Assembly: GCA_017477325.1 (NCBI GenBank)
Contig: JAFUWV010000009.1
Location: forward strand, 1-64,000
DNA from: Paludibacteraceae bacterium
GTDB taxonomy: Bacteria; Bacteroidota; Bacteroidia; Bacteroidales; Paludibacteraceae
Length of the DNA stretch: 64,000 nucleotides
Reading direction: 5' to 3'
In this document: positions 1 through 64,000 of the stretch, piece after piece
Layout of the letters: each line of letters starts with the position of its first letter
How positions within the stretch are numbered: position 1 is the stretch's first letter
Made by a program: the position numbers and the translations under genes
Notes under the pieces: model-generated
The model's database searches: none
Told to the model about the DNA's origin: nothing
Seen by the model: only the letters and a program-made list of their open reading frames with translations

Positions 1-25
1 GGGGTTCAAGTCCCCCCAGTGGCTC
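1..25 (+). tRNA. Putative 3' end of a tRNA gene (partial, cut by window start)
   Basis: The first 25 bases read as a T-arm (GGGG-TTCAAGT-CCCC, probably a fifth pair lost at the window edge) followed by CAGTGGC, which would be the 3' acceptor strand. A tRNA with 5' acceptor GCCACTG would fit; from memory a Bacteroidales tRNA-Thr(CGT) has this shape, but the anticodon is outside the window. It may instead be just the first unit of the array that follows. Confidence 0.35.
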
Positions 26-150
26 ACAGGAGTACAAATATCGCCGGTTCGAGTCCGGCCAGTGGCTCAACACGACAAAAGTCGGCGGTTCGAGTCCGCC
101 CAGTGGCTCCATAGTGAGACTATCCCCGGTTCGAGTCCGGGTAGTGGCTC
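1..150 (+). repeat. Tandem array of four tRNA T-arm/acceptor-like units
   Basis: AGTGGCTC recurs at 18, 61, 102 and 143, a period of 41-43 bases. Each copy is preceded by a complete T-arm with T-loop TTCAAGT or TTCGAGT. The 5-bp T-stems differ from unit to unit yet stay perfectly paired: GCCGG/CCGGC, GGCGG/CCGCC, CCCGG/CCGGG. Two units also carry a small hairpin just before the T-arm (CGAC-AAAA-GTCG and ATAGT-GAG-ACTAT), where a variable or anticodon arm would lie. No unit has D-arm, anticodon arm or 5' acceptor strand, so none is a functional tRNA. The array ends directly in a terminator, suggesting that it is transcribed. It could be stacked attachment-site remnants at a tRNA 3' end or a structured RNA. 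Confidence 0.75.
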
Positions 151-190
151 AACAAATAAGCACCTTATTTTGAGGTGCTTATTTGTTTTT
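151..190 (+). terminator. Strong rho-independent terminator after T-arm array
   Basis: A perfect 15-bp stem (AACAAATAAGCACCT at 151-165 with its complement at 173-187) encloses a 7-base loop and is followed by T's. It ends forward transcription coming from the T-arm array or from a tRNA gene upstream of the window. Because the stem is symmetric it could also stop the minus-strand lipoprotein operon arriving from the right. Confidence 0.85.
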
Positions 191-254
191 AATACCTTAT
201 AGTATGTGGCCTACGCATTGACACTACTTGGCATATGGACAACGAACACTTAGA

Positions 255-1715
255 CTAATTCAGTCTCACCATGACGGAGATGACTTGTCCGGCGGTGGTA
301 TCTCCGGCTTTGTAGACACGGGCTTTGCCTTTGTCTTCTCCGGAAACAGGCAAGATGATAGTGGTCTCATAGCCATCTATAGTGAGTGCCGATTTGCGGA
401 AGGCTTGTGCGCGTGGCACGTATTGCCAGTTTGCGGAAATAGTGCTCTTGACGATAGAAGCATCCGAGTTCAGTTCGGTGTAGTCGATCACTACTTGTTC
501 CGCTTCGCTCTTGCTCAGGTCGCAGATATAGAAAGACTGCTGGTCGCCGCTCATCACATACGCGATACCCTGGTAATAGCCTTCGTCCGGATAGTAAGTC
601 GGTAGCGGACTACTCGACAAACTCCAGTTGTTGAAATCAAAGACAAATTTCTGTCCGCCAAGCATCCATGTAGCTTTGCTATTACGGCTGACGCCCGGCA
701 GGTTCTCCAAATCATACATCGAAGCCCCGCTTATTTCTGCGATTTTCTCTCCCAAAACGGCTTTGCTTTCCGCCTCAGAGAGCGCGACGGAATAGACCAC
801 AGGCTTTCCTTCTATTTGTCCAAGGGCATAGAGTGTCTCATCCACGGAGATAAGACGGTAGTTCTCGTCAAAGCCTATAATCTTGCCGGAGGGGACAAAC
901 ATTACGCCCGGTATGCCGTTTCCTGTATAATCGCCATATTCATCTTGATAGAACAGATTCAGACCGAATGCGCCGCGTTTGTCCGGCATGATCACATCTG
1001 TTGTGAGTTTGTCGCTGTGCATGGTCGTTACCGCTAACTGGTCGCCTTCATCTTTTAAGCGGTATAAGGTGTTGTGAATAGGCATCGAATGGTAGTCGCT
1101 GTTGGCATAAATCTCGCCATTTATTGCCTCTACGATACCATATATATCCGTTTGGTCAGCATCCCACTTGACATTGCCGTAGAAGGGGCGTCCTTGTGAT
1201 CCGTCCCACTCGAAGAGTGCGCCGTCTTTGCGGCGTACCAAGAAGTTGTTGTGGTAGTCCGAATGCTCAGCGATTACCTCTTTGATTTTGCTGTACGCCG
1301 GTTCTGGTAGTTCGTCTAAGTCAGGATACACATAGTTGCAACCATACAGCCATAGCCACTCATCGCCTATGGAATAGACATACTGCATGCTCAGGCGCAA
1401 GTTCGCTTTGATAAGGTTTTTGGCATCACCGCTTCCGCCGACATCTATCGCGTAGGTGATTTCCACGAGTGTGCCGTCTCCGGAAACGGAATAAGCCATG
1501 CCGTCTTCCACTAATTCATCTTCTCCTGCTGCACGCATGCGAGCTGGAGCATTTTTGCCTGCTTTCTGTCCACGCGAAGCGAGGGCTAAGGTGTTGACAC
1601 CGTTCAAGTTCATTTTCCGAAACTTGACGCCATTCACGTTTCCTCCGCCTTCGCAGGAGGACATGCCTATTGCAACGACTATCGCTGCCAAGGCGAATAA
1701 TAAATTACGTTTCAT
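255..1715 (-). CDS. Lipoprotein, paralogue 3 of a tandem triplet
   Basis: A 486-residue putative lipoprotein of unknown function. The N-terminus is a lipoprotein signal with the lipobox Cys in IGMSSCEGGG; the acidic/glycine residues after the Cys suit Bacteroidales lipoprotein export. It is paralogous over its full length to the next two genes: shared blocks include YAIGDEWLWL-like motifs, LVRRKDGALFEWD, FYICDLSK and the C-terminal AGQVISVMVRLN. No catalytic motif is visible. The repeated short beta-like blocks suggest an all-beta surface protein, but that is inference. It is last in a three-gene minus-strand array, 55 bases behind its neighbour. I do not recognise a named family. Confidence 0.85.
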   Translation of the reverse strand: MKRNLLFALAAIVVAIGMSSCEGGGNVNGVKFRKMNLNGVNTLALASRGQKAGKNAPARMRAAGEDELVEDGMAYSVSGDGTLVEITYAIDVGGSGDAKNLIKANLRLSMQYVYSIGDEWLWLYGCNYVYPDLDELPEPAYSKIKEVIAEHSDYHNNFLVRRKDGALFEWDGSQGRPFYGNVKWDADQTDIYGIVEAINGEIYANSDYHSMPIHNTLYRLKDEGDQLAVTTMHSDKLTTDVIMPDKRGAFGLNLFYQDEYGDYTGNGIPGVMFVPSGKIIGFDENYRLISVDETLYALGQIEGKPVVYSVALSEAESKAVLGEKIAEISGASMYDLENLPGVSRNSKATWMLGGQKFVFDFNNWSLSSSPLPTYYPDEGYYQGIAYVMSGDQQSFYICDLSKSEAEQVVIDYTELNSDASIVKSTISANWQYVPRAQAFRKSALTIDGYETTIILPVSGEDKGKARVYKAGDTTAGQVISVMVRLN

Positions 1716-1770
1716 AATATTTAATCTTTTCTCCCTTCCTTTTAGGGAAGGGTTGGGGTTAGGCTTATAT

Positions 1771-3249
1771 TTAGTTCAATCTTACCATGACGGAGATGAC
1801 TTGTCCGGCGGTGGATTCGCCTGGTTTGAAGACGCGTGCTTTGCCTTTGTTCTCACCGGCTACATCTACCATGATAGTTAATTGTTTACCATTCATAGTG
1901 ATAGCCGTCTTTTGGAAGGATTGGGTGCTTGGATCATACTTGCCAAACGGTTTCTCCGTCACTATCTGTGCCTGGTAAGCATCGTATTCGCTCCAATCGA
2001 CAACAACCTGTTCAGCTGCATCTTTTGATAAATCACAGATATAGAACGAGTGTTCATCGTTATTCATGATATAAGCGATATTATCGTAATAATCTCTTTC
2101 GTTATCCGGGTAGTAGTCCGGCAGATCCATGTGCGTGACTTTTTTGCCTTTAGGGTCAAAGGTAAACTTCTTATTGTGGTCAAGCCATGATAGCGTTTCG
2201 GTTTTGCTAATAGGGCCGGCTACGGTCTCGATGTCCGGCAATTCTGCGAGCAATTCACCTACTTTGGCCTGAACAACAGGCGATTCTTGCAAGTCCAAGG
2301 CATAGAAAGCAGTACCGTATCCGCGAATAACGGCAATGGCATATAGCGTACCATTGATGGAAGATACATACCAATTAGCCTCTTTATGCTCATCGCTTGT
2401 AATAGCAACAATGTTCAGCGTATTCGGGAAGAGCACTCCGGTCTTATACGTCCATCCCCATTCGCCTCCTCGATAGCCGATATCACCGCCTATGGCACCT
2501 CGGTTGTCCGGAAGAATAGATTCGAAATAGAGCGTGTTCTCATGCATCATACGTACGTTCAGGTAATCGCCTTCGTCTTTGAGTTGGTACACCATTTTGG
2601 CATCGCTATATTCGCTTAAACAATACACCTCACCCTTCATACTCTCCACAATGGTATAGATATCCGAAGGACGACGGTTTCCCGCCAGCGGATGTCCCTC
2701 AATATCGTATTCCAGATAAGGCAGAATATTGTAGTCCCATTCAAACAGCGCACCGTCTTTGAGCCGGACAAGGAAATGTTTACTCATGAGCGGGTTGCAT
2801 TTCTCTGCTAACATGCTTCGATAAGGTTCTTCTACTTGATCGAGTTCCGGGTAATCATATCGGCAGTTATAGAGCCACAACCAATCATCTCCAATCGGAT
2901 AGATATACTCCATCGCCAAGCGCATGTGAGCCTGAACCATATCAATAATCTCGCCATTGCCACGACAATTGATGGTGTATGAGACTTCGACTAAAGTACC
3001 ATCTTCCGAAACGGAATAGATGGGGTCTCTCATATCATAAACGGTGTCGCCTTCAGCAGCAGGAGCACGCCGTGGCGCATTTTGTGCATCAGAACTGATA
3101 GAAGCTAAGGCAAGCGCGTTAACTCCGTCCAAGTGCATACGTTTGAACTCCAGTTCTTTGAGTTTTCCGCTCCCACCACCGCCCTGGCAGGAGGTCATGC
3201 CTATTGCAGCCACTATGACCGCAAGGGCGTATAAGAAACTGCGTTTCAT
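1771..3249 (-). CDS. Lipoprotein, paralogue 2 of a tandem triplet
   Basis: A 492-residue lipoprotein with signal peptide and lipobox Cys in IGMTSCQGGG, the middle member of the triplet. It shares with its neighbours the N-terminal LALAS block, the LVRLKDGALFEWD block, FYICDLSKDAAEQVVVD and the identical end AGQVISVMVRLN. At DNA level its last ~45 codons are strikingly close to the flanking copies, whereas the middle thirds diverge. This pattern suggests gene conversion at the ends or strong constraint there. The gap to the upstream copy is 23 bases, so co-transcription is likely. No known enzymatic motif is seen, and function is unknown. Confidence 0.85.
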   Translation of the reverse strand: MKRSFLYALAVIVAAIGMTSCQGGGGSGKLKELEFKRMHLDGVNALALASISSDAQNAPRRAPAAEGDTVYDMRDPIYSVSEDGTLVEVSYTINCRGNGEIIDMVQAHMRLAMEYIYPIGDDWLWLYNCRYDYPELDQVEEPYRSMLAEKCNPLMSKHFLVRLKDGALFEWDYNILPYLEYDIEGHPLAGNRRPSDIYTIVESMKGEVYCLSEYSDAKMVYQLKDEGDYLNVRMMHENTLYFESILPDNRGAIGGDIGYRGGEWGWTYKTGVLFPNTLNIVAITSDEHKEANWYVSSINGTLYAIAVIRGYGTAFYALDLQESPVVQAKVGELLAELPDIETVAGPISKTETLSWLDHNKKFTFDPKGKKVTHMDLPDYYPDNERDYYDNIAYIMNNDEHSFYICDLSKDAAEQVVVDWSEYDAYQAQIVTEKPFGKYDPSTQSFQKTAITMNGKQLTIMVDVAGENKGKARVFKPGESTAGQVISVMVRLN

Positions 3250-3272
3250 ATTTGTAATTGGTTATTGGTGAT

Positions 3273-4811
3273 TTAGTTGAGGCGTACCATGACGGAGATA
3301 ACTTGTCCGGCGGTGTTTTCGCCCTCACGGAAAACGAGCGCCTTGCCTTTATATTCGCCAGATACATAGATATAGATGTTCAGCATAGTGCCATCCGTCA
3401 ACATGAGAGACGATCTGAACGATTGCGTATTGGGATCGTAGCTGATAGAACCGCTCTTGCCGGGAACAATCTTCATCAGATATTCAGCCAAAGCGCTGTA
3501 ATCAATGGTCACTTCCTCGGCGGCATCTTTCGATAGGTCGCAGATATAGAACGAACTCGGCAGCGGGTTTTGCGGGTCGTCTACGGAATAGGCTATGCCG
3601 TCATAATAACTATTCTCATCGCCGGGATAGTGTGCAGGCAGCACACGTTTGGCAACGGTCTTGGCTATCGGGTCAACAGAATAGATGGCATTGCCTTGCC
3701 ACCACGTCATGACAGAGGTTTTATACGGTCTCTTGAACGGCCACATATCAGTGGGAGTCCATAATATCTGTTGGAGTGATTCGGCCGTTGTTTTACCCAA
3801 ATTAACAAGTACATCTGTTGCAATCCACATATCCTGTGGATCTGTGATATGCTCAATGGCTAATAACGCAGCATCTGTAACATACATATCTTCGGTATAT
3901 TTGAAACCGATAGCATATAATGTATTGTTTATGCTGACCAAATGGATATTGCCATAGGGCTCTTTCCCTTCTTCTGTTTTGGACCAAACCAATTGGGTTT
4001 CACCCGGCTTGTCAGGAAAAATGAATGCGCCCTGTTCATAGATAATAGAGCCGAATATGCCACGGCTGTCGGGGAGCAGACATTCAGCTTGCTGCGTACT
4101 GTTAAGCATATTCACTACATTCAGGTAGTCGCCTTTGTCCTCCAATTTATAGACTCTTCCGTAATAATCATCCAAGCCACCCATAGAAGGGCATGTGAAC
4201 AAGTCTTTGCCCATTATTTCCACTTCGCCATATACATCGCTCGGCTTCCAGTAGCCACGACCACGTTGCGGGCGACCTTGTTCGCGTGACCACTCAAAGA
4301 GTGCACCATCAGACCTGCGGACGAGGAAATTAGATTCAAACGCTGCGTGCATCAACTCGCGAATCTTACCGCGCAGAGGCTCCTGCACATCCTCAATACC
4401 CGGGTAGTCGTACTCGCAGTTGACGAGCCAGAGCCATTCGTCACCGATCGCGTAGATATACTGCGCTTTGAGGCGCATGTTCGCCTTGATCATATCCACG
4501 ATTTCGCCGTTACCAATCACCTCGATGGTATAGTGTACTTCTACCAACGTGCCATCCTCGGAAACCGTAAAAATGGGATTGGAGATATTATACTCCGGAT
4601 CTCCCTCATCCATCAATGCCGCAGGCAAGCGCGCAGGCATTTTCTGGGGATTACCCGCGTCTGACGCCAACGCCAGCGCTTTCGCTCCTGCGATGTTCAT
4701 GCGTTTGAATTGCATGGAACTTACTTTGCCTCCAGGTTCGTCTTGACAGGAGACGAGAAATAGCATGGCAATCATTCCGATGCCAAGTGCTACAGAAATT
4801 TTCTTTACCAT
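3273..4811 (-). CDS. Lipoprotein, paralogue 1 of a tandem triplet (operon head)
   Basis: A 512-residue lipoprotein with lipobox Cys in FLVSCQDEPGG. It is the longest and most divergent member, with extra sequence around residues 330-400 (an insert rich in Trp, Lys and Pro including WTPTDMWPFKRP). It retains the family's ISNPIFTVSEDGTLVEVHY block, LVRRSDGALFEW, FYICDLSKDAAEEV and the terminal AGQVISVMVRLN. It is first in the minus-strand array; the nearest good promoter is almost 500 bases upstream (5306-5337). No function can be assigned. A cell-surface beta-propeller-like protein is one possibility, untested. Confidence 0.85.
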   Translation of the reverse strand: MVKKISVALGIGMIAMLFLVSCQDEPGGKVSSMQFKRMNIAGAKALALASDAGNPQKMPARLPAALMDEGDPEYNISNPIFTVSEDGTLVEVHYTIEVIGNGEIVDMIKANMRLKAQYIYAIGDEWLWLVNCEYDYPGIEDVQEPLRGKIRELMHAAFESNFLVRRSDGALFEWSREQGRPQRGRGYWKPSDVYGEVEIMGKDLFTCPSMGGLDDYYGRVYKLEDKGDYLNVVNMLNSTQQAECLLPDSRGIFGSIIYEQGAFIFPDKPGETQLVWSKTEEGKEPYGNIHLVSINNTLYAIGFKYTEDMYVTDAALLAIEHITDPQDMWIATDVLVNLGKTTAESLQQILWTPTDMWPFKRPYKTSVMTWWQGNAIYSVDPIAKTVAKRVLPAHYPGDENSYYDGIAYSVDDPQNPLPSSFYICDLSKDAAEEVTIDYSALAEYLMKIVPGKSGSISYDPNTQSFRSSLMLTDGTMLNIYIYVSGEYKGKALVFREGENTAGQVISVMVRLN

Positions 4812-5473
4812 AATAAATGAGTATTTGTTCCGGCTCTTACACCTTCGCCGGGCTTGGGGTTGCTGAGTTGTTTTCGCTCGTTAGCCCTTTTGTCCTCTCT
4901 TGGATAGCTATACAAAAAAGCATGGGCTTTCGCGCTTGTTTATATTGGGTCTTTCGGGTCTCGACTCCCATTACCTCCAATACATGCAGAAAGTCCACAC
5001 TTTAGTGTGAACATTCGCTATATTAACGAAGGTAATTTTCAAGTTGTCGAGAAATGAAAGACTCCTTAATAAAGCAAATGTGCTTATTTATGTATGTCGT
5101 TTGTCGCTGTTCTTATACCATAGGCGATAATTAGTGATCTTACAATTATTTTGTACTTAACTCTTGTTTAAGTATATCGTATCCTTAGTACTCGTACGAA
5201 GCACCATTGAGCAGACCGAACCGTTGTGCGAATGCACCTATGCAACACACAAGCCAAGAGATGGTATTTTGTGTAGTTCGAGACATACTTATCCAAATAT
5301 CGCTGCAAAATTACGAAAAATTTTAGCACAAAACAAATAAATCAACCAGAAAATGACTAATGAGAGTGTTTTGTTTGCAAATGCCATGAGAATGTGCTGC
5401 TTATAAAGCAGCTTAGGCATTTGGGTTCACGTTACAATTACTTATGCCGCCACATGGGACAATCCCTTACTAT
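4812..5473. other. Gene-free region, probable long leader of the lipoprotein operon
   Basis: About 660 bases without a convincing gene. The forward 62-codon frame at 4817-5005 has no homology I recognise and lies antisense to the leader. If the minus-strand promoter at 5306-5337 is used, transcription would start near 5299, giving a leader of about 490 bases before the ATG at 4811. Such a leader is unusually long and could contain a regulatory RNA or attenuator. I saw no clear terminator or known riboswitch fold in it. The part from 5340 to 5473 precedes the T-arm-like unit. Confidence 0.5.
5306..5337 (-). promoter_or_regulatory. Bacteroidetes-type promoter for the lipoprotein triplet
   Basis: On the minus strand TAATTTTG (plus CAAAATTA, 5306-5313) matches the -7 consensus TAnnTTTG. 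A TTTG (plus CAAA, 5334-5337) lies 20 bases upstream, the right spacing for the -33 box. Confidence 0.5.
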
Positions 5474-5533
5474 AGCACGGTTAGTGCTGGTCGGGGGTTC
5501 GAGTCCGGGTAGTGACTCAACACGATAAAAGTG
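5474..5533 (+). repeat. Second, degraded T-arm unit
   Basis: GGTCGGGGGTTCGAGTCC followed by GGGTAGTGACTCAACACGATAAAAG closely matches the units at 1-150; compare CTCAACACGACAAAAGTC at 67-84. It keeps the tRNA variable-loop-like GGTCG before the T-arm, is preceded by a perfect hairpin AGCAC-GGTTA-GTGCT (5474-5488), and its T-stem is mispaired. With the left array it brackets the lipoprotein triplet. Confidence 0.7.
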
Positions 5534-5720
5534 GAAGCCCTTCTCCTGCGATAGCCTGTATCCTCTTTGCAAGGACTTGAAGCCCGCTGAAACGAATGAG
5601 GCAAAAGGTCTTCACCTCGTCTGCGGAATAGTTCTGCGTAAGCAGGAAAAACACATACCGCATCTGTGATGCGGTCATTTCCTGCCAACAGGTCGGGAGT
5701 GTCAGATTAAGCGTAATCAT
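5517..5720 (-). pseudogene. Truncated hypothetical protein, N-terminal fragment
   Basis: The fragment has 67 codons from the ATG at 5720. It begins MITLNLTLPTCWQEMT, then SQMRYVFFLLTQNYSADEVK and CLIRFSG. The W-Q-E-x-T...Q-x-R-Y-V pattern resembles the start of a small protein family common in Bacteroidetes, often near mobile genes, whose members I recall as about twice this length. Here the frame runs into the T-arm repeat and stops within it at 5517, so the gene appears to have been cut by whatever placed the repeat. Family membership is from memory. Confidence 0.5.
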
Positions 5721-5797
5721 AAAAAAGCAGCACTTTTGTTTTTGATGCAAAAGTACTGCTTAACAAGCGTGTCAGAAAAGACAAACTCCAATACAAT

Positions 5798-5938
5798 CTA
5801 TACCGCTATCGTCTCAAGGTCGTCGGGAACAATCACTTGTCCGCTGTACACAGATTTTGCTTCGGCTGTATACTTATTGCGGCGTGTGGCAAGTGCATTA
5901 CCGGTCCCGAGGATAGTGATTTGATTATCTGTGTGCAT
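5798..5938 (-). CDS. Small ORF, 46 codons, possible gene remnant
   Basis: The frame encodes MHTDNQITILGTGNALATRR and about 26 more residues. ITILGTGNALAT resembles the opening strand and metal-site loop of RNase Z-like MBL hydrolases, but the rest does not continue in that family, so it would be a remnant. Support for expression is a good minus-strand promoter 16 bases upstream of the ATG. It may equally be a random frame behind a chance promoter. Confidence 0.25.
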   Translation of the reverse strand: MHTDNQITILGTGNALATRRNKYTAEAKSVYSGQVIVPDDLETIAV

Positions 5939-5953
5939 ACCGCAAATTTTCTG

Positions 5954-5985
5954 CAAAGGTACTCTTTGGGGGACACTTATGCAAA
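5954..5985 (-). promoter_or_regulatory. Bacteroidetes-type promoter, minus strand
   Basis: TACCTTTG on the minus strand (plus CAAAGGTA, 5954-5961) with TTTG 20 bases upstream (plus CAAA, 5982-5985). It would transcribe the small ORF at 5798-5938 and the truncated gene beyond it. Confidence 0.5.
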
Positions 5986-6135
5986 TAAAACTGCTTTTTA
6001 CCACCAATATCTACCGGAATTTTGTTGATCTTGGTAAGATTTCTGCGCAAACAGCTCTGCGGCTTGCGAAGTATGCCACTTCGGGAAGAGTGCTTTCTGA
6101 CTTTTTTAGTGTGTCTATGTAAGTGCTCTACAATT

Positions 6136-7038
6136 TCACTTTACTTGCATGCCAATTGCGGAATAAACTTTGTTGTCACGAATAATGAGAAGTCGCCCAT
6201 CATTAATGACTTTTGTGTATTTTACTTCTGTACTTTTAATGTCGTCAATATCTAAAGTCAGGTCTTCGGTTACCAACCTAACGCCCACTCCGTCTTGAAT
6301 AGCATGACAATAGGTAACAATAGAATATCCATCCGTTATGGACACACTCCATGCTGAATTCTCATTATCCTTCGTATTTGACCAATAGCTGCTCGATCCG
6401 TCAGCTGCGACCGGTCTGAACTTAGTACCCAAACGCGAACCCATTGCCGGCAGGAACACAGCGCCTGCCTGCTCCATTTGCTGCCATTGGGCTTCTGTAT
6501 AGACATTGCCCGCCCATGTAGTCGCATCGGCTGCAAAACTCAGTCCTTGCGGCAGTTTCCATGCATCGGGCAGAAGAATACAGCCATGCACACCGTTCAC
6601 TGTTGCCAAGGCACGGAGTTTGTCCGCATTGGCACGGTCATAAATCAGATATTCCCATTCCAGCTTGGATAGCGTGCGCCATTTATTGGCGGTGTTGGTG
6701 CCGTTGGAGATGGGATGAATGCCCCAGTCGGTGAAAGTGGCATAATCGCCTTCATTTTCGGATGCCAAAGTGGGATTGTTGCCCGTGCCCCAGCCGAACA
6801 AATCAATGTAACCATTATAGGTCGGAGAGATGTTGGCATTGTCGGCGCCAATCATGTCGTACTGTTTCTGAGCAAAGCGCCAGACGTCCTCTGCAGGGTT
6901 GTACTGCAGGTTGCCTTGAGAGAAAATCACTTTTTTCCCGTTTTCATTGATGGAAAACTGTCCGGGAATACCGCCTTCGGCGAACATAGCCATGCTCGCT
7001 GCAAGCATAACCGTTAGTGAGAAGATTTTTGTTTTCAT
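6136..7038 (-). CDS. Secreted FISUMP-type protein with C-terminal sorting-like tail
   Basis: 300 residues. There is an N-terminal signal peptide (MKTKIFSLTVMLAASMAMFA). The body has the aromatic-rich repeats typical of Fibrobacter-succinogenes-major-paralogue (FISUMP)-like proteins: FSQGNLQYNPAEDVWRFA, FGWGTGNNP, LSKLEWEYLIYDR, GVHGCILLPDAW and SSYWSNT. The final ~30 residues (KVINDGRLLIIRDNKVYSA) resemble the degenerate C-terminal tail found on many Bacteroidales secreted proteins, so export through type IX secretion is plausible. Molecular function is unknown. It lies 36 bases behind the repeat lipoprotein and probably shares its transcript. A fragment of a relative lies at 31924-32322. Confidence 0.8.
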   Translation of the reverse strand: MKTKIFSLTVMLAASMAMFAEGGIPGQFSINENGKKVIFSQGNLQYNPAEDVWRFAQKQYDMIGADNANISPTYNGYIDLFGWGTGNNPTLASENEGDYATFTDWGIHPISNGTNTANKWRTLSKLEWEYLIYDRANADKLRALATVNGVHGCILLPDAWKLPQGLSFAADATTWAGNVYTEAQWQQMEQAGAVFLPAMGSRLGTKFRPVAADGSSSYWSNTKDNENSAWSVSITDGYSIVTYCHAIQDGVGVRLVTEDLTLDIDDIKSTEVKYTKVINDGRLLIIRDNKVYSAIGMQVK

Positions 7039-7074
7039 AATGATGATTGTTTGGTATGAATGTGAGTTTACTGT

Positions 7075-8052
7075 TTATTCTGCATTCAGGGTGTCGCAGG
7101 CATCGGGGTCTGCGGCAGCGGATTTCTCATAGGAAGCCGTTCCGACACCCGTGCCGTTTATCGCGTTCACTTGCGCTTTGGCTTCTGACTCGGTGCCCCA
7201 GTAATACGCAACAGAGGTCTGCCCCATGACGGTGGATGTGATTTTCCAGCAGGCTTCCTCACCTTCCGTCGGATTGCTATTTTCTTTCAGCTCGTTGCAG
7301 GCGTCTTCGTCTTTGGCGTCTGCCTCAGAGTAAGTATATTGGAGACCCATCTTGTCAAACTCTTCATTCAGTTGCCGCTCTGTCATCCAAACATAATTGG
7401 TAATATTCATGCCATAGGCGCTTTGGATAACTTGCCAGCATTTGTACGTAGTGTTGTCAAACTTGCTATAGTCTTTAGGCTGATCGGGATTGCCGCCCGG
7501 ATTGTCTTCTCCGTTCAACGCATCACATGCCTCTTCATCAGCGGCAGCTGCACGTTTGTAGCTGTGCGTCACACCTTTGGACTGATAGTAATCATGACGC
7601 TCTTTCATGTTTTGCTCCGGCATCCAGCCATAAGTTGTTTCCGATTGTCCGCCTGCGCTCATGGTCTCTTCCCAGCATTCAGCGCCTTCCCATACCTTTT
7701 TATGGCATGCGTCTGCGTCGTTGGCTTCAGCCTCCGTGTACATCACTTTCTTGGTTTGTTCGCCCGCAAACTGTTCGTCCATGGCGAGAAGCATCTTGGC
7801 GATGGCGCCCACTTGGGCTTCAGTGCCCCATTCGTACTGACGGCTGATGGTTGTGCCGTCGCACCATAGATCAATGGCCCAGCATTTGTAATCCTTGTCG
7901 TCCATAATGGACAAATCAATCTGGTCGGCAGATGTAATCCACTCGCCCGGCTCGGCGGGTTGGTCTGCCGGTTTGTTCTGATTGCAAGCATTGAAGAATA
8001 CCACGCTTGCCATGCACAGAAGTGCTACATAAAATCTTTTCATACTTTTCAT
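7075..8052 (-). CDS. Lipoprotein with four CW...AC repeats
   Basis: 325 residues, lipobox Cys in VVFFNACNQNK. After a short linker the protein consists of four repeats of about 60-70 residues. Each opens with Cys-Trp (KCWAID, ECWEET, KCWQVI, ACWKIT), continues with a W/Y-containing turn before a charged position (YEWGTE, YGWMPE, YVWMTE, YYWGTE), then a Y-x-x-A block and an end D-x-x-AC. The paired first and last Cys of each repeat could form a disulfide. I do not recognise this repeat as a named domain. A 20-residue Asn/Gly/Pro linker separates repeats 2 and 3. It is the first gene of a two-gene operon with the FISUMP protein. Confidence 0.8.
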   Translation of the reverse strand: MKSMKRFYVALLCMASVVFFNACNQNKPADQPAEPGEWITSADQIDLSIMDDKDYKCWAIDLWCDGTTISRQYEWGTEAQVGAIAKMLLAMDEQFAGEQTKKVMYTEAEANDADACHKKVWEGAECWEETMSAGGQSETTYGWMPEQNMKERHDYYQSKGVTHSYKRAAAADEEACDALNGEDNPGGNPDQPKDYSKFDNTTYKCWQVIQSAYGMNITNYVWMTERQLNEEFDKMGLQYTYSEADAKDEDACNELKENSNPTEGEEACWKITSTVMGQTSVAYYWGTESEAKAQVNAINGTGVGTASYEKSAAADPDACDTLNAE

Positions 8053-8165
8053 ATATTTAAATTAGTAAGTTGCGTGTTGTATTTACACGAAACAGTGAGA
8101 AATGATGCTAATATGATACTAATATATTTGAATCAGGAAGTATAATCAATACCTGAAATTCTGTA

Positions 8166-8196
8166 CAAAGTTACTGCTTCTTAGTTACTCATACAA
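8166..8196 (-). promoter_or_regulatory. Promoter for the repeat lipoprotein/FISUMP operon
   Basis: Minus-strand TAACTTTG (plus CAAAGTTA, 8166-8173) fits the -7 element, with TTG (plus CAA, 8194-8196) 20 bases upstream. The leader before the ATG at 8052 would be about 105 bases. Confidence 0.5.
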
Positions 8197-8308
8197 TACT
8201 TTATATCAAAAACCCCCATTTGGGGGAGTCGGAAAATATTAGAAATTTTGTTCAATTTTCTTATATACTATGAGGGAAATTAAAGGGAGATATGTGATAT
8301 TGATTAAA

Positions 8309-8351
8309 GATGGATGATTGTGTTGCAGAAGATGGATGATTGTGTTGCAGA
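8309..8351 (+). repeat. Two tandem copies of a 22-bp unit
   Basis: A 21-base sequence starting GATGGATGATTGTGTTGC occurs at 8309-8329 and again, identically, at 8331-8351 (period 22). It lies upstream of the rimP promoter and could be a protein-binding site pair or a simple duplication. Confidence 0.8.
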
Positions 8352-8426
8352 TGAGGATAAAAACAGCGATGAAAAGGTGTTTTTGAGTGAAAAGTGCGTA
8401 TTTTTAATAAAATAGTTACAAAATAG

Positions 8427-8457
8427 TTGCAGGAATGGAAAATTTGTTGTACTTTTG
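8427..8457 (+). promoter_or_regulatory. Promoter of the rimP-nusA-infB operon
   Basis: TACTTTTG at 8450-8457 matches the -7 consensus, and AGTTG at 8425-8429 supplies the -33 TTG with 20-base spacing. Transcription would begin near 8464, leaving a leader of about 150 bases before the rimP start. Confidence 0.6.
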
Positions 8458-8472
8458 CAGCATGAATTGAAA

Positions 8473-8492
8473 AGGGGGCCAGTTGGTTCCCT
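8473..8492 (+). promoter_or_regulatory. Hairpin at the 5' end of the rimP leader
   Basis: AGGGGGCC (8473-8480) pairs with GGTTCCCT (8485-8492) over 8 bp, two of them G-U, around an AGTT loop. It starts about 10 bases after the predicted transcription start, so it may stabilise or regulate the message. It lacks a T-tract, so it is not a terminator. Confidence 0.45.
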
Positions 8493-8611
8493 TCTTTGTT
8501 GCGAAAGAGCCGTGTTGAAGGATTGACGGAGAGAGGTGGGGGAACATGGCACGACAAAGGCGAGTGATAGTATATATAAAGGAGATTGACAATAAATATA
8601 AGGTTAAATAT

Positions 8612-9076
8612 ATGATACAAAAGGAAATAGTGAGAGAGATAGTAGAGAAGTATCTCGAAGGCAAAAAGTATGAGTTGGTTGATGTGCATGTATCCAATCA
8701 GAATGAGATTCAGGTGGAGATTGATGCATTTGAAGGAGTGGATGTTGACTTTTGTGCAGAACTGAACCAGTATATACAGTCGCAACTTGACAGAGACGTG
8801 GAAGACTATGAGTTGGAAGTAGGTTCGGTGAGCCTGACTGCTCCATTCAAAACGCTGATGCAATACCAGAAGAATGTAGGTCATGACGTAGAAGTATTGG
8901 GTAAGGACGGCAAGAAATACAGAGGAGTGCTGGTGGAGGTGAATGACGATGACTTCTCGATTGACGCAGAGGTATTGGAGGCTGTGGAAGGCAAGAAGAG
9001 GAAGCAAAAGGTGGTTAAGACACTAAATTTCAAATACTCAGATGTGAAATATACAGTGTATGACCTGAAGATATAG
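8612..9076 (+). CDS. rimP: Ribosome maturation factor RimP
   Basis: 154 residues from the ATG at 8612. An in-frame upstream start exists at 8546, but family members begin close to MIQKEIVREIVEKYLEG, so the shorter form is chosen. RimP binds the free 30S subunit and is needed for its maturation. Visible features are the N-terminal alpha/beta domain with the VDVHVSNQNEIQVEID strand pair and E-G-V-D acidic loop, then the C-terminal SH3-like barrel (VEVLGKDGKKYRGVLVEV). The order rimP-nusA-infB is the standard bacterial arrangement. A 266-base spacer to nusA suggests a second promoter. Confidence 0.93.
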   Translation: MIQKEIVREIVEKYLEGKKYELVDVHVSNQNEIQVEIDAFEGVDVDFCAELNQYIQSQLDRDVEDYELEVGSVSLTAPFKTLMQYQKNVGHDVEVLGKDGKKYRGVLVEVNDDDFSIDAEVLEAVEGKKRKQKVVKTLNFKYSDVKYTVYDLKI

Positions 9077-9287
9077 CGGCGGAACGGGTGAGTGTTAAAA
9101 AATGTTAACAGGAGTGAGGAAATGTAAACGGAGGAGTATGCTTACCGCTTCGTAACACTTTGCTTAGAGATTGCTTGACGAGAGCGGGGCGTGATGTTAG
9201 GATTTGCGAGGGGATTTATTAAGGAATATTAAAACATAAGAATGTGAGTTATCACGACAATTACACTGAAATTATACTGATACAGAA

Positions 9288-9305
9288 TATGAATTGATAT
9301 TCATA
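9288..9305. promoter_or_regulatory. Inverted repeat upstream of nusA
   Basis: TATGAAT (9288-9294) and ATTCATA (9299-9305) form a 7-bp inverted repeat with a 4-base centre, 38 bases before the nusA start in the 266-base spacer. Its size suits a dimeric regulator's operator, but no regulator can be named. Confidence 0.35.
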
Positions 9306-9342
9306 CAAAAAGAACAAATAATCATAATTAAAATAAATAGCA

Positions 9343-10596
9343 ATGGCAACAAAGAAACAATCAACAAATTTGATTGACACATTCAGCGAGTTTAAGGAAC
9401 TCAAGAACATTGACCGTCAGACATTGATTAACGTTATGACCGATTCGTTCCGTAACGTTATAGCAAAGATGTACGGTTCGGATGCGAACTACGACGTGAT
9501 TATCAACCCCGACAAGGGCGACTTGGAAATCTATCGCAACCGCGTGGTGGTGGCAGATGGCGAGTTGAAGAATGAGAACACTGAGATTGAACTGAAGGAC
9601 GCGCTACTGATAGACGACGAGTCAGAAGTAGGCGAGGAAGTGACCGACAAGGTTGATTTCACCCAGTTCGGCAGGCGTATGATACTGAATCTGCGCCAGA
9701 CGCTGGCAAGCCGAATACTTGACCTGCAAAAAGAGAACCTGTATCTGAGATACAAGGATATGCTGGGTCAGGTGGTAACAGGCGAACTGTATCAGGTATG
9801 GAAAAAGGAAATGCTGCTATTGGACGAGGACGGCAACGAGCTGTATCTGCCGAAGCAAAACCAGATTCCGACGGATTTCTACAGAAAAGGTGACGTGGTG
9901 AGAGCGGTTGTCGTATCTGTTGAGAACAAAAACCAGAACCCGAAGATCATCCTGTCGCGCACATCGCCTCTGTTCCTGCAGAGACTGTTCGAGCAAGAAG
10001 TGCCGGAAGTACACGACGGACTGATAGCAATCAAGAATATCGCCCGTGTTCCTGGTGAGCGTGCGAAAGTTGCAGTGGAGAGTTTTGACGAGCGTATCGA
10101 CCCCGTGGGTGCGTGCGTAGGTATAAAAGGAGCCCGTATTCACGGTATAGTCCGTGAGCTGAGGAACGAGAATATAGACGTTATCAACTACACGAGCAAC
10201 ATCAATCTGTACATACAGCGTGCACTTGCTCCGGCGAAGATTTCATCGATGGAAATCAATGAGGAGGAGAAGCAGGCCAATGTATATCTGAAGCCCGACG
10301 AGGTAAGTCTGGCAATCGGCAAGGGCGGCTTCAACATCCGTCTGGCATCGATGCTGACCGGCTATCAGATAGACGTGTTCCGCGAAATGGACGAAGAAGA
10401 CACAGAAGATATCTACCTGGACGAGTTCAACGACGAAATCGACCAGTGGGTACTTGACCAGTTCAAGGCAATAGGACTGGATACCGCCAAGTCGGTGCTC
10501 GGCGAGAAGAAAGAAGAACTGCTTCGCCGCACGGATCTGGAAGAAGAGACCATAGACGAAGTACTGAAAGTGCTTGCTGCGGAGTTCGCGGAGTAA
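9343..10596 (+). CDS. nusA: Transcription termination/antitermination factor NusA
   Basis: 417 residues. NusA binds RNA polymerase and nascent RNA and modulates pausing, termination and antitermination. In order: N-terminal polymerase-binding domain (about 1-125), S1 domain (about 135-210, with VTGELYQVWKKEMLL and GDVVRAVVVSV), then KH1 and KH2 (about 225-380, with RVPGERAKVAV, GVKGARI-like CVGIKGARIHGIVREL, and AIGKGGFNIRLAS). The C-terminus has one short helical extension (SVLGEKKEELL). The E. coli AR repeats are absent, as expected outside Proteobacteria. Confidence 0.96.
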   Translation: MATKKQSTNLIDTFSEFKELKNIDRQTLINVMTDSFRNVIAKMYGSDANYDVIINPDKGDLEIYRNRVVVADGELKNENTEIELKDALLIDDESEVGEEVTDKVDFTQFGRRMILNLRQTLASRILDLQKENLYLRYKDMLGQVVTGELYQVWKKEMLLLDEDGNELYLPKQNQIPTDFYRKGDVVRAVVVSVENKNQNPKIILSRTSPLFLQRLFEQEVPEVHDGLIAIKNIARVPGERAKVAVESFDERIDPVGACVGIKGARIHGIVRELRNENIDVINYTSNINLYIQRALAPAKISSMEINEEEKQANVYLKPDEVSLAIGKGGFNIRLASMLTGYQIDVFREMDEEDTEDIYLDEFNDEIDQWVLDQFKAIGLDTAKSVLGEKKEELLRRTDLEEETIDEVLKVLAAEFAE

Positions 10597-10597
10597 T

Positions 10598-10639
10598 GGT
10601 TACGGGTGACTGGTTACTGGTTACTGGTTACCGGTTACA
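10598..10639 (+). repeat. Six tandem heptamers between nusA and infB
   Basis: Directly after the nusA stop codon come GGTTACG, GGTGACT, GGTTACT, GGTTACT, GGTTACC and GGTTACA. This is a local heptamer array of the kind found in many spacers of this window. The reverse complement (AACC-rich heptamers) occurs at 38228-38305 and 40728-40866. Confidence 0.9.
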
Positions 10640-10696
10640 GGGGAAAATAAGAAGTCAAATAACAAAAGTAGAACACAACACAACCAATCACAGAAT

Positions 10697-13447
10697 ATGG
10701 CAATAAAACTGATCAAAGCATGTAAGGAACTGAACATCGGAATGTCCACAGCTGTTGAGTTTGCAGCAAAACACGGCAAGGAAGTCGCAACCGATCCTAA
10801 CACAAGGATAGACGACGACCTGTACCTGTTGTTAGCCAAAGAATTCAACAAGGATATGGCATTGAAGATGGAGGCTGAGCGCATGCAGCAGGAGCGTCAG
10901 GAGAGAGAGATACCTCAGACCCTGACCGTAGAGCCTGAGCAGCCGAAAGAGCCTGAGAAGAAGACCGTACCTCAACCGAAGGTGGTGGGCAAGATAGACC
11001 TCAATCCGAAGAAGAAAAAAGCGAAAGAGGAGACCGAGCCCCAGCCGGTGGCAGAAGAGCCCAAGCCTAAGAAGACTGAGCCAAAAGCAGAGAAGGTTGA
11101 GCCTCAACCGGAAGTGAAGGCCGAGCAGGAGCCTGAAGTCAAACCAGAGCCCAAGCCGGAAGTGAAGGAAGAGCCCAAGCAGCCTGTTGAGCCAGAGACC
11201 AAGCCAGAAGAAGTGATTGCAGAGGAACCAAAGAAGGCTCCCGAGGTGTTCACATTAGGCAAGCCTGTACTGAAGAAGGCTCCGAAGGTGGTAGGAAGAA
11301 TAGACCTCGACACCCTGAACCAGCAGACTCATCCTACAAAGAAGACGAAGGAGGAGAAAAAGCAACTGCGCGAGCAACGGAAACAGCAGATGGGCGGCGG
11401 AGCTCCGAAGCCGGAAGATGCAGCAGGAGGCGGAAAGCGCAAACGCGAACGCATCAGAAAGGACAAGGTAGACGTAAACAATCCGGACTTCAAGAAAGGC
11501 GGAAAGGCGGGCAAATCGAAGAAGCCAATACGCGTGGAAGTGGACGACGAGGAGGTACAACGCCAGATAAAAGAGACGCTGAACCGCATGCAAGCCGGCA
11601 AGGGCAAGAGCTCGGGTGCGAAGTACAGAAAGGAGAAGAGGGAGAACATACGCCACCATCAAGAAGAACTGCTCGAGCAAGAGGCAGCACAATCGAAGGT
11701 ATTGAAACTGACAGAGTTTGTTACGGCAAACGAGTTGGCGACAATGATGAATATCTCTGTAAACCAAGTCATTGCTACATGTATGTCGCTCGGACTGATG
11801 GTAAGCATCAACCAGCGACTGGACGCAGAGACAATCAACATTGTGGCCGAAGAATTCGGTTACACGACAGAATACGTGAGTGCCAAGGTTGTGGAAGACA
11901 TAGGTGACGATGATGACAACAATCCTGAGGATCTGGTGCCGAGATGTCCGATTGTGACAGTGATGGGCCACGTGGATCACGGTAAGACTTCACTGCTTGA
12001 CCACATCAGAAACACGAACGTGATAGCCGGTGAGGCAGGCGGTATAACCCAGCATATAGGTGCGTACAACGTGCGCCTGAAGAACGGTCAGCACATCACC
12101 TTCCTTGATACTCCCGGTCACGAAGCATTTACGGCGATGCGTGCCCGCGGTGCCAAAGTGACAGATATAGCGATTATTATCGTAGCAGCGGACGATGCCG
12201 TGATGCCTCAGACTGTAGAGGCGATAAATCACGCCCAGGCAGCAGGTGTGCCCATGATATTTGCGATAAACAAATGTGACAAGCCCGGTGCCAATCCGGA
12301 CAAGATAAAGGAGCAGCTGAGCAACATGAACATCCTTGTAGAGGACTGGGGCGGCAAGTATCAGAGTCAGGACATAAGCGCCAAGAAAGGCGACGGCGTG
12401 TTCGAACTGCTGGAAAAGGTACTGCTTGAAGCAGAACTGCTTGAACTGAAAGCCAACCCGAAACGCAAGGCAAAAGGCTCTATAATAGAGTCATCGCTTG
12501 ACAAGGGCAGGGGCTATGTGGCTACCGTGCTGGTCAGCGACGGCACACTGCACATGGGTGACATAGTTCTTGCAGGAACAGCACACGGCAAGATAAAGGC
12601 TATGTTCAACGAGCGCGGCCAGAGAATAAAAGAGGCCAAGCCGGGCGAGCCTGCACTGATACTTGGTCTGAACGGTGCTCCCCAAGCAGGTGACGAGTTC
12701 AATGTGATGGACACCGAACAGAAAGCCAGAGAGATTGCGAACCGACGCGAGCAACTGCAGCGCGAGCAATCAATCAGAACAAAGAAACACGTAGGTCTGG
12801 AAGAGATAGGCCGCAGACTGGCAATAGGTGACTTCAAGGAGCTGAACATCATCGTCAAAGGTGATGTGGACGGCTCGGTAGAAGCATTGTCGGACTCGCT
12901 GATAAAACTCTCCACAGAAAACATACAGGTGAACGTGATTCACAAGGCAGTGGGTGCAATATCGGATTCAGATATATTGCTTGCCGAGGCCTCGGACGCT
13001 ATCATCGTAGGTTTCCAAGTGCGCCCGACGGCTACAGCCAGAAAGATGGCAGAGAAAGAGGAGATAGACATACGTCTGTACTCGATTATCTACGACGCAA
13101 TAGAGGAAATCAAAGCCGCTATGGCAGGTATGCTTGCTCCGGAGCTAAAGGAGGAAGTGACAGCAACATTGGAAGTTCTTCAGACCTTCAGAATCACGAA
13201 GGTGGGTACCGTAGCCGGTTGCATAGTGCGTGAAGGCAAGATCAAACGTACGAACAAGGTTCGCGTAATCCGCGATGGAATCGTGATACACACCGGTGAC
13301 CTGGCATCGCTCAAGCGTGAGAAGGACGACGTGAAGGAAGTAGGTGTGAACACGGAATGCGGTTTGAACCTGAAGTCATATAATGATGTGGTGGAAGGCG
13401 ATATAATAGAAGCATTCGAGGAAGTTGAAGTTAAGAAAGAGCTTTGA
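10697..13447 (+). CDS. infB: Translation initiation factor IF-2
   Basis: 916 residues. IF-2 is the GTPase that brings initiator tRNA to the 30S subunit and promotes subunit joining. It has a short N-terminal IF2-N fold (first ~50 residues), then a long low-complexity Lys/Glu/Pro-rich linker (about 70-310), a second IF2-N module ([17 protein letters not shown]), and the G domain with G1 GHVDHGKT near residue 424, GGITQH, DTPGH, NKCD and SAKKG. Domains II-IV and the tRNA-binding C-terminal domain follow. The linker is long, as is usual in Bacteroidetes. No terminator is visible after it, so the downstream cluster may be co-transcribed. Confidence 0.97.
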
Positions 13448-13495
13448 ACGGGCGAACCGGTTAACCGATGAACCTGTGAACAGCAGAAGATATCA

Positions 13496-14317
13496 ATGGG
13501 AATATTAAGAAATAAGAAAGGGCTGATATTCGGAGCATTGGACGAGCGATCGCTTGCCTGGCATGTAGCCAAGCGGTGTCAGGAGGAAGGTGCGCAGCTG
13601 GTGTTAAGCAACGTGGAGTCAGCCATAAAACTGGGTGATATACGCAGGTTGGCAGAGGAAAACGATATGCCTCTGCTGGCTTGCGATGTTACCAACACGA
13701 CAGACATAAGCCAACTGTTGGCAAAGGCTCAGGAGCTGCTTGGCGGCAAGATAGATTTCGTGCTTCATGCAGTCGCCCAGAGTGTGAACCTGAGAAGGCA
13801 CCTGAGTTATGAGAACTTGAACTATGAGTACTTCAAGCGTACAATAGATATATCTGCAATAAGTCTGCATAAGATACTGAAAACCGCGATGGAAACAGAT
13901 GCCATAGCCGAAGGCGGAAGCGTGGTGACACTATCGTTTATAGCCTCGGAGAGATATATGCACGGCTACAACGACATGGCAGACGCCAAGGCACTGCTTG
14001 AGTCGATAGTGCGCCAGATGGGTGCAGTGTATGGAGAAAAGCGCGGCGTAAGAATAAACGCTGTCAGTCAGTCTCCGACGCAGACAAAGGCAGGAGGTGT
14101 GTGGAAAGAGATGGACCATTTCTACGAGTACACAGAAGACCTTTCGCCTCTTGGCAACGCCAGTGCAGATGATTGTGCAGACGTGTGCGTGGCATTGTTC
14201 TCAGACCTTATGAAGAAGGTTACGATGCAGACGATATACAATGACGGCGGCTATGGTCGAACAATGCTCACAGAGAGCGTAATAGAACGTTTTAGAGAGA
14301 GTACAGGAAAGAAATGA
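13496..14317 (+). CDS. fabI: Enoyl-ACP reductase (FabI type)
   Basis: 273 residues of the short-chain dehydrogenase fold. FabI reduces trans-2-enoyl-ACP with NAD(P)H, the last step of a fatty-acid elongation cycle. Visible are the nucleotide loop GLIFGALDERSLAW, KIDFVLHAVAQS, the catalytic Tyr-x6-Lys in YNDMADAKALLES and the end-strand NDGGYG. It resembles Bacteroidales FabI, but the substrate-side segment SFIASERYMHG differs from the usual form as I recall it. It is the first gene of the aryl-polyene-like cluster: 49 bases after infB, overlapping the next gene by ATGA. Full enoyl reduction is odd in a polyene pathway, so it may be the housekeeping enzyme or make a different chain. Confidence 0.85.
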   Translation: MGILRNKKGLIFGALDERSLAWHVAKRCQEEGAQLVLSNVESAIKLGDIRRLAEENDMPLLACDVTNTTDISQLLAKAQELLGGKIDFVLHAVAQSVNLRRHLSYENLNYEYFKRTIDISAISLHKILKTAMETDAIAEGGSVVTLSFIASERYMHGYNDMADAKALLESIVRQMGAVYGEKRGVRINAVSQSPTQTKAGGVWKEMDHFYEYTEDLSPLGNASADDCADVCVALFSDLMKKVTMQTIYNDGGYGRTMLTESVIERFRESTGKK

Positions 14318-15819
14318 TAGACATACAACTAATACACGACATAATATACGGCTCCGCACGGCTGGAGTGGGATAAGCAGACACTTGAGGAAGTCGGCAGA
14401 AGCTATGATTTTCTTGAAAAATTCTCGCATGAGAAGGTTATCTACGGAATAAACACGGGTTTTGGTCCGATGGCACAATGGAGAGTGGATGACCAATACC
14501 TGAAGGATCTGCAATACAACATAATCAGAAGTCACTCCACTGGTGCCGGCAATGCATTGCCTGACGAGTATGTGAGAGCGGCCATGATAGCCCGTTTAGG
14601 CAGTTTTGTACAGGGCAAGAGCGGTATTCACCCTGAGGCAGTGACATTGCTGACAGAGTTTGTGAACAGAAATATCATTCCGTTTGTGCCCGAGCACGGG
14701 AGTGTAGGAGCAAGCGGCGACCTTGTACAATTGGCTCACATAGCACTCTGCCTGATAGGCGAGGGCAGGGTTCATTACCAAGGCGAGTGGCGAGATACGG
14801 CCGAAGTAATGGCAGAATGCGGCCTGAAGCCGATGCAGATTCATATTCGCGAGGGGCTGAGCACCACGAACGGAACAAGCGTGATGACGGGAATAAGCGC
14901 CATCAACCAGCTGAATGCCGAGAATCTGCTCAGATGGGCGATACTTACATCGGTGTGGATAAATGAGATAGCAGAGTCGTATGACGACTGTATGTCGGAG
15001 CCGCTGAATGAATACAGGAGACATGCCGGCCAGCAATATATAGCTGCAGAGATGCGTAAGATAGCTGACAGTTCTGCCTGCCTGAAGAAGAGAGAACACT
15101 GGCTATACGCCCACGGACACAAAGACGTGAAAGTGTTCCGTGACAAGGTGCAGGCATACTACTCCCTGCGCTGCACACCGCAGATACTGGGTCCAATATA
15201 TGAGACACTGCAGCATGCAAGACAAGTGATAGAAGAAGAACTGAACTCGGCATCGGACAATCCGATAGTTGACCCTGTAACGGAGAATGTATATCACGGA
15301 GGCAATTTCCACGGAGACTACATCTCGCTTGAGGAAGACAAGGTGAAGATAGCTTTGGTAAGGCTGACAATGACAGCGGAGAGGCAACTGAACTATTTGT
15401 TCCACGACAGGATAAACGGCATATTGCCTCCTTTCCTGAATAAAGGAGTGCTCGGGTTGAACTACGGAATGCAAGCGTGCCAGTTTACTGCCACTTCAAC
15501 CACAGCCGAGAGCCAGACTCTTGCCATGCCTAACTACGTACACTCGATACCTAACAACAATGACAATCAGGACATTGTGTCGATGGGAACGAATACGGCA
15601 CTGCTGACGAGGCATGTGATAGAGAATGCTTATCAGGTGATGAGCATACTTGTGATGGCACTGGCTCAGGCAACGGACTGTCTTGATATGAGAAACAGAC
15701 TAAGCCGGCAGACGGGCAAAGTGTATGACGAAGTGCGTCGCCTGACTCCTACGATAGAAGAAGACACACCATTTTATGAGGACATAGAGCGCGTGACGGA
15801 ATATCTGAAGAAGCTATGA
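14314..15819 (+). CDS. Aromatic amino acid ammonia-lyase (HAL/TAL family)
   Basis: 501 residues. Members remove ammonia from His, Tyr or Phe using an autocatalytic MIO cofactor. The MIO triad Ala-Ser-Gly lies in GSVGASGDLVQ near residue 133. YGINTGFGPM supplies the active-site Tyr, and the DNPIVDP and QxxHVxSIPNNND-like blocks are also present. In flexirubin/aryl-polyene clusters this enzyme provides a cinnamate- or coumarate-type starter from an aromatic amino acid. Here it is flanked by ACPs, ketosynthases and an aryl ligase, which supports that role over histidine degradation; no hut genes are nearby. Substrate is not decidable from sequence alone. Confidence 0.9.
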   Translation: MIDIQLIHDIIYGSARLEWDKQTLEEVGRSYDFLEKFSHEKVIYGINTGFGPMAQWRVDDQYLKDLQYNIIRSHSTGAGNALPDEYVRAAMIARLGSFVQGKSGIHPEAVTLLTEFVNRNIIPFVPEHGSVGASGDLVQLAHIALCLIGEGRVHYQGEWRDTAEVMAECGLKPMQIHIREGLSTTNGTSVMTGISAINQLNAENLLRWAILTSVWINEIAESYDDCMSEPLNEYRRHAGQQYIAAEMRKIADSSACLKKREHWLYAHGHKDVKVFRDKVQAYYSLRCTPQILGPIYETLQHARQVIEEELNSASDNPIVDPVTENVYHGGNFHGDYISLEEDKVKIALVRLTMTAERQLNYLFHDRINGILPPFLNKGVLGLNYGMQACQFTATSTTAESQTLAMPNYVHSIPNNNDNQDIVSMGTNTALLTRHVIENAYQVMSILVMALAQATDCLDMRNRLSRQTGKVYDEVRRLTPTIEEDTPFYEDIERVTEYLKKL

Positions 15820-16916
15820 CACTGACAGAACAACTGAGGAAACAATATACGAAAGAGCAATATTCAGCTGCAGAAGCACAAGAGTTGGCTCATCTGATAT
15901 CGTGGGGACCTGTAGTGTTTCAAGTGGCGAGACTGCTGAACAAGTACGGCATACTTGAACTGCTGGACAAGCATACGGAAGGACAGACGGCGGAGGAGAT
16001 AGAGCAGGCAACAGGCTTGACAAGTTATGCTGTGAAATGTCTGATGGAAGCGGCGCTTACGATGCATGCAGTAATGATTGATGCAGAGACCGATGTATAT
16101 AGTCTTGCCAAGACGGGATGGTTCTTGCTGAATGACCCGCTGATAAGAGTAGATATAGACTTCAATCATGATGTGAATTACGAGGGTTGGTTTCTGCTGG
16201 ATGAGGCGCTTGAGACAGGAAAACCTGCAGGACTCAGACACTTCGGAAACTGGAAGACAATATATGAAGGCTTGTCATCGCTACCGGAGCAGGTGCAGAA
16301 ATCATGGTTCGGATTCGACCATTACTACTCTGACCACTCGTTTGAAGAGGCACTGAAGATAATATTCACAGGTGATGTGAAGAGTTTGCTTGACGTAGGC
16401 GGCAATACAGGCAAGTTTGCGCGAAGGGTGGTGGAATACGACAATAATGTCGAGGTGACGATATGCGACCTGAAGCAGCAGCTTGAGATGATGCGGAAGC
16501 AGACAGAAGGTCATCCTGCTGCAGACAGGATACATGCATACGCAATGAACCTGCTTGATGACAGCACGTCATTCCCAAGTGACACGCATTACGATGTGAT
16601 ATGGATGTCGCAGTTCCTGGACTGCTTTTCGGAAGCGGAGATAACATCAATACTGAGGCGTGCAGGCGAGATATTGGATGAGAACAACAGAATATACATA
16701 ATGGAGACATTGTGGGACAGACAGAAATATCAGCCGGCAGCAATGTCGCTGACCATGACGAGTCTGTATTTCACGGCCCTTGCCAATGGCAACAGCAAGA
16801 TGTACAACACCGACGATATGAGCAGGCTGATATCTCAGTCCGGCCTGGAGATAGAGAAGATACACGACAATATAGGTATGGGAAGTCATTCTATACTGAT
16901 TTGCAAGAAGAAATAA
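15816..16916 (+). CDS. SAM-dependent methyltransferase (O-methyltransferase-like)
   Basis: 366 residues, overlapping the ammonia-lyase by four bases (ATGA). The N-terminal ~110 residues form a winged-helix-like dimerisation region (LLNKYGILELL, EEIEQATGLTSYAVKCLMEAAL). The C-terminal Rossmann domain has SAM motif I LLDVGGNTGKFA and the acidic strand end VTICDLKQQ. IWMSQFLDCFSEAEITSILRR matches the post-motif region of the O-methyltransferase family. It probably methylates the aryl head group, as in other aryl polyene clusters. C-methylation cannot be ruled out. Confidence 0.85.
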   Translation: MTLTEQLRKQYTKEQYSAAEAQELAHLISWGPVVFQVARLLNKYGILELLDKHTEGQTAEEIEQATGLTSYAVKCLMEAALTMHAVMIDAETDVYSLAKTGWFLLNDPLIRVDIDFNHDVNYEGWFLLDEALETGKPAGLRHFGNWKTIYEGLSSLPEQVQKSWFGFDHYYSDHSFEEALKIIFTGDVKSLLDVGGNTGKFARRVVEYDNNVEVTICDLKQQLEMMRKQTEGHPAADRIHAYAMNLLDDSTSFPSDTHYDVIWMSQFLDCFSEAEITSILRRAGEILDENNRIYIMETLWDRQKYQPAAMSLTMTSLYFTALANGNSKMYNTDDMSRLISQSGLEIEKIHDNIGMGSHSILICKKK

Positions 16917-16927
16917 CAACAAACGCC

Positions 16928-17173
16928 ATGACAACCAAAGAAGATATAGTTCGGATAGTCAATGGTTTTCTTGTAGAAGACTTTGAGATTCCGGTAGAGA
17001 AACTTATTCCTACCGCAAGGCTGCGTGAAGATGTTGGAATAGACAGTTTGGACGTAGTAGATGTGATAATCTCTGTAGATGAGAAGTTCGGTGTCAGACT
17101 GACGAACCAGGAGATGGCCAGTCTGCGTACGTTAGATGACTTCTATAACCTGATAGTAACAAAGATGCCGTAA
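16928..17173 (+). CDS. Acyl carrier protein 1 of the aryl-polyene cluster
   Basis: 81 residues from the ATG at 16928. The open frame extends further upstream, but that part overlaps the methyltransferase and is not ACP-like. A four-helix ACP with the phosphopantetheine site Ser in GIDSLDVVDVI. Carries the growing acyl chain as a thioester. It follows the methyltransferase by 11 bases. Confidence 0.9.
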   Translation: MTTKEDIVRIVNGFLVEDFEIPVEKLIPTARLREDVGIDSLDVVDVIISVDEKFGVRLTNQEMASLRTLDDFYNLIVTKMP

Positions 17174-17220
17174 GGCAGAAATTTGCATAAAGTATCACGC
17201 AGCCAACAAGCAAGATAAGC

Positions 17221-18108
17221 ATGGACAAAGCATGGACAGGCAGGACAGGAGGAACAGAGCGTATGCAGCAAAGCCTGATACGCATATTCTCACATGTTTC
17301 TCCCCGTTGGCTTTATCCGCTGGTTGCAGTCTGGGTGCTGGGCTACATAATATTCGCACCAAGCGGTACGAAAGGAATATACTACTACTGGAGACATTGT
17401 CAGAAGAAAGGAAGACTGGAATCGTGCATATTGCTGTACAGGAACTACTTCGAGTTCGGCAAGGTTATACTGGACAGATTCGCGGCATATAGCGGAAGAA
17501 GCTTCAACGTCAGAATAGAAGGTGGAGATTTGATAGACAGGTTGCAGAAGCAAAGCGGTGGATTCATAGTGATATCTTCACACATAGGGAATCAGGAGCT
17601 GGCAGGTTATGTGACCCAAACGAAGAAGCCAATGTGTGTACTCCTGTGGACAGGTGATACAGATACCGTAAACAGCAACCGGGAAAGAATGTTCAACAGA
17701 ATGGGGCTGTATTTCCTTCCTATGCAGAAGGACGGAAGTCACATATTTGAAATGCACAATGCGCTCAGCAGAGGGGAGATACTGTCGATCCACGGAGACA
17801 GGATGTTTTACGGCGGAAGGACTATGACTGCACCGTTGCTGGGCAACGAAGCAGCATTTCCGGAAGGACCGTACCGCGTGGCAGCAATAGAGGGCGTGCC
17901 GGTGATAACGATGTTCATGATGAGAGAAAAAGCTGATACTTACACACTATATATCCGCGAATTAGCGACAGGCAGGGAAGAAGGAGATGCGAAAAGCAAG
18001 GCGAGCATGATATTAAACCGATTCGCCGATGAAATGGAGACTATACTTGAGAAGTATCCGCTTCAATGGTTTCACTTCTATCAGTTCTGGAATCAAGGAA
18101 AACAATGA
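17221..18108 (+). CDS. LpxL/HtrB-like lipid acyltransferase
   Basis: 295 residues of the LpxL/HtrB-like lysophospholipid acyltransferase family. The catalytic H-x4-E is in SSHIGNQE near residue 120. The later IHGDRMFYGG and FPEGPYRVA match the family's donor-side blocks, and a hydrophobic N-terminal segment (WLYPLVAVWVLGYIIF) would anchor it to the inner membrane. In aryl polyene clusters such enzymes attach the polyene acyl chain to a lipid. The start at 17221 may be replaced by the in-frame ATG at 17263 (MQQSLIRIF). The next gene starts one base after its stop. Confidence 0.85.
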   Translation: MDKAWTGRTGGTERMQQSLIRIFSHVSPRWLYPLVAVWVLGYIIFAPSGTKGIYYYWRHCQKKGRLESCILLYRNYFEFGKVILDRFAAYSGRSFNVRIEGGDLIDRLQKQSGGFIVISSHIGNQELAGYVTQTKKPMCVLLWTGDTDTVNSNRERMFNRMGLYFLPMQKDGSHIFEMHNALSRGEILSIHGDRMFYGGRTMTAPLLGNEAAFPEGPYRVAAIEGVPVITMFMMREKADTYTLYIRELATGREEGDAKSKASMILNRFADEMETILEKYPLQWFHFYQFWNQGKQ

Positions 18109-18109
18109 G

Positions 18110-19711
18110 ATGATTAGTGCTATTTCAGACAACATAATGTCTCCATTGGGATTGACAACGGAGGAGAACCTAAGAGCTGTAAGGGCAGGCAGGACAGCTC
18201 TTATGAAGCATGAGGATGTGCATGGAGCAAGGCTGCAGGAGTCTGTAGTAGGTTCGTTCTTTGAAGAATTGCCTGCGATAGAGGGATATACGGCATTTGA
18301 GGCATTGTGTATAAGGTCAGTGGAATGCGCTCTGCAAGGAAAAGATATCGACGTAAGCAGCAAGTCGTGCGTATTCATAGTGAGTACGACGAAAGGAAAC
18401 ATCTGGTCGTCGCCTGCTGATTCAGCCAAGAAAGTGGCAATGTATTTTGGCAATGAGGTGCAGCCTATAGTTGTTTCAACAGCCTGTACGTCAGGCGTGT
18501 CGGCACAACTGACTGCATGGAGACTGCTGATAGCAAAGAAATTCGATACAGCTGTTATAGTGGGATGCGATGTGCAGTCGGAGTTTATAGTATCCGGCTT
18601 CCAGTCGTTCAAGGCATTATCGGACGAGCAGTGCAGACCTTTTGACAAGGAGAGGAAAGGACTGAATGCGGGCGAGGCAGCGGCAACACTTGTGCTGTCG
18701 AGCAAAGTGAAAGGAGAATGGCAGCTGTTGGGAGGTTCCATTCACAACGATGCCAATCACATAAGCGGCCCATCGAGAACAGCAGAAGGCAGCTGGCGTT
18801 GTCTTGAGGACATGAAGAGGCTGACGGATGCAGAGGATTTGGCGATGGTCAGTGTGCATGGCACAGGAACACTATATAACGACGAGATGGAGTCGTTGGC
18901 ACTGCACAGGGCAGGGTTGGACCGGTTGCCAGTGAGTGCGCTGAAAGGATATTACGGCCATACCATGGGTGCGGCAGGACTGCTGGAGACGATATTGTCG
19001 ATGCATGCGCTGGACGAGGACATAATATTGCCAAGCAAGGGATATACAGAACAGGGGACAACATACGGAGTGAATCTGTCACAGACAGAGAGACAATCGT
19101 GCGGAAAATCGTTTATCAAGCTGCTCTCAGGCTTTGGAGGCGTGAATGCAGCAGTGGCATGGACAAAGGCGGAAGCAGGCAACTGCGGGGAACTGCAGGC
19201 TGACAGAAGCAAGTGGGAAGAAGTTGCAGAGGTAAGGCTCAGCAGCAGTGACAATCTGAAGGAGATATACAAAACCGCAATAGGCAACTACCCTAAATTC
19301 TACAAGATGGACACACTCGCCCAATTGGGATTTGTGGGGACGGAACTGTTGTTGCAGAAGGCCGGAGCAGAGGCGGAAAGCGAGACGACGGCAATAGTGA
19401 TGGCCAACCATTCGGCCTCACTTAAGAACGATACGGACTACGAAGCAACCATATCGGACAAAGAGAACTATTTTCCATCACCGGCATTGTTTGTATATAC
19501 ACTGCCCAATATTGTGACGGGTGAGATAGCAATAAGGCAGCATATCTACGGTGAAACGGCATTCTACGTGCTGCCAAGTGAGGATAAGCTGGATGTGTTA
19601 ATAGAGGCAACAGGTATGAATCCATCGGTGAAAACGATGATAACAGGATGGGTGGAATGCGTGGCAGCAGATAATTACACTGCCCATTTGCGATTGTTAA
19701 AGAGGGAATAA
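18110..19711 (+). CDS. Ketosynthase with fused C-terminal ketosynthase-like domain
   Basis: 533 residues from the ATG at 18110, chosen because it follows the acyltransferase stop and gives the normal ketosynthase start ISAISDNIMSPLG. An in-frame start at 18029 would lie inside the upstream gene. The condensing triad is complete: Cys in STACTSG near residue 126, His in VHGTGTLYNDE, His in YYGHTMGAAG. After the thiolase fold ends (GFGGVNAAVAW) there are about 150 more residues with YPKFYKMDTLAQLG, MANHSASL and NYFPSPALFVYTLPN. This resembles a separate ketosynthase-like protein of flexirubin/aryl polyene clusters, so the gene is a fusion. Confidence 0.85.
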   Translation: MISAISDNIMSPLGLTTEENLRAVRAGRTALMKHEDVHGARLQESVVGSFFEELPAIEGYTAFEALCIRSVECALQGKDIDVSSKSCVFIVSTTKGNIWSSPADSAKKVAMYFGNEVQPIVVSTACTSGVSAQLTAWRLLIAKKFDTAVIVGCDVQSEFIVSGFQSFKALSDEQCRPFDKERKGLNAGEAAATLVLSSKVKGEWQLLGGSIHNDANHISGPSRTAEGSWRCLEDMKRLTDAEDLAMVSVHGTGTLYNDEMESLALHRAGLDRLPVSALKGYYGHTMGAAGLLETILSMHALDEDIILPSKGYTEQGTTYGVNLSQTERQSCGKSFIKLLSGFGGVNAAVAWTKAEAGNCGELQADRSKWEEVAEVRLSSSDNLKEIYKTAIGNYPKFYKMDTLAQLGFVGTELLLQKAGAEAESETTAIVMANHSASLKNDTDYEATISDKENYFPSPALFVYTLPNIVTGEIAIRQHIYGETAFYVLPSEDKLDVLIEATGMNPSVKTMITGWVECVAADNYTAHLRLLKRE

Positions 19712-19736
19712 TAATATTTTATACTATATAACAGAA

Positions 19737-20000
19737 ATGGAAATCAACGAATTGAAAGAGCAACTGAAACAGCAGATTATAAATGCACTGAATCTGGAGG
19801 ACCTTACTCCTGCCGACATAGACGATGCTGCGCCATTGTTCGGCGAAGGTCTGGGACTGGATTCGATTGATGCGCTTGAACTGCTGATGGTGCTTGACAA
19901 GAACTACGGAATCAAATTTCATGACCGCAGTCAGTCGAAGGCTGTGTTTGCCAGCATAAATGCAATGGCTGAGTATATAGAGGCCAACCGCACCAAATGA
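19737..20000 (+). CDS. Acyl carrier protein 2 of the aryl-polyene cluster
   Basis: 87 residues. The phosphopantetheine Ser is in GLGLDSIDALELLMVLD, and the preceding DIDDAAPLFGEG is typical of ACPs that pair with type II ketosynthases. It overlaps the next ketosynthase by ATGA, suggesting a functional pair. It differs clearly from ACP 1, so the two may serve initiation and elongation or two partner enzymes. Confidence 0.92.
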   Translation: MEINELKEQLKQQIINALNLEDLTPADIDDAAPLFGEGLGLDSIDALELLMVLDKNYGIKFHDRSQSKAVFASINAMAEYIEANRTK

Positions 20001-21652
20001 AAATTGCTATCACAGGCATAGGAATAATCTCTGCATTAGGAGTGGGAGCAGAGCAGAACCGCGAAAATTTGCTTGCGGGCAAGTCGCGTGTGGCTCCTGC
20101 CGAGATACTGCGGACAGAGCACACAGAGTGGCCTGTCGGCGAAGTAGGACTCAGTAATGCACAACTTGCAAGGCTTGCCGGGCAGGACGAGAATGCTCTG
20201 ATAAGCAGAAATGCGCTGCTTGGTATGATAGCCCTGAAAGAGGCAATAGCGGACTCGCGTCTATCGAAAGAAATGCTTTCCCGGATGCAACTGCTGAATG
20301 GCACCACGGTAGGTGGCATGGACCTGACTGAGCAGTACTACAAAGAGTGGCAACAAGGCGACTATACTCATCTGGATACTATCTTGCAGCATGAGGCTGG
20401 CATGACTGCCACGATGCTTCAGCAGTGCTTCGGACTGGCTGATTCAACGACAATATCCACAGCCTGTTCGTCTGCTCTGAATGCGATAGTGACGGGTGTG
20501 ATGCTTATCAGAGCAGGAATAGCAAAGCGTGTCATTGCCGGCGGAACAGAAGCCCTGACCCGTTTCCATTTGAATGGTTTCGGTGCTTTAGGTATTCTTT
20601 CAAAGAGTGTCTGCAGACCGTTTGACGCTGAGCGCGACGGAATAAACCTCGGCGAAGGTGCAGCGTATGTTGTGCTGGAAGATGCAGAAGAGGCCAAGAA
20701 GCGCGGAGCAAAGATATATGCATACGTGGCAGGATATGGTAACCGCTGCGATGCGTATCATGCCACTGCCTCATCACCTGAAGGCGATGGTGCATACGAG
20801 GCAATGGCTCAGGCTATAAGAATGAGCGGTCTGGATTATTCTCTGATAAAATATCTTAATGCACACGGCACAGCAACACCAAACAACGATGCAAGCGAGA
20901 TGCGTGCCATAGAGCGTTTGTACGGTGAAAACATGCCTCTGACCGAGTCCACCAAACCTTTGACAGGCCATACTACCTCTGCCAGCGGAAGCATAGAATT
21001 ATGCTTTACTATGTGGCGAATGGCGGCGAACGGCTATAGTTACGCCATGAGCAATGCGTTCGGCTTCGGAGGTAACGACACAAGCATCATTCTCAGTGCT
21101 GACGAGCACGATTTGCCACCGCTTGACAAGATACAGCAAATAGGTATGACAGAGTCAGTCGCAGCTGAAGAGCAGGATGACTACAAGACCTATATTCCTG
21201 CAATGCAGGCACGCAGAATGACACCTATGCTAAGGCAACTGGTTGTTGCAGCCAAGAAGGCATTGCAGAAGGCAGGTATAGAAATGCCTGATGCAATAGT
21301 AGTCGGCACAGAGTGGGGTGGCATGATTCCCACAATAGAACTATTGAAGCAGCTGACTGATGCCGGAGAAGAAGGATTGAGTCCGATGCAGTTCATGTCG
21401 TCCACCCATAACAATGCAGCAGGCACTTTGGCAAGGTTGTTGTCGTGCAAGGGTTACAACACCACTTTCTCGCACGGCAAGGGCAGTATGGCCGAAGCAG
21501 AAGCACATGCAGCATTGCTGCTGATGTCGGGAGAAGCAAAGTCGGTGTTGGTATGCGGATTCGACGAGGTGGCAGAGGGCTGGCAAGAGTATCTGGAGAA
21601 AGCCGGAATGGCTGCTGAGAATATTGCAATAGCAAAAGTGATGGCATGCTGA
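19997..21652 (+). CDS. Ketosynthase with fused Ketoacyl-synt_2-like domain
   Basis: 551 residues. The first ~385 residues are a FabF-type condensing enzyme with Cys in STACSSALNA near residue 156, His in NAHGTATPNND and Lys/His in TKPLTGHTTSASG. The remaining ~155 residues (ARRMTPMLRQLVVAAKKAL, VVGTEWGGMIPTIELL, FMSSTHNNAAGTLARLL, VLVCGFDEV) match the short 'beta-ketoacyl synthase, N-terminal-like' family that is usually a stand-alone gene in aryl polyene clusters. The fused domain lacks a catalytic Cys at the expected place, so it is probably structural or a chain-length factor. It extends the aryl starter with malonyl units. Confidence 0.88.
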   Translation: MKIAITGIGIISALGVGAEQNRENLLAGKSRVAPAEILRTEHTEWPVGEVGLSNAQLARLAGQDENALISRNALLGMIALKEAIADSRLSKEMLSRMQLLNGTTVGGMDLTEQYYKEWQQGDYTHLDTILQHEAGMTATMLQQCFGLADSTTISTACSSALNAIVTGVMLIRAGIAKRVIAGGTEALTRFHLNGFGALGILSKSVCRPFDAERDGINLGEGAAYVVLEDAEEAKKRGAKIYAYVAGYGNRCDAYHATASSPEGDGAYEAMAQAIRMSGLDYSLIKYLNAHGTATPNNDASEMRAIERLYGENMPLTESTKPLTGHTTSASGSIELCFTMWRMAANGYSYAMSNAFGFGGNDTSIILSADEHDLPPLDKIQQIGMTESVAAEEQDDYKTYIPAMQARRMTPMLRQLVVAAKKALQKAGIEMPDAIVVGTEWGGMIPTIELLKQLTDAGEEGLSPMQFMSSTHNNAAGTLARLLSCKGYNTTFSHGKGSMAEAEAHAALLLMSGEAKSVLVCGFDEVAEGWQEYLEKAGMAAENIAIAKVMAC

Positions 21653-22002
21653 AACTTGTATTGTTGTCGATATTACAGAGTGCACTGTTGTGCGGAGGTC
21701 AGGTTATGCTCAAGCTGGCAGTGCTGAGTATGGACAAGACACAGAGCAAATGGGATTTCTTTGTCCACTCTCTGCTTCTGAATTGGCAGCTGGCGTGCTG
21801 CGGAGTGCTTTTTACCGGTGCAGGTCTGCTGTGGATGTATATCTTGCGGCATTTCCCGCTCTCCAATGCTTATCCGCTGACAGCGTTGAGTTTCGTGTTC
21901 GGTATGCTGGCGGCAATGTGGGTGTTTCATGAGAGTATCAACTATTGGCAGTGGGCAGGGATAGCACTGATTCTTGCCGGTTGCTATTTCCTTACGAAAT
22001 GA
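21646..22002 (+). CDS. Small EamA/SMR-type membrane transporter
   Basis: 118 residues with four predicted transmembrane segments (LVLLSILQSALLCGG, LACCGVLFTGAGLLWMYIL, ALSFVFGMLAAMWVF, WAGIALILAGCYFL). The arrangement and the L-x-x-FPLSNAYPLTAL block resemble ArnE/ArnF-like half-size EamA proteins that move lipid-linked molecules across the inner membrane. It overlaps the ketosynthase by seven bases and the LolA-like gene by ATG A, so it belongs to the cluster. Its substrate could be a polyene-lipid intermediate. Confidence 0.8.
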   Translation: MLKLVLLSILQSALLCGGQVMLKLAVLSMDKTQSKWDFFVHSLLLNWQLACCGVLFTGAGLLWMYILRHFPLSNAYPLTALSFVFGMLAAMWVFHESINYWQWAGIALILAGCYFLTK

Positions 22003-22394
22003 AGACTTTGATAATCATATTGTTTGTGAGTCTTTTTGACGCTGATTTTGTACAGACACGTACATCGGACTTGCTTGTGGAGCCGCAAGTGATGACAGGC
22101 CATATGAGGTTTGAGGCGCCGCAGAATATACAGTGGCAGTACGAAGGAAAGACAGAAGCGAGACTGCCGGCACAGATGCTTAACTACATACGCGACCTGA
22201 TTGTGTCGGAGCAAGTTGCAGAAGACGGATGGCAGACAGTCAGTCCGCTACCCAAGCAACTGAGGAAGATGTTCAGCGAGATACGGATTCTGTTCGAGAA
22301 CAAGGTGGCGAAACAGGTAGTACTGACCGAGCCTACAGGAGACAAAACAGAGATAGTGTTCAGAAATGCGAAAGTGGAACACGGCTGCTTATGA
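21999..22394 (+). CDS. LolA-like outer-membrane carrier protein
   Basis: 131 residues from the ATG at 21999, which overlaps the transporter stop; an in-frame start at 21945 lies inside that gene. N-terminal hydrophobic signal (MKTLIIILFVSLFDA), then FVQTRTSDLL, TGHMRFEAPQNIQWQYEG, which matches the LolA pattern F-x-Q-x-K...G-x-hydrophobic...P-x-x-x-W-x-Y. It is shorter than general LolA (about 200 residues) but typical of LolA-like proteins in aryl polyene clusters, where it would ferry the lipid product across the periplasm. Confidence 0.78.
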   Translation: MKTLIIILFVSLFDADFVQTRTSDLLVEPQVMTGHMRFEAPQNIQWQYEGKTEARLPAQMLNYIRDLIVSEQVAEDGWQTVSPLPKQLRKMFSEIRILFENKVAKQVVLTEPTGDKTEIVFRNAKVEHGCL

Positions 22395-23833
22395 CCATAA
22401 TGAAGTATTGTGCCCTCATACCGACCTACAACAATGTGGCAACTGCTGCAGATGTTGTCAGGAAAACACTGGAATATCTACCGGTGATAGTGGTGGTTGA
22501 CGGTGCTACAGACGGAACTCTTGAGAGCCTTGAGCTGATAAAGGATGAGCGACTAACGATAGTACACTACGAGAAAAACAGAGGCAAGGGCTATGCTCTG
22601 AAGACCGGTTTCAGGAAAGCGAGAGAGATGGGTTATACTCACGTGGTGACGCTTGATTCCGATGGTCAGCATTACACTGAAGATCTTCCGAAGATGATAA
22701 GAGCCTCAAAGATCCGCCCTGAGGCATTGATAGTGGGCAGTCGTGAACTGAGGCAGGAGAATATGCCGGGCAAGAACACGTTTGCCAACAAGTTCTCCAA
22801 CTTCTGGTATTGCATACAGACAGGAACATACCTGCCCGACACGCAGACCGGTTTCCGCGTGTATCCTCTTGACAGACTACATGGCGAATGGTTGATGACC
22901 AACCGGTATGAAGCTGAGTTGCTGTTGCTTGTTTTCACTACTTGGGCCAATGTGTCATTGGTTTCAGTGCCGATACGCGTGTATTATCCTCCCAAGGAAG
23001 AGCGTGTCAGCTATTTCCGCCCTGCCCGCGACTTTGGCAGGATATCCGTTTTGAATACTATTCTCTGCGTGCTGGCTGTTATATATGGCTTGCCTCGCCG
23101 CTGGTTCAATACCGTATTCTTCTCTATCTTGTTTGCTTTTCTGTGCCTGTATCTGAATCTGGCCCTGTTAGTACTTACATTGTTTGAAGGCAGAAAACCC
23201 AGTTTCCCGAAGAAGCTGAGGCGCGTGTTGGGTAGTGCCACAGGTTGGTTCATGAGAGTGTTTGCATTCTCCGACTACAAGGTGAAACTGGCAAAAGGTG
23301 CAACACCTATAGATTTCAGTAAGCCTGCCATTTATATCGCCAATCACTCATCTGTGCTTGACGTGCTGAGTCTGCTGTCGATGCATGAGAATCTGGTGCT
23401 GGTGGGCAAACGCTGGGTGGCAAACAACATTCTGTTCGGTACTCTGGCACGGGCTATGGGAATAATACGTATGGAGGAAGGAATGGACAACTTCGTTCCT
23501 GATGTGCGCCGCAGAGTGGAAGAGGGCTATTCGGTGGCTATCTTTCCGGAAGGAACAAGAAGCCTGACAGGTGAGTTGGGGAGATTCCATAAAGGAGCAT
23601 TCTTCCTTGCAGAAGAACTCAATCTCCCGATAAGGCCTCTGCTTATGCGGGGACATATAGATGCTCTGCAGAAGAGTCCGTATATAATAGGTTCGCCAAG
23701 TGAAATCACTGTGACGATACTTCCGGAGATACTGCCTGACGATACAACGTACGGTGTCGGATACAGAGAACGGACCAAGAATATACGCAAGTACTATTAC
23801 AACCTGATTGAAACCGATGATCTGGCTGAATGA
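22391..23833 (+). CDS. Fusion of GT2 glycosyltransferase and PlsC-type acyltransferase
   Basis: 480 residues from the ATG at 22391. An in-frame start at 22229 lies in the LolA-like gene and encodes no domain. Residues ~5-230 are a GT-A glycosyltransferase (ALIPTYNNVATAADVV, VVVDGATDGT, LDSDGQHY with the metal-binding DxD). Two membrane segments follow (ILCVLAVIYGL, FFSILFAFLCLYLNLALLVLTLF). Residues ~300-480 are a PlsC-like acyltransferase with NHSSVLD (H-x4-D) and FPEGTRS. Such fusions are known in aryl polyene clusters. It would build the glyco/lipid anchor of the polyene. Confidence 0.88.
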   Translation: MTIMKYCALIPTYNNVATAADVVRKTLEYLPVIVVVDGATDGTLESLELIKDERLTIVHYEKNRGKGYALKTGFRKAREMGYTHVVTLDSDGQHYTEDLPKMIRASKIRPEALIVGSRELRQENMPGKNTFANKFSNFWYCIQTGTYLPDTQTGFRVYPLDRLHGEWLMTNRYEAELLLLVFTTWANVSLVSVPIRVYYPPKEERVSYFRPARDFGRISVLNTILCVLAVIYGLPRRWFNTVFFSILFAFLCLYLNLALLVLTLFEGRKPSFPKKLRRVLGSATGWFMRVFAFSDYKVKLAKGATPIDFSKPAIYIANHSSVLDVLSLLSMHENLVLVGKRWVANNILFGTLARAMGIIRMEEGMDNFVPDVRRRVEEGYSVAIFPEGTRSLTGELGRFHKGAFFLAEELNLPIRPLLMRGHIDALQKSPYIIGSPSEITVTILPEILPDDTTYGVGYRERTKNIRKYYYNLIETDDLAE

Positions 23834-24702
23834 GAAAACTATCGCTCATAGTGTTTTTACTGCTGATGGCGCTTGTTCCGCTGAATGCAAAGAGAGAGTA
23901 TGCTCTGCGTGACGGTGCAAGAGGTGCAAAGGGTAGGGTGACACTGCAACCATATCTTGCCGATTCGGCTAAGAACACGGGTATTGCCATTATTGTCTGC
24001 CCGGGGGGAAGTTACTCGTGGCACGATATGAAAACCGAGGGAACAGGTGTATGCGAGTGGCTGAACGGCATGGGGATAAATGCGTATCTGCTGAAGTACA
24101 GGGTGGCTACGGTGGCTGCATATATTACAGGTTTCCGTGTGCTCGGTTTGGGAAACAAGTATCCTGACATGCTTGAAGATGTGGAAGACGCACTGCAATT
24201 TGTATATTCCCGCTCAGCAGCCGACCGGCTGGATACAGCGATGATAGGAGTGATGGGATTCTCTGCCGGAGGGCATCTTGCAATGTCATCGTACGTATAT
24301 AACAGAACCTGCCATAAACCTAAGTTCGTATGCAGCATCTATCCTGTGGTGAGCATGAGCAGCAAGCAATATACACACACGCGCAGCCGGCGTGGGGCAT
24401 TGGGAGTGTGGGGGCAGTGGAACAAACAGATGCGCGACTCGCTGTCGCTTGAGAAACATATAACCAAGGATTGCCCGCCGGTACTACTCGTCAATTGCAA
24501 GGACGACCCTATAGTGAAATATCAGAACAGTGAACTGCTTGACTCGGCCTTGACAGCACAAGGTGTGGAACACAGATATATACAGTATAACACAGGCGGA
24601 CATGGCTTCGGAGCCTCTGAAGAGAAAGGCACAGAGGAGAGCCGCCAATGGAAAAAAGAATTTGAGACATGGATATCGAATTTGCTTCAAGAGAAGAAAT
24701 AG
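23830..24702 (+). CDS. Secreted alpha/beta-hydrolase (esterase-like)
   Basis: 290 residues with a signal peptide (MRKLSLIVFLLLMALVPLNA). Serine hydrolase fold: oxyanion block CPGGSYSWHDMKTEG, nucleophile Ser in GFSAGGHLAMS, acid in NCKDDPIV and His in GGHGFG. Resembles acetyl-xylan-esterase-like hydrolases, but its place between a glycosyl/acyltransferase and an aryl ligase, with ATGA overlap upstream, indicates a role in the polyene pathway. It might act as the missing thioesterase/esterase or remove a protecting acyl group outside the cytoplasm. The exact substrate is unknown. Confidence 0.82.
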   Translation: MRKLSLIVFLLLMALVPLNAKREYALRDGARGAKGRVTLQPYLADSAKNTGIAIIVCPGGSYSWHDMKTEGTGVCEWLNGMGINAYLLKYRVATVAAYITGFRVLGLGNKYPDMLEDVEDALQFVYSRSAADRLDTAMIGVMGFSAGGHLAMSSYVYNRTCHKPKFVCSIYPVVSMSSKQYTHTRSRRGALGVWGQWNKQMRDSLSLEKHITKDCPPVLLVNCKDDPIVKYQNSELLDSALTAQGVEHRYIQYNTGGHGFGASEEKGTEESRQWKKEFETWISNLLQEKK

Positions 24703-25961
24703 TAAGACTGCAAGAAGACTTGTTGCAGAAGCAGATGCATTATCTTGCTACTCATTCGCCCTACTATCAGCGAATGTTCAAGGAGAAGAATATCAATCTT
24801 GATTCAATCAGGTGTATTGCAGACTTGCAACAACTGCCTTTCACCGAGAAAGAGCAGCTGCATAAGTACAATCGTGATTTTCTTTGCTGCCCTGAGAGCA
24901 AGGTGATTGACTATGTGACCACATCGGGAACAATGGGTGACCCGGTCACATTCGCATGCACCGAGAAGGACTTGCAGAGACTTGCCTACAATGAGCACAA
25001 GTCGTTTGCATGTGCAGGCATAACGGAAGAGTCGGTAGTACAACTGATGACTACTCTCGACAAGCGCTTCATGGCAGGCATGGCTTATTTCCTCGGGTTG
25101 AGAAAACTTGGTGCAGGAGTGATTCGTGTGGGCAACGGAATACCAGAACTGCAATGGGATACTATCCAGCGGCTTCATCCTACGGCCATTATGTGCGTGC
25201 CGAGTTTTATATTGAGACTGGTGGAATATGCCAAACAGCATGGCATAGACTACAGAAACTGCTCTGTGAAGAAAATAATAGGCATAGGCGAAGGATTGCG
25301 CGACCAGCAGTTCAATCTCAACCTGCTTGGCAAGCGTATACACGAACAATGGCCCGAAGTGGAACTGTATGCAACATATTCCTCAACGGAGATGAGTGCA
25401 ACATTCTCAGAGTGCGAGTATGGCTGTGGCGGACATGTCCATCCTGAATTGATCATTGTAGAGATAGTTGATGAGAAGGGCAATGTGGTGCCCGACGGAG
25501 AGCAGGGTGAAGTGGTGGTGACAACTCTGGGCGTGGAAGGAATGCCGCTACTCCGATTTAAGACAGGTGATATAGCAGCAAAGATTGTACAGCCATGCCT
25601 ATGCGGCAGAAACTCATATCGTCTGACACCTCTGGTAGGCAGAAAGAACAACATGATAAAACTGAAAGGCACCACACTGTATCCCCCTGCTATCAACGAT
25701 GTGCTTGACAACACCGACTACGTGCAAAACTATGTGGTAGTAGTACGCACTTCTGCTGCAGGCACTGACGAGGTGCTGGTGCGTATCGGATTGAGAGACA
25801 ACAGCCTGCAGCATGATGAAGTGATAAAGAATCTGAAAGACCGTTTCCGTGCACGACTGCGTGTCGCTCCCGATATTGAGATTCTTCCCGCAGACGTCAT
25901 ACAGGCAATTAACTTCCCTGCCAAGAGCCGCAAGCCTGTGAAGTTCATAGACGAGAGATAG
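24669..25961 (+). CDS. PaaK-type aryl-CoA/aryl-ACP ligase (AMP-forming)
   Basis: 430 residues of the phenylacetate-CoA ligase branch of adenylate-forming enzymes. Core motifs: YVTTSGTMGDPV (the Ser/Thr/Gly-rich ATP loop), YATYSSTEMSATFSEC, GEVVVTTLGVEGMPLLRFKTGD and RKNNMIKLKGTTLYP, followed by the small C-terminal domain. It would activate the cinnamate-type acid from the ammonia-lyase as AMP ester and load it on CoA or ACP. It overlaps the hydrolase by 34 bases; a later start at codon 23 (MHYLATHSPYY) would remove the overlap but lose a conserved helix. Confidence 0.86.
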   Translation: MDIEFASREEIVRLQEDLLQKQMHYLATHSPYYQRMFKEKNINLDSIRCIADLQQLPFTEKEQLHKYNRDFLCCPESKVIDYVTTSGTMGDPVTFACTEKDLQRLAYNEHKSFACAGITEESVVQLMTTLDKRFMAGMAYFLGLRKLGAGVIRVGNGIPELQWDTIQRLHPTAIMCVPSFILRLVEYAKQHGIDYRNCSVKKIIGIGEGLRDQQFNLNLLGKRIHEQWPEVELYATYSSTEMSATFSECEYGCGGHVHPELIIVEIVDEKGNVVPDGEQGEVVVTTLGVEGMPLLRFKTGDIAAKIVQPCLCGRNSYRLTPLVGRKNNMIKLKGTTLYPPAINDVLDNTDYVQNYVVVVRTSAAGTDEVLVRIGLRDNSLQHDEVIKNLKDRFRARLRVAPDIEILPADVIQAINFPAKSRKPVKFIDER

Positions 25962-26029
25962 ATATATCTGCCCTTAGTTCATCCAAACCTCACCCTAAGC
26001 TCAAGCAAACTCTTTAAAACAGAAGTCCC

Positions 26030-28210
26030 GTGTCGTTTCTGCTAAGAACATACGATTGGCTGACCACCCACAAAGCTGTTTTGTGGTCAGTGCTGGCAGT
26101 GGTTGTCATACTGCTCTCAGTCCTGGCGTCTCGCCTTCGTTTCAATGAGGACATAATGGACTTTCTGCCCGTGACAGACGAGTACAAGGAGTCGGCAGAG
26201 GTGTATTCACTGATGAGTGATGCGGACAAGATTGTGGTGATATTCCAGGGGCAGGACATTGACAGCATCTGCAGTGCGATTGACATGTTCTCAGAGCAGG
26301 TGCCTCAAGCAGTATCGGAGGTTGACCTGACAGCATATCTCGACCGACTTGACTTTGTCTATTCCCATTTGCCTTATTTTCTTCAAGATGCGGACTATCA
26401 GCGTCTTGACAGTATAATCGGCAGCAATGGCGTTCATGACCGGCTGCTGCTTGACAAACAGATGCTCTCAATGCCCGGCATGAGTATTATGCGCAGGTCG
26501 GTGATGTGTGACCCCTTGCGTCTTGTTCCGCTTTCCAAAGGTGCGAGCGGACAGTATGCTGGAGCACAGACTGCCTTTATGTCGCACGACGGATATATGA
26601 TGACACGTGATGGAAACATGGGCTTTGCTTTTGTCACTTCCCCATACGGCAGCACCGAGTCGAATAGGAATGCCGGTCTTGTAGATTCGCTTCAGACTCA
26701 GTGCGGGAGTGTGATGCAGAACTTCTCCACGGTCGATGTGCGTCTGTTGGGTGCGCCTGTTGTGGCTGCAGGCAATGCACAGCGTATAAAGAAAGACACC
26801 TTCATGGTGCTGTCCCTTACATTCCTGCTTCTTGTCCTTCTGCTTCTGTATTCCTTCCCCAGAAAGACAGACATACTGCTTATTCTTCTGTCAGTAGGTT
26901 TCGGCTGGTTGATGGGAATGGCGGCTCTTGCACTGATGAGCAAGAGTGTTAGCGCGATAGTGTTTGGTATAGGAGGAATACTGATAGGAATAGCAGTCAA
27001 TTATCCGTTGCACCTGCTTGTCCACCGTCGCTATACCGGCTCTGTGCGCCGGACACTGGAGGAGGTGCTTTCACCACTCATCGTGGGAAACATCACCACT
27101 GTCGGTGCATTCCTTACTTTGCTTCCGCTTGACGCTGTTGCTCTGCGTCAGTTAGGTCTGTTCGCATCGGTAATGCTGGTAGGCACCATTCTGTTCTGTG
27201 TGCTGGTATTGCCGCATCTGATGAGTAAAACAAATACAAGAGTCAGAGAGTTGCCTCTGCCACGGATAAAGACTGATGCAGTCAGCCGGTATGCTATATG
27301 GATAGTGTTACCGGTTCTCGCGCTTGCACTTGTCGTGCCATTCATAAAACAGCAGCCGTTGTTCGACAGTAACCTCTCGCATATCAACTATATGACAGAG
27401 CAGCAGCGTGCAGACTTCAGCATGTTTGAGTCGATGGCACAGGACGATGACGAGCCTGCATACCTGGTAAGCAGTGCAAGGGAAGAACTCCGCAGAAGGG
27501 TAGAGCTGTGGAACATGTTCTGGAATGAGCACGATGCAGATGCTCTTGCCAGGACTATCAGCCGGGAGGCAGAACTTGCCGGATTCCGTGATGATGCTTT
27601 TCAGCCTTTCTGCACAATCATTACCGAGCCTTTCCGTGTTGCCGATCTTGAGGACCCTGCCACTCTCGCGGCACTATGGCCGGGGCGTTTCGACTCGCCT
27701 GCACTCAACTCTATGATTGCTTCGTCACTCAACGACAACTTCGACTATATCGGACTTGTCTGCTCGCTGATAGTGCTGCTGTTCCTATGCTTCAGTTTCA
27801 AGAGCGTGAAGACAGGCTTGGTGGCATTCTTGCCAATGCTGGTCAGTTGGATATTGATAGTGGCAGTGATGCAACTGACGGGCATTCAGTTCAACATAGT
27901 GAACGTGATTCTTGCCACCTTTATCTTTGGTCAAGGCGATGATTACACAATATTTATTGTAGAAGGTCTGCAGTATGAACACCGGACAGGCAAACCAATA
28001 TTGCCTCAGTACAAGCAGTCTATCATACTCTCCGCTCTGCTGATGCTGATTGCTATGGGAGTGCTCGTGTTTGCCAAGCACCCTGCAATGCATTCGCTTG
28101 GCACGGTGACCTTCATCGGCATGTTTTCAGTTGTGCTGATGGCGTTTGTCTTGCCTCCGCTACTGATGCGGTTAGTGTGGAAAACAGATAGCCGGAGAGG
28201 AAAAGAGTAG
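26030..28210 (+). CDS. RND/MMPL-family lipid exporter
   Basis: 726 residues starting with GTG. About eleven or twelve membrane segments are arranged as one N-terminal helix, a ~220-residue periplasmic loop, a five-to-six-helix block with the GIGGILIGIAVNYPLHLLVHRRY region, a second loop, and a C-terminal block ending GQGDDYTIFIVEGLQYEH. The conserved Asp pairs in helix 4-like positions fit proton-driven export. In aryl polyene clusters this protein, with LolA, moves the lipid to the outer membrane. It is the last gene of the run, convergent with the T9SS plug gene. Confidence 0.87.
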   Translation: MSFLLRTYDWLTTHKAVLWSVLAVVVILLSVLASRLRFNEDIMDFLPVTDEYKESAEVYSLMSDADKIVVIFQGQDIDSICSAIDMFSEQVPQAVSEVDLTAYLDRLDFVYSHLPYFLQDADYQRLDSIIGSNGVHDRLLLDKQMLSMPGMSIMRRSVMCDPLRLVPLSKGASGQYAGAQTAFMSHDGYMMTRDGNMGFAFVTSPYGSTESNRNAGLVDSLQTQCGSVMQNFSTVDVRLLGAPVVAAGNAQRIKKDTFMVLSLTFLLLVLLLLYSFPRKTDILLILLSVGFGWLMGMAALALMSKSVSAIVFGIGGILIGIAVNYPLHLLVHRRYTGSVRRTLEEVLSPLIVGNITTVGAFLTLLPLDAVALRQLGLFASVMLVGTILFCVLVLPHLMSKTNTRVRELPLPRIKTDAVSRYAIWIVLPVLALALVVPFIKQQPLFDSNLSHINYMTEQQRADFSMFESMAQDDDEPAYLVSSAREELRRRVELWNMFWNEHDADALARTISREAELAGFRDDAFQPFCTIITEPFRVADLEDPATLAALWPGRFDSPALNSMIASSLNDNFDYIGLVCSLIVLLFLCFSFKSVKTGLVAFLPMLVSWILIVAVMQLTGIQFNIVNVILATFIFGQGDDYTIFIVEGLQYEHRTGKPILPQYKQSIILSALLMLIAMGVLVFAKHPAMHSLGTVTFIGMFSVVLMAFVLPPLLMRLVWKTDSRRGKE

Positions 28211-28240
28211 GGACTGTCAAGCGGTCAGGCAGAGTATAAT

Positions 28241-29506
28241 CTAAAGTCTCTTCACACCTATAAGACGGTCGGCACGCGAGCCGAAAGGATGATAGTACAC
28301 ATATACGGTGTACTCGTTTTGTGTCTGCCAGTAGCTGCCTTCAACGGTGAAGGTGGTGGCATGAGTCTTGCCTTTCTCCAGCAGCAGATACTGATAGTCG
28401 TAGGCTCCTTGCTTGAGATAGAGCGAGAGCACGTAGGCCTTGTGCTCGTTGTCATACTGCATGCGGTTGTCGGACATGAAGCAGTTGTAGGTAAGGTCGC
28501 CCGAAACAAACACACCGCCCGTAAACCACGGATTCTGAACCGGCAGGAAGAAATGCACCCACATGTAGTCCGCCTCGGTGTCGTCGTCTTCCACCTTCTC
28601 GGCATGCACTACGTATTGTCCGTTGGCATCGTATTCCGTGAGATAAGGCGACTCGGCACGCACTTCGTCAGGGAAAAGGAAGGCGTGGTAGTAGTTGCGG
28701 TCGAAGTGTATCTTGTCCACATTATAGCCTTTGAAATACTGTGAGGCAATGTCAAAGTGACGGAACTCATTGCCTGCCTCGAAGATCAGCTGCTTCTGGT
28801 TGATGTAGCGCAAGCGGTGATTCTCCACATAGGTAGGCTTGGGGTTGAACACTTCGTTGTCCGTTCTGCCGTTTTGCCGGACGAGCAGGGTGATGTCGCC
28901 TGCAGGATTGACGATATTCACGTCCTTGAAGCTGACATCGATGTCGAGTTGCTGGTAACGGCCGGAGAGCTCGATGTCGGTGTTGCCACGCACATTGATG
29001 TCGATATTCACCATTGGTTCTACCACGGAGAAACACACGTATGCAACTACATTGTCCCGGTCGCCATCCTCATATATCTTCAGAGCATAGTTGCCGCTTA
29101 CGGTGGGCTGCATGTCATCGTTGGGGAAGAGAAAAGAGTAGTGCGTGTAGAGTTGCTGAGTGTTGAGCGAGGTCATGTAGTCAGTGATGTCCTGCGTAGT
29201 GAATCCGCGGAGAAATTCACCGGAAGAGAGGCTGCTCTCAGTGCCGTCGGCATTGAGGTGCAGCACTGTGTAGGTGTAGTTACGCGTGTCGTGACTCAGT
29301 TCGTCGAACGATATCTCCAACTGTTCGTCGCTGCCGAGAGTGAGAACAGGCCGCTCGGGTTGAGTGGTGCCGGCATAGCGTATGCGCAGCGTTTTGACCT
29401 CGTCTTTCATCACACAGGTCTCATATCGCAGTTTCTGCTCGGCGAAAGAACGAACTGCAAATGCAGAACAAATAAACAGCAGTATAAGTCTCAGCGTATT
29501 TCTCAT
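28241..29506 (-). CDS. Type IX secretion plug-type protein (DUF5103)
   Basis: 421 residues from the ATG at 29506. The frame is open to 29638, but only this start gives a signal peptide (MRNTLRLILLFICSAFAVRS) and sits 27 bases behind a promoter. DUF5103 proteins belong to the type IX secretion machinery, where a member was seen plugging the SprA translocon. Family blocks: HLNADGTESSLSSGEFL, YTHYSFLFPNDDM, SGNYALKIYEDGD, FDRNYYHAFLFPDEVRAESPY is present as shorter pieces, and YDYQYLL near the end. Its presence agrees with the T9SS-like tail on the FISUMP protein. Confidence 0.83.
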   Translation of the reverse strand: MRNTLRLILLFICSAFAVRSFAEQKLRYETCVMKDEVKTLRIRYAGTTQPERPVLTLGSDEQLEISFDELSHDTRNYTYTVLHLNADGTESSLSSGEFLRGFTTQDITDYMTSLNTQQLYTHYSFLFPNDDMQPTVSGNYALKIYEDGDRDNVVAYVCFSVVEPMVNIDINVRGNTDIELSGRYQQLDIDVSFKDVNIVNPAGDITLLVRQNGRTDNEVFNPKPTYVENHRLRYINQKQLIFEAGNEFRHFDIASQYFKGYNVDKIHFDRNYYHAFLFPDEVRAESPYLTEYDANGQYVVHAEKVEDDDTEADYMWVHFFLPVQNPWFTGGVFVSGDLTYNCFMSDNRMQYDNEHKAYVLSLYLKQGAYDYQYLLLEKGKTHATTFTVEGSYWQTQNEYTVYVYYHPFGSRADRLIGVKRL

Positions 29507-29532
29507 ATTCTGTTGCAAGTGTATTTCATTTG

Positions 29533-29562
29533 CAAAATTACAAAAAAAATGCCAAATGCAAA
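29533..29562 (-). promoter_or_regulatory. Promoter of the T9SS plug gene
   Basis: Minus-strand TAATTTTG (plus CAAAATTA, 29533-29540) with TTTG (plus CAAA, 29559-29562) 18 bases upstream. It is divergent from the recR promoter. Confidence 0.6.
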
Positions 29563-29592
29563 CTATTCTGTGTATATGTCGAAATATTTTCG

Positions 29593-29600
29593 TATCTTTG
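29593..29600 (+). promoter_or_regulatory. -7 element of the recR promoter
   Basis: TATCTTTG fits TAnnTTTG exactly; the -33 box about 20 bases upstream is weak (TTCTG at 29566-29570). The leader to recR would be about 180 bases and contains the near-repeat CCGATAGCAT at 29672 and 29747. Confidence 0.5.
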
Positions 29601-29784
29601 CGCGAAAAATATGCAGATAGATACGCAACAGTGTGCAAGGAGTGGGCAGAATGGTATTACACCGTGAGCTTACCGATAGCATGAAGGCAGCATGGGGCTT
29701 GCTTGCGAATATCTGCAAAACAGTACATATTTTAATAGTAAATTGCCGATAGCATAATCGTCAATTATTAAATAGCAAACAGTT

Positions 29785-30393
29785 TTGTCCGATTATCCAT
29801 CTATATTACTTGAGAATGCTGTCAATCAGTTCTCAACTCTTCCGGGTCTTGGCAGAAAAACAGCCTTGAGGCTTGTGCTTCATCTGCTTCGTCAGCCGGA
29901 GAGGGAGGTGGAAGCGTTTTCCGATTCGCTGACCCGCCTGAAGAAAGAAGTGCATTATTGCAGAATATGTCACAACATATCTGACACGGAGGTATGTCCT
30001 ATATGTCAGTCCACCCGCCGGGACCGTCAGACGGTGTGTGTGGTGGAGAATATTCAGGACGTGATGTCGGTAGAGAAAACCGGTCAGTACAACGGACTGT
30101 ATCACGTACTTGGCGGAATCATCTCGCCGATGGATGGCATCGGACCGAAAGATATAGAGATAGACTCGCTTGTCGCCCGCATAGAGCCGGAGCAAATACG
30201 TGAGGTGATACTGGCTTTGCCGACCACCATGGAGGGTGACACCACCAATTTCTACATCTATCGCCGCCTGGCGCAGACGGGAGTGCGTGTGTCGCAGATA
30301 GCACGCGGTATGGCTATCGGCAACGAACTGGAATATACCGATGAGATAACGCTCGGTCGCTCAATACTGAACCGGACGGAGTTTAGAGGTTAA
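29785..30393 (+). CDS. recR: Recombination mediator RecR
   Basis: 202 residues. The start is TTG at 29785: a stop lies in frame just upstream and the next ATG is too far inside. RecR acts with RecF/RecO to load RecA on gapped DNA. It has the N-terminal helix-hairpin-helix ([20 protein letters not shown]), the four-Cys zinc finger (CRICHN...CPICQ, residues ~58-75), the Toprim core ([31 protein letters not shown]) and the C-terminal TVSQIARG-like [18 protein letters not shown]. Full length. Confidence 0.96.
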
Positions 30394-30420
30394 TATAATG
30401 CATAATTCATAATTGATATC

Positions 30421-30885
30421 ATGGAAAAGAAAATCAATCTTACGATCAATTGCGTGTATTACGGGTTTTATGTGCTTGTTGCAGCAGCGGCAGGACTGAT
30501 GTGGTATATGGTGAAAAACCAATTGATAGATGTCGTTCTGCCTCAGACAACGGCAGGTCAAGCAATTCAGTACGTAGTAATCTGCTATGTGATAGCCTCA
30601 GTTGCAGGCGGATTGTATGGTTTCAAGAAGATAATAGACAAGGCCAAGACAACGCTAACCGACAAAGATATGCTTCTGCAGAAGTATCGGAACTGGGGCA
30701 TTGCGCGAATAAGCGTGATAGGAGTAGGGGCAGTGATAGGTATAATTGCCTTCTACCTGATGGGAGGCTACACCTCAATGCTCTGGTGCGCAGGCATTTC
30801 GCTGATAGGTCTATACTTCTGCAAACCCACCATGAGAAAGATGGAGATAGAACTATCCACTGAAGGCGAGCAACCAATGATATAA
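30421..30885 (+). CDS. Hypothetical four-helix membrane protein
   Basis: 154 residues, four transmembrane segments (FYVLVAAAAGLMWYMV, AIQYVVICYVIASVAGGLYG, ARISVIGVGAVIGIIAFYLMGG, SMLWCAGISLIGLYFC) with short loops and a charged C-terminus. No named domain recognised. The location directly after recR is one I associate with Bacteroidales genomes, but that gives no function. Confidence 0.75.
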   Translation: MEKKINLTINCVYYGFYVLVAAAAGLMWYMVKNQLIDVVLPQTTAGQAIQYVVICYVIASVAGGLYGFKKIIDKAKTTLTDKDMLLQKYRNWGIARISVIGVGAVIGIIAFYLMGGYTSMLWCAGISLIGLYFCKPTMRKMEIELSTEGEQPMI

Positions 30886-30892
30886 ACTAAAA

Positions 30893-30998
30893 TGCGTAAG
30901 CTCTTAACTTATAACTCTTAACTTATAACTTCTCTCCACGGCTATGCCGATCGTTCCGAGCATAGCGAGGATAAGAACTCTCAACTCTCAACTAAATA
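30893..30998. repeat. Spacer of short tandem repeats plus one dispersed element
   Basis: Two copies of a 14-base unit AACTCTTAACTTAT, then CCACGGCTATGCCGATCG (from 30936) with a following GAGCATAGCG, then AACTCTC heptamers. The middle element is related to two copies at 44821-44863 and 44876-44918. Here GCTATG and CATAGC can pair, giving a hairpin. Confidence 0.8.
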
Positions 30999-31415
30999 AT
31001 GATTATCGCAGTAGATTTCGACGGAACAATAGTAACTCACGAGTATCCCCGCATTGGCAAACCGATACCTTTTGCCATAGAGACCCTCAGGAAACTTCAG
31101 CAGGAAGACCATCATCAGATTATCCTCTGGTCGGTGCGTGAAGGAGAACTGCTGCAAGAGGCAGTGGAGTATTGCAAGTCGCGCGGACTGGAGTTTTATG
31201 CAGTAAACAGCAACTATCCGGAGGAAACAGACGAGCACAATGCTCCCCGCAAGATAAATGCAGACTTGTGGATTGACGACAAGAACCTGGGCGGTCTGCC
31301 CGACTGGGGAGTCATCTATCAGATGGTACACTCCGGCAATCCACACAGACCATTCTCCGCAGAGAGTGTTGCTGCAGGTCAGAAAAAAGGGTTCTTCTCA
31401 ATATTCAGAAAATAA
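30999..31415 (+). CDS. Small HAD-superfamily hydrolase (BT0820-like)
   Basis: 138 residues. The N-terminal IIAVDFDGTIV is the HAD motif I with the nucleophilic Asp. LWSVREGELL follows (Ser/Thr of motif II), and INADLWIDDKNLGG supplies the acidic motif IV. Without a cap domain it is close in size to Bacteroides BT0820-type phosphatases that act on small substrates. The C-terminus (KKGFFSIFRK) is a short basic tail. It is followed after one base by a GTG-started acetyltransferase, so the two are probably translated together. Confidence 0.8.
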   Translation: MIIAVDFDGTIVTHEYPRIGKPIPFAIETLRKLQQEDHHQIILWSVREGELLQEAVEYCKSRGLEFYAVNSNYPEETDEHNAPRKINADLWIDDKNLGGLPDWGVIYQMVHSGNPHRPFSAESVAAGQKKGFFSIFRK

Positions 31416-31416
31416 G

Positions 31417-31920
31417 GTGCTTCAGACTGACGACATATCACTACGTAAGGTAGAGCCGCAGGACTTGCCGTATCTTTATCAATGGGAGAACGACTCATTG
31501 TCGTGGGCAGACTCTGACACGCATAATCCGCTCTCGCAGAAAGACTTGCGCGACTACATAGAGTCCTCTACCGGCGATATATACAAAGACGGGCAACTGA
31601 GGCTGATAATTGAAGCAAAGCAGGGCTTAACGCTGGGTTGTATAGATTTGTTCGACCTTGATATTCATAACCGCAAGGCAGCAGTAGGCATGTATCTTGC
31701 CAAGGATGCACGCGGCAAAGGAGTAGGGAAGACAGCGGTAAGACTGCTGGAGGAATATGCATTCCGGTTTCTCAATCTGAGAATGTTGTATATCTTTGTC
31801 GCGGAAAACAACATTGCCTGCATACGCTTGTTCAGCAGTCTTGGTTGGAAACAGACAGCCCATCTGCGGGAATGGCTCAATACGGGCGACGTGATAGTGC
31901 TGCAACGTATGAGACCATAA
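31417..31920 (+). CDS. GNAT-family N-acetyltransferase
   Basis: 167 residues from the GTG at 31417, right after the HAD stop; the earlier in-frame ATG at 31258 lies inside the HAD gene. RimJ/RimL-SpeG-like GNAT fold: ISLRKVEPQDLPYLYQWEND at the start, AVGMYLAKDARGKGVGK containing the acetyl-CoA pyrophosphate loop (Q/R-x-x-G-x-G), and NIACIRLFSSLGW at the end. It transfers an acetyl group to an amine, perhaps a protein N-terminus or polyamine. Substrate unknown. Confidence 0.85.
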   Translation: MLQTDDISLRKVEPQDLPYLYQWENDSLSWADSDTHNPLSQKDLRDYIESSTGDIYKDGQLRLIIEAKQGLTLGCIDLFDLDIHNRKAAVGMYLAKDARGKGVGKTAVRLLEEYAFRFLNLRMLYIFVAENNIACIRLFSSLGWKQTAHLREWLNTGDVIVLQRMRP

Positions 31921-31923
31921 AAT

Positions 31924-32322
31924 TCCGAGTGAATGTATCTGTATTCCGGCAGAACAAATGCAGCCGGTCTTCGCGGTCTGGCTACAGTGAATAATGTTCA
32001 TGGATGCATATTCTTGCCGGATGACTGGTCACTTCCTGCCGGCCTCAGTTTTACAGCAGATGCAAAAAATTGGGCTAATACGTACTCAACTTCAGATTGG
32101 GCTAAGATGGAGCAGAATGGTGCGGTATTCTTGCCTGCTGCAGGCATGCGTACGGATAAGACTGTGAATAATGTGGATGCATTCGGCCACTATTGGAGCT
32201 CTACGCTGAAATCCTCTACGGATGTACCTTACATCTTGAATTTCAATACGAGTGGCATCTATCCTGATGACACCAGTTTTCAATACAATGGTAATAGTGT
32301 GCGTGTCGTGAAAGATTTATAG
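31924..32322 (+). pseudogene. FISUMP-type gene fragment
   Basis: The frame encodes GLRGLATVNNVHGCIFLPDD, LPAGLSFTADAKNWAN, WAKMEQNGAVFLPAAG and HYWSSTLKSSTDVPYILNF. It is the C-terminal third of a protein like the one at 6136-7038 (compare LRALATVNGVHGCILLPDAW). There is no signal peptide, and the residue equivalent to the Trp of EWEYL is a TGA just before the first ATG (31932). Homology begins right after the acetyltransferase stop, so the 5' two thirds are gone. It is likely a relic left by recombination. Confidence 0.75.
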
Positions 32323-32342
32323 TGCTTTGTAGCATCATAAAC

Positions 32343-32376
32343 ACAGGGTGGCAGTCCGATGAGACTGCCACCCTGT
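32343..32376. terminator. Bidirectional terminator
   Basis: ACAGGGTGGCAGTC and its exact complement form a 14-bp stem around CGATGA, with T-rich sequence after it (TTTGTTTG). It separates the forward FISUMP relic from the convergent gcvT operon. Confidence 0.85.
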
Positions 32377-32409
32377 TTGTTTGGGTTGCGATACCTGCAA
32401 GTTGTTTTG

Positions 32410-33483
32410 TCAGACAATCTTTGCCGGTATCAGTTTCTCGCGTATCTTTATGTAGATGACGGTCTCTTTCTTTGAATACTCGGTCTTTACGTATCCCATA
32501 CCGATACCTGTGCGGGTGCCCGGGAGCATGATGCCCGAGGTGACATTGCCGATCATCACGCCTTCTGCATCGCAAATCTCATAGCCATGACGGGGAATAC
32601 CGCGCTCTGTCAGGCAGAAATGCACTAATTTGCGCTTTACGCCTTCCTGCTTCTGCTTCATGAGATACTCTTTGTCGATGAAGTCTTTGCCATCCACAAA
32701 CTTGGTTATCCAGCCGAGTCCTGCCTCCAGAGGCGAGGTGGTGTCGTCGATGTCGTTGCCATAGAGGCAATACCACTTCTCCAAGCGCAGAGAGTCGCGT
32801 GCTCCGAGACCTATAGGCTGCAGTCCGTAGTCTTTTCCTACTTCGAACAGTGCGTCCCAGATCTGCTTTGCATGCTCGGGGTAGAAATACAACTCGAACC
32901 CGCCTGCACCCGTGTAACCTGTGTTGCTGATGATGACCGGTTGCACTCCTGCAAAACTCCACTCCCTGAACGAGTAGTAAGGGATGGAACTCAGGTCGAG
33001 GTCAGTCAGTTTCTGCAGCATCTCTGTCGCCTTTGGTCCTTGCACGGCAAGTTGTGCCATGCGGTCGGAGGCATTCTCGAGTTTGCAGCCGAACTGTTCG
33101 TTCTGAAGGTTGACCCATGCCCAGTCCTTGTCGATATTCGATGCGTTGACTACAAGCAGATATTTGGTAGTGCTGTATTTGTACACTATCAGGTCGTCCA
33201 CAATACCGCCTTTGCCGTTTGGGAAACAGTTGTATTGTGCCTTGCCTGCTTCCAGTTTTGAGATGTCGTTGGAGCAGATGTACTGCAGCAGGTCGAGAGC
33301 ACGCTCGCCCTTCACCCAGAACTCGCCCATGTGGCTGACGTCGAACACTCCCACGCCCTGGCGCACGCAGAGGTGCTCCTGAGTGATTCCTGTGGGGTAC
33401 TCGATAGGCATGTTATAGCCTGCAAACTCGTGCATCTTTGCACCGAGTGCTATATGTGTCGCTGTAAACGGAGTCTCTTTCAT
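32410..33483 (-). CDS. gcvT: Aminomethyltransferase, glycine cleavage T protein
   Basis: 357 residues. The T protein takes the aminomethyl group from lipoyl-H protein to tetrahydrofolate, releasing ammonia. Visible: [12 protein letters not shown]-like N-terminal block, [44 protein letters not shown] with the conserved substrate loop, and [21 protein letters not shown]. Full length. It lies 12 bases behind pepT as last gene of a four-gene minus-strand operon. The H and P proteins are not here; the lipoamide dehydrogenase (L protein) gene lies 4 kb away on the other strand. Confidence 0.95.
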
Positions 33484-33495
33484 GATGTTTAACGT

Positions 33496-34710
33496 TTAAA
33501 CAAGAGTAATTATTTTGAGAATTACATTCATTGCAGCCTCCATAGACTGAATTGGTACATACTCAAATCTGCTATGGAAATTCTCGCCACCGGCGAAGAT
33601 GTTGGGGCAGGGCAGTCCTTCGAAACTCAGCCGTGCGCCGTCGGTGCCACCGCGTATAGGCTGCACCTTGGGTTTCACACCTGCTTCTGTCATTGCTTTC
33701 TTTGCCAGTTCCACCACGTGCATCACGGGCTGAATCTTCTCAAGCATGTTGTAGTATTGGTCGCGAAGCTGTACCTCTACCGTACCCTCGCCGTATTCGC
33801 GGTTCATTTTCTCGGCAAGACACTCAATCTCACGCTTGCGGCTCTCGAAGCGGGTGCGGTCGTGGTCACGGATGATATAGCTCAGAGTGGCCTCCTCCAC
33901 GGTGCCTTGCATGCCTACCAGATGATAGAATCCCTCATAGCCCTGAGTGTGCGCAGGCGTCTCCCACAGGGGCAGAGTCTGGGCAAACTCGGTAGCCATA
34001 AGCATGGCATTCTTCATCTTCCGGTATGCTGAGCCGGGATGGACATTCACGCCTTTGAAGATCAGTTTGCATCCGGCAGCATTGAAGTTTTCGTACTCCA
34101 GTTCGCCAATGGTGCCTCCGTCCATGGTGTAAGCCCAGTCGGCACCGAACTTCTTGACATCGAAGTGGTCGGCACCACACCCTATCTCTTCGTCAGGAGT
34201 GAAGCCGATGCGAATCTTGCCGTGCTTTATCTCCGGGTGCTCTAGCAGATACTCCATGGCGGTGATAATCTCTGCCACACCTGCTTTGTCGTCAGCACCA
34301 AGCAAGGTGGTGCCGTCGGTGAAGATGATGTCGTTGCCGATATATCGCTTTATCTCAGGATATTTCTCCACCTCAAGCACGATGTTCTTCTCGGCATTGA
34401 GCATCACGTCGCCCCCCTGGTAGTTGCTCACGATGAACGGACGTATGTCTTTGCCGGAAGCATCGGGCGATGTGTCCATGTGCGCAATGAAGCCGATGAC
34501 AGGTTTCTGCTCCGTAGTGTTGGCGGGCAGAGTAGCCATCAGGTAGCCGTTCTCGTCGAGCGACACATCCTCCATACCCATCGCAGCCAACTCGTCACGC
34601 AGAGCACGCGCCAGCACCATCTGCCCGGGGGTGGATGGTGTGGTGCCTGTGTTCTCGTCGGATGTTGTGTGGAACGACACGTATCTGAGAAATCGTTCTG
34701 TAATGTTCAT
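33496..34710 (-). CDS. pepT: Peptidase T (tripeptide aminopeptidase)
   Basis: 404 residues, M20 di-zinc family. Removes the N-terminal residue from tripeptides in the cytoplasm. Zinc and catalytic residues are visible: His/Asp in [11 protein letters not shown], bridging Asp in LLGADDKAG, Glu pair in [14 protein letters not shown], Asp in YTMDGG and His near the end ([13 protein letters not shown]). The start [14 protein letters not shown] is typical. Full length. Confidence 0.95.
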
Positions 34711-34725
34711 AGCGGTTGACTCGGC

Positions 34726-35238
34726 TTACTTCTTGAACATGCTGATGATGTTGGTAACGCTGTTTGCAACGTTCTGTACTTCGGTTGCAGTAGCCTGGCC
34801 TTTCTGCATAGCGCTCTGCAGTTCGTTAACCTTGGTCTCTTCCATCATGTCTGACAGACTGTCGGTGATGGTGCCGGCATTCACTTCATCGATATTGATA
34901 GAGTTGGCAATCATACCTTTGATGAAGCTCTGACGATACTCTTTGTTCGACTTGTTGTTGTAAACCTGCTGTGCTGCACCTACGAGGTTGAGCATCTGGG
35001 CAATGTTCATGATGTTGGTCATGTCCAGTTTGCCGTCTGCCTTGTACTGGGCAGCGAGGTTCTCAAGTGCCATACCTGCGTTTTTACCCATCTGTACGCC
35101 GTCAGCCGTAGTTGCTGTGGCGGTTGTGGTGGTAGCGGTTGTTGACGTTGTGTTGTTAGTTGTTGCGCTCTTGCCGAATCCGCAAGATGTGAGCACCAGA
35201 GCTGCTACAGCCGATGCCAGGATGATAGTTTTTTTCAT
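34726..35238 (-). CDS. Lipoprotein with Thr-rich linker
   Basis: 170 residues from the ATG at 35238. The frame is open to 35328, but only this start gives a signal peptide with lipobox Cys in VLTSCGFGKS. A Thr/Ala/Asn-rich linker follows, then a helical domain (MGKNAGMALENLAAQYKADG, MTNIMNIAQMLNLVGAAQQVY) and a C-terminal amphipathic helix (VQNVANSVTNIISMFKK). The length and helices suggest a small periplasm-facing helical lipoprotein. No named family is recognised. Its start overlaps the stop of the upstream dehydrogenase by ATGA. Confidence 0.8.
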   Translation of the reverse strand: MKKTIILASAVAALVLTSCGFGKSATTNNTTSTTATTTTATATTADGVQMGKNAGMALENLAAQYKADGKLDMTNIMNIAQMLNLVGAAQQVYNNKSNKEYRQSFIKGMIANSINIDEVNAGTITDSLSDMMEETKVNELQSAMQKGQATATEVQNVANSVTNIISMFKK

Positions 35239-36197
35239 AAAACTGAATTTAATAAGTGAATATTGTTGTTTATAAAGTTCTGTATGTTTTCGCTGACACA
35301 CCTGCACATGCTTATTCTGCCTTCCCATGTGCCGGTGCCGATATGCGGCGAGAGTACTACATTGTCCATTTCCAGCAGTCCATGCGATATATGCGGTTCG
35401 TTTTCGTATACATCGAGCGCTGCTCCGGCTATCTGCTTTGTCCGCAGTGCCTCAATCAATGCCGTTTCGTCAACATGCGCACCGCGGGCAGTGTTCAGCA
35501 GAAGTGCCGATGGGCGCATCATTGCCAGTGTCTCTTTATTAATAAGGTGATGTACTTGAGGAGTGTAGGGCAGGTTGAGCGACACCACGTCGGCAGTACT
35601 GAGCAGTTCTTCAAGACTGACATATCTGGCGTTGTACAGATGCTCTGTCTCGTCAGGCAGGCGGTGGCGGTTGTGATAGATTATCTTCATTCCTCCTGCC
35701 ACGGCACGCCGGGCCAGTGCCTGACCGATGTTTCCCATGCCTACTATTCCCAGAGTCTTGCCGTAGAGCTGTGTTCCGAGGTTCTGCATCACTCCGAATC
35801 GTATCCCGTCATACTCAGGCATACGCAGGCGCCGGTCAAGTTCGGCAGTGCGGTGGGCAAGCGCATTGAGCAGTGCCCATGCGTGCTCCGCCGTAGGCTC
35901 TATCACGGGTTCGGGCGTATTGGTCACCATGATGCCGTGCTCGCGGCAGTAGTCTGTCGGCAGGTTGTTGTACCCGCTGCCGAAATTGGCAATCAGCCTG
36001 AGCCGCTGAGCCTTCAGAAGCAGGTCTTGGGGCACAGCATAGTCGAAAGTGGATACTAAGATATCCGCTTCCGGAAGCAACCGCGCCAGTTCCTCATGCG
36101 TGAAATATGACTGACTTGCTTTAGGAATCACCAGCCGGTGAGCCTGCAAATCATCAAAGCCCTTTTCGGGAAGATATGTAGTAAACAGAATATTCAT
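35235..36197 (-). CDS. D-isomer-specific 2-hydroxyacid dehydrogenase
   Basis: 320 residues. The NAD-binding Rossmann motif is KTLGIVGMGNIGQALARR; the catalytic Arg is in NTARGAHVDE, Glu in YENEPH and His in SPHIGTGTWEGR. TNTPEPVIEPTAEHAW is the usual linker. It reduces a 2-keto acid to a D-2-hydroxy acid or the reverse; glyoxylate/hydroxypyruvate reductase is possible given the neighbouring gcvT, but this is context only. Head of the operon dehydrogenase-lipoprotein-pepT-gcvT. Confidence 0.9.
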   Translation of the reverse strand: MNILFTTYLPEKGFDDLQAHRLVIPKASQSYFTHEELARLLPEADILVSTFDYAVPQDLLLKAQRLRLIANFGSGYNNLPTDYCREHGIMVTNTPEPVIEPTAEHAWALLNALAHRTAELDRRLRMPEYDGIRFGVMQNLGTQLYGKTLGIVGMGNIGQALARRAVAGGMKIIYHNRHRLPDETEHLYNARYVSLEELLSTADVVSLNLPYTPQVHHLINKETLAMMRPSALLLNTARGAHVDETALIEALRTKQIAGAALDVYENEPHISHGLLEMDNVVLSPHIGTGTWEGRISMCRCVSENIQNFINNNIHLLNSVL

Positions 36198-36208
36198 AAA
36201 AATCCATG

Positions 36209-36238
36209 CAAAGTTACAACTTTTTTCGCATATTCAAA
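36209..36238 (-). promoter_or_regulatory. Promoter of the dehydrogenase-pepT-gcvT operon
   Basis: Minus-strand TAACTTTG (plus CAAAGTTA, 36209-36216) with TTTG (plus CAAA, 36235-36238) 18 bases upstream. The ATG lies only 12 bases downstream, so the message has almost no leader. Confidence 0.55.
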
Positions 36239-36248
36239 ATAAAAACCG

Positions 36249-36256
36249 TATCTTTG
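36249..36256 (+). promoter_or_regulatory. -7 element for the C_GCAxxG_C_C gene
   Basis: TATCTTTG fits the consensus; the -33 region about 20 bases upstream is T-rich (TTTTTTCG). It is divergent from the minus-strand promoter at 36209-36238. Confidence 0.5.
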
Positions 36257-36282
36257 CACAGATTTTCAGAAAACGTATATTT

Positions 36283-36723
36283 ATGCAAATCTCGGAAGCG
36301 GAAATACAGAAGCGCGTAGAACGGGCAGCACTGCTGCGTGAGCAGGGGTTCAACTGCTCTCAGGCGGTGTTTGCCTCGTGTGCCGACCTGTACGGAATCG
36401 ACGAGCGGACAGCACTCAGAGTGTCGGCCTCGTTTGGCGGCGGCATAGGTCAGATGCGCCAGACATGCGGAGCCGCATGCGGCATGTTCATGTTGGCAGG
36501 AATGGAGAACGGCAATGCGGAGCCTGGCCAACCTCAGGCCAAACAAGCCAACTACCGCCTTGTGCAGCGTCTGGCGGCAGACTTCTCAGAGCACAACGGA
36601 GGCATAATCTGTGCCGACCTGCTCGGGCTCAATACTGCAGATGGCCCTCGTCAGAAACGTCCCTGCAAGGAGATGATAAAAGACGCTGTCCGTCAGTATC
36701 TGACGAAAGTGAACGGCGAATAG
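36283..36723 (+). CDS. C_GCAxxG_C_C family protein
   Basis: 146 residues of the small C_GCAxxG_C_C family, thought to be redox or metal-binding from its conserved cysteines. Present: NCSQAVFASC, SFGGGIGQMRQTCGAACGMFML (as two shorter blocks), ICADLLG and RPCKEMI. The hydrophobic glycine-rich centre is typical. Function in the family is not established; members are often next to redox enzymes, and here the next gene is dihydrolipoyl dehydrogenase, 33 bases downstream. Confidence 0.85.
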   Translation: MQISEAEIQKRVERAALLREQGFNCSQAVFASCADLYGIDERTALRVSASFGGGIGQMRQTCGAACGMFMLAGMENGNAEPGQPQAKQANYRLVQRLAADFSEHNGGIICADLLGLNTADGPRQKRPCKEMIKDAVRQYLTKVNGE

Positions 36724-36756
36724 TTAACAGTTGAATCATTTTAATCATTATATATC

Positions 36757-38145
36757 ATGTACAATCTCGCGATAATAGGCGGAGGACCTGCCGGCTATAC
36801 TGCTGCAGCGGAAGCCTCGGAGGCAGGCATGCAGGTGGTTCTGTTTGAGAAAGACACGCTCGGTGGCACGTGCCTCAACATAGGCTGTATCCCGACCAAG
36901 ACACTCCTGTATAGTGCCAAACAATACTACAATGCAAAGAACTCCTTGAAGTATGGTGTTGCCGCGGAAAATGTCAGTTTCGACTATCAGAAGATGCAGC
37001 AGCGCAAGCAGAAGGTGGTGCGCAAACTGGTGGCAGGAGTCCGGCAGAAGTTGCAGAACGGCAACTGCACCGTTGTCAGCGGTAGTGCCGAGATTGTTTC
37101 CCGCACCGACCTGAAGGTGGTTGTTGCCTGCAATGGCGGGCAATATGAGGCGGAGAACCTGCTGATATGCACAGGTTCGCAGAATTTCACTCCTCCCATT
37201 CCCGGATTGAAAGACAATCCTGATGTGTGGGATTCTACCGATGCTCTCAATGCCAAAGAACTGCCCGGTAGCATACTGATTGTTGGCGGCGGAGTCATCG
37301 GAATGGAGTTTGCAACACTCTATCATGAGCTGGGAGTCAGTGTCACCGTGGTTGAGGCTATGCCCCGCATTCTGCCTCTGCTCGACGGGGATTGCGTCAA
37401 TATTCTGCTTGAGAAATACCGCAAACAAGGCATCAGCATATTAACTTCTACCAAGGTCAAGTCCGTTGAAGGCAATATTGTTACCATTGAGCCGCTTCAA
37501 ACTGAGCAGACCTCTCAAACTTGTCAGACTGTGCAAGCTGATAAAATCCTTGTCTGTGTGGGGCGACGTGCCAACTTGCAAGGCCTTGAGGCACTGGCTG
37601 ATTTGGAGTTGGAGCGCGGTGCGGTGAAGGTGAATGATTTCATGCAGACCAACCTCAGGAACGTCTATGCAGCCGGCGATGTCACAGGTAAGATTATGCT
37701 TGCCCATGTGGCTTCCCGTCAGGCGGAAGTGGCAGTAGGCAGAATGCTCAAGCGCATACCGCTCCAGCGCATTGCATATAACGCTGTTCCCTCGGTTGTT
37801 TACACCAACCCTGAGATTGCTTCCGTAGGTCTTACCGAGGCCGACCTGACCGGCAAAGATTGTGTTCTGCCTATAGAATATGTGGCGAAGACTCTGCCAA
37901 TGGCGTTCTCCGGCAGATTCGTAGCGGAAAACGAGGGCGAGAACGGACTTTGCAAAGTGATAATCGACAAGAAGAACCGCACTCTGCTTGGTGTCCACAT
38001 GATAGGCAATCCGTGTTCCGAATTCGTAGCTGCAGCCTCGTTTGCAGTGCGTATGGGCTACACTGTTGATGAGTTCAAGCAGGTCGTCTTCCCTCATCCG
38101 ACAGTGAGCGAGATACTCCGCGAAACAGTCACCAGTCACCCGTAA
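36757..38145 (+). CDS. lpdA: Dihydrolipoyl dehydrogenase, with a 9-bp repeat insert
   Basis: 462 residues. This flavoprotein reoxidises dihydrolipoyl groups of 2-oxoacid dehydrogenases or the glycine cleavage system. FAD motif GGGPAGYTAAAEA, redox disulfide GGTCLNIGCIPTK, NAD motif GGGVIGMEFA, and the His-Glu pair in HPTVSE are all present. Oddity: residues ~247-262 read QTEQTSQTCQTV, encoded by five consecutive 9-base units (37498-37542, CAAACTGAG, CAGACCTCT and so on). They sit in the NAD-domain loop before ADKILVCVGR, where relatives are shorter. Confidence 0.94.
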   Translation: MYNLAIIGGGPAGYTAAAEASEAGMQVVLFEKDTLGGTCLNIGCIPTKTLLYSAKQYYNAKNSLKYGVAAENVSFDYQKMQQRKQKVVRKLVAGVRQKLQNGNCTVVSGSAEIVSRTDLKVVVACNGGQYEAENLLICTGSQNFTPPIPGLKDNPDVWDSTDALNAKELPGSILIVGGGVIGMEFATLYHELGVSVTVVEAMPRILPLLDGDCVNILLEKYRKQGISILTSTKVKSVEGNIVTIEPLQTEQTSQTCQTVQADKILVCVGRRANLQGLEALADLELERGAVKVNDFMQTNLRNVYAAGDVTGKIMLAHVASRQAEVAVGRMLKRIPLQRIAYNAVPSVVYTNPEIASVGLTEADLTGKDCVLPIEYVAKTLPMAFSGRFVAENEGENGLCKVIIDKKNRTLLGVHMIGNPCSEFVAAASFAVRMGYTVDEFKQVVFPHPTVSEILRETVTSHP

Positions 38146-38307
38146 CCCATTTATCGTCCGGTGGACAAATCGCGGTGGAGTTACTCCACATCAAAGAGCG
38201 ATTTAAGTGATGGTTGCGGCACAATTGCGAGGCTCCCGTAACCAGTAACCACTCACCAGTAACCAGTAACCAGTAACCATTCACCAGTAACCACTCACCC
38301 ATAACCC
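38146..38307. repeat. Structured element plus heptamer array
   Basis: CCCATTTATCGTCCGGTGGAC is shared with 40743 onward (one base over is shown there). It is followed by a nested hairpin unique to this copy (AAATCGC 38167-38173 with GCGATTT 38198-38204; inside it GTGGAG-TTA-CTCCAC 38175-38189). The shared block GATGGTTGCGGCACAATTGC comes next, then about ten AACCAGT/AACCACT/CACCAGT heptamers up to the mnmA start. Confidence 0.85.
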
Positions 38308-39381
38308 ATGCAAATGCGCGTCCTGATGGCCATGTCCGGCGGTATCGACTCCTCCGTCGCAGCTCTGCTTCTCCTGGAGCAGGGCTACGAACTTGTCGGA
38401 GTCACTTTCCGTACGTTCGACTCCATAAAAGAGTCGTGCCTGGCGCGTGAGAAAGGCTGTTGCTCGGTGGAGAGCATCATGGAGGCAAAGCACCTGGCAG
38501 AGCAACTGGGCTTTGAGCATCATATACTCGACTACCGCCGGATATTCCGGGACACGGTAATCCGGAATTTTGTCGATGAGTATATGCACGGCCGCACTCC
38601 CAATCCCTGCGTGCTCTGCAATTCACATATCAAGTGGGGCGAACTGGTCCGTGCTGCCGATGAGTACGGGTGTGACTATATAGCCACCGGCCACTATGCG
38701 CGGATAGCGGAGCACCGCGGGCATCTGTACCTGAAGAATGCTGTTGACAACAGAAAAGACCAGACCTACTTCCTCTGGATGCTGACCGAGCAGAACCTCA
38801 GGCGGACTCTATTTCCCTTGGGCTCGCTCACCAAGCCTGAGGTAAGAGAGATAGCTGCCCGGCATGGGTATGAGAAACTGTCAAAGAAGACTGAGTCGCA
38901 GGAGATATGCTTCGTTCCCAATAACGACTATCGCTCTTTCCTCATGGAGCAAGGCTGCAAAGTTGAGGCGGGCAATTATATAAATAAGGTGGGGGAGGTT
39001 CTCGGTACCCACGAGGGTTTTTGCAACTATACCATAGGCCAGCGCAAAGGTCTGGGTATAGCACTCGGCGAACCGCGGTTCGTCACTCGTATCAATGTCC
39101 TGACTAACGAGGTTACGCTCGGCGGCCACGATGACCTGCTGACAACCGCTATCTCAGCCTCAAGTGTGCGCATACGCGATATAGACTGGCTCAGGGACGA
39201 TCCTGCTGTGGAAGTCCGTATCCGCTATCGTTCGCAACCTGTGAGTGCCAGGCTGACCGAGATCACCCCTGACACCCTGACACTGGTCACCGATACCCCC
39301 GTTTGGGGGGTGACACCGGGGCAGTCGCTTGTGCTGTATAAAGACGGCCTGCTTGTAGGCGGAGGAATCATAAATGTTTAA
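38308..39381 (+). CDS. mnmA: tRNA-specific 2-thiouridylase MnmA
   Basis: 357 residues. MnmA thiolates U34 of Lys, Glu and Gln tRNAs using ATP and sulfur relayed to its active-site cysteines. PP-loop AMSGGIDSSVAALL, the catalytic Cys in TPNPCVLCN, the second Cys in SQEICFVPNNDYRSFL, GHYARI and KDQTYFLW are present, then the C-terminal barrel (YTIGQRKGLGI). The start may be 38308 or 38314. The stop codon lies inside a heptamer array (39374-39401). Confidence 0.95.
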   Translation: MQMRVLMAMSGGIDSSVAALLLLEQGYELVGVTFRTFDSIKESCLAREKGCCSVESIMEAKHLAEQLGFEHHILDYRRIFRDTVIRNFVDEYMHGRTPNPCVLCNSHIKWGELVRAADEYGCDYIATGHYARIAEHRGHLYLKNAVDNRKDQTYFLWMLTEQNLRRTLFPLGSLTKPEVREIAARHGYEKLSKKTESQEICFVPNNDYRSFLMEQGCKVEAGNYINKVGEVLGTHEGFCNYTIGQRKGLGIALGEPRFVTRINVLTNEVTLGGHDDLLTTAISASSVRIRDIDWLRDDPAVEVRIRYRSQPVSARLTEITPDTLTLVTDTPVWGVTPGQSLVLYKDGLLVGGGIINV

Positions 39382-39401
39382 TGTTTAATGTTTAAAGTTT
39401 A
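39374..39401 (+). repeat. Four tandem heptamers overlapping the mnmA stop
   Basis: ATGTTTA three times and AAGTTTA once, in register from 39374. The first copy supplies the last codons of mnmA. Confidence 0.9.
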
Positions 39402-39428
39402 AAGACGTAATATTGTATTATTAAAGAT

Positions 39429-40727
39429 ATGCGTAAGTTTCTGACTATGATAATGCTGTGTGGCGTGGCTGTGCTGTCTGCGGCACAGAATCCCTTGCAG
39501 CAGCAACTCTCTGCGCTCCCGGGTGTGGAATCGGTGGAGCAGATAGCGGGTGGCAAGTTCCTTGAGAAATATGTTCTTCAGTTCCGCCAACTCAGAAATC
39601 CCATAGGCGCCCCCGGCGATACTGCCACTTTCCTTCAGCGGGTCATAGTCGGACATATCAGTCAGGACAGCATGGTGGTGCTTCATACGCACGGCTACAA
39701 TGCCGCCAATCATCGTGAGCGCATTCAGGTGCGCGACGAGTTGTCCGAAATATTCAACTCGAACAATATCTTTGTAGAGCACCGCTATTTCGGCACATCC
39801 TGTCCGCAGGACACCAACTGGAACGAAGTCACTACGGCCAATGCGGCATACGACATGCATCAGATAGTCAGTGCGCTCAAGCAGGTCTATCCCGGCAAAT
39901 GGATTTCTACCGGCGGAAGCAAAGACGGCATCACCTCTGCTCTCTATAGCATGTATTACCCTCACGATGTGGATGTTGCAGTGCCATACGTGGCACCTTT
40001 CTGCCTCACTCCTGCCGACCCTCGGGGCTACCGGTTCCTGCGTCAGGTGGGCAAGGCCGACAAGCGTGCCCGCATACTCAACTGGCAACGTGAGGCTTTC
40101 CGTCGCAGAGCTGTGCTGCAGCCCATGGTGGAGCACTATGCCGACTCCATGAAGATGCGCTTCTCTGTGCCGTTCGAGATGATTTACGACTATTGCATTC
40201 TCGACTACGACTTCGGCATCTGGATGCGCGGCATCAGTGAGGACGAGATTCCTCTGCCTTATGCTTCCGACAAACAGATGTATGAGCATTTTCTCAAGTA
40301 TGCCAATCCTGACATGTTCGACCGCAATAACATGCCTCATCAGACCTACTATGTGCAGTCGCAGAAAGAACTGGGCAACTATGCATACGATCTGTCGCTT
40401 TTCGACGAGTATCTTTCCGAGACCACCAAGTCTCACGACGGCTATCTGACGGACTTGTATCTGCCGGAGGGCGATTGGGACTTCACGTACTCCGACGAGG
40501 CATACCGCCGTCTGTTCCGCTTCCTTGACGAGACCGACTGCCACCTGCTTTTCATCTATGGTGAGACCGATGCATGGACGGCCTTCCCGTATCCTGACAC
40601 CAATAATCCTAATGTGAAGAAATATATCCTCCCCGGAGGCTGTCACTATAGTAAGATTCGTGAATTTGACGAGTCCACTCAGAACCGTATTCTCGATATT
40701 CTCCGCTCCTGGCTCACTAACCCGTAA
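39429..40727 (+). CDS. Secreted S37-family (PS-10-like) aminopeptidase
   Basis: 432 residues with signal peptide (MRKFLTMIMLCGVAVLSAA). Serine peptidase fold: VVLHTHGYN, FVEHRYFGTSCP, nucleophile Ser in STGGSKDGITSA near residue 160, Asp in YGETDAWTA and His in PGGCHYSKI. The family includes Streptomyces tripeptidyl aminopeptidase PS-10; it would trim oligopeptides in the periplasm or outside. The last codons (LTNP) run into the following repeat. A 460-codon antisense frame covers the gene but has no family features. Confidence 0.85.
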   Translation: MRKFLTMIMLCGVAVLSAAQNPLQQQLSALPGVESVEQIAGGKFLEKYVLQFRQLRNPIGAPGDTATFLQRVIVGHISQDSMVVLHTHGYNAANHRERIQVRDELSEIFNSNNIFVEHRYFGTSCPQDTNWNEVTTANAAYDMHQIVSALKQVYPGKWISTGGSKDGITSALYSMYYPHDVDVAVPYVAPFCLTPADPRGYRFLRQVGKADKRARILNWQREAFRRRAVLQPMVEHYADSMKMRFSVPFEMIYDYCILDYDFGIWMRGISEDEIPLPYASDKQMYEHFLKYANPDMFDRNNMPHQTYYVQSQKELGNYAYDLSLFDEYLSETTKSHDGYLTDLYLPEGDWDFTYSDEAYRRLFRFLDETDCHLLFIYGETDAWTAFPYPDTNNPNVKKYILPGGCHYSKIREFDESTQNRILDILRSWLTNP

Positions 40728-40866
40728 CCAGTAACCCGTAACCCATTTATCGTCCGGTGGACGATGATGGTTGCGGCACAATTGCGAGGCTCCCGTAACC
40801 AGTAACCATTAACCAGTAACCCGTAACCACTCACCCGTAACCAGTCACCATTAACCCGTAACCAAT
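40728..40866. repeat. Second copy of structured element plus heptamers
   Basis: Heptamers (AACCAGT, AACCCGT) flank ATTTATCGTCCGGTGGACGAT, in which ATCGTCC-GGT-GGACGAT is a 7-bp hairpin, and GATGGTTGCGGCACAATTGC as at 38208. The 42-base nested hairpin present in the first copy is absent here, so the two copies differ by a clean insertion or deletion. Confidence 0.85.
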
Positions 40867-40876
40867 AAAATTATTC

Positions 40877-40907
40877 TTGCTTATTCGGAAAATTCTTTGT
40901 AACTTTG
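40877..40907 (+). promoter_or_regulatory. Promoter of the V-ATPase operon
   Basis: TAACTTTG (40900-40907) with TTG (40877-40879) 20 bases upstream. The transcription start would be near 40914. Confidence 0.6.
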
Positions 40908-40950
40908 CAAGCGGAATAGAATGCGGTACTCTGCGCACTGTTCCGCTTGC
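40907..40950 (+). promoter_or_regulatory. 10-bp inverted repeat at the V-ATPase transcription start
   Basis: GCAAGCGGAA (40907-40916) and TTCCGCTTGC (40941-40950) are exact complements; inside, TGCG (40922-40925) can pair with CGCA (40934-40937). It overlaps the predicted start site, so it could act as an operator in DNA or a 5' hairpin in the message. Confidence 0.6.
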
Positions 40951-40993
40951 AAATATTAATGCTTTATGTTGAAATAATAAACACATTAACAAT

Positions 40994-41581
40994 ATGAATA
41001 CACTTCAAGAACTAACCGACAAGATCTATGCTGAGGGCGTAGAAAAGGGTAAAGAACAAGCTGCCGCTATCATTGCCGAAGCTGAGCAGAAAGCGGCTGC
41101 CATAGTGGCTGAGGCCGAGAAGAAAGCTGCCGACATTACCGCTGCAGCCGAGAAGAAGGCGCAGGAACTCGACAAAAACACACGCTCTGAACTCCGTTTG
41201 TTTGCCGACCAGTCTGTCAACGCTATCAAGACAGAGGTCACCAATCTGATTTCCGACAAGATCACATCCGACTCCGTCAAGGCTGCCACTGCCGATCCCA
41301 AGTTCATGCAGAAGCTGATTACCGATCTCGCAGGCCAGCTTGCCAAGGGTGGGGAAGTGCAGATCGAGGCAAAAGATGCCGAGGCACTGAAGAAATATTT
41401 CGCACAGAATGCCAAAGACCTTCTCGACAAAGGTGTGGAGATAACAGAAGTGAAGGGCATCAAGACGCAGTTTACCATTGCCCCCAAGGCCGGCGGATAC
41501 AAACTGGCATTCGGTGACGACGAGTTCATCGCATATTTCAAGGAGTTCCTCCGTCCCCAACTCATAGAACTTTTGTTTTAA
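40994..41581 (+). CDS. ntpE: V-type ATP synthase subunit E
   Basis: 195 residues. Peripheral-stalk subunit of the rotary V/A-type ATPase. The first ~75 residues are an Ala/Glu/Lys-rich coiled coil (EGVEKGKEQAAAIIAEAEQK followed by KAAAIVAEAEKKAADITAAA), then a compact C-terminal domain (FADQSVNAIKTEVTNLI, KAGGYKLAFGDDEF). First gene of the operon E-DUF2764-A. Confidence 0.9.
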   Translation: MNTLQELTDKIYAEGVEKGKEQAAAIIAEAEQKAAAIVAEAEKKAADITAAAEKKAQELDKNTRSELRLFADQSVNAIKTEVTNLISDKITSDSVKAATADPKFMQKLITDLAGQLAKGGEVQIEAKDAEALKKYFAQNAKDLLDKGVEITEVKGIKTQFTIAPKAGGYKLAFGDDEFIAYFKEFLRPQLIELLF

Positions 41582-41688
41582 GTGAATTAATCACTTAAGT
41601 CACTTAAGTCACTTAAGTAACTTGTCAAACTTATCGAACTTATCAAACTTATCGAACTTATCAAACTTGTCAAACCCGATAAAAGATC
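41582..41688. repeat. 9-bp tandem repeats between the V-ATPase E and DUF2764 genes
   Basis: Three TCACTTAAG units, then about six AACTTATCG / AACTTATCA / AACTTGTCA units, filling the whole spacer. Confidence 0.9.
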
Positions 41689-42405
41689 ATGACATACGAA
41701 TGTTTAATAGCCGGTCTTGACGATTTGCAGGTTGGGCAGAAGTCCAAGTTGCCTTTCGACGAACTCCTTCTCTTGCTTGAGGAGCAGATGACGCCTCACG
41801 ACTTCGACCTGATTCGCCAGCTTCAGAAGCGCAACGATGCCCCTGACATCCTTGCCCTTATGGAGGACGATGCCGTGCTCGACCGCTTCCATGAGACTTC
41901 ACTCACTGAAGACGACTTCCGTACCCAGCAGCTCTATGAGCAGGGCATGCACAGCCGGAGCAGATTCCTCAGAGCATGGTATGAGTTCAATCTCAACCTC
42001 AACAACGTGATGGCAGCCGCTGTGTGCCAGAAGCACGGCTACGACCCTGAGCGTGTGATAGTCGGCGACAACGAGGTGGCTCAAATCCTGCGCAAAGGCA
42101 ACTTGACCAAGAATGCTAATCTTGCTGCGGCATTGCCCGAACTCAAAGAGATAATCGCTATTTCCGAGATTCAGAATCTGCTTGAGCGCGAGCGTCATAT
42201 AGATGCTCTGCGGTGGCAGTGGCTTGACGACTACACCCTGTTCAAGTATTTTGCTGTGGACAACGTGCTGGCATACTATCTGCAGTCCGAGATCCTGCAT
42301 CGTTGGGACGACCTGACCCGCGAACAGGGCGAGCGTATCTTCCGCGAACTGCTGCAGGACATGAAGAAAAATATCAACTTTGATAATCAAACAACAACAA
42401 TATAA
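41689..42405 (+). CDS. DUF2764 protein of the V-ATPase operon
   Basis: 238 residues of DUF2764, a helical protein encoded in Bacteroidetes V-ATPase operons between E and A. It probably takes the place of subunit C/d or an assembly factor. Visible: LDDLQVGQKSKLPFDELL, ALMEDDAVLDRF, RFLRAWYEFNLNLNNVMAA, RWQWLDDYTLFKYFAVDNVL and the end EQGERIFRELLQDMKK. Two bases separate it from the subunit A gene. Confidence 0.85.
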   Translation: MTYECLIAGLDDLQVGQKSKLPFDELLLLLEEQMTPHDFDLIRQLQKRNDAPDILALMEDDAVLDRFHETSLTEDDFRTQQLYEQGMHSRSRFLRAWYEFNLNLNNVMAAAVCQKHGYDPERVIVGDNEVAQILRKGNLTKNANLAAALPELKEIIAISEIQNLLERERHIDALRWQWLDDYTLFKYFAVDNVLAYYLQSEILHRWDDLTREQGERIFRELLQDMKKNINFDNQTTTI

Positions 42406-42407
42406 TC

Positions 42408-44162
42408 ATGACTAATGGAAAAGTAAAAGGTATCATCGCTAACCTCGTGACTGTAGGTGTCGATGGACCTGTATCACAAAACGAAATCTGCTACATTAAC
42501 CTCGGGGGTACCCGGCTGATGGCAGAGGTAATCAAGGTAACCGGCGACAACGTGTTCGTGCAGGTGTTCGAGTCCACCCGCGGTCTGCGTGTGGGCGATA
42601 CTGTCGAGTTCACCGGTCACATGCTCGAGGTAACACTCGGTCCCGGACTGCTCTCGCGCAACTACGACGGTCTGCAGAACGACCTCGACCGCCTCACGGG
42701 CGTCTTCCTCAAACGCGGTGAATACAATTTCCCTCTCGACGAGGATAAACTCTGGCACTTCAAACCTCTGGCTCAGGTGGGCGACAAGGTGGAGGCCGCA
42801 TCGTGGCTCGGCGAGGTGGACGAGAACCATCAGCCGCACAAAATCATGGTCCCCTTTGTCTTCAAAGGCGAATATACCGTCAAGTCGGTCGCTCCTGAAG
42901 GCGACTACAAGATCAACGACACCATGGCTGTGCTCACCGATGCTGAGGGCAACGACCACAATGTCACCATGGTGCAGCGCTGGCCCGTGAAGAAAGCTAT
43001 CACCGCCTACCGTTCCAAACCGCGTCCGTTCAAACTGCTTGAGACCGGTGTCCGCACTATCGATACCGCCAACCCCATCGTCGAAGGTGGCACAGGCTTT
43101 ATCCCCGGACCTTTCGGTACAGGCAAGACTGTCCTCCAGCACGCTATCTCCAAGCAGGCTGAGGCTGACATCGTCATCATCGCTGCCTGCGGCGAGCGTG
43201 CCAACGAGGTCGTTGAGACCTTCACCGAGTTCCCCGAACTGGACGACCCGCACACCGGACGCAAGCTGATGGAGCGTACCATCATCATCGCCAACACCAG
43301 TAATATGCCTGTGGCAAGCCGTGAGGCTTCGGTTTATACGTCGATGACTATCGCCGAATACTATCGTTCTATGGGACTGCGTGTCCTTCTCATGGCAGAC
43401 TCCACCTCACGTTGGGCACAGGCTCTGCGTGAGATGTCCAACCGTATGGAGGAACTTCCCGGTCAGGACGCTTTCCCGATGGACCTCTCGGCTATCATCG
43501 GTGCTTTCTATGCACGTGCAGGATATGTCTATCTCAACAATGGTCAGACCGGTTCTGTCACTTTCCTCGGAACAGTGTCGCCTGCCGGTGGTAACCTCAA
43601 GGAACCCGTTACTGAGGGCACGAAGAAGGCTGCCCGCTGCTTCTATGCACTGGAGCAGGCTCGTGCCGACCGCAAGCGCTATCCCGCTGTCAATCCTATA
43701 GACTCCTATTCGAAGTATATCGAGTATCCTGAGTTTGAAGAGTATATCACCAAGCGTATCAATGCCGAGTGGATACCTAAGGTCAACGAGATGAAGACCT
43801 TGTTGCAGCGCGGAAAGGAGATTCAGGAGCAAATCAATATTCTTGGTGACGACGGTGTGCCTGTTGACTATCACGAGCAGTTCTGGAAGTCGGAAGTCAT
43901 CGACTTCGTTATTCTGCAGCAGGATGCTTTCGACAAGATCGATGCTGTTTGTCCGCTTGAGCGTCAGGAGTATATGCTTGACCTCGTGATGGATATCTGC
44001 CGTCACGACTATAGCTTCGACACTTTTGTCACTGTCAGCGACTATTTCAAGCGTGTCATCAACCTCTGCAAGCAGATGAACTACTCTGAGTTCCGGTCCG
44101 AGCAGTTCCGTGACTACGAGCAGAAACTCCATGCCCTCCTCGCCGAGAAACAGATAGCATAA
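42408..44162 (+). CDS. ntpA: V-type ATP synthase catalytic subunit A
   Basis: 584 residues, the catalytic nucleotide-binding subunit. Walker A GPFGTGKTV near residue 237, Walker B region VLLMADSTSRWAQALREM, and the A-subunit-specific non-homologous region (about 115-190) are present. Full length. The gene for subunit B, which normally follows, is missing: the next gene is an unrelated hypothetical protein and then an aminotransferase. Confidence 0.95.
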   Translation: MTNGKVKGIIANLVTVGVDGPVSQNEICYINLGGTRLMAEVIKVTGDNVFVQVFESTRGLRVGDTVEFTGHMLEVTLGPGLLSRNYDGLQNDLDRLTGVFLKRGEYNFPLDEDKLWHFKPLAQVGDKVEAASWLGEVDENHQPHKIMVPFVFKGEYTVKSVAPEGDYKINDTMAVLTDAEGNDHNVTMVQRWPVKKAITAYRSKPRPFKLLETGVRTIDTANPIVEGGTGFIPGPFGTGKTVLQHAISKQAEADIVIIAACGERANEVVETFTEFPELDDPHTGRKLMERTIIIANTSNMPVASREASVYTSMTIAEYYRSMGLRVLLMADSTSRWAQALREMSNRMEELPGQDAFPMDLSAIIGAFYARAGYVYLNNGQTGSVTFLGTVSPAGGNLKEPVTEGTKKAARCFYALEQARADRKRYPAVNPIDSYSKYIEYPEFEEYITKRINAEWIPKVNEMKTLLQRGKEIQEQINILGDDGVPVDYHEQFWKSEVIDFVILQQDAFDKIDAVCPLERQEYMLDLVMDICRHDYSFDTFVTVSDYFKRVINLCKQMNYSEFRSEQFRDYEQKLHALLAEKQIA

Positions 44163-44260
44163 ATATCAACTTATCGAACTTATCGAACTTATCAAACTTT
44201 ACAAACTTTACGAACTTTACAAACTTTACGAACTTCTCGAACTTTCCAAACTCCCCCTTT
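44163..44260. repeat. 9-bp tandem repeats after ntpA
   Basis: About nine units of the type AACTTATCG, AACTTTACA and AACTTTACG fill the spacer from the stop codon to the next ATG. Confidence 0.9.
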
Positions 44261-44713
44261 ATGACTCAGGCAGAACGAAATAGTTTGATGGCGGACATGA
44301 AGTCGTATGACGAGCCAATGCCATCTATCGGTATCTTCTGGTACGACCCGGAAGAGCAGCGGTTCTTTGGTGTGTATAAGAAAGAACTGACGCCCAAGAT
44401 GGTGGAAGAGGCTGCAGAGAAAGGCTTGCCGTTTATCAACTATCCCAAGTTGCATCGTCAGATATGGAAAGAGCAATATTTCCGTGCGATGGCAAAGCAT
44501 GAGCCGACAAAGTTTGTAGGTGATTACACACAGATTCCTCGCGGTCGTGTGTCGTGGAATATTGATAAGTTTATTGTTTTGGTGGGTTCGTGGGCGCACG
44601 ATATAGAGGAACATCTCACAGAACTTGTTGAAGAAGAGTTCGCTCTTCCGTATTTTGAATTCGTCTATGATTCGCATTGGGATTTGGGTCACGGTTGGTC
44701 CGGAGACTTGTAG
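44261..44713 (+). CDS. Hypothetical protein
   Basis: 150 residues, soluble, no signal or membrane segment. Blocks such as IGIFWYDPEEQRFFGVYKKE, LPFINYPKLHRQIWKEQYF, PRGRVSWNIDKFIVLVGSWA and EEFALPYFEFVYDSHWDLGHGW look like a single alpha/beta domain. I have a vague memory of similar proteins in Bacteroidales and Fibrobacter but no function. It sits alone between two 9-bp repeat arrays, so it may be its own cassette rather than part of the V-ATPase operon. Confidence 0.7.
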   Translation: MTQAERNSLMADMKSYDEPMPSIGIFWYDPEEQRFFGVYKKELTPKMVEEAAEKGLPFINYPKLHRQIWKEQYFRAMAKHEPTKFVGDYTQIPRGRVSWNIDKFIVLVGSWAHDIEEHLTELVEEEFALPYFEFVYDSHWDLGHGWSGDL

Positions 44714-44958
44714 ATTGTGGCAAATAAATTTTCCGGCTAAATAATTTAAGCAACTTCTCGAACTTAACAAACTTTACAAACTTTACGAACTTTACAAACT
44801 TTCCGAACTTTACGAACTTTACCACGGCTCTGCCGATCGTGAGAGCGTAGCGAACAAAGAAACTTATCGAACTTTACCACGGCTCCGCCGATCGTGAGAG
44901 CGTAGCGAACAAAGAAACTTTACAAACTTAACAAACTTCTCGAACTTTACGAACTTTA
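44714..44958. repeat. 9-bp repeats with two copies of a dispersed element
   Basis: Arrays of AACTTTACA/AACTTTACG units interrupted by two nearly identical ~43-base elements, ACCACGGCTCTGCCGATCGT (44821-44863) and ACCACGGCTCCGCCGATCGT (44876-44918), each with GAGAGCGTAGCG. A third relative is at 30936. Confidence 0.9.
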
Positions 44959-46248
44959 ATGAAACCCTTTCTTTCCAATCGTGTTCAGTCTCTGTCGGAG
45001 TCGCAGAGCCTCAAGATGTCTCAGTTGTGCGCACAGTTGCGTGCTGAGGGACATGATGTCATAGGTCTTACTCTTGGCGAACCCGATGCCACACCTCCTC
45101 CTGTGGTGAGTGAGGCTGTTGCTAAGGCTCTGTCTGACTACGCTTCGTCTCACTATGGTCCGGTGGCAGGCATGCTGTCGCTCCGTAAGGCTGTCTGCCG
45201 TAAGTTGCAAAACGAGAACTCTCTGACTTATGCTCCTGAGGAGATAGTGGTCACCGTTGGTGCCAAGCAGGCTATCTTCAATGCTATACTCGCCCTCATC
45301 AATCCCGGCGACGAGGTCATTCTGCCCACGCCCTGTTGGGTCAGCTACAGCGAGATGGTGAAGCTGGCGGAAGGCAAGTGCGTCTTCGTGAAGACCACTC
45401 CCGAGAGCCGTTATAAGATGTCCGCAGAGCAACTCCGTCAGGCCGTCACCGGCAAGACCAAGCTGTTGCTGCTCTGCTCGCCCAACAATCCCACCGGTAG
45501 CGTCTATAGCAAGGACGAGTTCAGGGCTATTGCCGAGGTGCTGCGCGACTATCCCGATGTTTTCGTCATCGCTGACGAGATCTACGAGCATATCAACTAT
45601 GTGGGCGAGCATTGCTCTCTGGCATCTTTCCCTGAGATTGCTGACCGTGTTGTGATTATCAATGGCGTCAGCAAGGCTTATGCTATGACCGGCTATCGTC
45701 TCGGTTGGATGGCATGCCACTCTCTGCCTCTTGTGAAGGCTTGCCTTAAGTTGCAGGGGCAGTCGGTCACTCATGCCACCATGCTGGCGCAGTGTGCTGC
45801 CGAGGCTGCCTATCTCGATACGCCCGACTATGTGGCTCAGCTCCGTCAGGGTTTTGCCGAGCGTAAGGCAGTGGTGATGCAGATGCTGAGCGAGATACCG
45901 GGTGTCAAGTGCGTGGAGCCCGATGGCGCTTTCTATGCCTTCCCCGACGTGTCATCTTATTATGGAAAGAAATACCGATCTGCCTCCTCAGACTCTACCA
46001 ACTCTACAGACTTAACAAACTTTACAAACTTTACAAACTTATCGAACTTAACAAACTTATCAAACCTTACCACTATCTCTTCCTCGTCCGACATGGTCAA
46101 CTATCTGCTTACGGAGGCTCATGTGGCGTGTGTGGCAGGTTCGGCGTTTGGTGAGGACAAGTGTATCCGTCTGTCTTTTGCCACCGATATCCCGTCCATC
46201 CGCGAAGGCATCCGCCGCATTGCTGCAGCTCTTTCTAAACTTGTGTAA
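44959..46248 (+). CDS. Class I PLP aminotransferase with an in-frame repeat insert
   Basis: 429 residues. Aspartate-type aminotransferase of PLP fold type I: LTLGEPDATPPP, YGPVAGMLSLRKAVCRK, CSPNNPTGSVYS, VIADEIYEHINY, and the PLP Lys in NGVSKAYAMTGYRLGW. Oddity: between YYGKKYRSA and SSSDMVNYLL lies an about 28-residue stretch of Asn/Thr/Ser/Leu (TNSTDLTNFTNFTNLSN and on). It is encoded by the same AACTTTACA/AACTTATCG 9-mers that fill nearby spacers (45990-46075). Relatives have a short loop here, close to the C-terminal domain hinge. The protein may still be active. Confidence 0.9.
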   Translation: MKPFLSNRVQSLSESQSLKMSQLCAQLRAEGHDVIGLTLGEPDATPPPVVSEAVAKALSDYASSHYGPVAGMLSLRKAVCRKLQNENSLTYAPEEIVVTVGAKQAIFNAILALINPGDEVILPTPCWVSYSEMVKLAEGKCVFVKTTPESRYKMSAEQLRQAVTGKTKLLLLCSPNNPTGSVYSKDEFRAIAEVLRDYPDVFVIADEIYEHINYVGEHCSLASFPEIADRVVIINGVSKAYAMTGYRLGWMACHSLPLVKACLKLQGQSVTHATMLAQCAAEAAYLDTPDYVAQLRQGFAERKAVVMQMLSEIPGVKCVEPDGAFYAFPDVSSYYGKKYRSASSDSTNSTDLTNFTNFTNLSNLTNLSNLTTISSSSDMVNYLLTEAHVACVAGSAFGEDKCIRLSFATDIPSIREGIRRIAAALSKLV

Positions 46249-46330
46249 AATGAACCAAGAATAATTAATTATGCATTATGCATTATGCATTATGAATTAT
46301 CTTACCTCTTTCAGCGCAGCGGTCAAAAAA
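46249..46330. repeat. Heptamer array upstream of the AAA gene
   Basis: GCATTAT three times and GAATTAT, then CTTTCAGCGCAGCGGTCAAA. The same GAATTAT/GCATTAT plus CTCTTTCAGCGCAGCGGTC combination occurs on the other side of the gene (47760-47820). Confidence 0.88.
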
Positions 46331-46340
46331 TCAAGAATTA

Positions 46341-46372
46341 ATTGTAAAATTCAAAAATATGTAGTATCTTTG
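46341..46372 (+). promoter_or_regulatory. Promoter of the AAA-DUF4143 gene
   Basis: TATCTTTG (46365-46372) with ATTG (46341-46344) 20 bases upstream; the ATG is 62 bases downstream. Confidence 0.6.
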
Positions 46373-46434
46373 TGGCGAGTTTCCTGACGAAACGGAAAGA
46401 TTTTGTAAATTTTTCTGCTCTTATAGGATAAAAC

Positions 46435-47748
46435 ATGATGATTATGGCAAAAAAAGAACTATTCAAATCATTGATTGCTCTCACGCAGGCTGAACTTCCA
46501 TTCAATCGAATGGAACGTGATATTGTCATTCCCGAGAATCCTGATGCTATAATCACTATTCCTGGAGTGCGTCGCGCCGGAAAATCATCGCTGTTGATGC
46601 TGATAGCTAATAAGTTATTGGCTAAAGGAGTAAGGCGCGAGCAGATACTATGGATAAATTTTGATGATGAGCGTTTGACAGGGATGCTAACGGAAGAATT
46701 GGATGAAGTTCTAACTGCGTATCGTGAGATGTTTCCCAATTTTGACCTCAAGAATGTTTATATGTTCTTTGATGAAATTCAAAATGTGACGGATTGGGAT
46801 ATGTTTGTGCTTCGTGTTTTTAAGTCCTATTGTCCAAATGTGTTTGTCACAGGAAGTAATGCCAAGATGCTTTCATCTGAGATATCTACTGCTCTCCGTG
46901 GGTGGACTTTGGATTATGAGATGTTACCACTCAATTTTTCAGAATATTGTCGATTTACCGGTGTAGATGCATATAGTTATTTGGAGAGTGAACGAGCCAA
47001 AAGATATATGGCTATGGAGAGTTACTTGCATGGCGGAGCTTTCCCTCAAGTGGTTCTTTCTCCTGACAAAACCACAAAACTCAAGCGGCTACAAGCATAT
47101 TTTAATACGATGTTGTTGCGCGACTTGGTGGAACGGCATAAGATAAAGAATATTGAAGGATTGCGCTATTTTTTAAAGCGTATCATGATTAATATAACGA
47201 AAACTACATCTATCAATAACATCTATAATGATATGCGTTCCAATGGGTCAAATGTGAATAAGGACGACTTGTATGATTGGGCTGATTGGGCTGTGGAGTC
47301 ATATATGTTTATTCGTTTCCCTAAGTACTATACATCGTTTGTTAAAGAGAATCAATCGCTCAGAAAGTATTACGTTATAGATACTGGTATGCGTCAAGCG
47401 GTGTTGATGCCGCAATCAACTGACTGCGGAAAACTTTTGGAAAACGTGGTGGCGTTGGAGTTGTTTCGTCGTCGGGGTGAGGAACGAAAGATATTTTATT
47501 GGCAGGATAAGCACGAATGTGATTTTGTGGTACAACGTGACGAGCAAGTGGAAGAGTTGATACAAGTATGTTGGGAGATGTCGGATGATGAGACGCGTAA
47601 GCGGGAGACGGCGGGATTAATAGAAGCTGCAAAGGGCACAAAGTGCGATAAACTGACTATTGTAACGCGCTACCAGAACGAGTCAATAGAGATAAATGGC
47701 TACACAATACAGATGGTGGGTATTGAAGATTGGTTACAGAGAAGATAG
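46435..47748 (+). CDS. AAA ATPase with DUF4143 domain
   Basis: 437 residues (or from the in-frame ATG at 46444). The N-terminal AAA_14-type ATPase has Walker A IPGVRRAGKSSLLM and Walker B NVYMFFDEIQN, and the sensor FVTGSNAKML. The C-terminal half is the DUF4143 nuclease-like region with ENVVALELFRRRGEERKIFYW and CDFVVQRDEQVEELIQVCWE, which carries a PD-(D/E)xK-like pattern. These proteins are very common in Bacteroidetes, often as lone accessory genes, and their role is unknown. Flanked on both sides by the same heptamer/CAGCGCAGCGGTC repeats, it looks like an inserted cassette. Confidence 0.88.
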   Translation: MMIMAKKELFKSLIALTQAELPFNRMERDIVIPENPDAIITIPGVRRAGKSSLLMLIANKLLAKGVRREQILWINFDDERLTGMLTEELDEVLTAYREMFPNFDLKNVYMFFDEIQNVTDWDMFVLRVFKSYCPNVFVTGSNAKMLSSEISTALRGWTLDYEMLPLNFSEYCRFTGVDAYSYLESERAKRYMAMESYLHGGAFPQVVLSPDKTTKLKRLQAYFNTMLLRDLVERHKIKNIEGLRYFLKRIMINITKTTSINNIYNDMRSNGSNVNKDDLYDWADWAVESYMFIRFPKYYTSFVKENQSLRKYYVIDTGMRQAVLMPQSTDCGKLLENVVALELFRRRGEERKIFYWQDKHECDFVVQRDEQVEELIQVCWEMSDDETRKRETAGLIEAAKGTKCDKLTIVTRYQNESIEINGYTIQMVGIEDWLQRR

Positions 47749-47994
47749 TTCCTTTGATGTATGAATTATGCATTATGAATTATGAATTATCTTTGCTCTT
47801 TCAGCGCAGCGGTCAAATTCTGAATTATGAATTATGCATTATGAATTAACTAAATCTGCGCGAGAATTACACCCAACGCAAGCACAAAGCAAAAGAATAA
47901 CAAGATAAAAATCTGCGAACATCTGCGCGCCAAAAACACAACTAAGCCGCATAACAAATTATGAATTATGCATTATGCATTATGAATTAACTAA
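47749..47994. repeat. Heptamer-rich spacer before the glycan locus
   Basis: GAATTAT/GCATTAT heptamers occur in three blocks, with CAGCGCAGCGGTCAAATTC between the first two and a gene-free, A-rich stretch (ATCTGCGCGAGAATTAC... then ATCTGCGAACATCTGCGCGCC) before the third. No coding frame. Confidence 0.85.
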
Positions 47995-49263
47995 ATGACC
48001 TCTATAGAATTTGAAAATATCAGCAAGCAGTACCGCCTCGGGCTGGTCTCCACCCGCACCTTGAGTCACGACCTCAACCGTTGGTGGCAGACTGCTGTCT
48101 TGCGCCGTGAGGACCCGTACCTGAAGATCGGCGATACCAACGACCGCTCCACGCACGGCACGTCCGACTACGTGTGGGCGCTGCGCGATATCTCTTTCAA
48201 GGTGGAGCAAGGCGATGTTGTCGGCATCATCGGCAAGAACGGGGCGGGGAAGTCCACGCTCCTCAAGCTGCTCAGCAAGGTCACCTCTCCCACCACCGGT
48301 ACTATCCGTGCCCGTGGTCGCATCGCCTCGCTTTTGGAGGTCGGCACGGGTTTCCATGGTGAGATGACGGGCCGCGAGAATATCTATCTCAACGGTGCCA
48401 TCATGGGCATGACCAAGCAGGAGATCGACCGCAAGCTGGATGAGATTGTTGACTTCTCGGGTTGCGAACGCTATATCGACACGCCTGTCAAGCGCTATTC
48501 GAGCGGTATGACGGTGCGTCTTGGTTTTGCCGTGGCAGCGCATCTCGACCCTGAGATTCTTGTCGTTGACGAGGTCCTTGCCGTCGGCGATGCCGAGTTC
48601 CAGAAGAAAGCCATCGGCAAGATGCAGGACATCTCCCACGGCGAAGGCCGCACCGTCCTCTTCGTCAGCCATAATATGAATTCTATACAACAATTATGTC
48701 GCACTGGAGTTGTTCTTAAAAATGGTCATTTGGACTTTTGGGATACAGCATCAAATGCAGTCGATTATTACATTGGTCGTTACCACCAGAATGATACTGC
48801 AATGTATTATGAAGATTTAAACTCTGCTCCAGGCAATGATAAAATCCGCATCCGTTCTATGGAGGTATCCGATTCTAATGGAGGTCATATTACCATAGAT
48901 AGTGAAATTGATGTTAAATTGCAATTCTATAATTATGTTGCTAATAGTATGATAGATTGCACATTTGAATTGCGTACAGCTGATGATATAGTCGTTTTTC
49001 ATCGTTGGCTTAATTTTTCACCTAACCATGATTCAATAGTTGGAGAACAACAAATCTCTTTTAGCATTCCTGCTCATCTTCTTAATGCTGGTAAATATTA
49101 CTTTAAAATTCACTTTGGTGAAAATGAAGCTCATTTGTTATGGGGTGAATTGATATATAATTTTGAAGTAGAATTTACAAAAGAAGTAGTAGGTAATTTA
49201 ATTTTAGGCCAAAAACCTGGCATTGTACGTCCTGAACTTAAAATGAAACATGAAATGTTATAA
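47995..49263 (+). CDS. Wzt-like polysaccharide ABC exporter ATPase, mosaic
   Basis: 422 residues. The ATPase domain (to ~235) has Walker A IGKNGAGKSTLLK near residue 80, signature RYSSGMTVRLGFA, Walker B ILVVDEVLAVGD and H-loop VSHNMNS. The C-terminal ~180 residues form a Wzt-type beta domain that reads the end of the exported glycan (FYNYVANSMIDCTFELRT, HLLNAGKYYFKIHFGE). Base composition changes abruptly at about 48670: the ATPase half is GC-rich like the core genome, the C-terminal half AT-rich like the following glycan genes. The partner permease (Wzm/TagG) is not next to it. Confidence 0.9.
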   Translation: MTSIEFENISKQYRLGLVSTRTLSHDLNRWWQTAVLRREDPYLKIGDTNDRSTHGTSDYVWALRDISFKVEQGDVVGIIGKNGAGKSTLLKLLSKVTSPTTGTIRARGRIASLLEVGTGFHGEMTGRENIYLNGAIMGMTKQEIDRKLDEIVDFSGCERYIDTPVKRYSSGMTVRLGFAVAAHLDPEILVVDEVLAVGDAEFQKKAIGKMQDISHGEGRTVLFVSHNMNSIQQLCRTGVVLKNGHLDFWDTASNAVDYYIGRYHQNDTAMYYEDLNSAPGNDKIRIRSMEVSDSNGGHITIDSEIDVKLQFYNYVANSMIDCTFELRTADDIVVFHRWLNFSPNHDSIVGEQQISFSIPAHLLNAGKYYFKIHFGENEAHLLWGELIYNFEVEFTKEVVGNLILGQKPGIVRPELKMKHEML

Positions 49264-49272
49264 GTATAAATT

Positions 49273-49680
49273 ATGAATATACAAGAACCAAAAATTATCG
49301 AACTACCAAAAATTCTAGATGAACGAGGCAATTTGTCATTTATTGAACAAAATAACCATGTGCCATTTAAGATAAAGCGTGTTTATTGGATTTACGATGT
49401 CCCTGGAGGAGAATCTAGAGGAGCACATGGATATCGCGAAAACGAAGAATTTGTGGTTGCATTGAGTGGTAGTTTTGATGTATTAATAGATAATGGAAAA
49501 GAAAAAAAGTCCTTTCATTTGAATCGATCCTATTATGGATTATATGTGCCGAAAAACACTTGGCGCATGATGGATAACTTTTCCACAAATTCGTTGGCAT
49601 TAGTACTATCTTCCACTGACTATGATATTAATGATTACATATTTGATTATGATAATTTTATAAAAGGAGTAGATAGATGA
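49273..49680 (+). CDS. FdtA/WxcM-type sugar ketoisomerase-like cupin 1, divergent
   Basis: 135 residues of the WxcM/FdtA cupin family, which isomerise dTDP-4-keto-6-deoxyglucose to the 3-keto sugar on the way to amino-deoxy sugars. Blocks DERGNLSFIEQ, VYWIYDVPGGESRGAH and LNRSYYGLYVPKNTWR fit the family. The active-site pair His-x-His (GAHAHK in the two paralogues nearby) is GAHGYR here: His52 remains, but the second His is Tyr54, and the following Lys is Arg. It may have another activity or be inactive. Overlaps the next cupin gene by ATGA. Confidence 0.85.
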   Translation: MNIQEPKIIELPKILDERGNLSFIEQNNHVPFKIKRVYWIYDVPGGESRGAHGYRENEEFVVALSGSFDVLIDNGKEKKSFHLNRSYYGLYVPKNTWRMMDNFSTNSLALVLSSTDYDINDYIFDYDNFIKGVDR

Positions 49681-50093
49681 AGAAACCAACTGTATATGAT
49701 TGTAGCGTTGTAGAACTACCCAGGTATCATGATCCTGAAGGGAATCTTACTCCAGTTTATTCCAATTTCCATGTGTCATTTGATATTAAACGAGTTTTCT
49801 ATTTATATGATATTCCTGGAGGAGAATCAAGAGGAGCTCACGCACATAAAATTTGTCATCAGTTCCTTGTCGCTGCTAGTGGCGCATTTGAGGTAGTACT
49901 AGACGATGGAGTTAACAAACGTACTATAACGTTAAATCGTCCGTTCTATGGTTTGCATATTCCTCCAGGCATTTGGGCTGCGGAACAAGGTTTCTCCTCA
50001 GGTTCTGTATGTTTAGTATTAGCAAGTGAACCATATGAGCCTGATGAATACATTCGTGATTATAATACTTTTATAGAATTTAGGAATTTATAG
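49677..50093 (+). CDS. FdtA/WxcM-type sugar 3,4-ketoisomerase cupin 2
   Basis: 138 residues. Same family as its upstream neighbour but with the complete active site: SRGAHAHK with His55 and His57, DPEGNLTPVYS and LNRPFYGLHIPPGIW. Expected reaction: dTDP-4-oxo-6-deoxy-D-glucose to the 3-oxo form. The genes for making dTDP-glucose and the 4-keto sugar (rmlA, rmlB) and the aminotransferase that follows in the pathway are not in this window. Confidence 0.87.
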   Translation: MKKPTVYDCSVVELPRYHDPEGNLTPVYSNFHVSFDIKRVFYLYDIPGGESRGAHAHKICHQFLVAASGAFEVVLDDGVNKRTITLNRPFYGLHIPPGIWAAEQGFSSGSVCLVLASEPYEPDEYIRDYNTFIEFRNL

Positions 50094-50105
50094 AAACTAT
50101 AAAGG

Positions 50106-51641
50106 ATGACATATAAACTGACGATACAAGATGTGAAGCAGATTTATTCTTTATTGAAGCAGAAAGCTCTAGAGTTATATTCTCTAGGACAATATGTTTC
50201 AACATGGGATGTCATAGACAAAGCTGTATTTATTATTCAAGAGTTTAACTGGGAATATACTGATGACGACCTTGAGTCCTTATTACAACAACTCGCCTGT
50301 CAATGGATTCCCGATATACCTCAGAAGAATAATCCAAATGATAATAGAGTTGTTGTTATAGATGATTGGTGCACTTCTTATGTATTGGTCTTGCAATATA
50401 TTGAAGCACTTGTTGAAGCAGGGAAGGAGATTTTATACATTACATCGAATGATATTGAAACTAGCAGACATAAGAACATCATATCACGTTTAGAAACATA
50501 TCCTAGATTGAAGTATTGGGTGATACCCTCAAATAAACAGCCAATAGACGGATGGTGTAAGATTGTGCACACAACTATATATAATTTCAATCCATCAAAG
50601 ATTATTGCCCACATTTTGCCATGTTCTGCTTTTTTGCCAGTTATTGCGCGTTTACCTGAAGGTGTAAAAATTTATCGTAGTAATTTAGATGATCAGGTAT
50701 TTTGGTTAGGTCGGACGGTGGTGAATTATGTGATGGAGTTTCGTGCATTTGGTACAGCAGTATCACGTGAGAAACGAAAACTCAGATCAGAACAGCAACT
50801 CTATGTGCCATATTATCCGATTAAAGATGGGAATCCATTTGAAGGGTTCCCAGAATTGCCTCAAGATAGTGTAATTATCTTCTCTGGTGGTGACTTCTAT
50901 AAAACGCTTGATCCCAACTATACGTATTGGAATTTGGTGAAACGCATACTACAAGAGAATTCAAAAGCCATATTGTTGTTTGCTACAAAGAACGGTCTCC
51001 GTACACAGCAAGATTTCATGGAGCGGTTTGTGAAAGAGAACCATTTGGAGAAACAATTTTTCTTCATTGGTTTTCGACCGGATATAAATGAGGTGTTTGC
51101 CCATGCAGATATCTTTATGGGAACATGTCCAATATGTGGCGCTTTAACAACGCAGTTGGCTGCATTTAACCGTACGCCTATTTTGCAGTATTATCTACCG
51201 GGGTCATATGATGATGAGACGGAACAGGCGTTGAACTTCAATAATCGAGATATTCAGATATCATCACAGGATATAGAGTCCTTTATGGCTGAGGCAAAAC
51301 GTCTCATCAATGATAAGGAATATCGCAAAATGAAGGCCGATTTAGCATATCAATCAACGATTAAGCCTGAGCAGTTTAATGAAGTGTTCATGGAGGCAAT
51401 CACTACGAATATTGCGCCATGTCCAATGAAATATGTAGATTATGCATCAGTAGCTCATCGTTGGTGGTGGCCCGAGCAGATGGGTTTTGACGATCACATG
51501 AGTTATTTGGTGGCATTGATAAAACGTTATGGCTTATTAAATAAAATGCCTGCATTATGGTTTAAATACAACTATCGTCGTTTCTTTATTCAGAAACTAT
51601 TTAGTTGGAATTGGTATAAAAATAAAATACATATAGGATGA
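50106..51641 (+). CDS. Glycosyltransferase-like protein (GT-B type)
   Basis: 511 residues. The N-terminal ~90 residues are helical (QDVKQIYSLLKQKALELYSLG) and the rest looks like a GT-B fold. FSGGDFYKTLDPNYTYW and ILLFATKNGLRTQQDFM are the central strands; FFFIGFRPDINEVFAHADIFMGTCP resembles the donor-binding region of GT4/GT41-like enzymes (the H-A-D-I-F block); YLPGSYDDETEQAL follows. The sugar donor and acceptor are unknown. It starts 12 bases after the second cupin and overlaps the next gene by ATGA. Confidence 0.7.
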   Translation: MTYKLTIQDVKQIYSLLKQKALELYSLGQYVSTWDVIDKAVFIIQEFNWEYTDDDLESLLQQLACQWIPDIPQKNNPNDNRVVVIDDWCTSYVLVLQYIEALVEAGKEILYITSNDIETSRHKNIISRLETYPRLKYWVIPSNKQPIDGWCKIVHTTIYNFNPSKIIAHILPCSAFLPVIARLPEGVKIYRSNLDDQVFWLGRTVVNYVMEFRAFGTAVSREKRKLRSEQQLYVPYYPIKDGNPFEGFPELPQDSVIIFSGGDFYKTLDPNYTYWNLVKRILQENSKAILLFATKNGLRTQQDFMERFVKENHLEKQFFFIGFRPDINEVFAHADIFMGTCPICGALTTQLAAFNRTPILQYYLPGSYDDETEQALNFNNRDIQISSQDIESFMAEAKRLINDKEYRKMKADLAYQSTIKPEQFNEVFMEAITTNIAPCPMKYVDYASVAHRWWWPEQMGFDDHMSYLVALIKRYGLLNKMPALWFKYNYRRFFIQKLFSWNWYKNKIHIG

Positions 51642-52705
51642 ATACGAAACTTGTATATGTCCTTACATGTGCTCCAGAGGCCACTTATATAGAGCAAGCT
51701 TTGATGGCGGTGTTCTCAGCTCGTCATTGGAATCCGGCTGCGCATATTGTACTTATAGTTGATGATCTGACTGATACGCTATTTGTCGGGAAACGTGCTG
51801 AAATCCTTGATTATATAACTGAAAAAATAGTTATTCCTTTTGATGATGCCACATTGTCTCCTATGTATCGTTCGCGGTGGATAAAAACATCTGTCCGACG
51901 ACTTATAACAGGTGATTTTTTATTCATTGATTGCGATACAATTTGTTGTGCAGATTTATCAGATGTAGACGATTTTCAGTTCGAGATAGGCGCTGTTGGT
52001 GATAATAATACATCTTTCCAGAATGATTTGTTTAAGAATGATACTATTAAACAAGTTTCACCATTGTGTGACATTTCCAATGAAGAATATTATTTTTCTT
52101 CAGGAGTAATGTTTTGTAAAGATACATCAAGTGTGTACAAGTTGTATGACCTTTGGCATAAATATTGGGAATTGGGCTTGAAAGAAAATATTAATATAGA
52201 TCAACCTTCTTTGGCAAAAGCAAATATTGAGTTAGAACACATAATTGATTTAATTGATGATAAATATAATTGTGTATTATATACTCAAACTTCAAAGTTG
52301 CCAAACGCTGTTATACTTCATATTTCAAATTTTCCGCAAACGTCGTTTTTGTTTAAATATAATGTATTAAAAATAATTCGTGAAAGCGGCTTAAAACCTT
52401 GGGTAAAAGAGCTAATTCTACAAATACATACCACATATCTTCCATTTGATTATCATATAAGGAATTCATCTTTAAAACAAAGATTTCGTTGGATAGAAAT
52501 GAATTCTTTTTCTGCAAAAATATACCACAATAATGTAAATAATAAATTTAGTGACTGGTGTTTTCGCGTTTCTATAGAACCTATAGTAAAGCTTGCGCTA
52601 AATATGAGGTTTTATAAGTTAGGCTTATCATTGTGGATGATTTGGAAACGATTGAGTTTGTTAAAAAAGAACTATCTTCGTTCAAACATTTGCTCATCTA
52701 AATAG
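51638..52705 (+). CDS. GT8-like glycosyltransferase
   Basis: 355 residues. The N-terminus YVLTCAPEATYIEQALMAVFSARHWNP and the metal-binding DxD in FLFIDCDTICCADLSDV resemble GT8 retaining transferases, as do GVMFCKDTSSVYKLYDLWH and NIDQPSLAKANIELE. The basic, aromatic C-terminus (KRLSLLKKNYLRS) may bind the membrane. It works in assembly of the surface glycan; linkage unknown. One base separates it from the deacetylase gene. Confidence 0.78.
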   Translation: MNTKLVYVLTCAPEATYIEQALMAVFSARHWNPAAHIVLIVDDLTDTLFVGKRAEILDYITEKIVIPFDDATLSPMYRSRWIKTSVRRLITGDFLFIDCDTICCADLSDVDDFQFEIGAVGDNNTSFQNDLFKNDTIKQVSPLCDISNEEYYFSSGVMFCKDTSSVYKLYDLWHKYWELGLKENINIDQPSLAKANIELEHIIDLIDDKYNCVLYTQTSKLPNAVILHISNFPQTSFLFKYNVLKIIRESGLKPWVKELILQIHTTYLPFDYHIRNSSLKQRFRWIEMNSFSAKIYHNNVNNKFSDWCFRVSIEPIVKLALNMRFYKLGLSLWMIWKRLSLLKKNYLRSNICSSK

Positions 52706-52706
52706 T

Positions 52707-53399
52707 ATGGACTTTCGACAATTATTTCATAAGATTCGCAATAGAATTACTAAAATACGTTTAGAGCCTATACGCGTCTTTTGTTTCCATCAAGTTAGTG
52801 ATAAATTTGATGAAAGTACGATGTGGAAATGTGATTGGATGTCTATAGTTGATTTCAAGGAGAAGATAATTGCTTTACAAGAAAAGTATATGTTTATATC
52901 GCTCTCCGAAGCAAACCAGAAATTAGAGAATGACACATTTCGAAGTAAAAAATATGCCGTGTTAACGATGGATGATGCAGGAAACTGCATAGTGGATTTG
53001 ATGCCATGGCTTGCTGAACGGAATATTCCTATTACGTTATTTTTACCTTATTCTTTTATAACGCGAGAAAAAACAGAGCATAAGTGCGGAATCTCATTAA
53101 CAGAAGTTCAGTTAAATGATTTACTACAAAGATATCCAGAATTGGTAACTATAGCCAATCATGGATTCAATCATAATAGTGCGTATGAGGTATCCATTGA
53201 AGAATTAGTATCGGATATAGAAAGGAATGAGAAGGCTTTGAAAAAATACGTTTCAAAGATACCTTTTTATGCTTATCCGGGAGGACATCATACTTCCAAG
53301 ACTGATGCCGTGGTATATAAGATGGGATTCACTCCGGTTTATTGCGATGGAGGAGTCAATTATAATGATTGTAACTTCATACATCGTGAATTGTTATAG
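52707..53399 (+). CDS. Polysaccharide deacetylase (NodB-homology)
   Basis: 230 residues of carbohydrate esterase family 4. The metal-binding Asp-Asp is in VLTMDDAGN, the His-x3-His in NHGFNHNS, and FYAYPGGHHT gives the third motif. No signal peptide, so it may act in the cytoplasm on a lipid-linked sugar rather than on peptidoglycan. Flanked by glycosyltransferases. Confidence 0.82.
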   Translation: MDFRQLFHKIRNRITKIRLEPIRVFCFHQVSDKFDESTMWKCDWMSIVDFKEKIIALQEKYMFISLSEANQKLENDTFRSKKYAVLTMDDAGNCIVDLMPWLAERNIPITLFLPYSFITREKTEHKCGISLTEVQLNDLLQRYPELVTIANHGFNHNSAYEVSIEELVSDIERNEKALKKYVSKIPFYAYPGGHHTSKTDAVVYKMGFTPVYCDGGVNYNDCNFIHRELL

Positions 53400-53407
53400 T
53401 AGCGCAA

Positions 53408-54409
53408 ATGAAGGGAATGAGTATAATAGTACCTATATATAATGCAGAGAAATATTTAGCAGATACGCTAAATAGTCTGCTATCTCAAACTTATAAAGAT
53501 TGGGAATGTATTCTTGTTAATGATGGGAGTACGGATGATAGTCTAGCGATATGTGAGCAATATAAGGAAAAAGATAATCGCTTCGTAGTTATGACGAAGC
53601 CCAATGAAAAATCGGCTGATTTAGCAAGGTCATATGGTATAGAAAGAGCTCGGACCGCATGGATTATGTATCTTGATGCTGACGATATAATAGAACCCGA
53701 ATATATAGAAAAGATGGTCGCTCGCCAACAAGAAACAGGAGCGGATATTGTTTCTCCTACGATGGTATATTGTAAGCATCAATTGGAGGGAGAAATATGG
53801 AGACTGCCTTGTGAACCGATACAATATGAAGACGTGCTATCCGGTCCGGATGCTTGTGCTTATACTATAGGGGGGTGGCATTTGACCACGAATGGTATGC
53901 TATATCGCACAGAATTAAATGTAGGGCTTACTCGTGGTCGCTATATGAACTCTGACGAATTCTCATCTCGCCAAATATTATTCAAAGCAAATAAAGTGGC
54001 ATTCTCTGACGCACAATATATTTATCGTCAGTATACTAATTCTATTTCTCGTAATTTGTCTACTCGGTTGTGGGAACGCATGTTCGTAGATTTAGAGATA
54101 GTGAATTTTGTAATATCACACTACACAGATATGAAGGTAAGGAAAAAAGCAATCACAACGCAATTTTTTAACCTTGTTCATTTAGCAGCCTCTGCATACC
54201 TTGATGTGTCGAAAATTAATTACGAAGATAGAAAATTTATTCAGGGGGGGGTATTCGCAGCAATCGAAAAGACAAACAAAGATGCATTGCATAAATATTT
54301 ACCATCGCATAGAATGATGTATACGTATGGTAAAAGGTGGTTTGTATTCACATCAATTTTATATGTGCTGATTTATAGAATCAAAGGTAGGAAATACGAG
54401 TATAAATGA
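53408..54409 (+). CDS. Family 2 glycosyltransferase A
   Basis: 333 residues, GT-A fold. SIIVPIYNAEKYLADTLNSL, ILVNDGSTDDSLAIC and MYLDADDIIEPEY (DxD) are diagnostic. The C-terminal third is helical with a membrane-proximal tail (FTSILYVLIYRIKGRKYEYK). Adds a sugar to the growing surface glycan; donor unknown. A G7 run at 54244-54250 lies in the gene and could cause slippage, but the frame is intact here. Confidence 0.85.
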   Translation: MKGMSIIVPIYNAEKYLADTLNSLLSQTYKDWECILVNDGSTDDSLAICEQYKEKDNRFVVMTKPNEKSADLARSYGIERARTAWIMYLDADDIIEPEYIEKMVARQQETGADIVSPTMVYCKHQLEGEIWRLPCEPIQYEDVLSGPDACAYTIGGWHLTTNGMLYRTELNVGLTRGRYMNSDEFSSRQILFKANKVAFSDAQYIYRQYTNSISRNLSTRLWERMFVDLEIVNFVISHYTDMKVRKKAITTQFFNLVHLAASAYLDVSKINYEDRKFIQGGVFAAIEKTNKDALHKYLPSHRMMYTYGKRWFVFTSILYVLIYRIKGRKYEYK

Positions 54410-54789
54410 GCATAATACTATTTAATATTATTCCCATCTATAATGGCGAGAATCCTTGTGCCGATGCTTAGATAGTTTATGGCATCAGGGATTGGCATAA
54501 GAAGATTTAGTAGTCCTTTACCTAGATTGATTCTCGCCGATGCCTACTGTATCCCATTTATATGGTGTAGATCTAGATATAACTTCTATGATATGTGTGT
54601 TAAGTTTATGACTATTTTTTTAATTTGAGAAGAAATGTCGATACGCAATAAGAAATATTAGATTCTTAAAATCCTCGAATAACAAGTAAGATTGTTGTTT
54701 TGCCTTTAAGATAGGCATGCCAATTACCAAAAGACTTGAAAGATATGCTGATTTTATAGATGTTAATAGAATAAAGGAGTAATATATAA
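54410..54789. other. 380-base AT-rich spacer within the glycan locus, possible gene relic
   Basis: No frame of more than about 20 codons reads through. The forward frame from 54421 gives NIIPIYNGENPCADA before a stop, then IVYGIRDWHKK, and another frame gives a longer broken stretch. This looks more like decayed coding sequence than random AT-rich DNA, but I cannot match it to a family. No promoter or terminator recognised. Confidence 0.4.
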
Positions 54790-55836
54790 ATGGTAAAGTT
54801 GTCTTTTATATTGCCGGTTTATAACGTTGATAGATATCTTAGCGAATGCTTAGATAGCATTTTTATACAAGACTTAGATGAAAAAGAGTATGAAGTAATT
54901 TGTGTTGATGATTGTTCGCTGGACCAGAGTGTTGATATAATTATTAAGTATCAACTAAAACATTCTAACTTGCGTCTTATCCGGCATGACAGAAATAAAA
55001 AAGCCGGTGGAGCTCGTAATACTGGCATAGAAAATGCAGTAGGACAGTATATATGGTTTGTTGACCCCGATGATTATATAAGTCCTAAAGCTGCCTCGGC
55101 AATTATAAAGTATTGTGAAGATTACGATTTAGATGTCTTTTGTTTTAATTTGGTTATCACAGAGCCTGGTAGGGAATATGTTGACAAGGCATTCTATTCT
55201 ATATCACTCCCCGAAAAAGGCTCTGCATTTTTATTCCATCAATTCAGATCTTGTATCGTACACAACTTAGGTTATCCGTGGCGGGCTGTTTATAAACGCA
55301 GTATAATTGAAAGGGATAATATTAAATTCATTGAAGATATATTGTTTGGCGAAGAAACTACTTTTATGGCAGAAGCAATACTTGCATCCGAAAGAGTACT
55401 TTGCGTGCCGGATGCTTTATATTATTATCGGCAAAATAGTTCTTCTGCCTCAGCTCAATTATTTGAACAAATGCGAGGTGAATTAATATATCAGTCGATA
55501 TTTGTTGCAGGAACATTGGTCCTTCGCCTGCAAAAAATGGCGGATAAACAGTCAAGAGAGTTATCTGCCAGTATTATTTCTGGGTTGCCGTGGTTCGTCA
55601 ACCGATTGTTTATGAGATTAGTCAAGACTTCTTCAAGAGAGAGAAAAACTTTCTATCTGACGCTAAAAAATGCTGATAATGTAATTTATAATGTCAATTC
55701 CCCTCAATCGAAAGAGTTATTAAGTTTTATGGACAAAAAAAATAAATTCATAATATTACATCCTTTTCTTGGCAACTTGTTATTATCCACTCTTTCAATT
55801 TTATATAGAATTAAACATATATTTATGTTTGGTTGA
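54790..55836 (+). CDS. Family 2 glycosyltransferase B
   Basis: 348 residues, GT-A fold: LSFILPVYNVDRYLSECLDS, VICVDDCSLDQSVD, KKAGGARNTGIENAVG and IWFVDPDDYISPKA (DxD). ILFGEETTFMAEAIL is the catalytic-region ED-like block. A C-terminal hydrophobic stretch (LLLSTLSILYRIKHIFMFG) suggests membrane association. Donor and acceptor unknown. Confidence 0.86.
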   Translation: MVKLSFILPVYNVDRYLSECLDSIFIQDLDEKEYEVICVDDCSLDQSVDIIIKYQLKHSNLRLIRHDRNKKAGGARNTGIENAVGQYIWFVDPDDYISPKAASAIIKYCEDYDLDVFCFNLVITEPGREYVDKAFYSISLPEKGSAFLFHQFRSCIVHNLGYPWRAVYKRSIIERDNIKFIEDILFGEETTFMAEAILASERVLCVPDALYYYRQNSSSASAQLFEQMRGELIYQSIFVAGTLVLRLQKMADKQSRELSASIISGLPWFVNRLFMRLVKTSSRERKTFYLTLKNADNVIYNVNSPQSKELLSFMDKKNKFIILHPFLGNLLLSTLSILYRIKHIFMFG

Positions 55837-55989
55837 TTTTTGTTATTTTATAAATTTTAGACGATATTTTTTAGCCGATATATATGCGTTTAAATCTGAT
55901 TAATTGTTATTATAAGTTTTCTTTTGTTCTGAAAGTTTTTTATGCGTAATAGGATATCTGTTTAAAGATTGATAAACAGAAAAATATTT

Positions 55990-56919
55990 ATGATATCAGT
56001 AGTAATACCTTTATATAACAAGGAGCAAGCTATCCTAAAAACTATTGAGTCTGTACTCAATCAGACTTATTCTGATTTTGAGATCGTAGTTGTTGATGAT
56101 GGCTCTAAAGATACTAGTTTGAAAGTTGTGCAGTCGATTGACGACTCTAGACTTCGGGTAATACATAAAGAAAATGGTGGTGTGTCGTCGGCACGAAATA
56201 GGGGAATCAGAGAAGCGAAAGGCGACTATATTGCATTACTTGACGGAGATGATATTTGGGAACCAACATTCTTAGAAGAACAAATAAAGCTGATTTGCGA
56301 TTTTCCACAAGCCGGCATGTGGGGAGTCAATACTGCATTCATTAAGCATGGTAAGCAGCAGAAATGGGAGCAAGGAATGGGTAATGGTTTTCGTGGATAT
56401 GTGGAAGACTATTTTGGAACTACACATAACGACTTGTATTGCTCTTCATCGGTCATAATAAAGAAAGAAGTGTTCTCCGTATCAGGATACTTCGACGAAC
56501 GCATCAGTTCATCTGAAGACCTCGATATGTGGTTCCGTATTATTCTGCATTTTCCAGTTGTCTTTTATGACAAAGTGCTCGTTTATTATAACCAGGATGC
56601 CGAAAATCGTGTAGCTTACGATACCGACATGCGCTTCCCACTCACAAAAGACATTAAATTCTATTTTGATAAATTCTTACCCTACTGCGAATCTAATCCC
56701 ATCTTCTCACATTTTATAAATAACTATGTTGCTGCCGGCTTGCTAAAGGATGGCTATTATTTTGGGACCAAACAAGAACAACACGATTCGGATATCGTGG
56801 TTAGGAAATTACGTTATAAAGATATTCATCCCAAGTATCGCTGGATTTTCAAGTCTCCACGTTGGTTTGGAAGGTTGGTTTATAAAGTTGTAACATTGAA
56901 GAAAAAAATTTTAGTTTAA
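55990..56919 (+). CDS. Family 2 glycosyltransferase C
   Basis: 309 residues from the ATG at 55990, which places the first strand MISVVIPLYNKEQAI at the very start; an in-frame TTG lies 21 bases earlier. Features: VVVDDGSKDTSLKV, GGVSSARNRGIREAKGDY, LLDGDDIWEP (DxD) and RISSSEDLDMWFRI. Typical inverting GT2 of a surface-glycan locus. Confidence 0.87.
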   Translation: MISVVIPLYNKEQAILKTIESVLNQTYSDFEIVVVDDGSKDTSLKVVQSIDDSRLRVIHKENGGVSSARNRGIREAKGDYIALLDGDDIWEPTFLEEQIKLICDFPQAGMWGVNTAFIKHGKQQKWEQGMGNGFRGYVEDYFGTTHNDLYCSSSVIIKKEVFSVSGYFDERISSSEDLDMWFRIILHFPVVFYDKVLVYYNQDAENRVAYDTDMRFPLTKDIKFYFDKFLPYCESNPIFSHFINNYVAAGLLKDGYYFGTKQEQHDSDIVVRKLRYKDIHPKYRWIFKSPRWFGRLVYKVVTLKKKILV

Positions 56920-56939
56920 AGTGGGAGAACTTAAAAGAT

Positions 56940-57941
56940 ATGCCAACAAAAACAAAAATATCTGTAGCTGTCATTACTTACAATCAAGAAGATACTATTG
57001 CTCAAACACTTGATAGTATCCTCTGTCAGCAAGGTGATTTCGAGCTTGAACTTGTCATAGGGGAGGACTGCTCAACCGACAGAACCCTTACTATCTGTCG
57101 ACAATTTGCAGATAAATATCCCGGTCAGGTTAAGTTGCTTAGCGGTCCTGTTAATCTCGGTATCACTGCCAACTATTTCCGTACTCTCAAAGCATGCACG
57201 GGAGATTTCATTGGAGATATCGCAGGCGATGACTTCTATTGTGATGATAGTGCGCTTAACAAGCAGTTAAATTATATGTTAGAGCATCCGGAGGTTGGAG
57301 TGATGGGTTCTAATGGCTATCGTTATTATGTCCGTCAAGACCGCAAAGAACCAGGTCTTAATCCCGCCATAACTATAGAATCTGACAAGGCTCGTGAATT
57401 CTATTTTTCGGCAAACTACTCTGGCGGGGTGTATTTCAAACCTGTTGGTATGATGATTCGTCACAATATGCTTGACTTTATCGATTTCGACGAGATTGTG
57501 CGTCGCCAACTGCCAGTAGAAGATTATCCTATACAAGCCATCTGGTCGCAGCACACACATTTTGCATGCCTCCCCGACCTGCTCGTCACCTATCGTATAT
57601 ATAAAGAGTCTGCTACTTTCGTGTCTTTCGAGCATCCCAAGTACCTCAGTTATCATCATGGACTTGCCGATACTCGGCGCTATCTGAACGAGCTGTTTCC
57701 TGAGGATGCTTGTTTTACCGAGCAGCAGCTTCAAGATTACGAGTTTTATAAAGAGTTTCTGCTATATCTGCATCGGCTGCAATACCGCGAGGCCAAGCAG
57801 CTGATGAAACGCTACGAGTACCTTGCTGCCGAACCGCACTATCGACAGGCACGTCGTTTTATGTGCTCATGGCTACATTTCATAGCGTTCCATTTCTACA
57901 AAGAACAAGTATATCACAAACATGGGATAGATGAGTTATAG
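56940..57941 (+). CDS. Family 2 glycosyltransferase D
   Basis: 333 residues: ISVAVITYNQEDTIAQTLDS, LVIGEDCSTDRTLTIC, GDIAGDDFYCDD (in place of DxD) and VEDYPIQAIWSQH. The family often transfers to O-antigen or capsule chains. Composition becomes less AT-rich toward its 3' end, marking the right edge of the most AT-rich glycan DNA. Confidence 0.87.
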   Translation: MPTKTKISVAVITYNQEDTIAQTLDSILCQQGDFELELVIGEDCSTDRTLTICRQFADKYPGQVKLLSGPVNLGITANYFRTLKACTGDFIGDIAGDDFYCDDSALNKQLNYMLEHPEVGVMGSNGYRYYVRQDRKEPGLNPAITIESDKAREFYFSANYSGGVYFKPVGMMIRHNMLDFIDFDEIVRRQLPVEDYPIQAIWSQHTHFACLPDLLVTYRIYKESATFVSFEHPKYLSYHHGLADTRRYLNELFPEDACFTEQQLQDYEFYKEFLLYLHRLQYREAKQLMKRYEYLAAEPHYRQARRFMCSWLHFIAFHFYKEQVYHKHGIDEL

Positions 57942-58020
57942 GCATAGAGTTTATGGGAGTGTGCCTGCTATTTAGAATGCAAGTGAGCATGGTTATAAAT
58001 CAGCATATCCACATGTAGTG

Positions 58021-58052
58021 TTTGCAAATATTAGAAAAAAGTACTACCTTTG
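58021..58052 (+). promoter_or_regulatory. Promoter of cupin 3
   Basis: TTTG (58021-58024), 20 bases, TACCTTTG (58045-58052): a near-perfect Bacteroidetes promoter, leaving a leader of about 80 bases. Confidence 0.65.
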
Positions 58053-58139
58053 TGCTGTGAAAATAATTGTTATACTATAATTGTGAGATAAGAGAGGTCT
58101 TTTCTTCGAAGCATATCTCAACTCTAATAATTCTTGGTA

Positions 58140-58577
58140 ATGAAACGCACCACCATAGACGATTGCCATCTCATTGATCTACGCAAAATCTCCGACCCGC
58201 GTGGTAATCTCACCCCAATTGAGGGTGGAAAAGATATTCCCTTCGATATCAAACGTGTATATTATCTTTATGATGTACCGGGAGGAGAAAGTCGTGGAGC
58301 ACATGCACATAAGCAGTTATATCAACTCATTATTGCTGCGAGTGGTTCTTTCACGGTGACGCTTGATGACGGAACAAATAAGAAATCTTTCAATCTCAAT
58401 CGTTCCTATTATGGTTTGCTTGTTGTGCCTGGTATATGGCGCGACTTGGACGACTTCTCGTCAGGAGCTGTCCTTTTTTGCCTGGCAAGCGAACATTATG
58501 ATGCCTCCGACTATATCCGCGATTATGATGAGTTTTTGAAGTATAAAGGAGTGAAGGCTGAGCGAATTATTGAGTGA
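58140..58577 (+). CDS. FdtA/WxcM-type sugar 3,4-ketoisomerase cupin 3
   Basis: 145 residues from the ATG at 58140 (an in-frame TTG is two codons earlier). Complete active site SRGAHAHK with His55 and His57, DPRGNLTPIEGG and LNRSYYGLLVVPGIWR. It is closely related to cupin 2, but its gene has its own promoter and less AT-rich DNA, so it may be the older chromosomal copy. Confidence 0.87.
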   Translation: MKRTTIDDCHLIDLRKISDPRGNLTPIEGGKDIPFDIKRVYYLYDVPGGESRGAHAHKQLYQLIIAASGSFTVTLDDGTNKKSFNLNRSYYGLLVVPGIWRDLDDFSSGAVLFCLASEHYDASDYIRDYDEFLKYKGVKAERIIE

Positions 58578-58833
58578 TGAAGGTTTAATAAATGAATTTG
58601 CATTATATACTTAAACCGACTCACCACCGACTGTGAAGCGAAATAGCCGCACCGAGAATATCCAGTGGACATTCGAAGGTGAAAGAGTGCCTCGGATGGC
58701 ACTCCGAGTGTCGGTCCCGACGAGTCCCCATTCGGAGGGTTAGAACGGCACATAGAATTTTGCAGCGCGCGAGTTTCGGAGAAACATAGAAGACCTTATA
58801 GCGGGAGATGACCGAGAGACAAATAATTAGAAA
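58578..58833. repeat. Non-coding element with hairpins and one arm of a direct repeat
   Basis: GC-richer than its surroundings. Hairpins CTCGGA-TGGCAC-TCCGAG (58691-58708) and GTCGG-TC-CCGAC (58710-58721). From memory, conceptual translations like those of the minus strand here recur in Bacteroidales genomes, which would make it a dispersed repeat; this needs a search. It ends with GCGGGAGATGACCGAGAGA (58801-58819). Confidence 0.5.
58801..58819 (+). repeat. 19-bp direct repeat, left copy
   Basis: GCGGGAGATGACCGAGAGA, identical to 60084-60102. The two copies lie just outside the DUF1016 gene, 14 bases before its start and 14 after its stop. Confidence 0.9.
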
Positions 58834-60069
58834 ATGAAAGAAGAAAACGATTTATCAGAGCAGCCGCGTATAGTGAAATCTCACGACATACGTATTGATA
58901 CGGACTACGCGGAATGGATAGCCGAGTTAAAGCATCGGTACCGTTCGGCGCAAGTGAAAGCCTCTGTGCGCGTGAATGCGGAGAAGTTGCTCTTCAATTG
59001 GGAATTGGGATGTGACTTGGTGCAAAAGAAAGCAGAAGAACGTTGGGGCACAGGAGTAGTGGAGCAAGTCAGCCTTGATCTCCAACGCGAGTTTCCGAAT
59101 GCGGAAGGATTCTCTGCCAAGAACCTTTGGTTCATGAAGAAATGGTATCTGTTTTATTCATCTCCAGAGGCTCAAGAAAGACTCTACCAACTTGGTGGAG
59201 AAATAGAGACGGGAAAACTCTTACAGCCTGTTAGAGAATTACCCAACTCAAAACTCTACCAGCCTGGTAGAGAAATTCCAAATACAAAACTGCACCAGAC
59301 TGGTGCAGAATTTCCTGCTCCATTTGCATTAGTCCCTTGGAGACATCATGTAGAGATTATCTCCAAATGCAAATCCGTTGATGAAGCGTTGTTCTATATA
59401 GGTAAGACGATAGAGCAGGGGATGAGTCGTGCGGCATTGGTAAATTGCATCAAGGTAAACTTGTACGAACATCAAGGAAAGATACTCAATAACTTTGCAG
59501 AGCACATGCCTGCTTTGCAGAGTAAGCTGGTGCAAGAGGTGCTCAAGGAGAACTATGACTTCGGCTTCGCAACCGTGAAGCATGAGATTTACGATGAGCA
59601 GGAGTTAGAAGAAGCATTGAGCAAAAGTGTAACGGATCTTTTGTTGGAACTCGGAACCGGCTTTGCGTTCATTGGAAGACAGAAGGAACTGATAGCCGGG
59701 GATACGACGCGCAAGATTGATTTACTCTTCTATCATATCCGCTTGCGCTGCTATGTGGTGTGCGAACTGAAAGCTAAAGCTTTTGAACCGGAGTTCGCCG
59801 GGAAACTGAATTTTTACGTCAATGCAGTGGATGACTTGTTGAAAGCAGAGGAAGACAATCCAACGATAGGCTTGCTTATCTGTTCGGATATGAATAAGGC
59901 AGATGTTCAATGGTCATTTCGAGGCATCAGCACACCAATGGGAGTGGCAACATATAATAATGTACGCATCAAGGACATGCTTCCGACGCAAGAGCAACTG
60001 AAGGAACGCATGGAACTCCTGCAAAAAGAAATGCGTGAAACTAAACGATTAATGAAAGCAAATAAGTAA
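58834..60069 (+). CDS. DUF1016/YhcG PD-(D/E)XK nuclease with palindromic repeat insert
   Basis: 411 residues. The N-terminal DUF1016_N region (YRSAQVKASVRVNAEKLLFN, FSAKNLWFMKKWYLFYSS) precedes the nuclease domain with Asp295 in RKIDLLFYH and Glu311-x-Lys313 in VVCELKAKAF. YhcG proteins are accessory nucleases often found with restriction or defence genes. Residues 117-164 are four 12-residue repeats (LYQLGGEIETGK, LLQPVRELPNSK, LYQPGREIPNTK, LHQTGAEFPAPF) that normal members lack; see the repeat feature. The insert lies between the two domains, so the enzyme may be functional. Confidence 0.88.
   Translation: MKEENDLSEQPRIVKSHDIRIDTDYAEWIAELKHRYRSAQVKASVRVNAEKLLFNWELGCDLVQKKAEERWGTGVVEQVSLDLQREFPNAEGFSAKNLWFMKKWYLFYSSPEAQERLYQLGGEIETGKLLQPVRELPNSKLYQPGREIPNTKLHQTGAEFPAPFALVPWRHHVEIISKCKSVDEALFYIGKTIEQGMSRAALVNCIKVNLYEHQGKILNNFAEHMPALQSKLVQEVLKENYDFGFATVKHEIYDEQELEEALSKSVTDLLLELGTGFAFIGRQKELIAGDTTRKIDLLFYHIRLRCYVVCELKAKAFEPEFAGKLNFYVNAVDDLLKAEEDNPTIGLLICSDMNKADVQWSFRGISTPMGVATYNNVRIKDMLPTQEQLKERMELLQKEMRETKRLMKANK
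59182..59325 (+). repeat. Four in-frame 36-bp repeats, each with a 9-bp palindrome
   Basis: Units start at 59182, 59218, 59254 and 59290. Each begins with a 19-base inverted repeat of 9-bp arms around one base: CTCTACCAACTTGGTGGAG, CTCTTACAGCCTGTTAGAG (one mismatch), CTCTACCAGCCTGGTAGAG and CTGCACCAGACTGGTGCAG. Units 3 and 4 differ at two base pairs on both sides, preserving pairing. This shows selection or copying at DNA/RNA level inside a coding sequence. Confidence 0.92.
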
Positions 60070-60083
60070 TCACTGAGCGACGA

Positions 60084-60102
60084 GCGGGAGATGACCGAGA
60101 GA
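60084..60102 (+). repeat. 19-bp direct repeat, right copy
   Basis: GCGGGAGATGACCGAGAGA, identical to 58801-58819. It is followed at once by a partial second copy (AGACCGAGACA). With the left copy it encloses a 1.3-kb DUF1016 cassette. Confidence 0.9.
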
Positions 60103-60247
60103 AGACCGAGACAAAAATGCGTAAGAGGATGTGACTAAACCTGAAAAAGGTTAAGAGAGAAAATAGTATAAAACAAAAATAATGTTGATAATACATGATA
60201 TGAATATCATTTAAAAATTTACAAACTGCTAAAAAAATAATGGATTT

Positions 60248-61975
60248 ATGCAATACTACGAAAAATTTGAAACAGAAACAGGTCTTATAAGCAGATATTC
60301 TGCTGACAAGGCTTTTTTGATATGGGCAATGGGGCTTTATCTTGATATACAGGATTTAGAATCAATGGCCGATGATAATCTTACAGACAATGGGGATGAC
60401 CACGGCATTGATTTTCTTCGATATGATGAGGATGCTGGAGTATTATATTTGGCACAAGGCTACCATACAAACAAGGTTAAGCAGAGTGCACCAGCATCAA
60501 AAGCCGCCGACTTAAATGCCGCTTGTGCTTGGCTGATGAATGGAGAAATAGAAAGATTCAACCCTGAAATCCGCGAAAATATTATTGAAGCACGAACCGC
60601 AATATTAAATGATGATGTTCAGAAGATTACTCTTGTCTATGCACATAACTGCGGTGAGTCTGTTGAAGTCCATCAAGAACTTGAGATGGCTAAACAAACG
60701 CTTATCTCCTTGTTAGGCGAGAGGCAGATAGAAGTGATCTATATTGAGCTGGGTAATGAATCATTAGAAAGGATATTTCAAAATCAAGCAGCGAACATCA
60801 TTGTGACCGAGGATATTGAGTGCCCATTTCAAGTAAAATACACCGAGGAGGCAGGTATCTGGAAAGCGGCAATACTTTCTATTACAGGGCAATGGTTGCG
60901 AGAATTATACAATAGGTATGCAGGTGATCTGTTTTCCGCTAACTATCGCGGTTTTTTAGGTAATTCAAGACAGAGAATCAATAATGGCATCAAGGCAACT
61001 GCTGAAAGAGCTCCTAAGAATTTTTGGGCTTTCAACAATGGTATTACAATACTTACTACTCATATACAACAAAAGCCCGAAAAAACTACGCTTTCAGGGA
61101 TGGCAATCATCAATGGAGCACAAACAACCGGATCTATTGGTGCAATTCCGTTGTCTGTTGATTTGTCCGAGGTTAATATCCTTGCTCGCGTGATTGAATG
61201 TTCTGATCCCGAAACTATTAATTCAATTGTAAAGTTTAATAACACTCAGAACAAGATAACTGCATGGGATTCGTTCAGCAATGATCCTATTCAGATTCAA
61301 CTACAGGATGAGTTTAAACAACTCGGACATGAATATAATATTAAGCGTGGATTTAGCAACCGTGAAAGTATGCTTTCTGTAGAAGCGGCGTTGCAACCGT
61401 TATTAGCTATCTCAGGAAAATACAAGGATGCCAATCGAAGTAAAACCTATCTATTTGAGTCAAGGTCTCTTTATACTGAAGCATTCGAACATCGCGGTGC
61501 TCGCAATTTGTTATTTGCATGCTGCTTAAACACTTGCTTGCAAGTTATCAAATCAGAAAACAAAGAATTAGTAGAATTAGGTAGTTCTGAGGTTAGTGAA
61601 ACAGACAAGCAAACACGTAATGTACTTGCAGTTATTAAATTCAAATATTACATTATTAGTATTATTGCAGAGTCACTACATAAATTATTCAGTTCTCTTA
61701 TCGAGACTAAAAGGATTAGTTTTACGCCAGATTATGCAAAGTCAGTTGCTTATGATTATAACACTCTTGTCAACTTGCTAAAACCGATCGTTAATCTTAT
61801 GCTCCCTATTGTCGTAAAAGAACTGGGCGATGACTTCTATTCCAAGTATAATGATGCAACAACTGTGGATGCTATAGCGAGTAATGTTGAAACATCACTT
61901 AATTCGCTTAAGGCCATTTCTTCCGAAGTCCAGACAAAGTTATTAGAAATGGCCAATATGGTTTGCAATGGTTAA
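60248..61975 (+). CDS. AIPR-family abortive-infection-like protein
   Basis: 575 residues. The family (PF10592) is named for phage-resistance proteins such as AbiR-type and is common in defence islands. Typical blocks: NDGDDHGIDFLRYDE-like GDDHGIDFLRY, EDIECPFQVKY, NYRGFLGNSRQRINNGI, FWAFNNGITIL and INGAQTTGSIG near residue 289, VKFNNTQNKI and SMLSVEAALQPL. The N-terminal ~200 residues resemble a restriction-endonuclease-like domain with GIDFLRY...LAQGYHTNKVK in the place of a D...Q-x-K site. The mechanism of the family is unclear. Next genes on the same strand are the MBL module, 66 bases away. Confidence 0.85.
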   Translation: MQYYEKFETETGLISRYSADKAFLIWAMGLYLDIQDLESMADDNLTDNGDDHGIDFLRYDEDAGVLYLAQGYHTNKVKQSAPASKAADLNAACAWLMNGEIERFNPEIRENIIEARTAILNDDVQKITLVYAHNCGESVEVHQELEMAKQTLISLLGERQIEVIYIELGNESLERIFQNQAANIIVTEDIECPFQVKYTEEAGIWKAAILSITGQWLRELYNRYAGDLFSANYRGFLGNSRQRINNGIKATAERAPKNFWAFNNGITILTTHIQQKPEKTTLSGMAIINGAQTTGSIGAIPLSVDLSEVNILARVIECSDPETINSIVKFNNTQNKITAWDSFSNDPIQIQLQDEFKQLGHEYNIKRGFSNRESMLSVEAALQPLLAISGKYKDANRSKTYLFESRSLYTEAFEHRGARNLLFACCLNTCLQVIKSENKELVELGSSEVSETDKQTRNVLAVIKFKYYIISIIAESLHKLFSSLIETKRISFTPDYAKSVAYDYNTLVNLLKPIVNLMLPIVVKELGDDFYSKYNDATTVDAIASNVETSLNSLKAISSEVQTKLLEMANMVCNG

Positions 61976-62041
61976 TATTACTAAAGGTAGCTATAGCTAT
62001 TATTGAAATGGATAATAATTATAGTTTATAATCATATTAAT

Positions 62042-63058
62042 ATGGCAAGAATTCACTTCCTAAATGTTAAAGAAGGAGATTGTTCAATCATCCAACATGA
62101 GAATGGTCCTGTAACTATGATTGATGTAAGTAATGCATTTATACCTCAAGTGGAAGATGCAGAATCTGCTGAAGTTATAGAGAAAGCATTTGCAGTTGAA
62201 GCACTAAAGGGTAATTATAATCAAAAAGCTAATCCTACTAATCCGATAGAATATTTAAATACCATTGGCGTAACAGAAATTTTTAGGTATATCCAAACGC
62301 ATCCGGATATGGATCATATGGATGGTTTAGCTGCTCTCCGGCGAAGTTTCCAAATTTATAATTTCTGGGATACAAAGAATAATAAACAAATTGAATGGCA
62401 TGCACCATTTGAAGGTGGGTATAAAAAAGAAGATTGGGATTGCTACCAGCAATTAAGAGTAAGCACTGCAAATCCCAAATCCTTATTTTTTGAAGATGGT
62501 GCTTGTGAAAAGTACTTTGCTAAAGATGATCATGATAATTTAAAACAAGATGATTATCTTGAAATCTTATCACCAACCTCTCAACTCATAACTTCAGCAA
62601 ATAATAATGGTGAATGGAATGATAGTTCCTATGTGATTTTATACCATATTCATGGGAGAAAGGTCTTGTTTTGCGGAGATGCAGGAGACCGCACAATTGC
62701 ACACTTACTGGAATTACACTCTGAAGCGATCAAAAATATAGATGTTTTAATTGCTCCTCACCACGGAAGAGATAGCGATAAAGATTTTGGTTTTTTAGAT
62801 ATAATGAAGCCAAAGATAACCTTGTTTGGAAACGCTGATTCTAAAGATATGGCTTACCAGCCATGGATTGACCGGAATTTGATAAAATTCACGAACAACC
62901 AAATTGGTGATGCTGTATTGGAAGTGTCGTTAAATAAATTTGCTATATATGTATCCAATAAATCATTTGTAGATGCATTTAGGTCAAAAAATAAATTTCA
63001 AGAAACTCAACCACATGTACTACTAAATGGAATGTGGTTATTATGGAAAATACAATGA
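62042..63058 (+). CDS. Metallo-beta-lactamase-fold hydrolase 1 (ComEC-like MBL)
   Basis: 338 residues from the ATG at 62042; a start at 62003 would add 13 non-conserved residues. MBL fold resembling the nuclease domain of ComEC and related stand-alone proteins: IHFLNVKEGDCSIIQ, metal motif THPDMDHMDG near residue 86, VLFCGDAGDRTIAHLLE and APHHGRDSDKD. The family hydrolyses phosphodiesters or related esters. Its stop overlaps the start of the next gene (ATGA at 63055-63058), so it is translationally coupled to a membrane protein. Confidence 0.87.
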   Translation: MARIHFLNVKEGDCSIIQHENGPVTMIDVSNAFIPQVEDAESAEVIEKAFAVEALKGNYNQKANPTNPIEYLNTIGVTEIFRYIQTHPDMDHMDGLAALRRSFQIYNFWDTKNNKQIEWHAPFEGGYKKEDWDCYQQLRVSTANPKSLFFEDGACEKYFAKDDHDNLKQDDYLEILSPTSQLITSANNNGEWNDSSYVILYHIHGRKVLFCGDAGDRTIAHLLELHSEAIKNIDVLIAPHHGRDSDKDFGFLDIMKPKITLFGNADSKDMAYQPWIDRNLIKFTNNQIGDAVLEVSLNKFAIYVSNKSFVDAFRSKNKFQETQPHVLLNGMWLLWKIQ

Positions 63059-63762
63059 AAAATAATTATTATTTATATGCTCGATTATTTCCGACAATAT
63101 TAACAGCAATCCCAATGATTGTGTTTTATGCGAATGTTATACATCCGATTGTGGAAAAGAATCTATCTGTTGTATGGGAATATCTGCCGATGTTGACTGA
63201 TATTTCGGTAAATGCTGCATTTATCTTCCTTTTAGTTATGGTAAATCGTTACTTGTCTAAGGTTATTTTTCAAAAATGTTATTTTGAAGACGAATTGAAA
63301 ATGCCAACAACAGAATGGTTACTTCCAAACTCAACAATATGCGATAAATCTACACGCAATAGGATATATCAATTGATACAAAAGGATTTGAATATAGATT
63401 TACGAAAAGACCTCAAATCGTTTCTTAATGAGAATGATAAGCGTAAACATGTTGCGCAAGTTGTAGGAATTATACGAAATGGGTTAAGAGACAATACTAT
63501 GTTACTGCAGCACAACATAGAGTACGGCTTTTTTAGGAATTTGATAGGAGGCTCAGTATTAGCTGTGTTGTTTTCGATTGGAATTATAGTAGTATCTACC
63601 TGTGATAATGATAATGGATTGTTATGGACAGGCATTGTGATGTTAGTCTTTTATATATTACCGATAGTTTTATCTAAACGTATCATTCGGGCTCATGGGG
63701 AAAACTATGCAAGTGTGTTTTTTAAAGAATACGAGAGTTCTAAAAAATCACAAACTTTATGA
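63055..63762 (+). CDS. Membrane protein with two pairs of helices
   Basis: 235 residues from the ATG at 63055, preferred over in-frame ATGs at 63034 and 63043 because it gives the same ATGA coupling as at the gene's end. Helices at about 10-30 (FPTILTAIPMIVFYANVI) and 45-65 (ISVNAAFIFLLVMVN). A ~100-residue cytoplasmic part follows (KMPTTEWLLPNSTICDKS, KDLKSFLNENDKRKHVAQVV), then two more helices (GGSVLAVLFSIGIIVVS, LLWTGIVMLVFYILPIVL). No named family recognised. Four-helix proteins coupled to a hydrolase are seen among phage-defence effectors. Confidence 0.78.
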   Translation: MKNNYYLYARLFPTILTAIPMIVFYANVIHPIVEKNLSVVWEYLPMLTDISVNAAFIFLLVMVNRYLSKVIFQKCYFEDELKMPTTEWLLPNSTICDKSTRNRIYQLIQKDLNIDLRKDLKSFLNENDKRKHVAQVVGIIRNGLRDNTMLLQHNIEYGFFRNLIGGSVLAVLFSIGIIVVSTCDNDNGLLWTGIVMLVFYILPIVLSKRIIRAHGENYASVFFKEYESSKKSQTL

Positions 63763-64000
63763 TTACAAAATACGAAATAGATTTTTTGAGTGTCAAAGAT
63801 GCAGATGCTATCTTAATTCATTTCGTTGATGATGTGTATGGAGAGAGGATTATAGCTATTGACGCTGGCAGATATAGTGACGGTGATATCGTGTCTTCTT
63901 TTGTTGAGAAGTATTATAAACGCAATTATATTGATATCGCAGTATGTACACACTGCGACGATGATCATTATGGTGGATTTGTAAAAATAATAGAAGAGCA
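63759..64000 (+). CDS. Metallo-beta-lactamase-fold hydrolase 2, cut by window end
   Basis: At least 80 residues, starting at the ATG that overlaps the upstream stop (63759-63762). It begins MITKYEIDFLSVKDADAIL, continues with IIAIDAGRYSDG and reaches the metal motif THCDDDHYGG. That is a second MBL-fold protein of the ComEC-like type, only distantly similar to the first. The rest is outside the window. Confidence 0.8.
   Translation, partial: MITKYEIDFLSVKDADAILIHFVDDVYGERIIAIDAGRYSDGDIVSSFVEKYYKRNYIDIAVCTHCDDDHYGGFVKIIEE

Follow-up and report, generated by a model that had tools for sequence, protein, structure and literature searches.

A small membrane protein of an unnamed family (4TM below) was found to be the constant part of a gene linkage in which a ComEC-type metallo-beta-lactamase-fold (MBL) hydrolase is the exchangeable part. 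Neither the 4TM partner family nor the exchange of MBLs around it is present in the libraries searched. In the window (the whole stretch of DNA that was analysed, being the first 64,000 bases of a contig of 84,397 bases) a single 4TM gene stands between two different MBL genes (Table 1). The reading we favour, with a probability of roughly 0.42, is that 4TM holds an MBL nuclease and triggers it upon infection, the pair forming a mobile and probably immune unit; its carriers are plasmids and, in the window, an inserted island.

Table 1. Features of the island and its left border (positions are those of the window unless given as contig positions)
Feature	Coordinates	Strand	Size and evidence
fdtA, left of the island	58134-58577		
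Inserted island, five genes	58551 to contig 65032	+	~6482 bp; between fdtA and the hexapeptide acetyltransferase gene
DUF1016/YhcG PDDEXK nuclease-type protein (PADLOC PDC-S02)	58834-60069	+	Pfam 1.1e-50, PADLOC 3e-123
AIPR family protein (AbiU/Abi-alpha-like)	60248-61975	+	Pfam 1.1e-29, PADLOC AbiU 2.4e-29, PHROG 1841 1.1e-93
MBL1, ComEC-type MBL-fold hydrolase	62042-63058	+	338 aa, motif THPDMDHMDG
4TM membrane protein, unnamed family	63055-63762	+	235 aa, four hydrophobic segments
MBL2, second ComEC-type MBL	63759 to contig 64781	+	340 aa, motif THCDDDHYGG

Two MBL genes around one membrane protein in an inserted island

A sequence-only reading of the window had described two distinct MBLs around a membrane protein, coupled by ATGA overlaps and lying behind AIPR and DUF1016 genes. 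Open reading frame coordinates, motifs and Pfam matches bear out this description (Table 1), and both junctions, MBL1/4TM and 4TM/MBL2, are ATGA overlaps. The window cuts MBL2; the rightward extension proposed by the same reading completes the gene, whose stop lies at contig position 64781.

The block is bordered on its right by genes for a hexapeptide acetyltransferase, a family-11 glycosyltransferase and a DegT aminotransferase (Pfam). These downstream sugar genes match by DNA in 12 of the 31 genomes of the genus, the window's own included, and the insertion site was checked in stretches of five of the matching genomes (G801, G806, G810, G791 and G816). The FdtA and acetyltransferase genes are adjacent in all four of the congeners G801, G806, G810 and G791 (tblastn), and in G816 FdtA stands beside DegT with no acetyltransferase gene between them. 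In blastn against G806 the alignment ends at window position 58550 and restarts at contig position 65033, two points that are 2 bp apart in G806 (flank identities 74 and 77 percent); G801 aligns by DNA on the downstream side only, and the island edges in Table 1 are as exact as these two alignments allow. Since the congeners keep the flanking genes adjacent and the G806 alignment leaves this gap, the five-gene block is an insertion. Its GC content is 37.5 percent (36.3 percent to the left and 45.3 percent to the right), and no integrase was found by Pfam among the five island proteins. The DUF1016 and AIPR genes are fellow passengers of the island, and their membership of the module is only putative.

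Two further features of the region were noted. The polysaccharide locus holds two FdtA-like sugar ketoisomerase genes, one at 49677-50093 and the Pfam-supported one at the island's left border. Outside the window, at contig ~74617-76069 (16617-18069 of locus L002), a gene pair resembles by eye the AbiEi/AbiEii toxin-antitoxin.

The 4TM family

Scans of 52 members (50 loci from GTDB contigs and 2 from viral contigs) gave no convincing match for the 4TM family in PADLOC, Pfam or NCBIfam, no sequence relative was found in the PDB, and no solved fold stands out for the 4TM model. The searches were seeded with two relatives from the order and with two plasmid records; because the scan of GTDB relied on one peptide pattern, it is biased toward well conserved members. 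The protein is rare among the window's kin, being present in 3/393 genomes of the order (two weak matches excluded) and 4/395 of the phylum, with the window's own genome included in both counts. By record, its hosts include Bacteroidota, Alpha- and Gammaproteobacteria, Actinomycetota, Cyanobacteriota, Bacillota and candidate phyla.

The AlphaFold2 model of 4TM is confident and all-helical (pLDDT 92.6, pTM 0.84). In the window protein, the hydrophobic segments span residues ~6-34, ~43-73, ~157-186 and ~186-213, with a domain of ~90 residues between the two pairs. Counted on the columns of the window protein and averaged over the family, the number of lysines and arginines is 2.7 at the N-terminus (12 columns), 15.0 in the centre (98 columns) and 4.1 at the C-terminus (30 columns), compared with 1.6 (19 columns) and 0.7 (9 columns) in the two short loops. 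This concentration of positive charges suggests that the central domain and both termini are cytosolic. Invariant in the 52-member alignment are Y5, R65, K69, P84, H153, N154, E156, Y157, G158, R161, N162, G165 and Y218.

Recurrence of 4TM with exchangeable MBLs

The search for conserved synteny that the sequence-only reading had called for showed that the linkage of an MBL with the membrane protein recurs across phyla and on plasmids. A ComEC-type MBL gene lies in the same gene run as 4TM at 67 of the 67 distinct loci found through 4TM, and the pairing is therefore not due to chance. These loci comprise 50 from GTDB, the viral locus L062, the window, L063 (genome G219), L009, L010, three from phylum-level genomes (L073, L074 and L085) and nine plasmid records (L075-L081, L083 and L084) opened out of the 42 that match the Rhodococcus 4TM member. 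The MBL is directly adjacent to 4TM in 50 loci (convergent in L010), and an E1-JAB-type gene separates the two in 17 (broken in L021). One operon, 6A-like in its make-up, contains a patatin-like phospholipase gene in addition (Pfam 9.9e-19): in L085 (genome G588; 7470-13046, minus strand) the genes are MBL, E1-JAB-type, patatin-like and 4TM. In all, a same-strand E1-JAB-type gene was recognized by profile in 22/67 loci, the gene being broken in L021 and truncated where the contig stops in L011. Another observation concerns L063, where a second E1-like gene (26 bits to the E1-JAB profile) with a 162-aa partner (11347-12988, minus strand) lies close to the MBL, E1-JAB and 4TM operon of the same genome, possibly two ubiquitin-like systems side by side.

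The partner MBLs span several deep clades and occur on either side of 4TM. With states labelled by hand on a 52-row 4TM tree, at least 10 changes are required to explain where the ubiquitin-like gene is present, and at least 16 to explain the arrangement classes. MBL partners are exchanged around 4TM.

The linkage was also approached from the side of the enzymes, the MBL2 query matching 41 plasmid records and the MBL1 query 16 records. Of five MBL2 records opened as such, three have 4TM beside the MBL (Rhodococcus, Curtobacterium and Acinetobacter); the other two hold a 207-residue membrane protein after the MBL (Vibrio) and a PADLOC M48A protein (Citrobacter). Among the MBL1 records, a 4TM gene is present in those from Runella, S. 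epidermidis and Rhodococcus p52 (opened as 4TM matches), the Staphylococcus nepalensis record has MBL pieces and another membrane protein, and no 4TM gene was found near the MBL1-type enzyme in Hymenobacter L064 or Methylobacterium L070. Thus 4TM was never without an MBL in this sample, whereas MBLs do occur without 4TM. The Vibrio (L065, 6074-6697) and S. nepalensis (L068, 4610-5209) membrane proteins beside MBLs are of another type; they are unrecognized by M48A models, and the 4TM profile gives E-values of 0.28 and 0.015, respectively.

The expectation that the trio itself would recur held for the arrangement and failed for the exact combination. MBLs lie on both sides of 4TM in 6 of the 66 other loci (L009, L024, L036, L040, L053 and L077), and in L009, L040, L053 and L077 an E2 or E1-JAB gene separates 4TM from one of its MBLs; the MBL1-4TM-MBL2 trio was seen, among the 67 loci, in the window genome only. 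The single occurrence, together with the fact that MBL1-4TM and 4TM-MBL2 are each common alone, is what one would see if two separate pairings had been stacked on one 4TM by chance and only one were functional. Such stacking, which is compatible with any of the mechanisms considered below, seems unlikely given ATGA coupling on both sides, intact metal motifs in both enzymes and the existence of two-sided loci with MBLs of other clades.

One of the two-sided loci, on Runella plasmid pRUNSL03 (L009, 6257-15619), is unusually rich: it carries an MBL, an E2/SEC-C gene, 4TM, an MBL1, a 136-aa membrane protein with weak similarity to M48A (2.3e-5) and an MBL paired with a trypsin-like protease, that is, three MBL genes of different classes within one plasmid run.

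The MBL enzymes

Pfam MBL models recognize MBL2 barely (24.2 with a cut-off of 22.7) and score MBL1 below the cut-off (E 0.01). Both enzymes match PADLOC PDC-M48B (2.8e-32 for MBL1 and 1.5e-34 for MBL2), membership being judged by the PADLOC E-value, and MBL2 also matches PADLOC LmuA (5.1e-33). The best structural match of the MBL1 model is the ComEC nuclease domain 9ic4 (E 5.8e-16, TM-score by target 0.76); the model is of middling confidence (pLDDT 77.7), with low-confidence stretches at 34-61, 122-125, 143-147 and 163-168, and its fold list also includes esterases, phosphodiesterases and, lower down, cAMP-binding MBL-fold proteins (7e3v, rank 25). On PADLOC, fold and motif evidence taken together, the identity of MBL1 as an MBL is secure. 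A profile of 17 MBL2 members finds 9ic4 at 4e-22, and the profiles of both clades return ComEC entries first.

The two enzymes are indeed different: a 62-row tree places them in separate clades (SH-aLRT 100 and 99), one of 13 rows for MBL1 and one of 17 rows for MBL2, whose branch is long, and the other 4TM-partner MBLs form further deep clades. Metal motifs are intact in MBL1 and MBL2, and those of MBL1 are invariant across 13 aligned members. HxxxDH is present in 58/62 MBLs from 4TM loci, and the later D and HH in 52/62 by a simple pattern; judged by these residues and the matches above, the MBLs of 4TM loci look active and ComEC-like. The enzymes without HxxxDH, three of them in partner position, are those of L037 (at 7144), L049 (at 978), L054 (at 7121) and L051 (at 1535); the L037 and L049 proteins read NYDHDH in its place, and all may be degenerate enzymes.

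Genomic context and a probable role in defence

By annotation, a restriction, Abi, SIR2, DUF262 or PDDEXK nuclease gene lies near 4TM in 7 of the 14 opened plasmid records; no defence-type neighbour was seen in the other 7, one of which has an antirestriction gene. An AIPR gene like that of the window is found ~5 kb from the 4TM-MBL pair in L039, and a DUF1016 gene nearby in L025. On the other side, ten chosen neighbours were scanned, of which two are clearly unrelated (a glycosyl hydrolase and a histidine kinase) and six are without family. From kinship and context, our best guess is that the 4TM-MBL linkage serves defence. Kinship with ComEC and carriage on plasmids would also suit a role in DNA uptake, plasmid competition or plasmid maintenance. 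We consider such a role quite improbable: no ComEC channel appears among the 25 of 44 Pfam families listed for 4TM members, and by Pfam none of the island's five proteins is a competence protein.

Proposed mechanism

In the favoured reading the MBL would be a metal-dependent DNase that the helical domain of 4TM between segments 2 and 3 keeps switched off on the cytosolic side of the membrane. An infection signal (phage DNA entry, membrane disturbance or, where that gene exists, a relay by ubiquitin-like conjugation) would alter 4TM, upon which the MBL would be released or activated; the active enzyme would then destroy DNA and halt the infection, probably at the cell's cost. One 4TM serving two MBLs, as in the window genome, could provide two outputs, or a spare that makes the system harder for phages to block. 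Several points weigh against an MBL nuclease effector: (i) nuclease activity of the MBL1 and MBL2 clades is only predicted, and the MBL1 fold list also holds esterases and phosphodiesterases; (ii) MBL1-type enzymes also occur without a nearby 4TM, as in L064 and L070; (iii) the island is without a protease, unlike the operons of the gated nucleases discussed below; and (iv) 4TM could be the killer itself.

If the last were true, 4TM would be a toxic effector, forming a pore or otherwise disrupting the membrane, and the MBL its regulator, which would hydrolyse a small ligand, modify 4TM, or restrain 4TM until a phage blocks the MBL. Abortive infection commonly pairs a membrane effector with a cytosolic enzyme. 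The invariant polar residues H153, N154, E156, Y157, R161 and N162 lie near segment 3, as would be expected of a ligand or partner site, the patatin phospholipase gene of one related operon sits between the E1-JAB and 4TM genes, and the cAMP-binding 7e3v at rank 25 of the MBL1 fold list would fit an enzyme acting on a small ligand. Nevertheless, this division of labour appears doubtful, since the variable side is the MBL, which resembles ComEC and Avs1a, families with nuclease activity, and since no cyclase or ligand-making gene was found by Pfam among the five island proteins.

A broader version of the nuclease reading, which we think rather unlikely, makes 4TM a membrane hub that serves ComEC-type nucleases in general; the module would be the immune counterpart of ComEC in split form, with swappable MBLs and an optional ubiquitin-like (6A) switch. 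As a hub, 4TM would present the nuclease to DNA at its entry point, and some hosts would load two different nucleases.

Comparison with known systems

The linkage joins three groups which have until now been listed apart, namely candidates that pair an MBL with a membrane protein, the ubiquitin-like operons of 6A-MBL, and the MBL nucleases found in Avs, Hachiman and Lamassu. Its nearest known relations are PDC-M48 and 6A-MBL. The supposition that the window module matches no known system needs qualification: the membrane partner and the MBL swapping are indeed absent from the libraries searched, but the MBLs match PDC-M48B, and 4TM is attached to operons that the NCBI 6A-MBL models accept.

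Like ComEC/Rec2, the module combines the MBL nuclease domain (9ic4) with a membrane part. It differs in consisting of separate genes, in having about four membrane segments and in the membrane part, where no sequence kinship was found: the window 4TM has no Pfam or NCBIfam match to the ComEC channel domain, and one of the 52 members gives an NCBIfam ComEC_N-term match at 0.035.

The gated MBL nucleases HamM, Avs1a and CanC, with their Lamassu and DRT kin, resemble the module in their ComEC-type MBL, which in their case lies in defence operons. According to PMC12799240, MBLs of this kind can be effectors closed by loops until protease cleavage; HamM and CanC, once cleaved by a partner protease, degrade DNA in vitro, and Avs1a cleavage takes place during infection. 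Their active-site loops are disordered, and the low-confidence stretches of the MBL1 model might be a counterpart. HamM, Avs1a and CanC require a trypsin- or caspase-type protease, whereas the window island shows none: no protease domain was found by Pfam in the five island proteins, and a profile of the Runella trypsin-like protein has no match in contig 58001-78000. In L009 the Runella MBL-trypsin pair stands next to an MBL-E2-4TM-MBL run.

Some 4TM loci likewise combine an E1-JAB-type gene with an MBL, as does 6A-MBL (NCBIfam NF058523/NF058524). Of three loci scanned with the cap2_3 model of 6A-MBL, L012 and L040 pass its cut-off and L025 fails (145 vs 320 bits), and the L040 MBL passes the MBL cut-off as well. 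The window MBLs score 23.7 and 42.8 bits with NF058524, below the cut-off of 220, and the E1-JAB profile finds no E1-JAB-type (cap2_3) gene in the ORFs of contig 58001-78000. The NCBI models cover the MBL and the E2-E1-JAB part, and the available part of the original account of the row 6a operon (Iyer 2006, PMC1779556) describes the MBL and does not mention a membrane protein. If 4TM is a shared component, an additional unnamed protein would count among the parts of some 6A-MBL operons, and 6A-MBL conjugation would have two candidate targets, 4TM and the MBL.

PDC-M48, a PADLOC candidate composed of a membrane protein (M48A) and an MBL (M48B), resembles the module in that a small membrane protein accompanies a ComEC-type MBL; the assignment of M48A to the membrane is our reading of the Citrobacter and Arsenophonus members. 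The PADLOC check suggested for the trio gave a divided answer: both window MBLs match this candidate and 4TM is unmatched. Two partner MBLs of other 4TM loci match PDC-M48B from end to end (343 and 477 bits). The window module differs in its two MBLs and in its membrane protein, which is larger than M48A (~235 aa and ~165 aa, respectively) and contains a long middle domain. M48A and 4TM might still be one superfamily beyond the reach of profiles, making the module PDC-M48 in all but name, and this would be compatible with any of the mechanisms above: both proteins are small, with about four hydrophobic segments, both stand beside M48B-type MBLs, and their N-termini are similar by eye. Such common descent is possible, if somewhat doubtful, since none of the 52 4TM proteins matches the M48A models at E up to 1, while these models do detect the Citrobacter protein (3.8e-44), and comparison of the 4TM profile with a profile of only three M48A-like rows (one of them short) gave a probability of ~2 percent. 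PADLOC already lists a candidate made of an MBL and a membrane protein, and the module in the window is a variant with a different membrane family.
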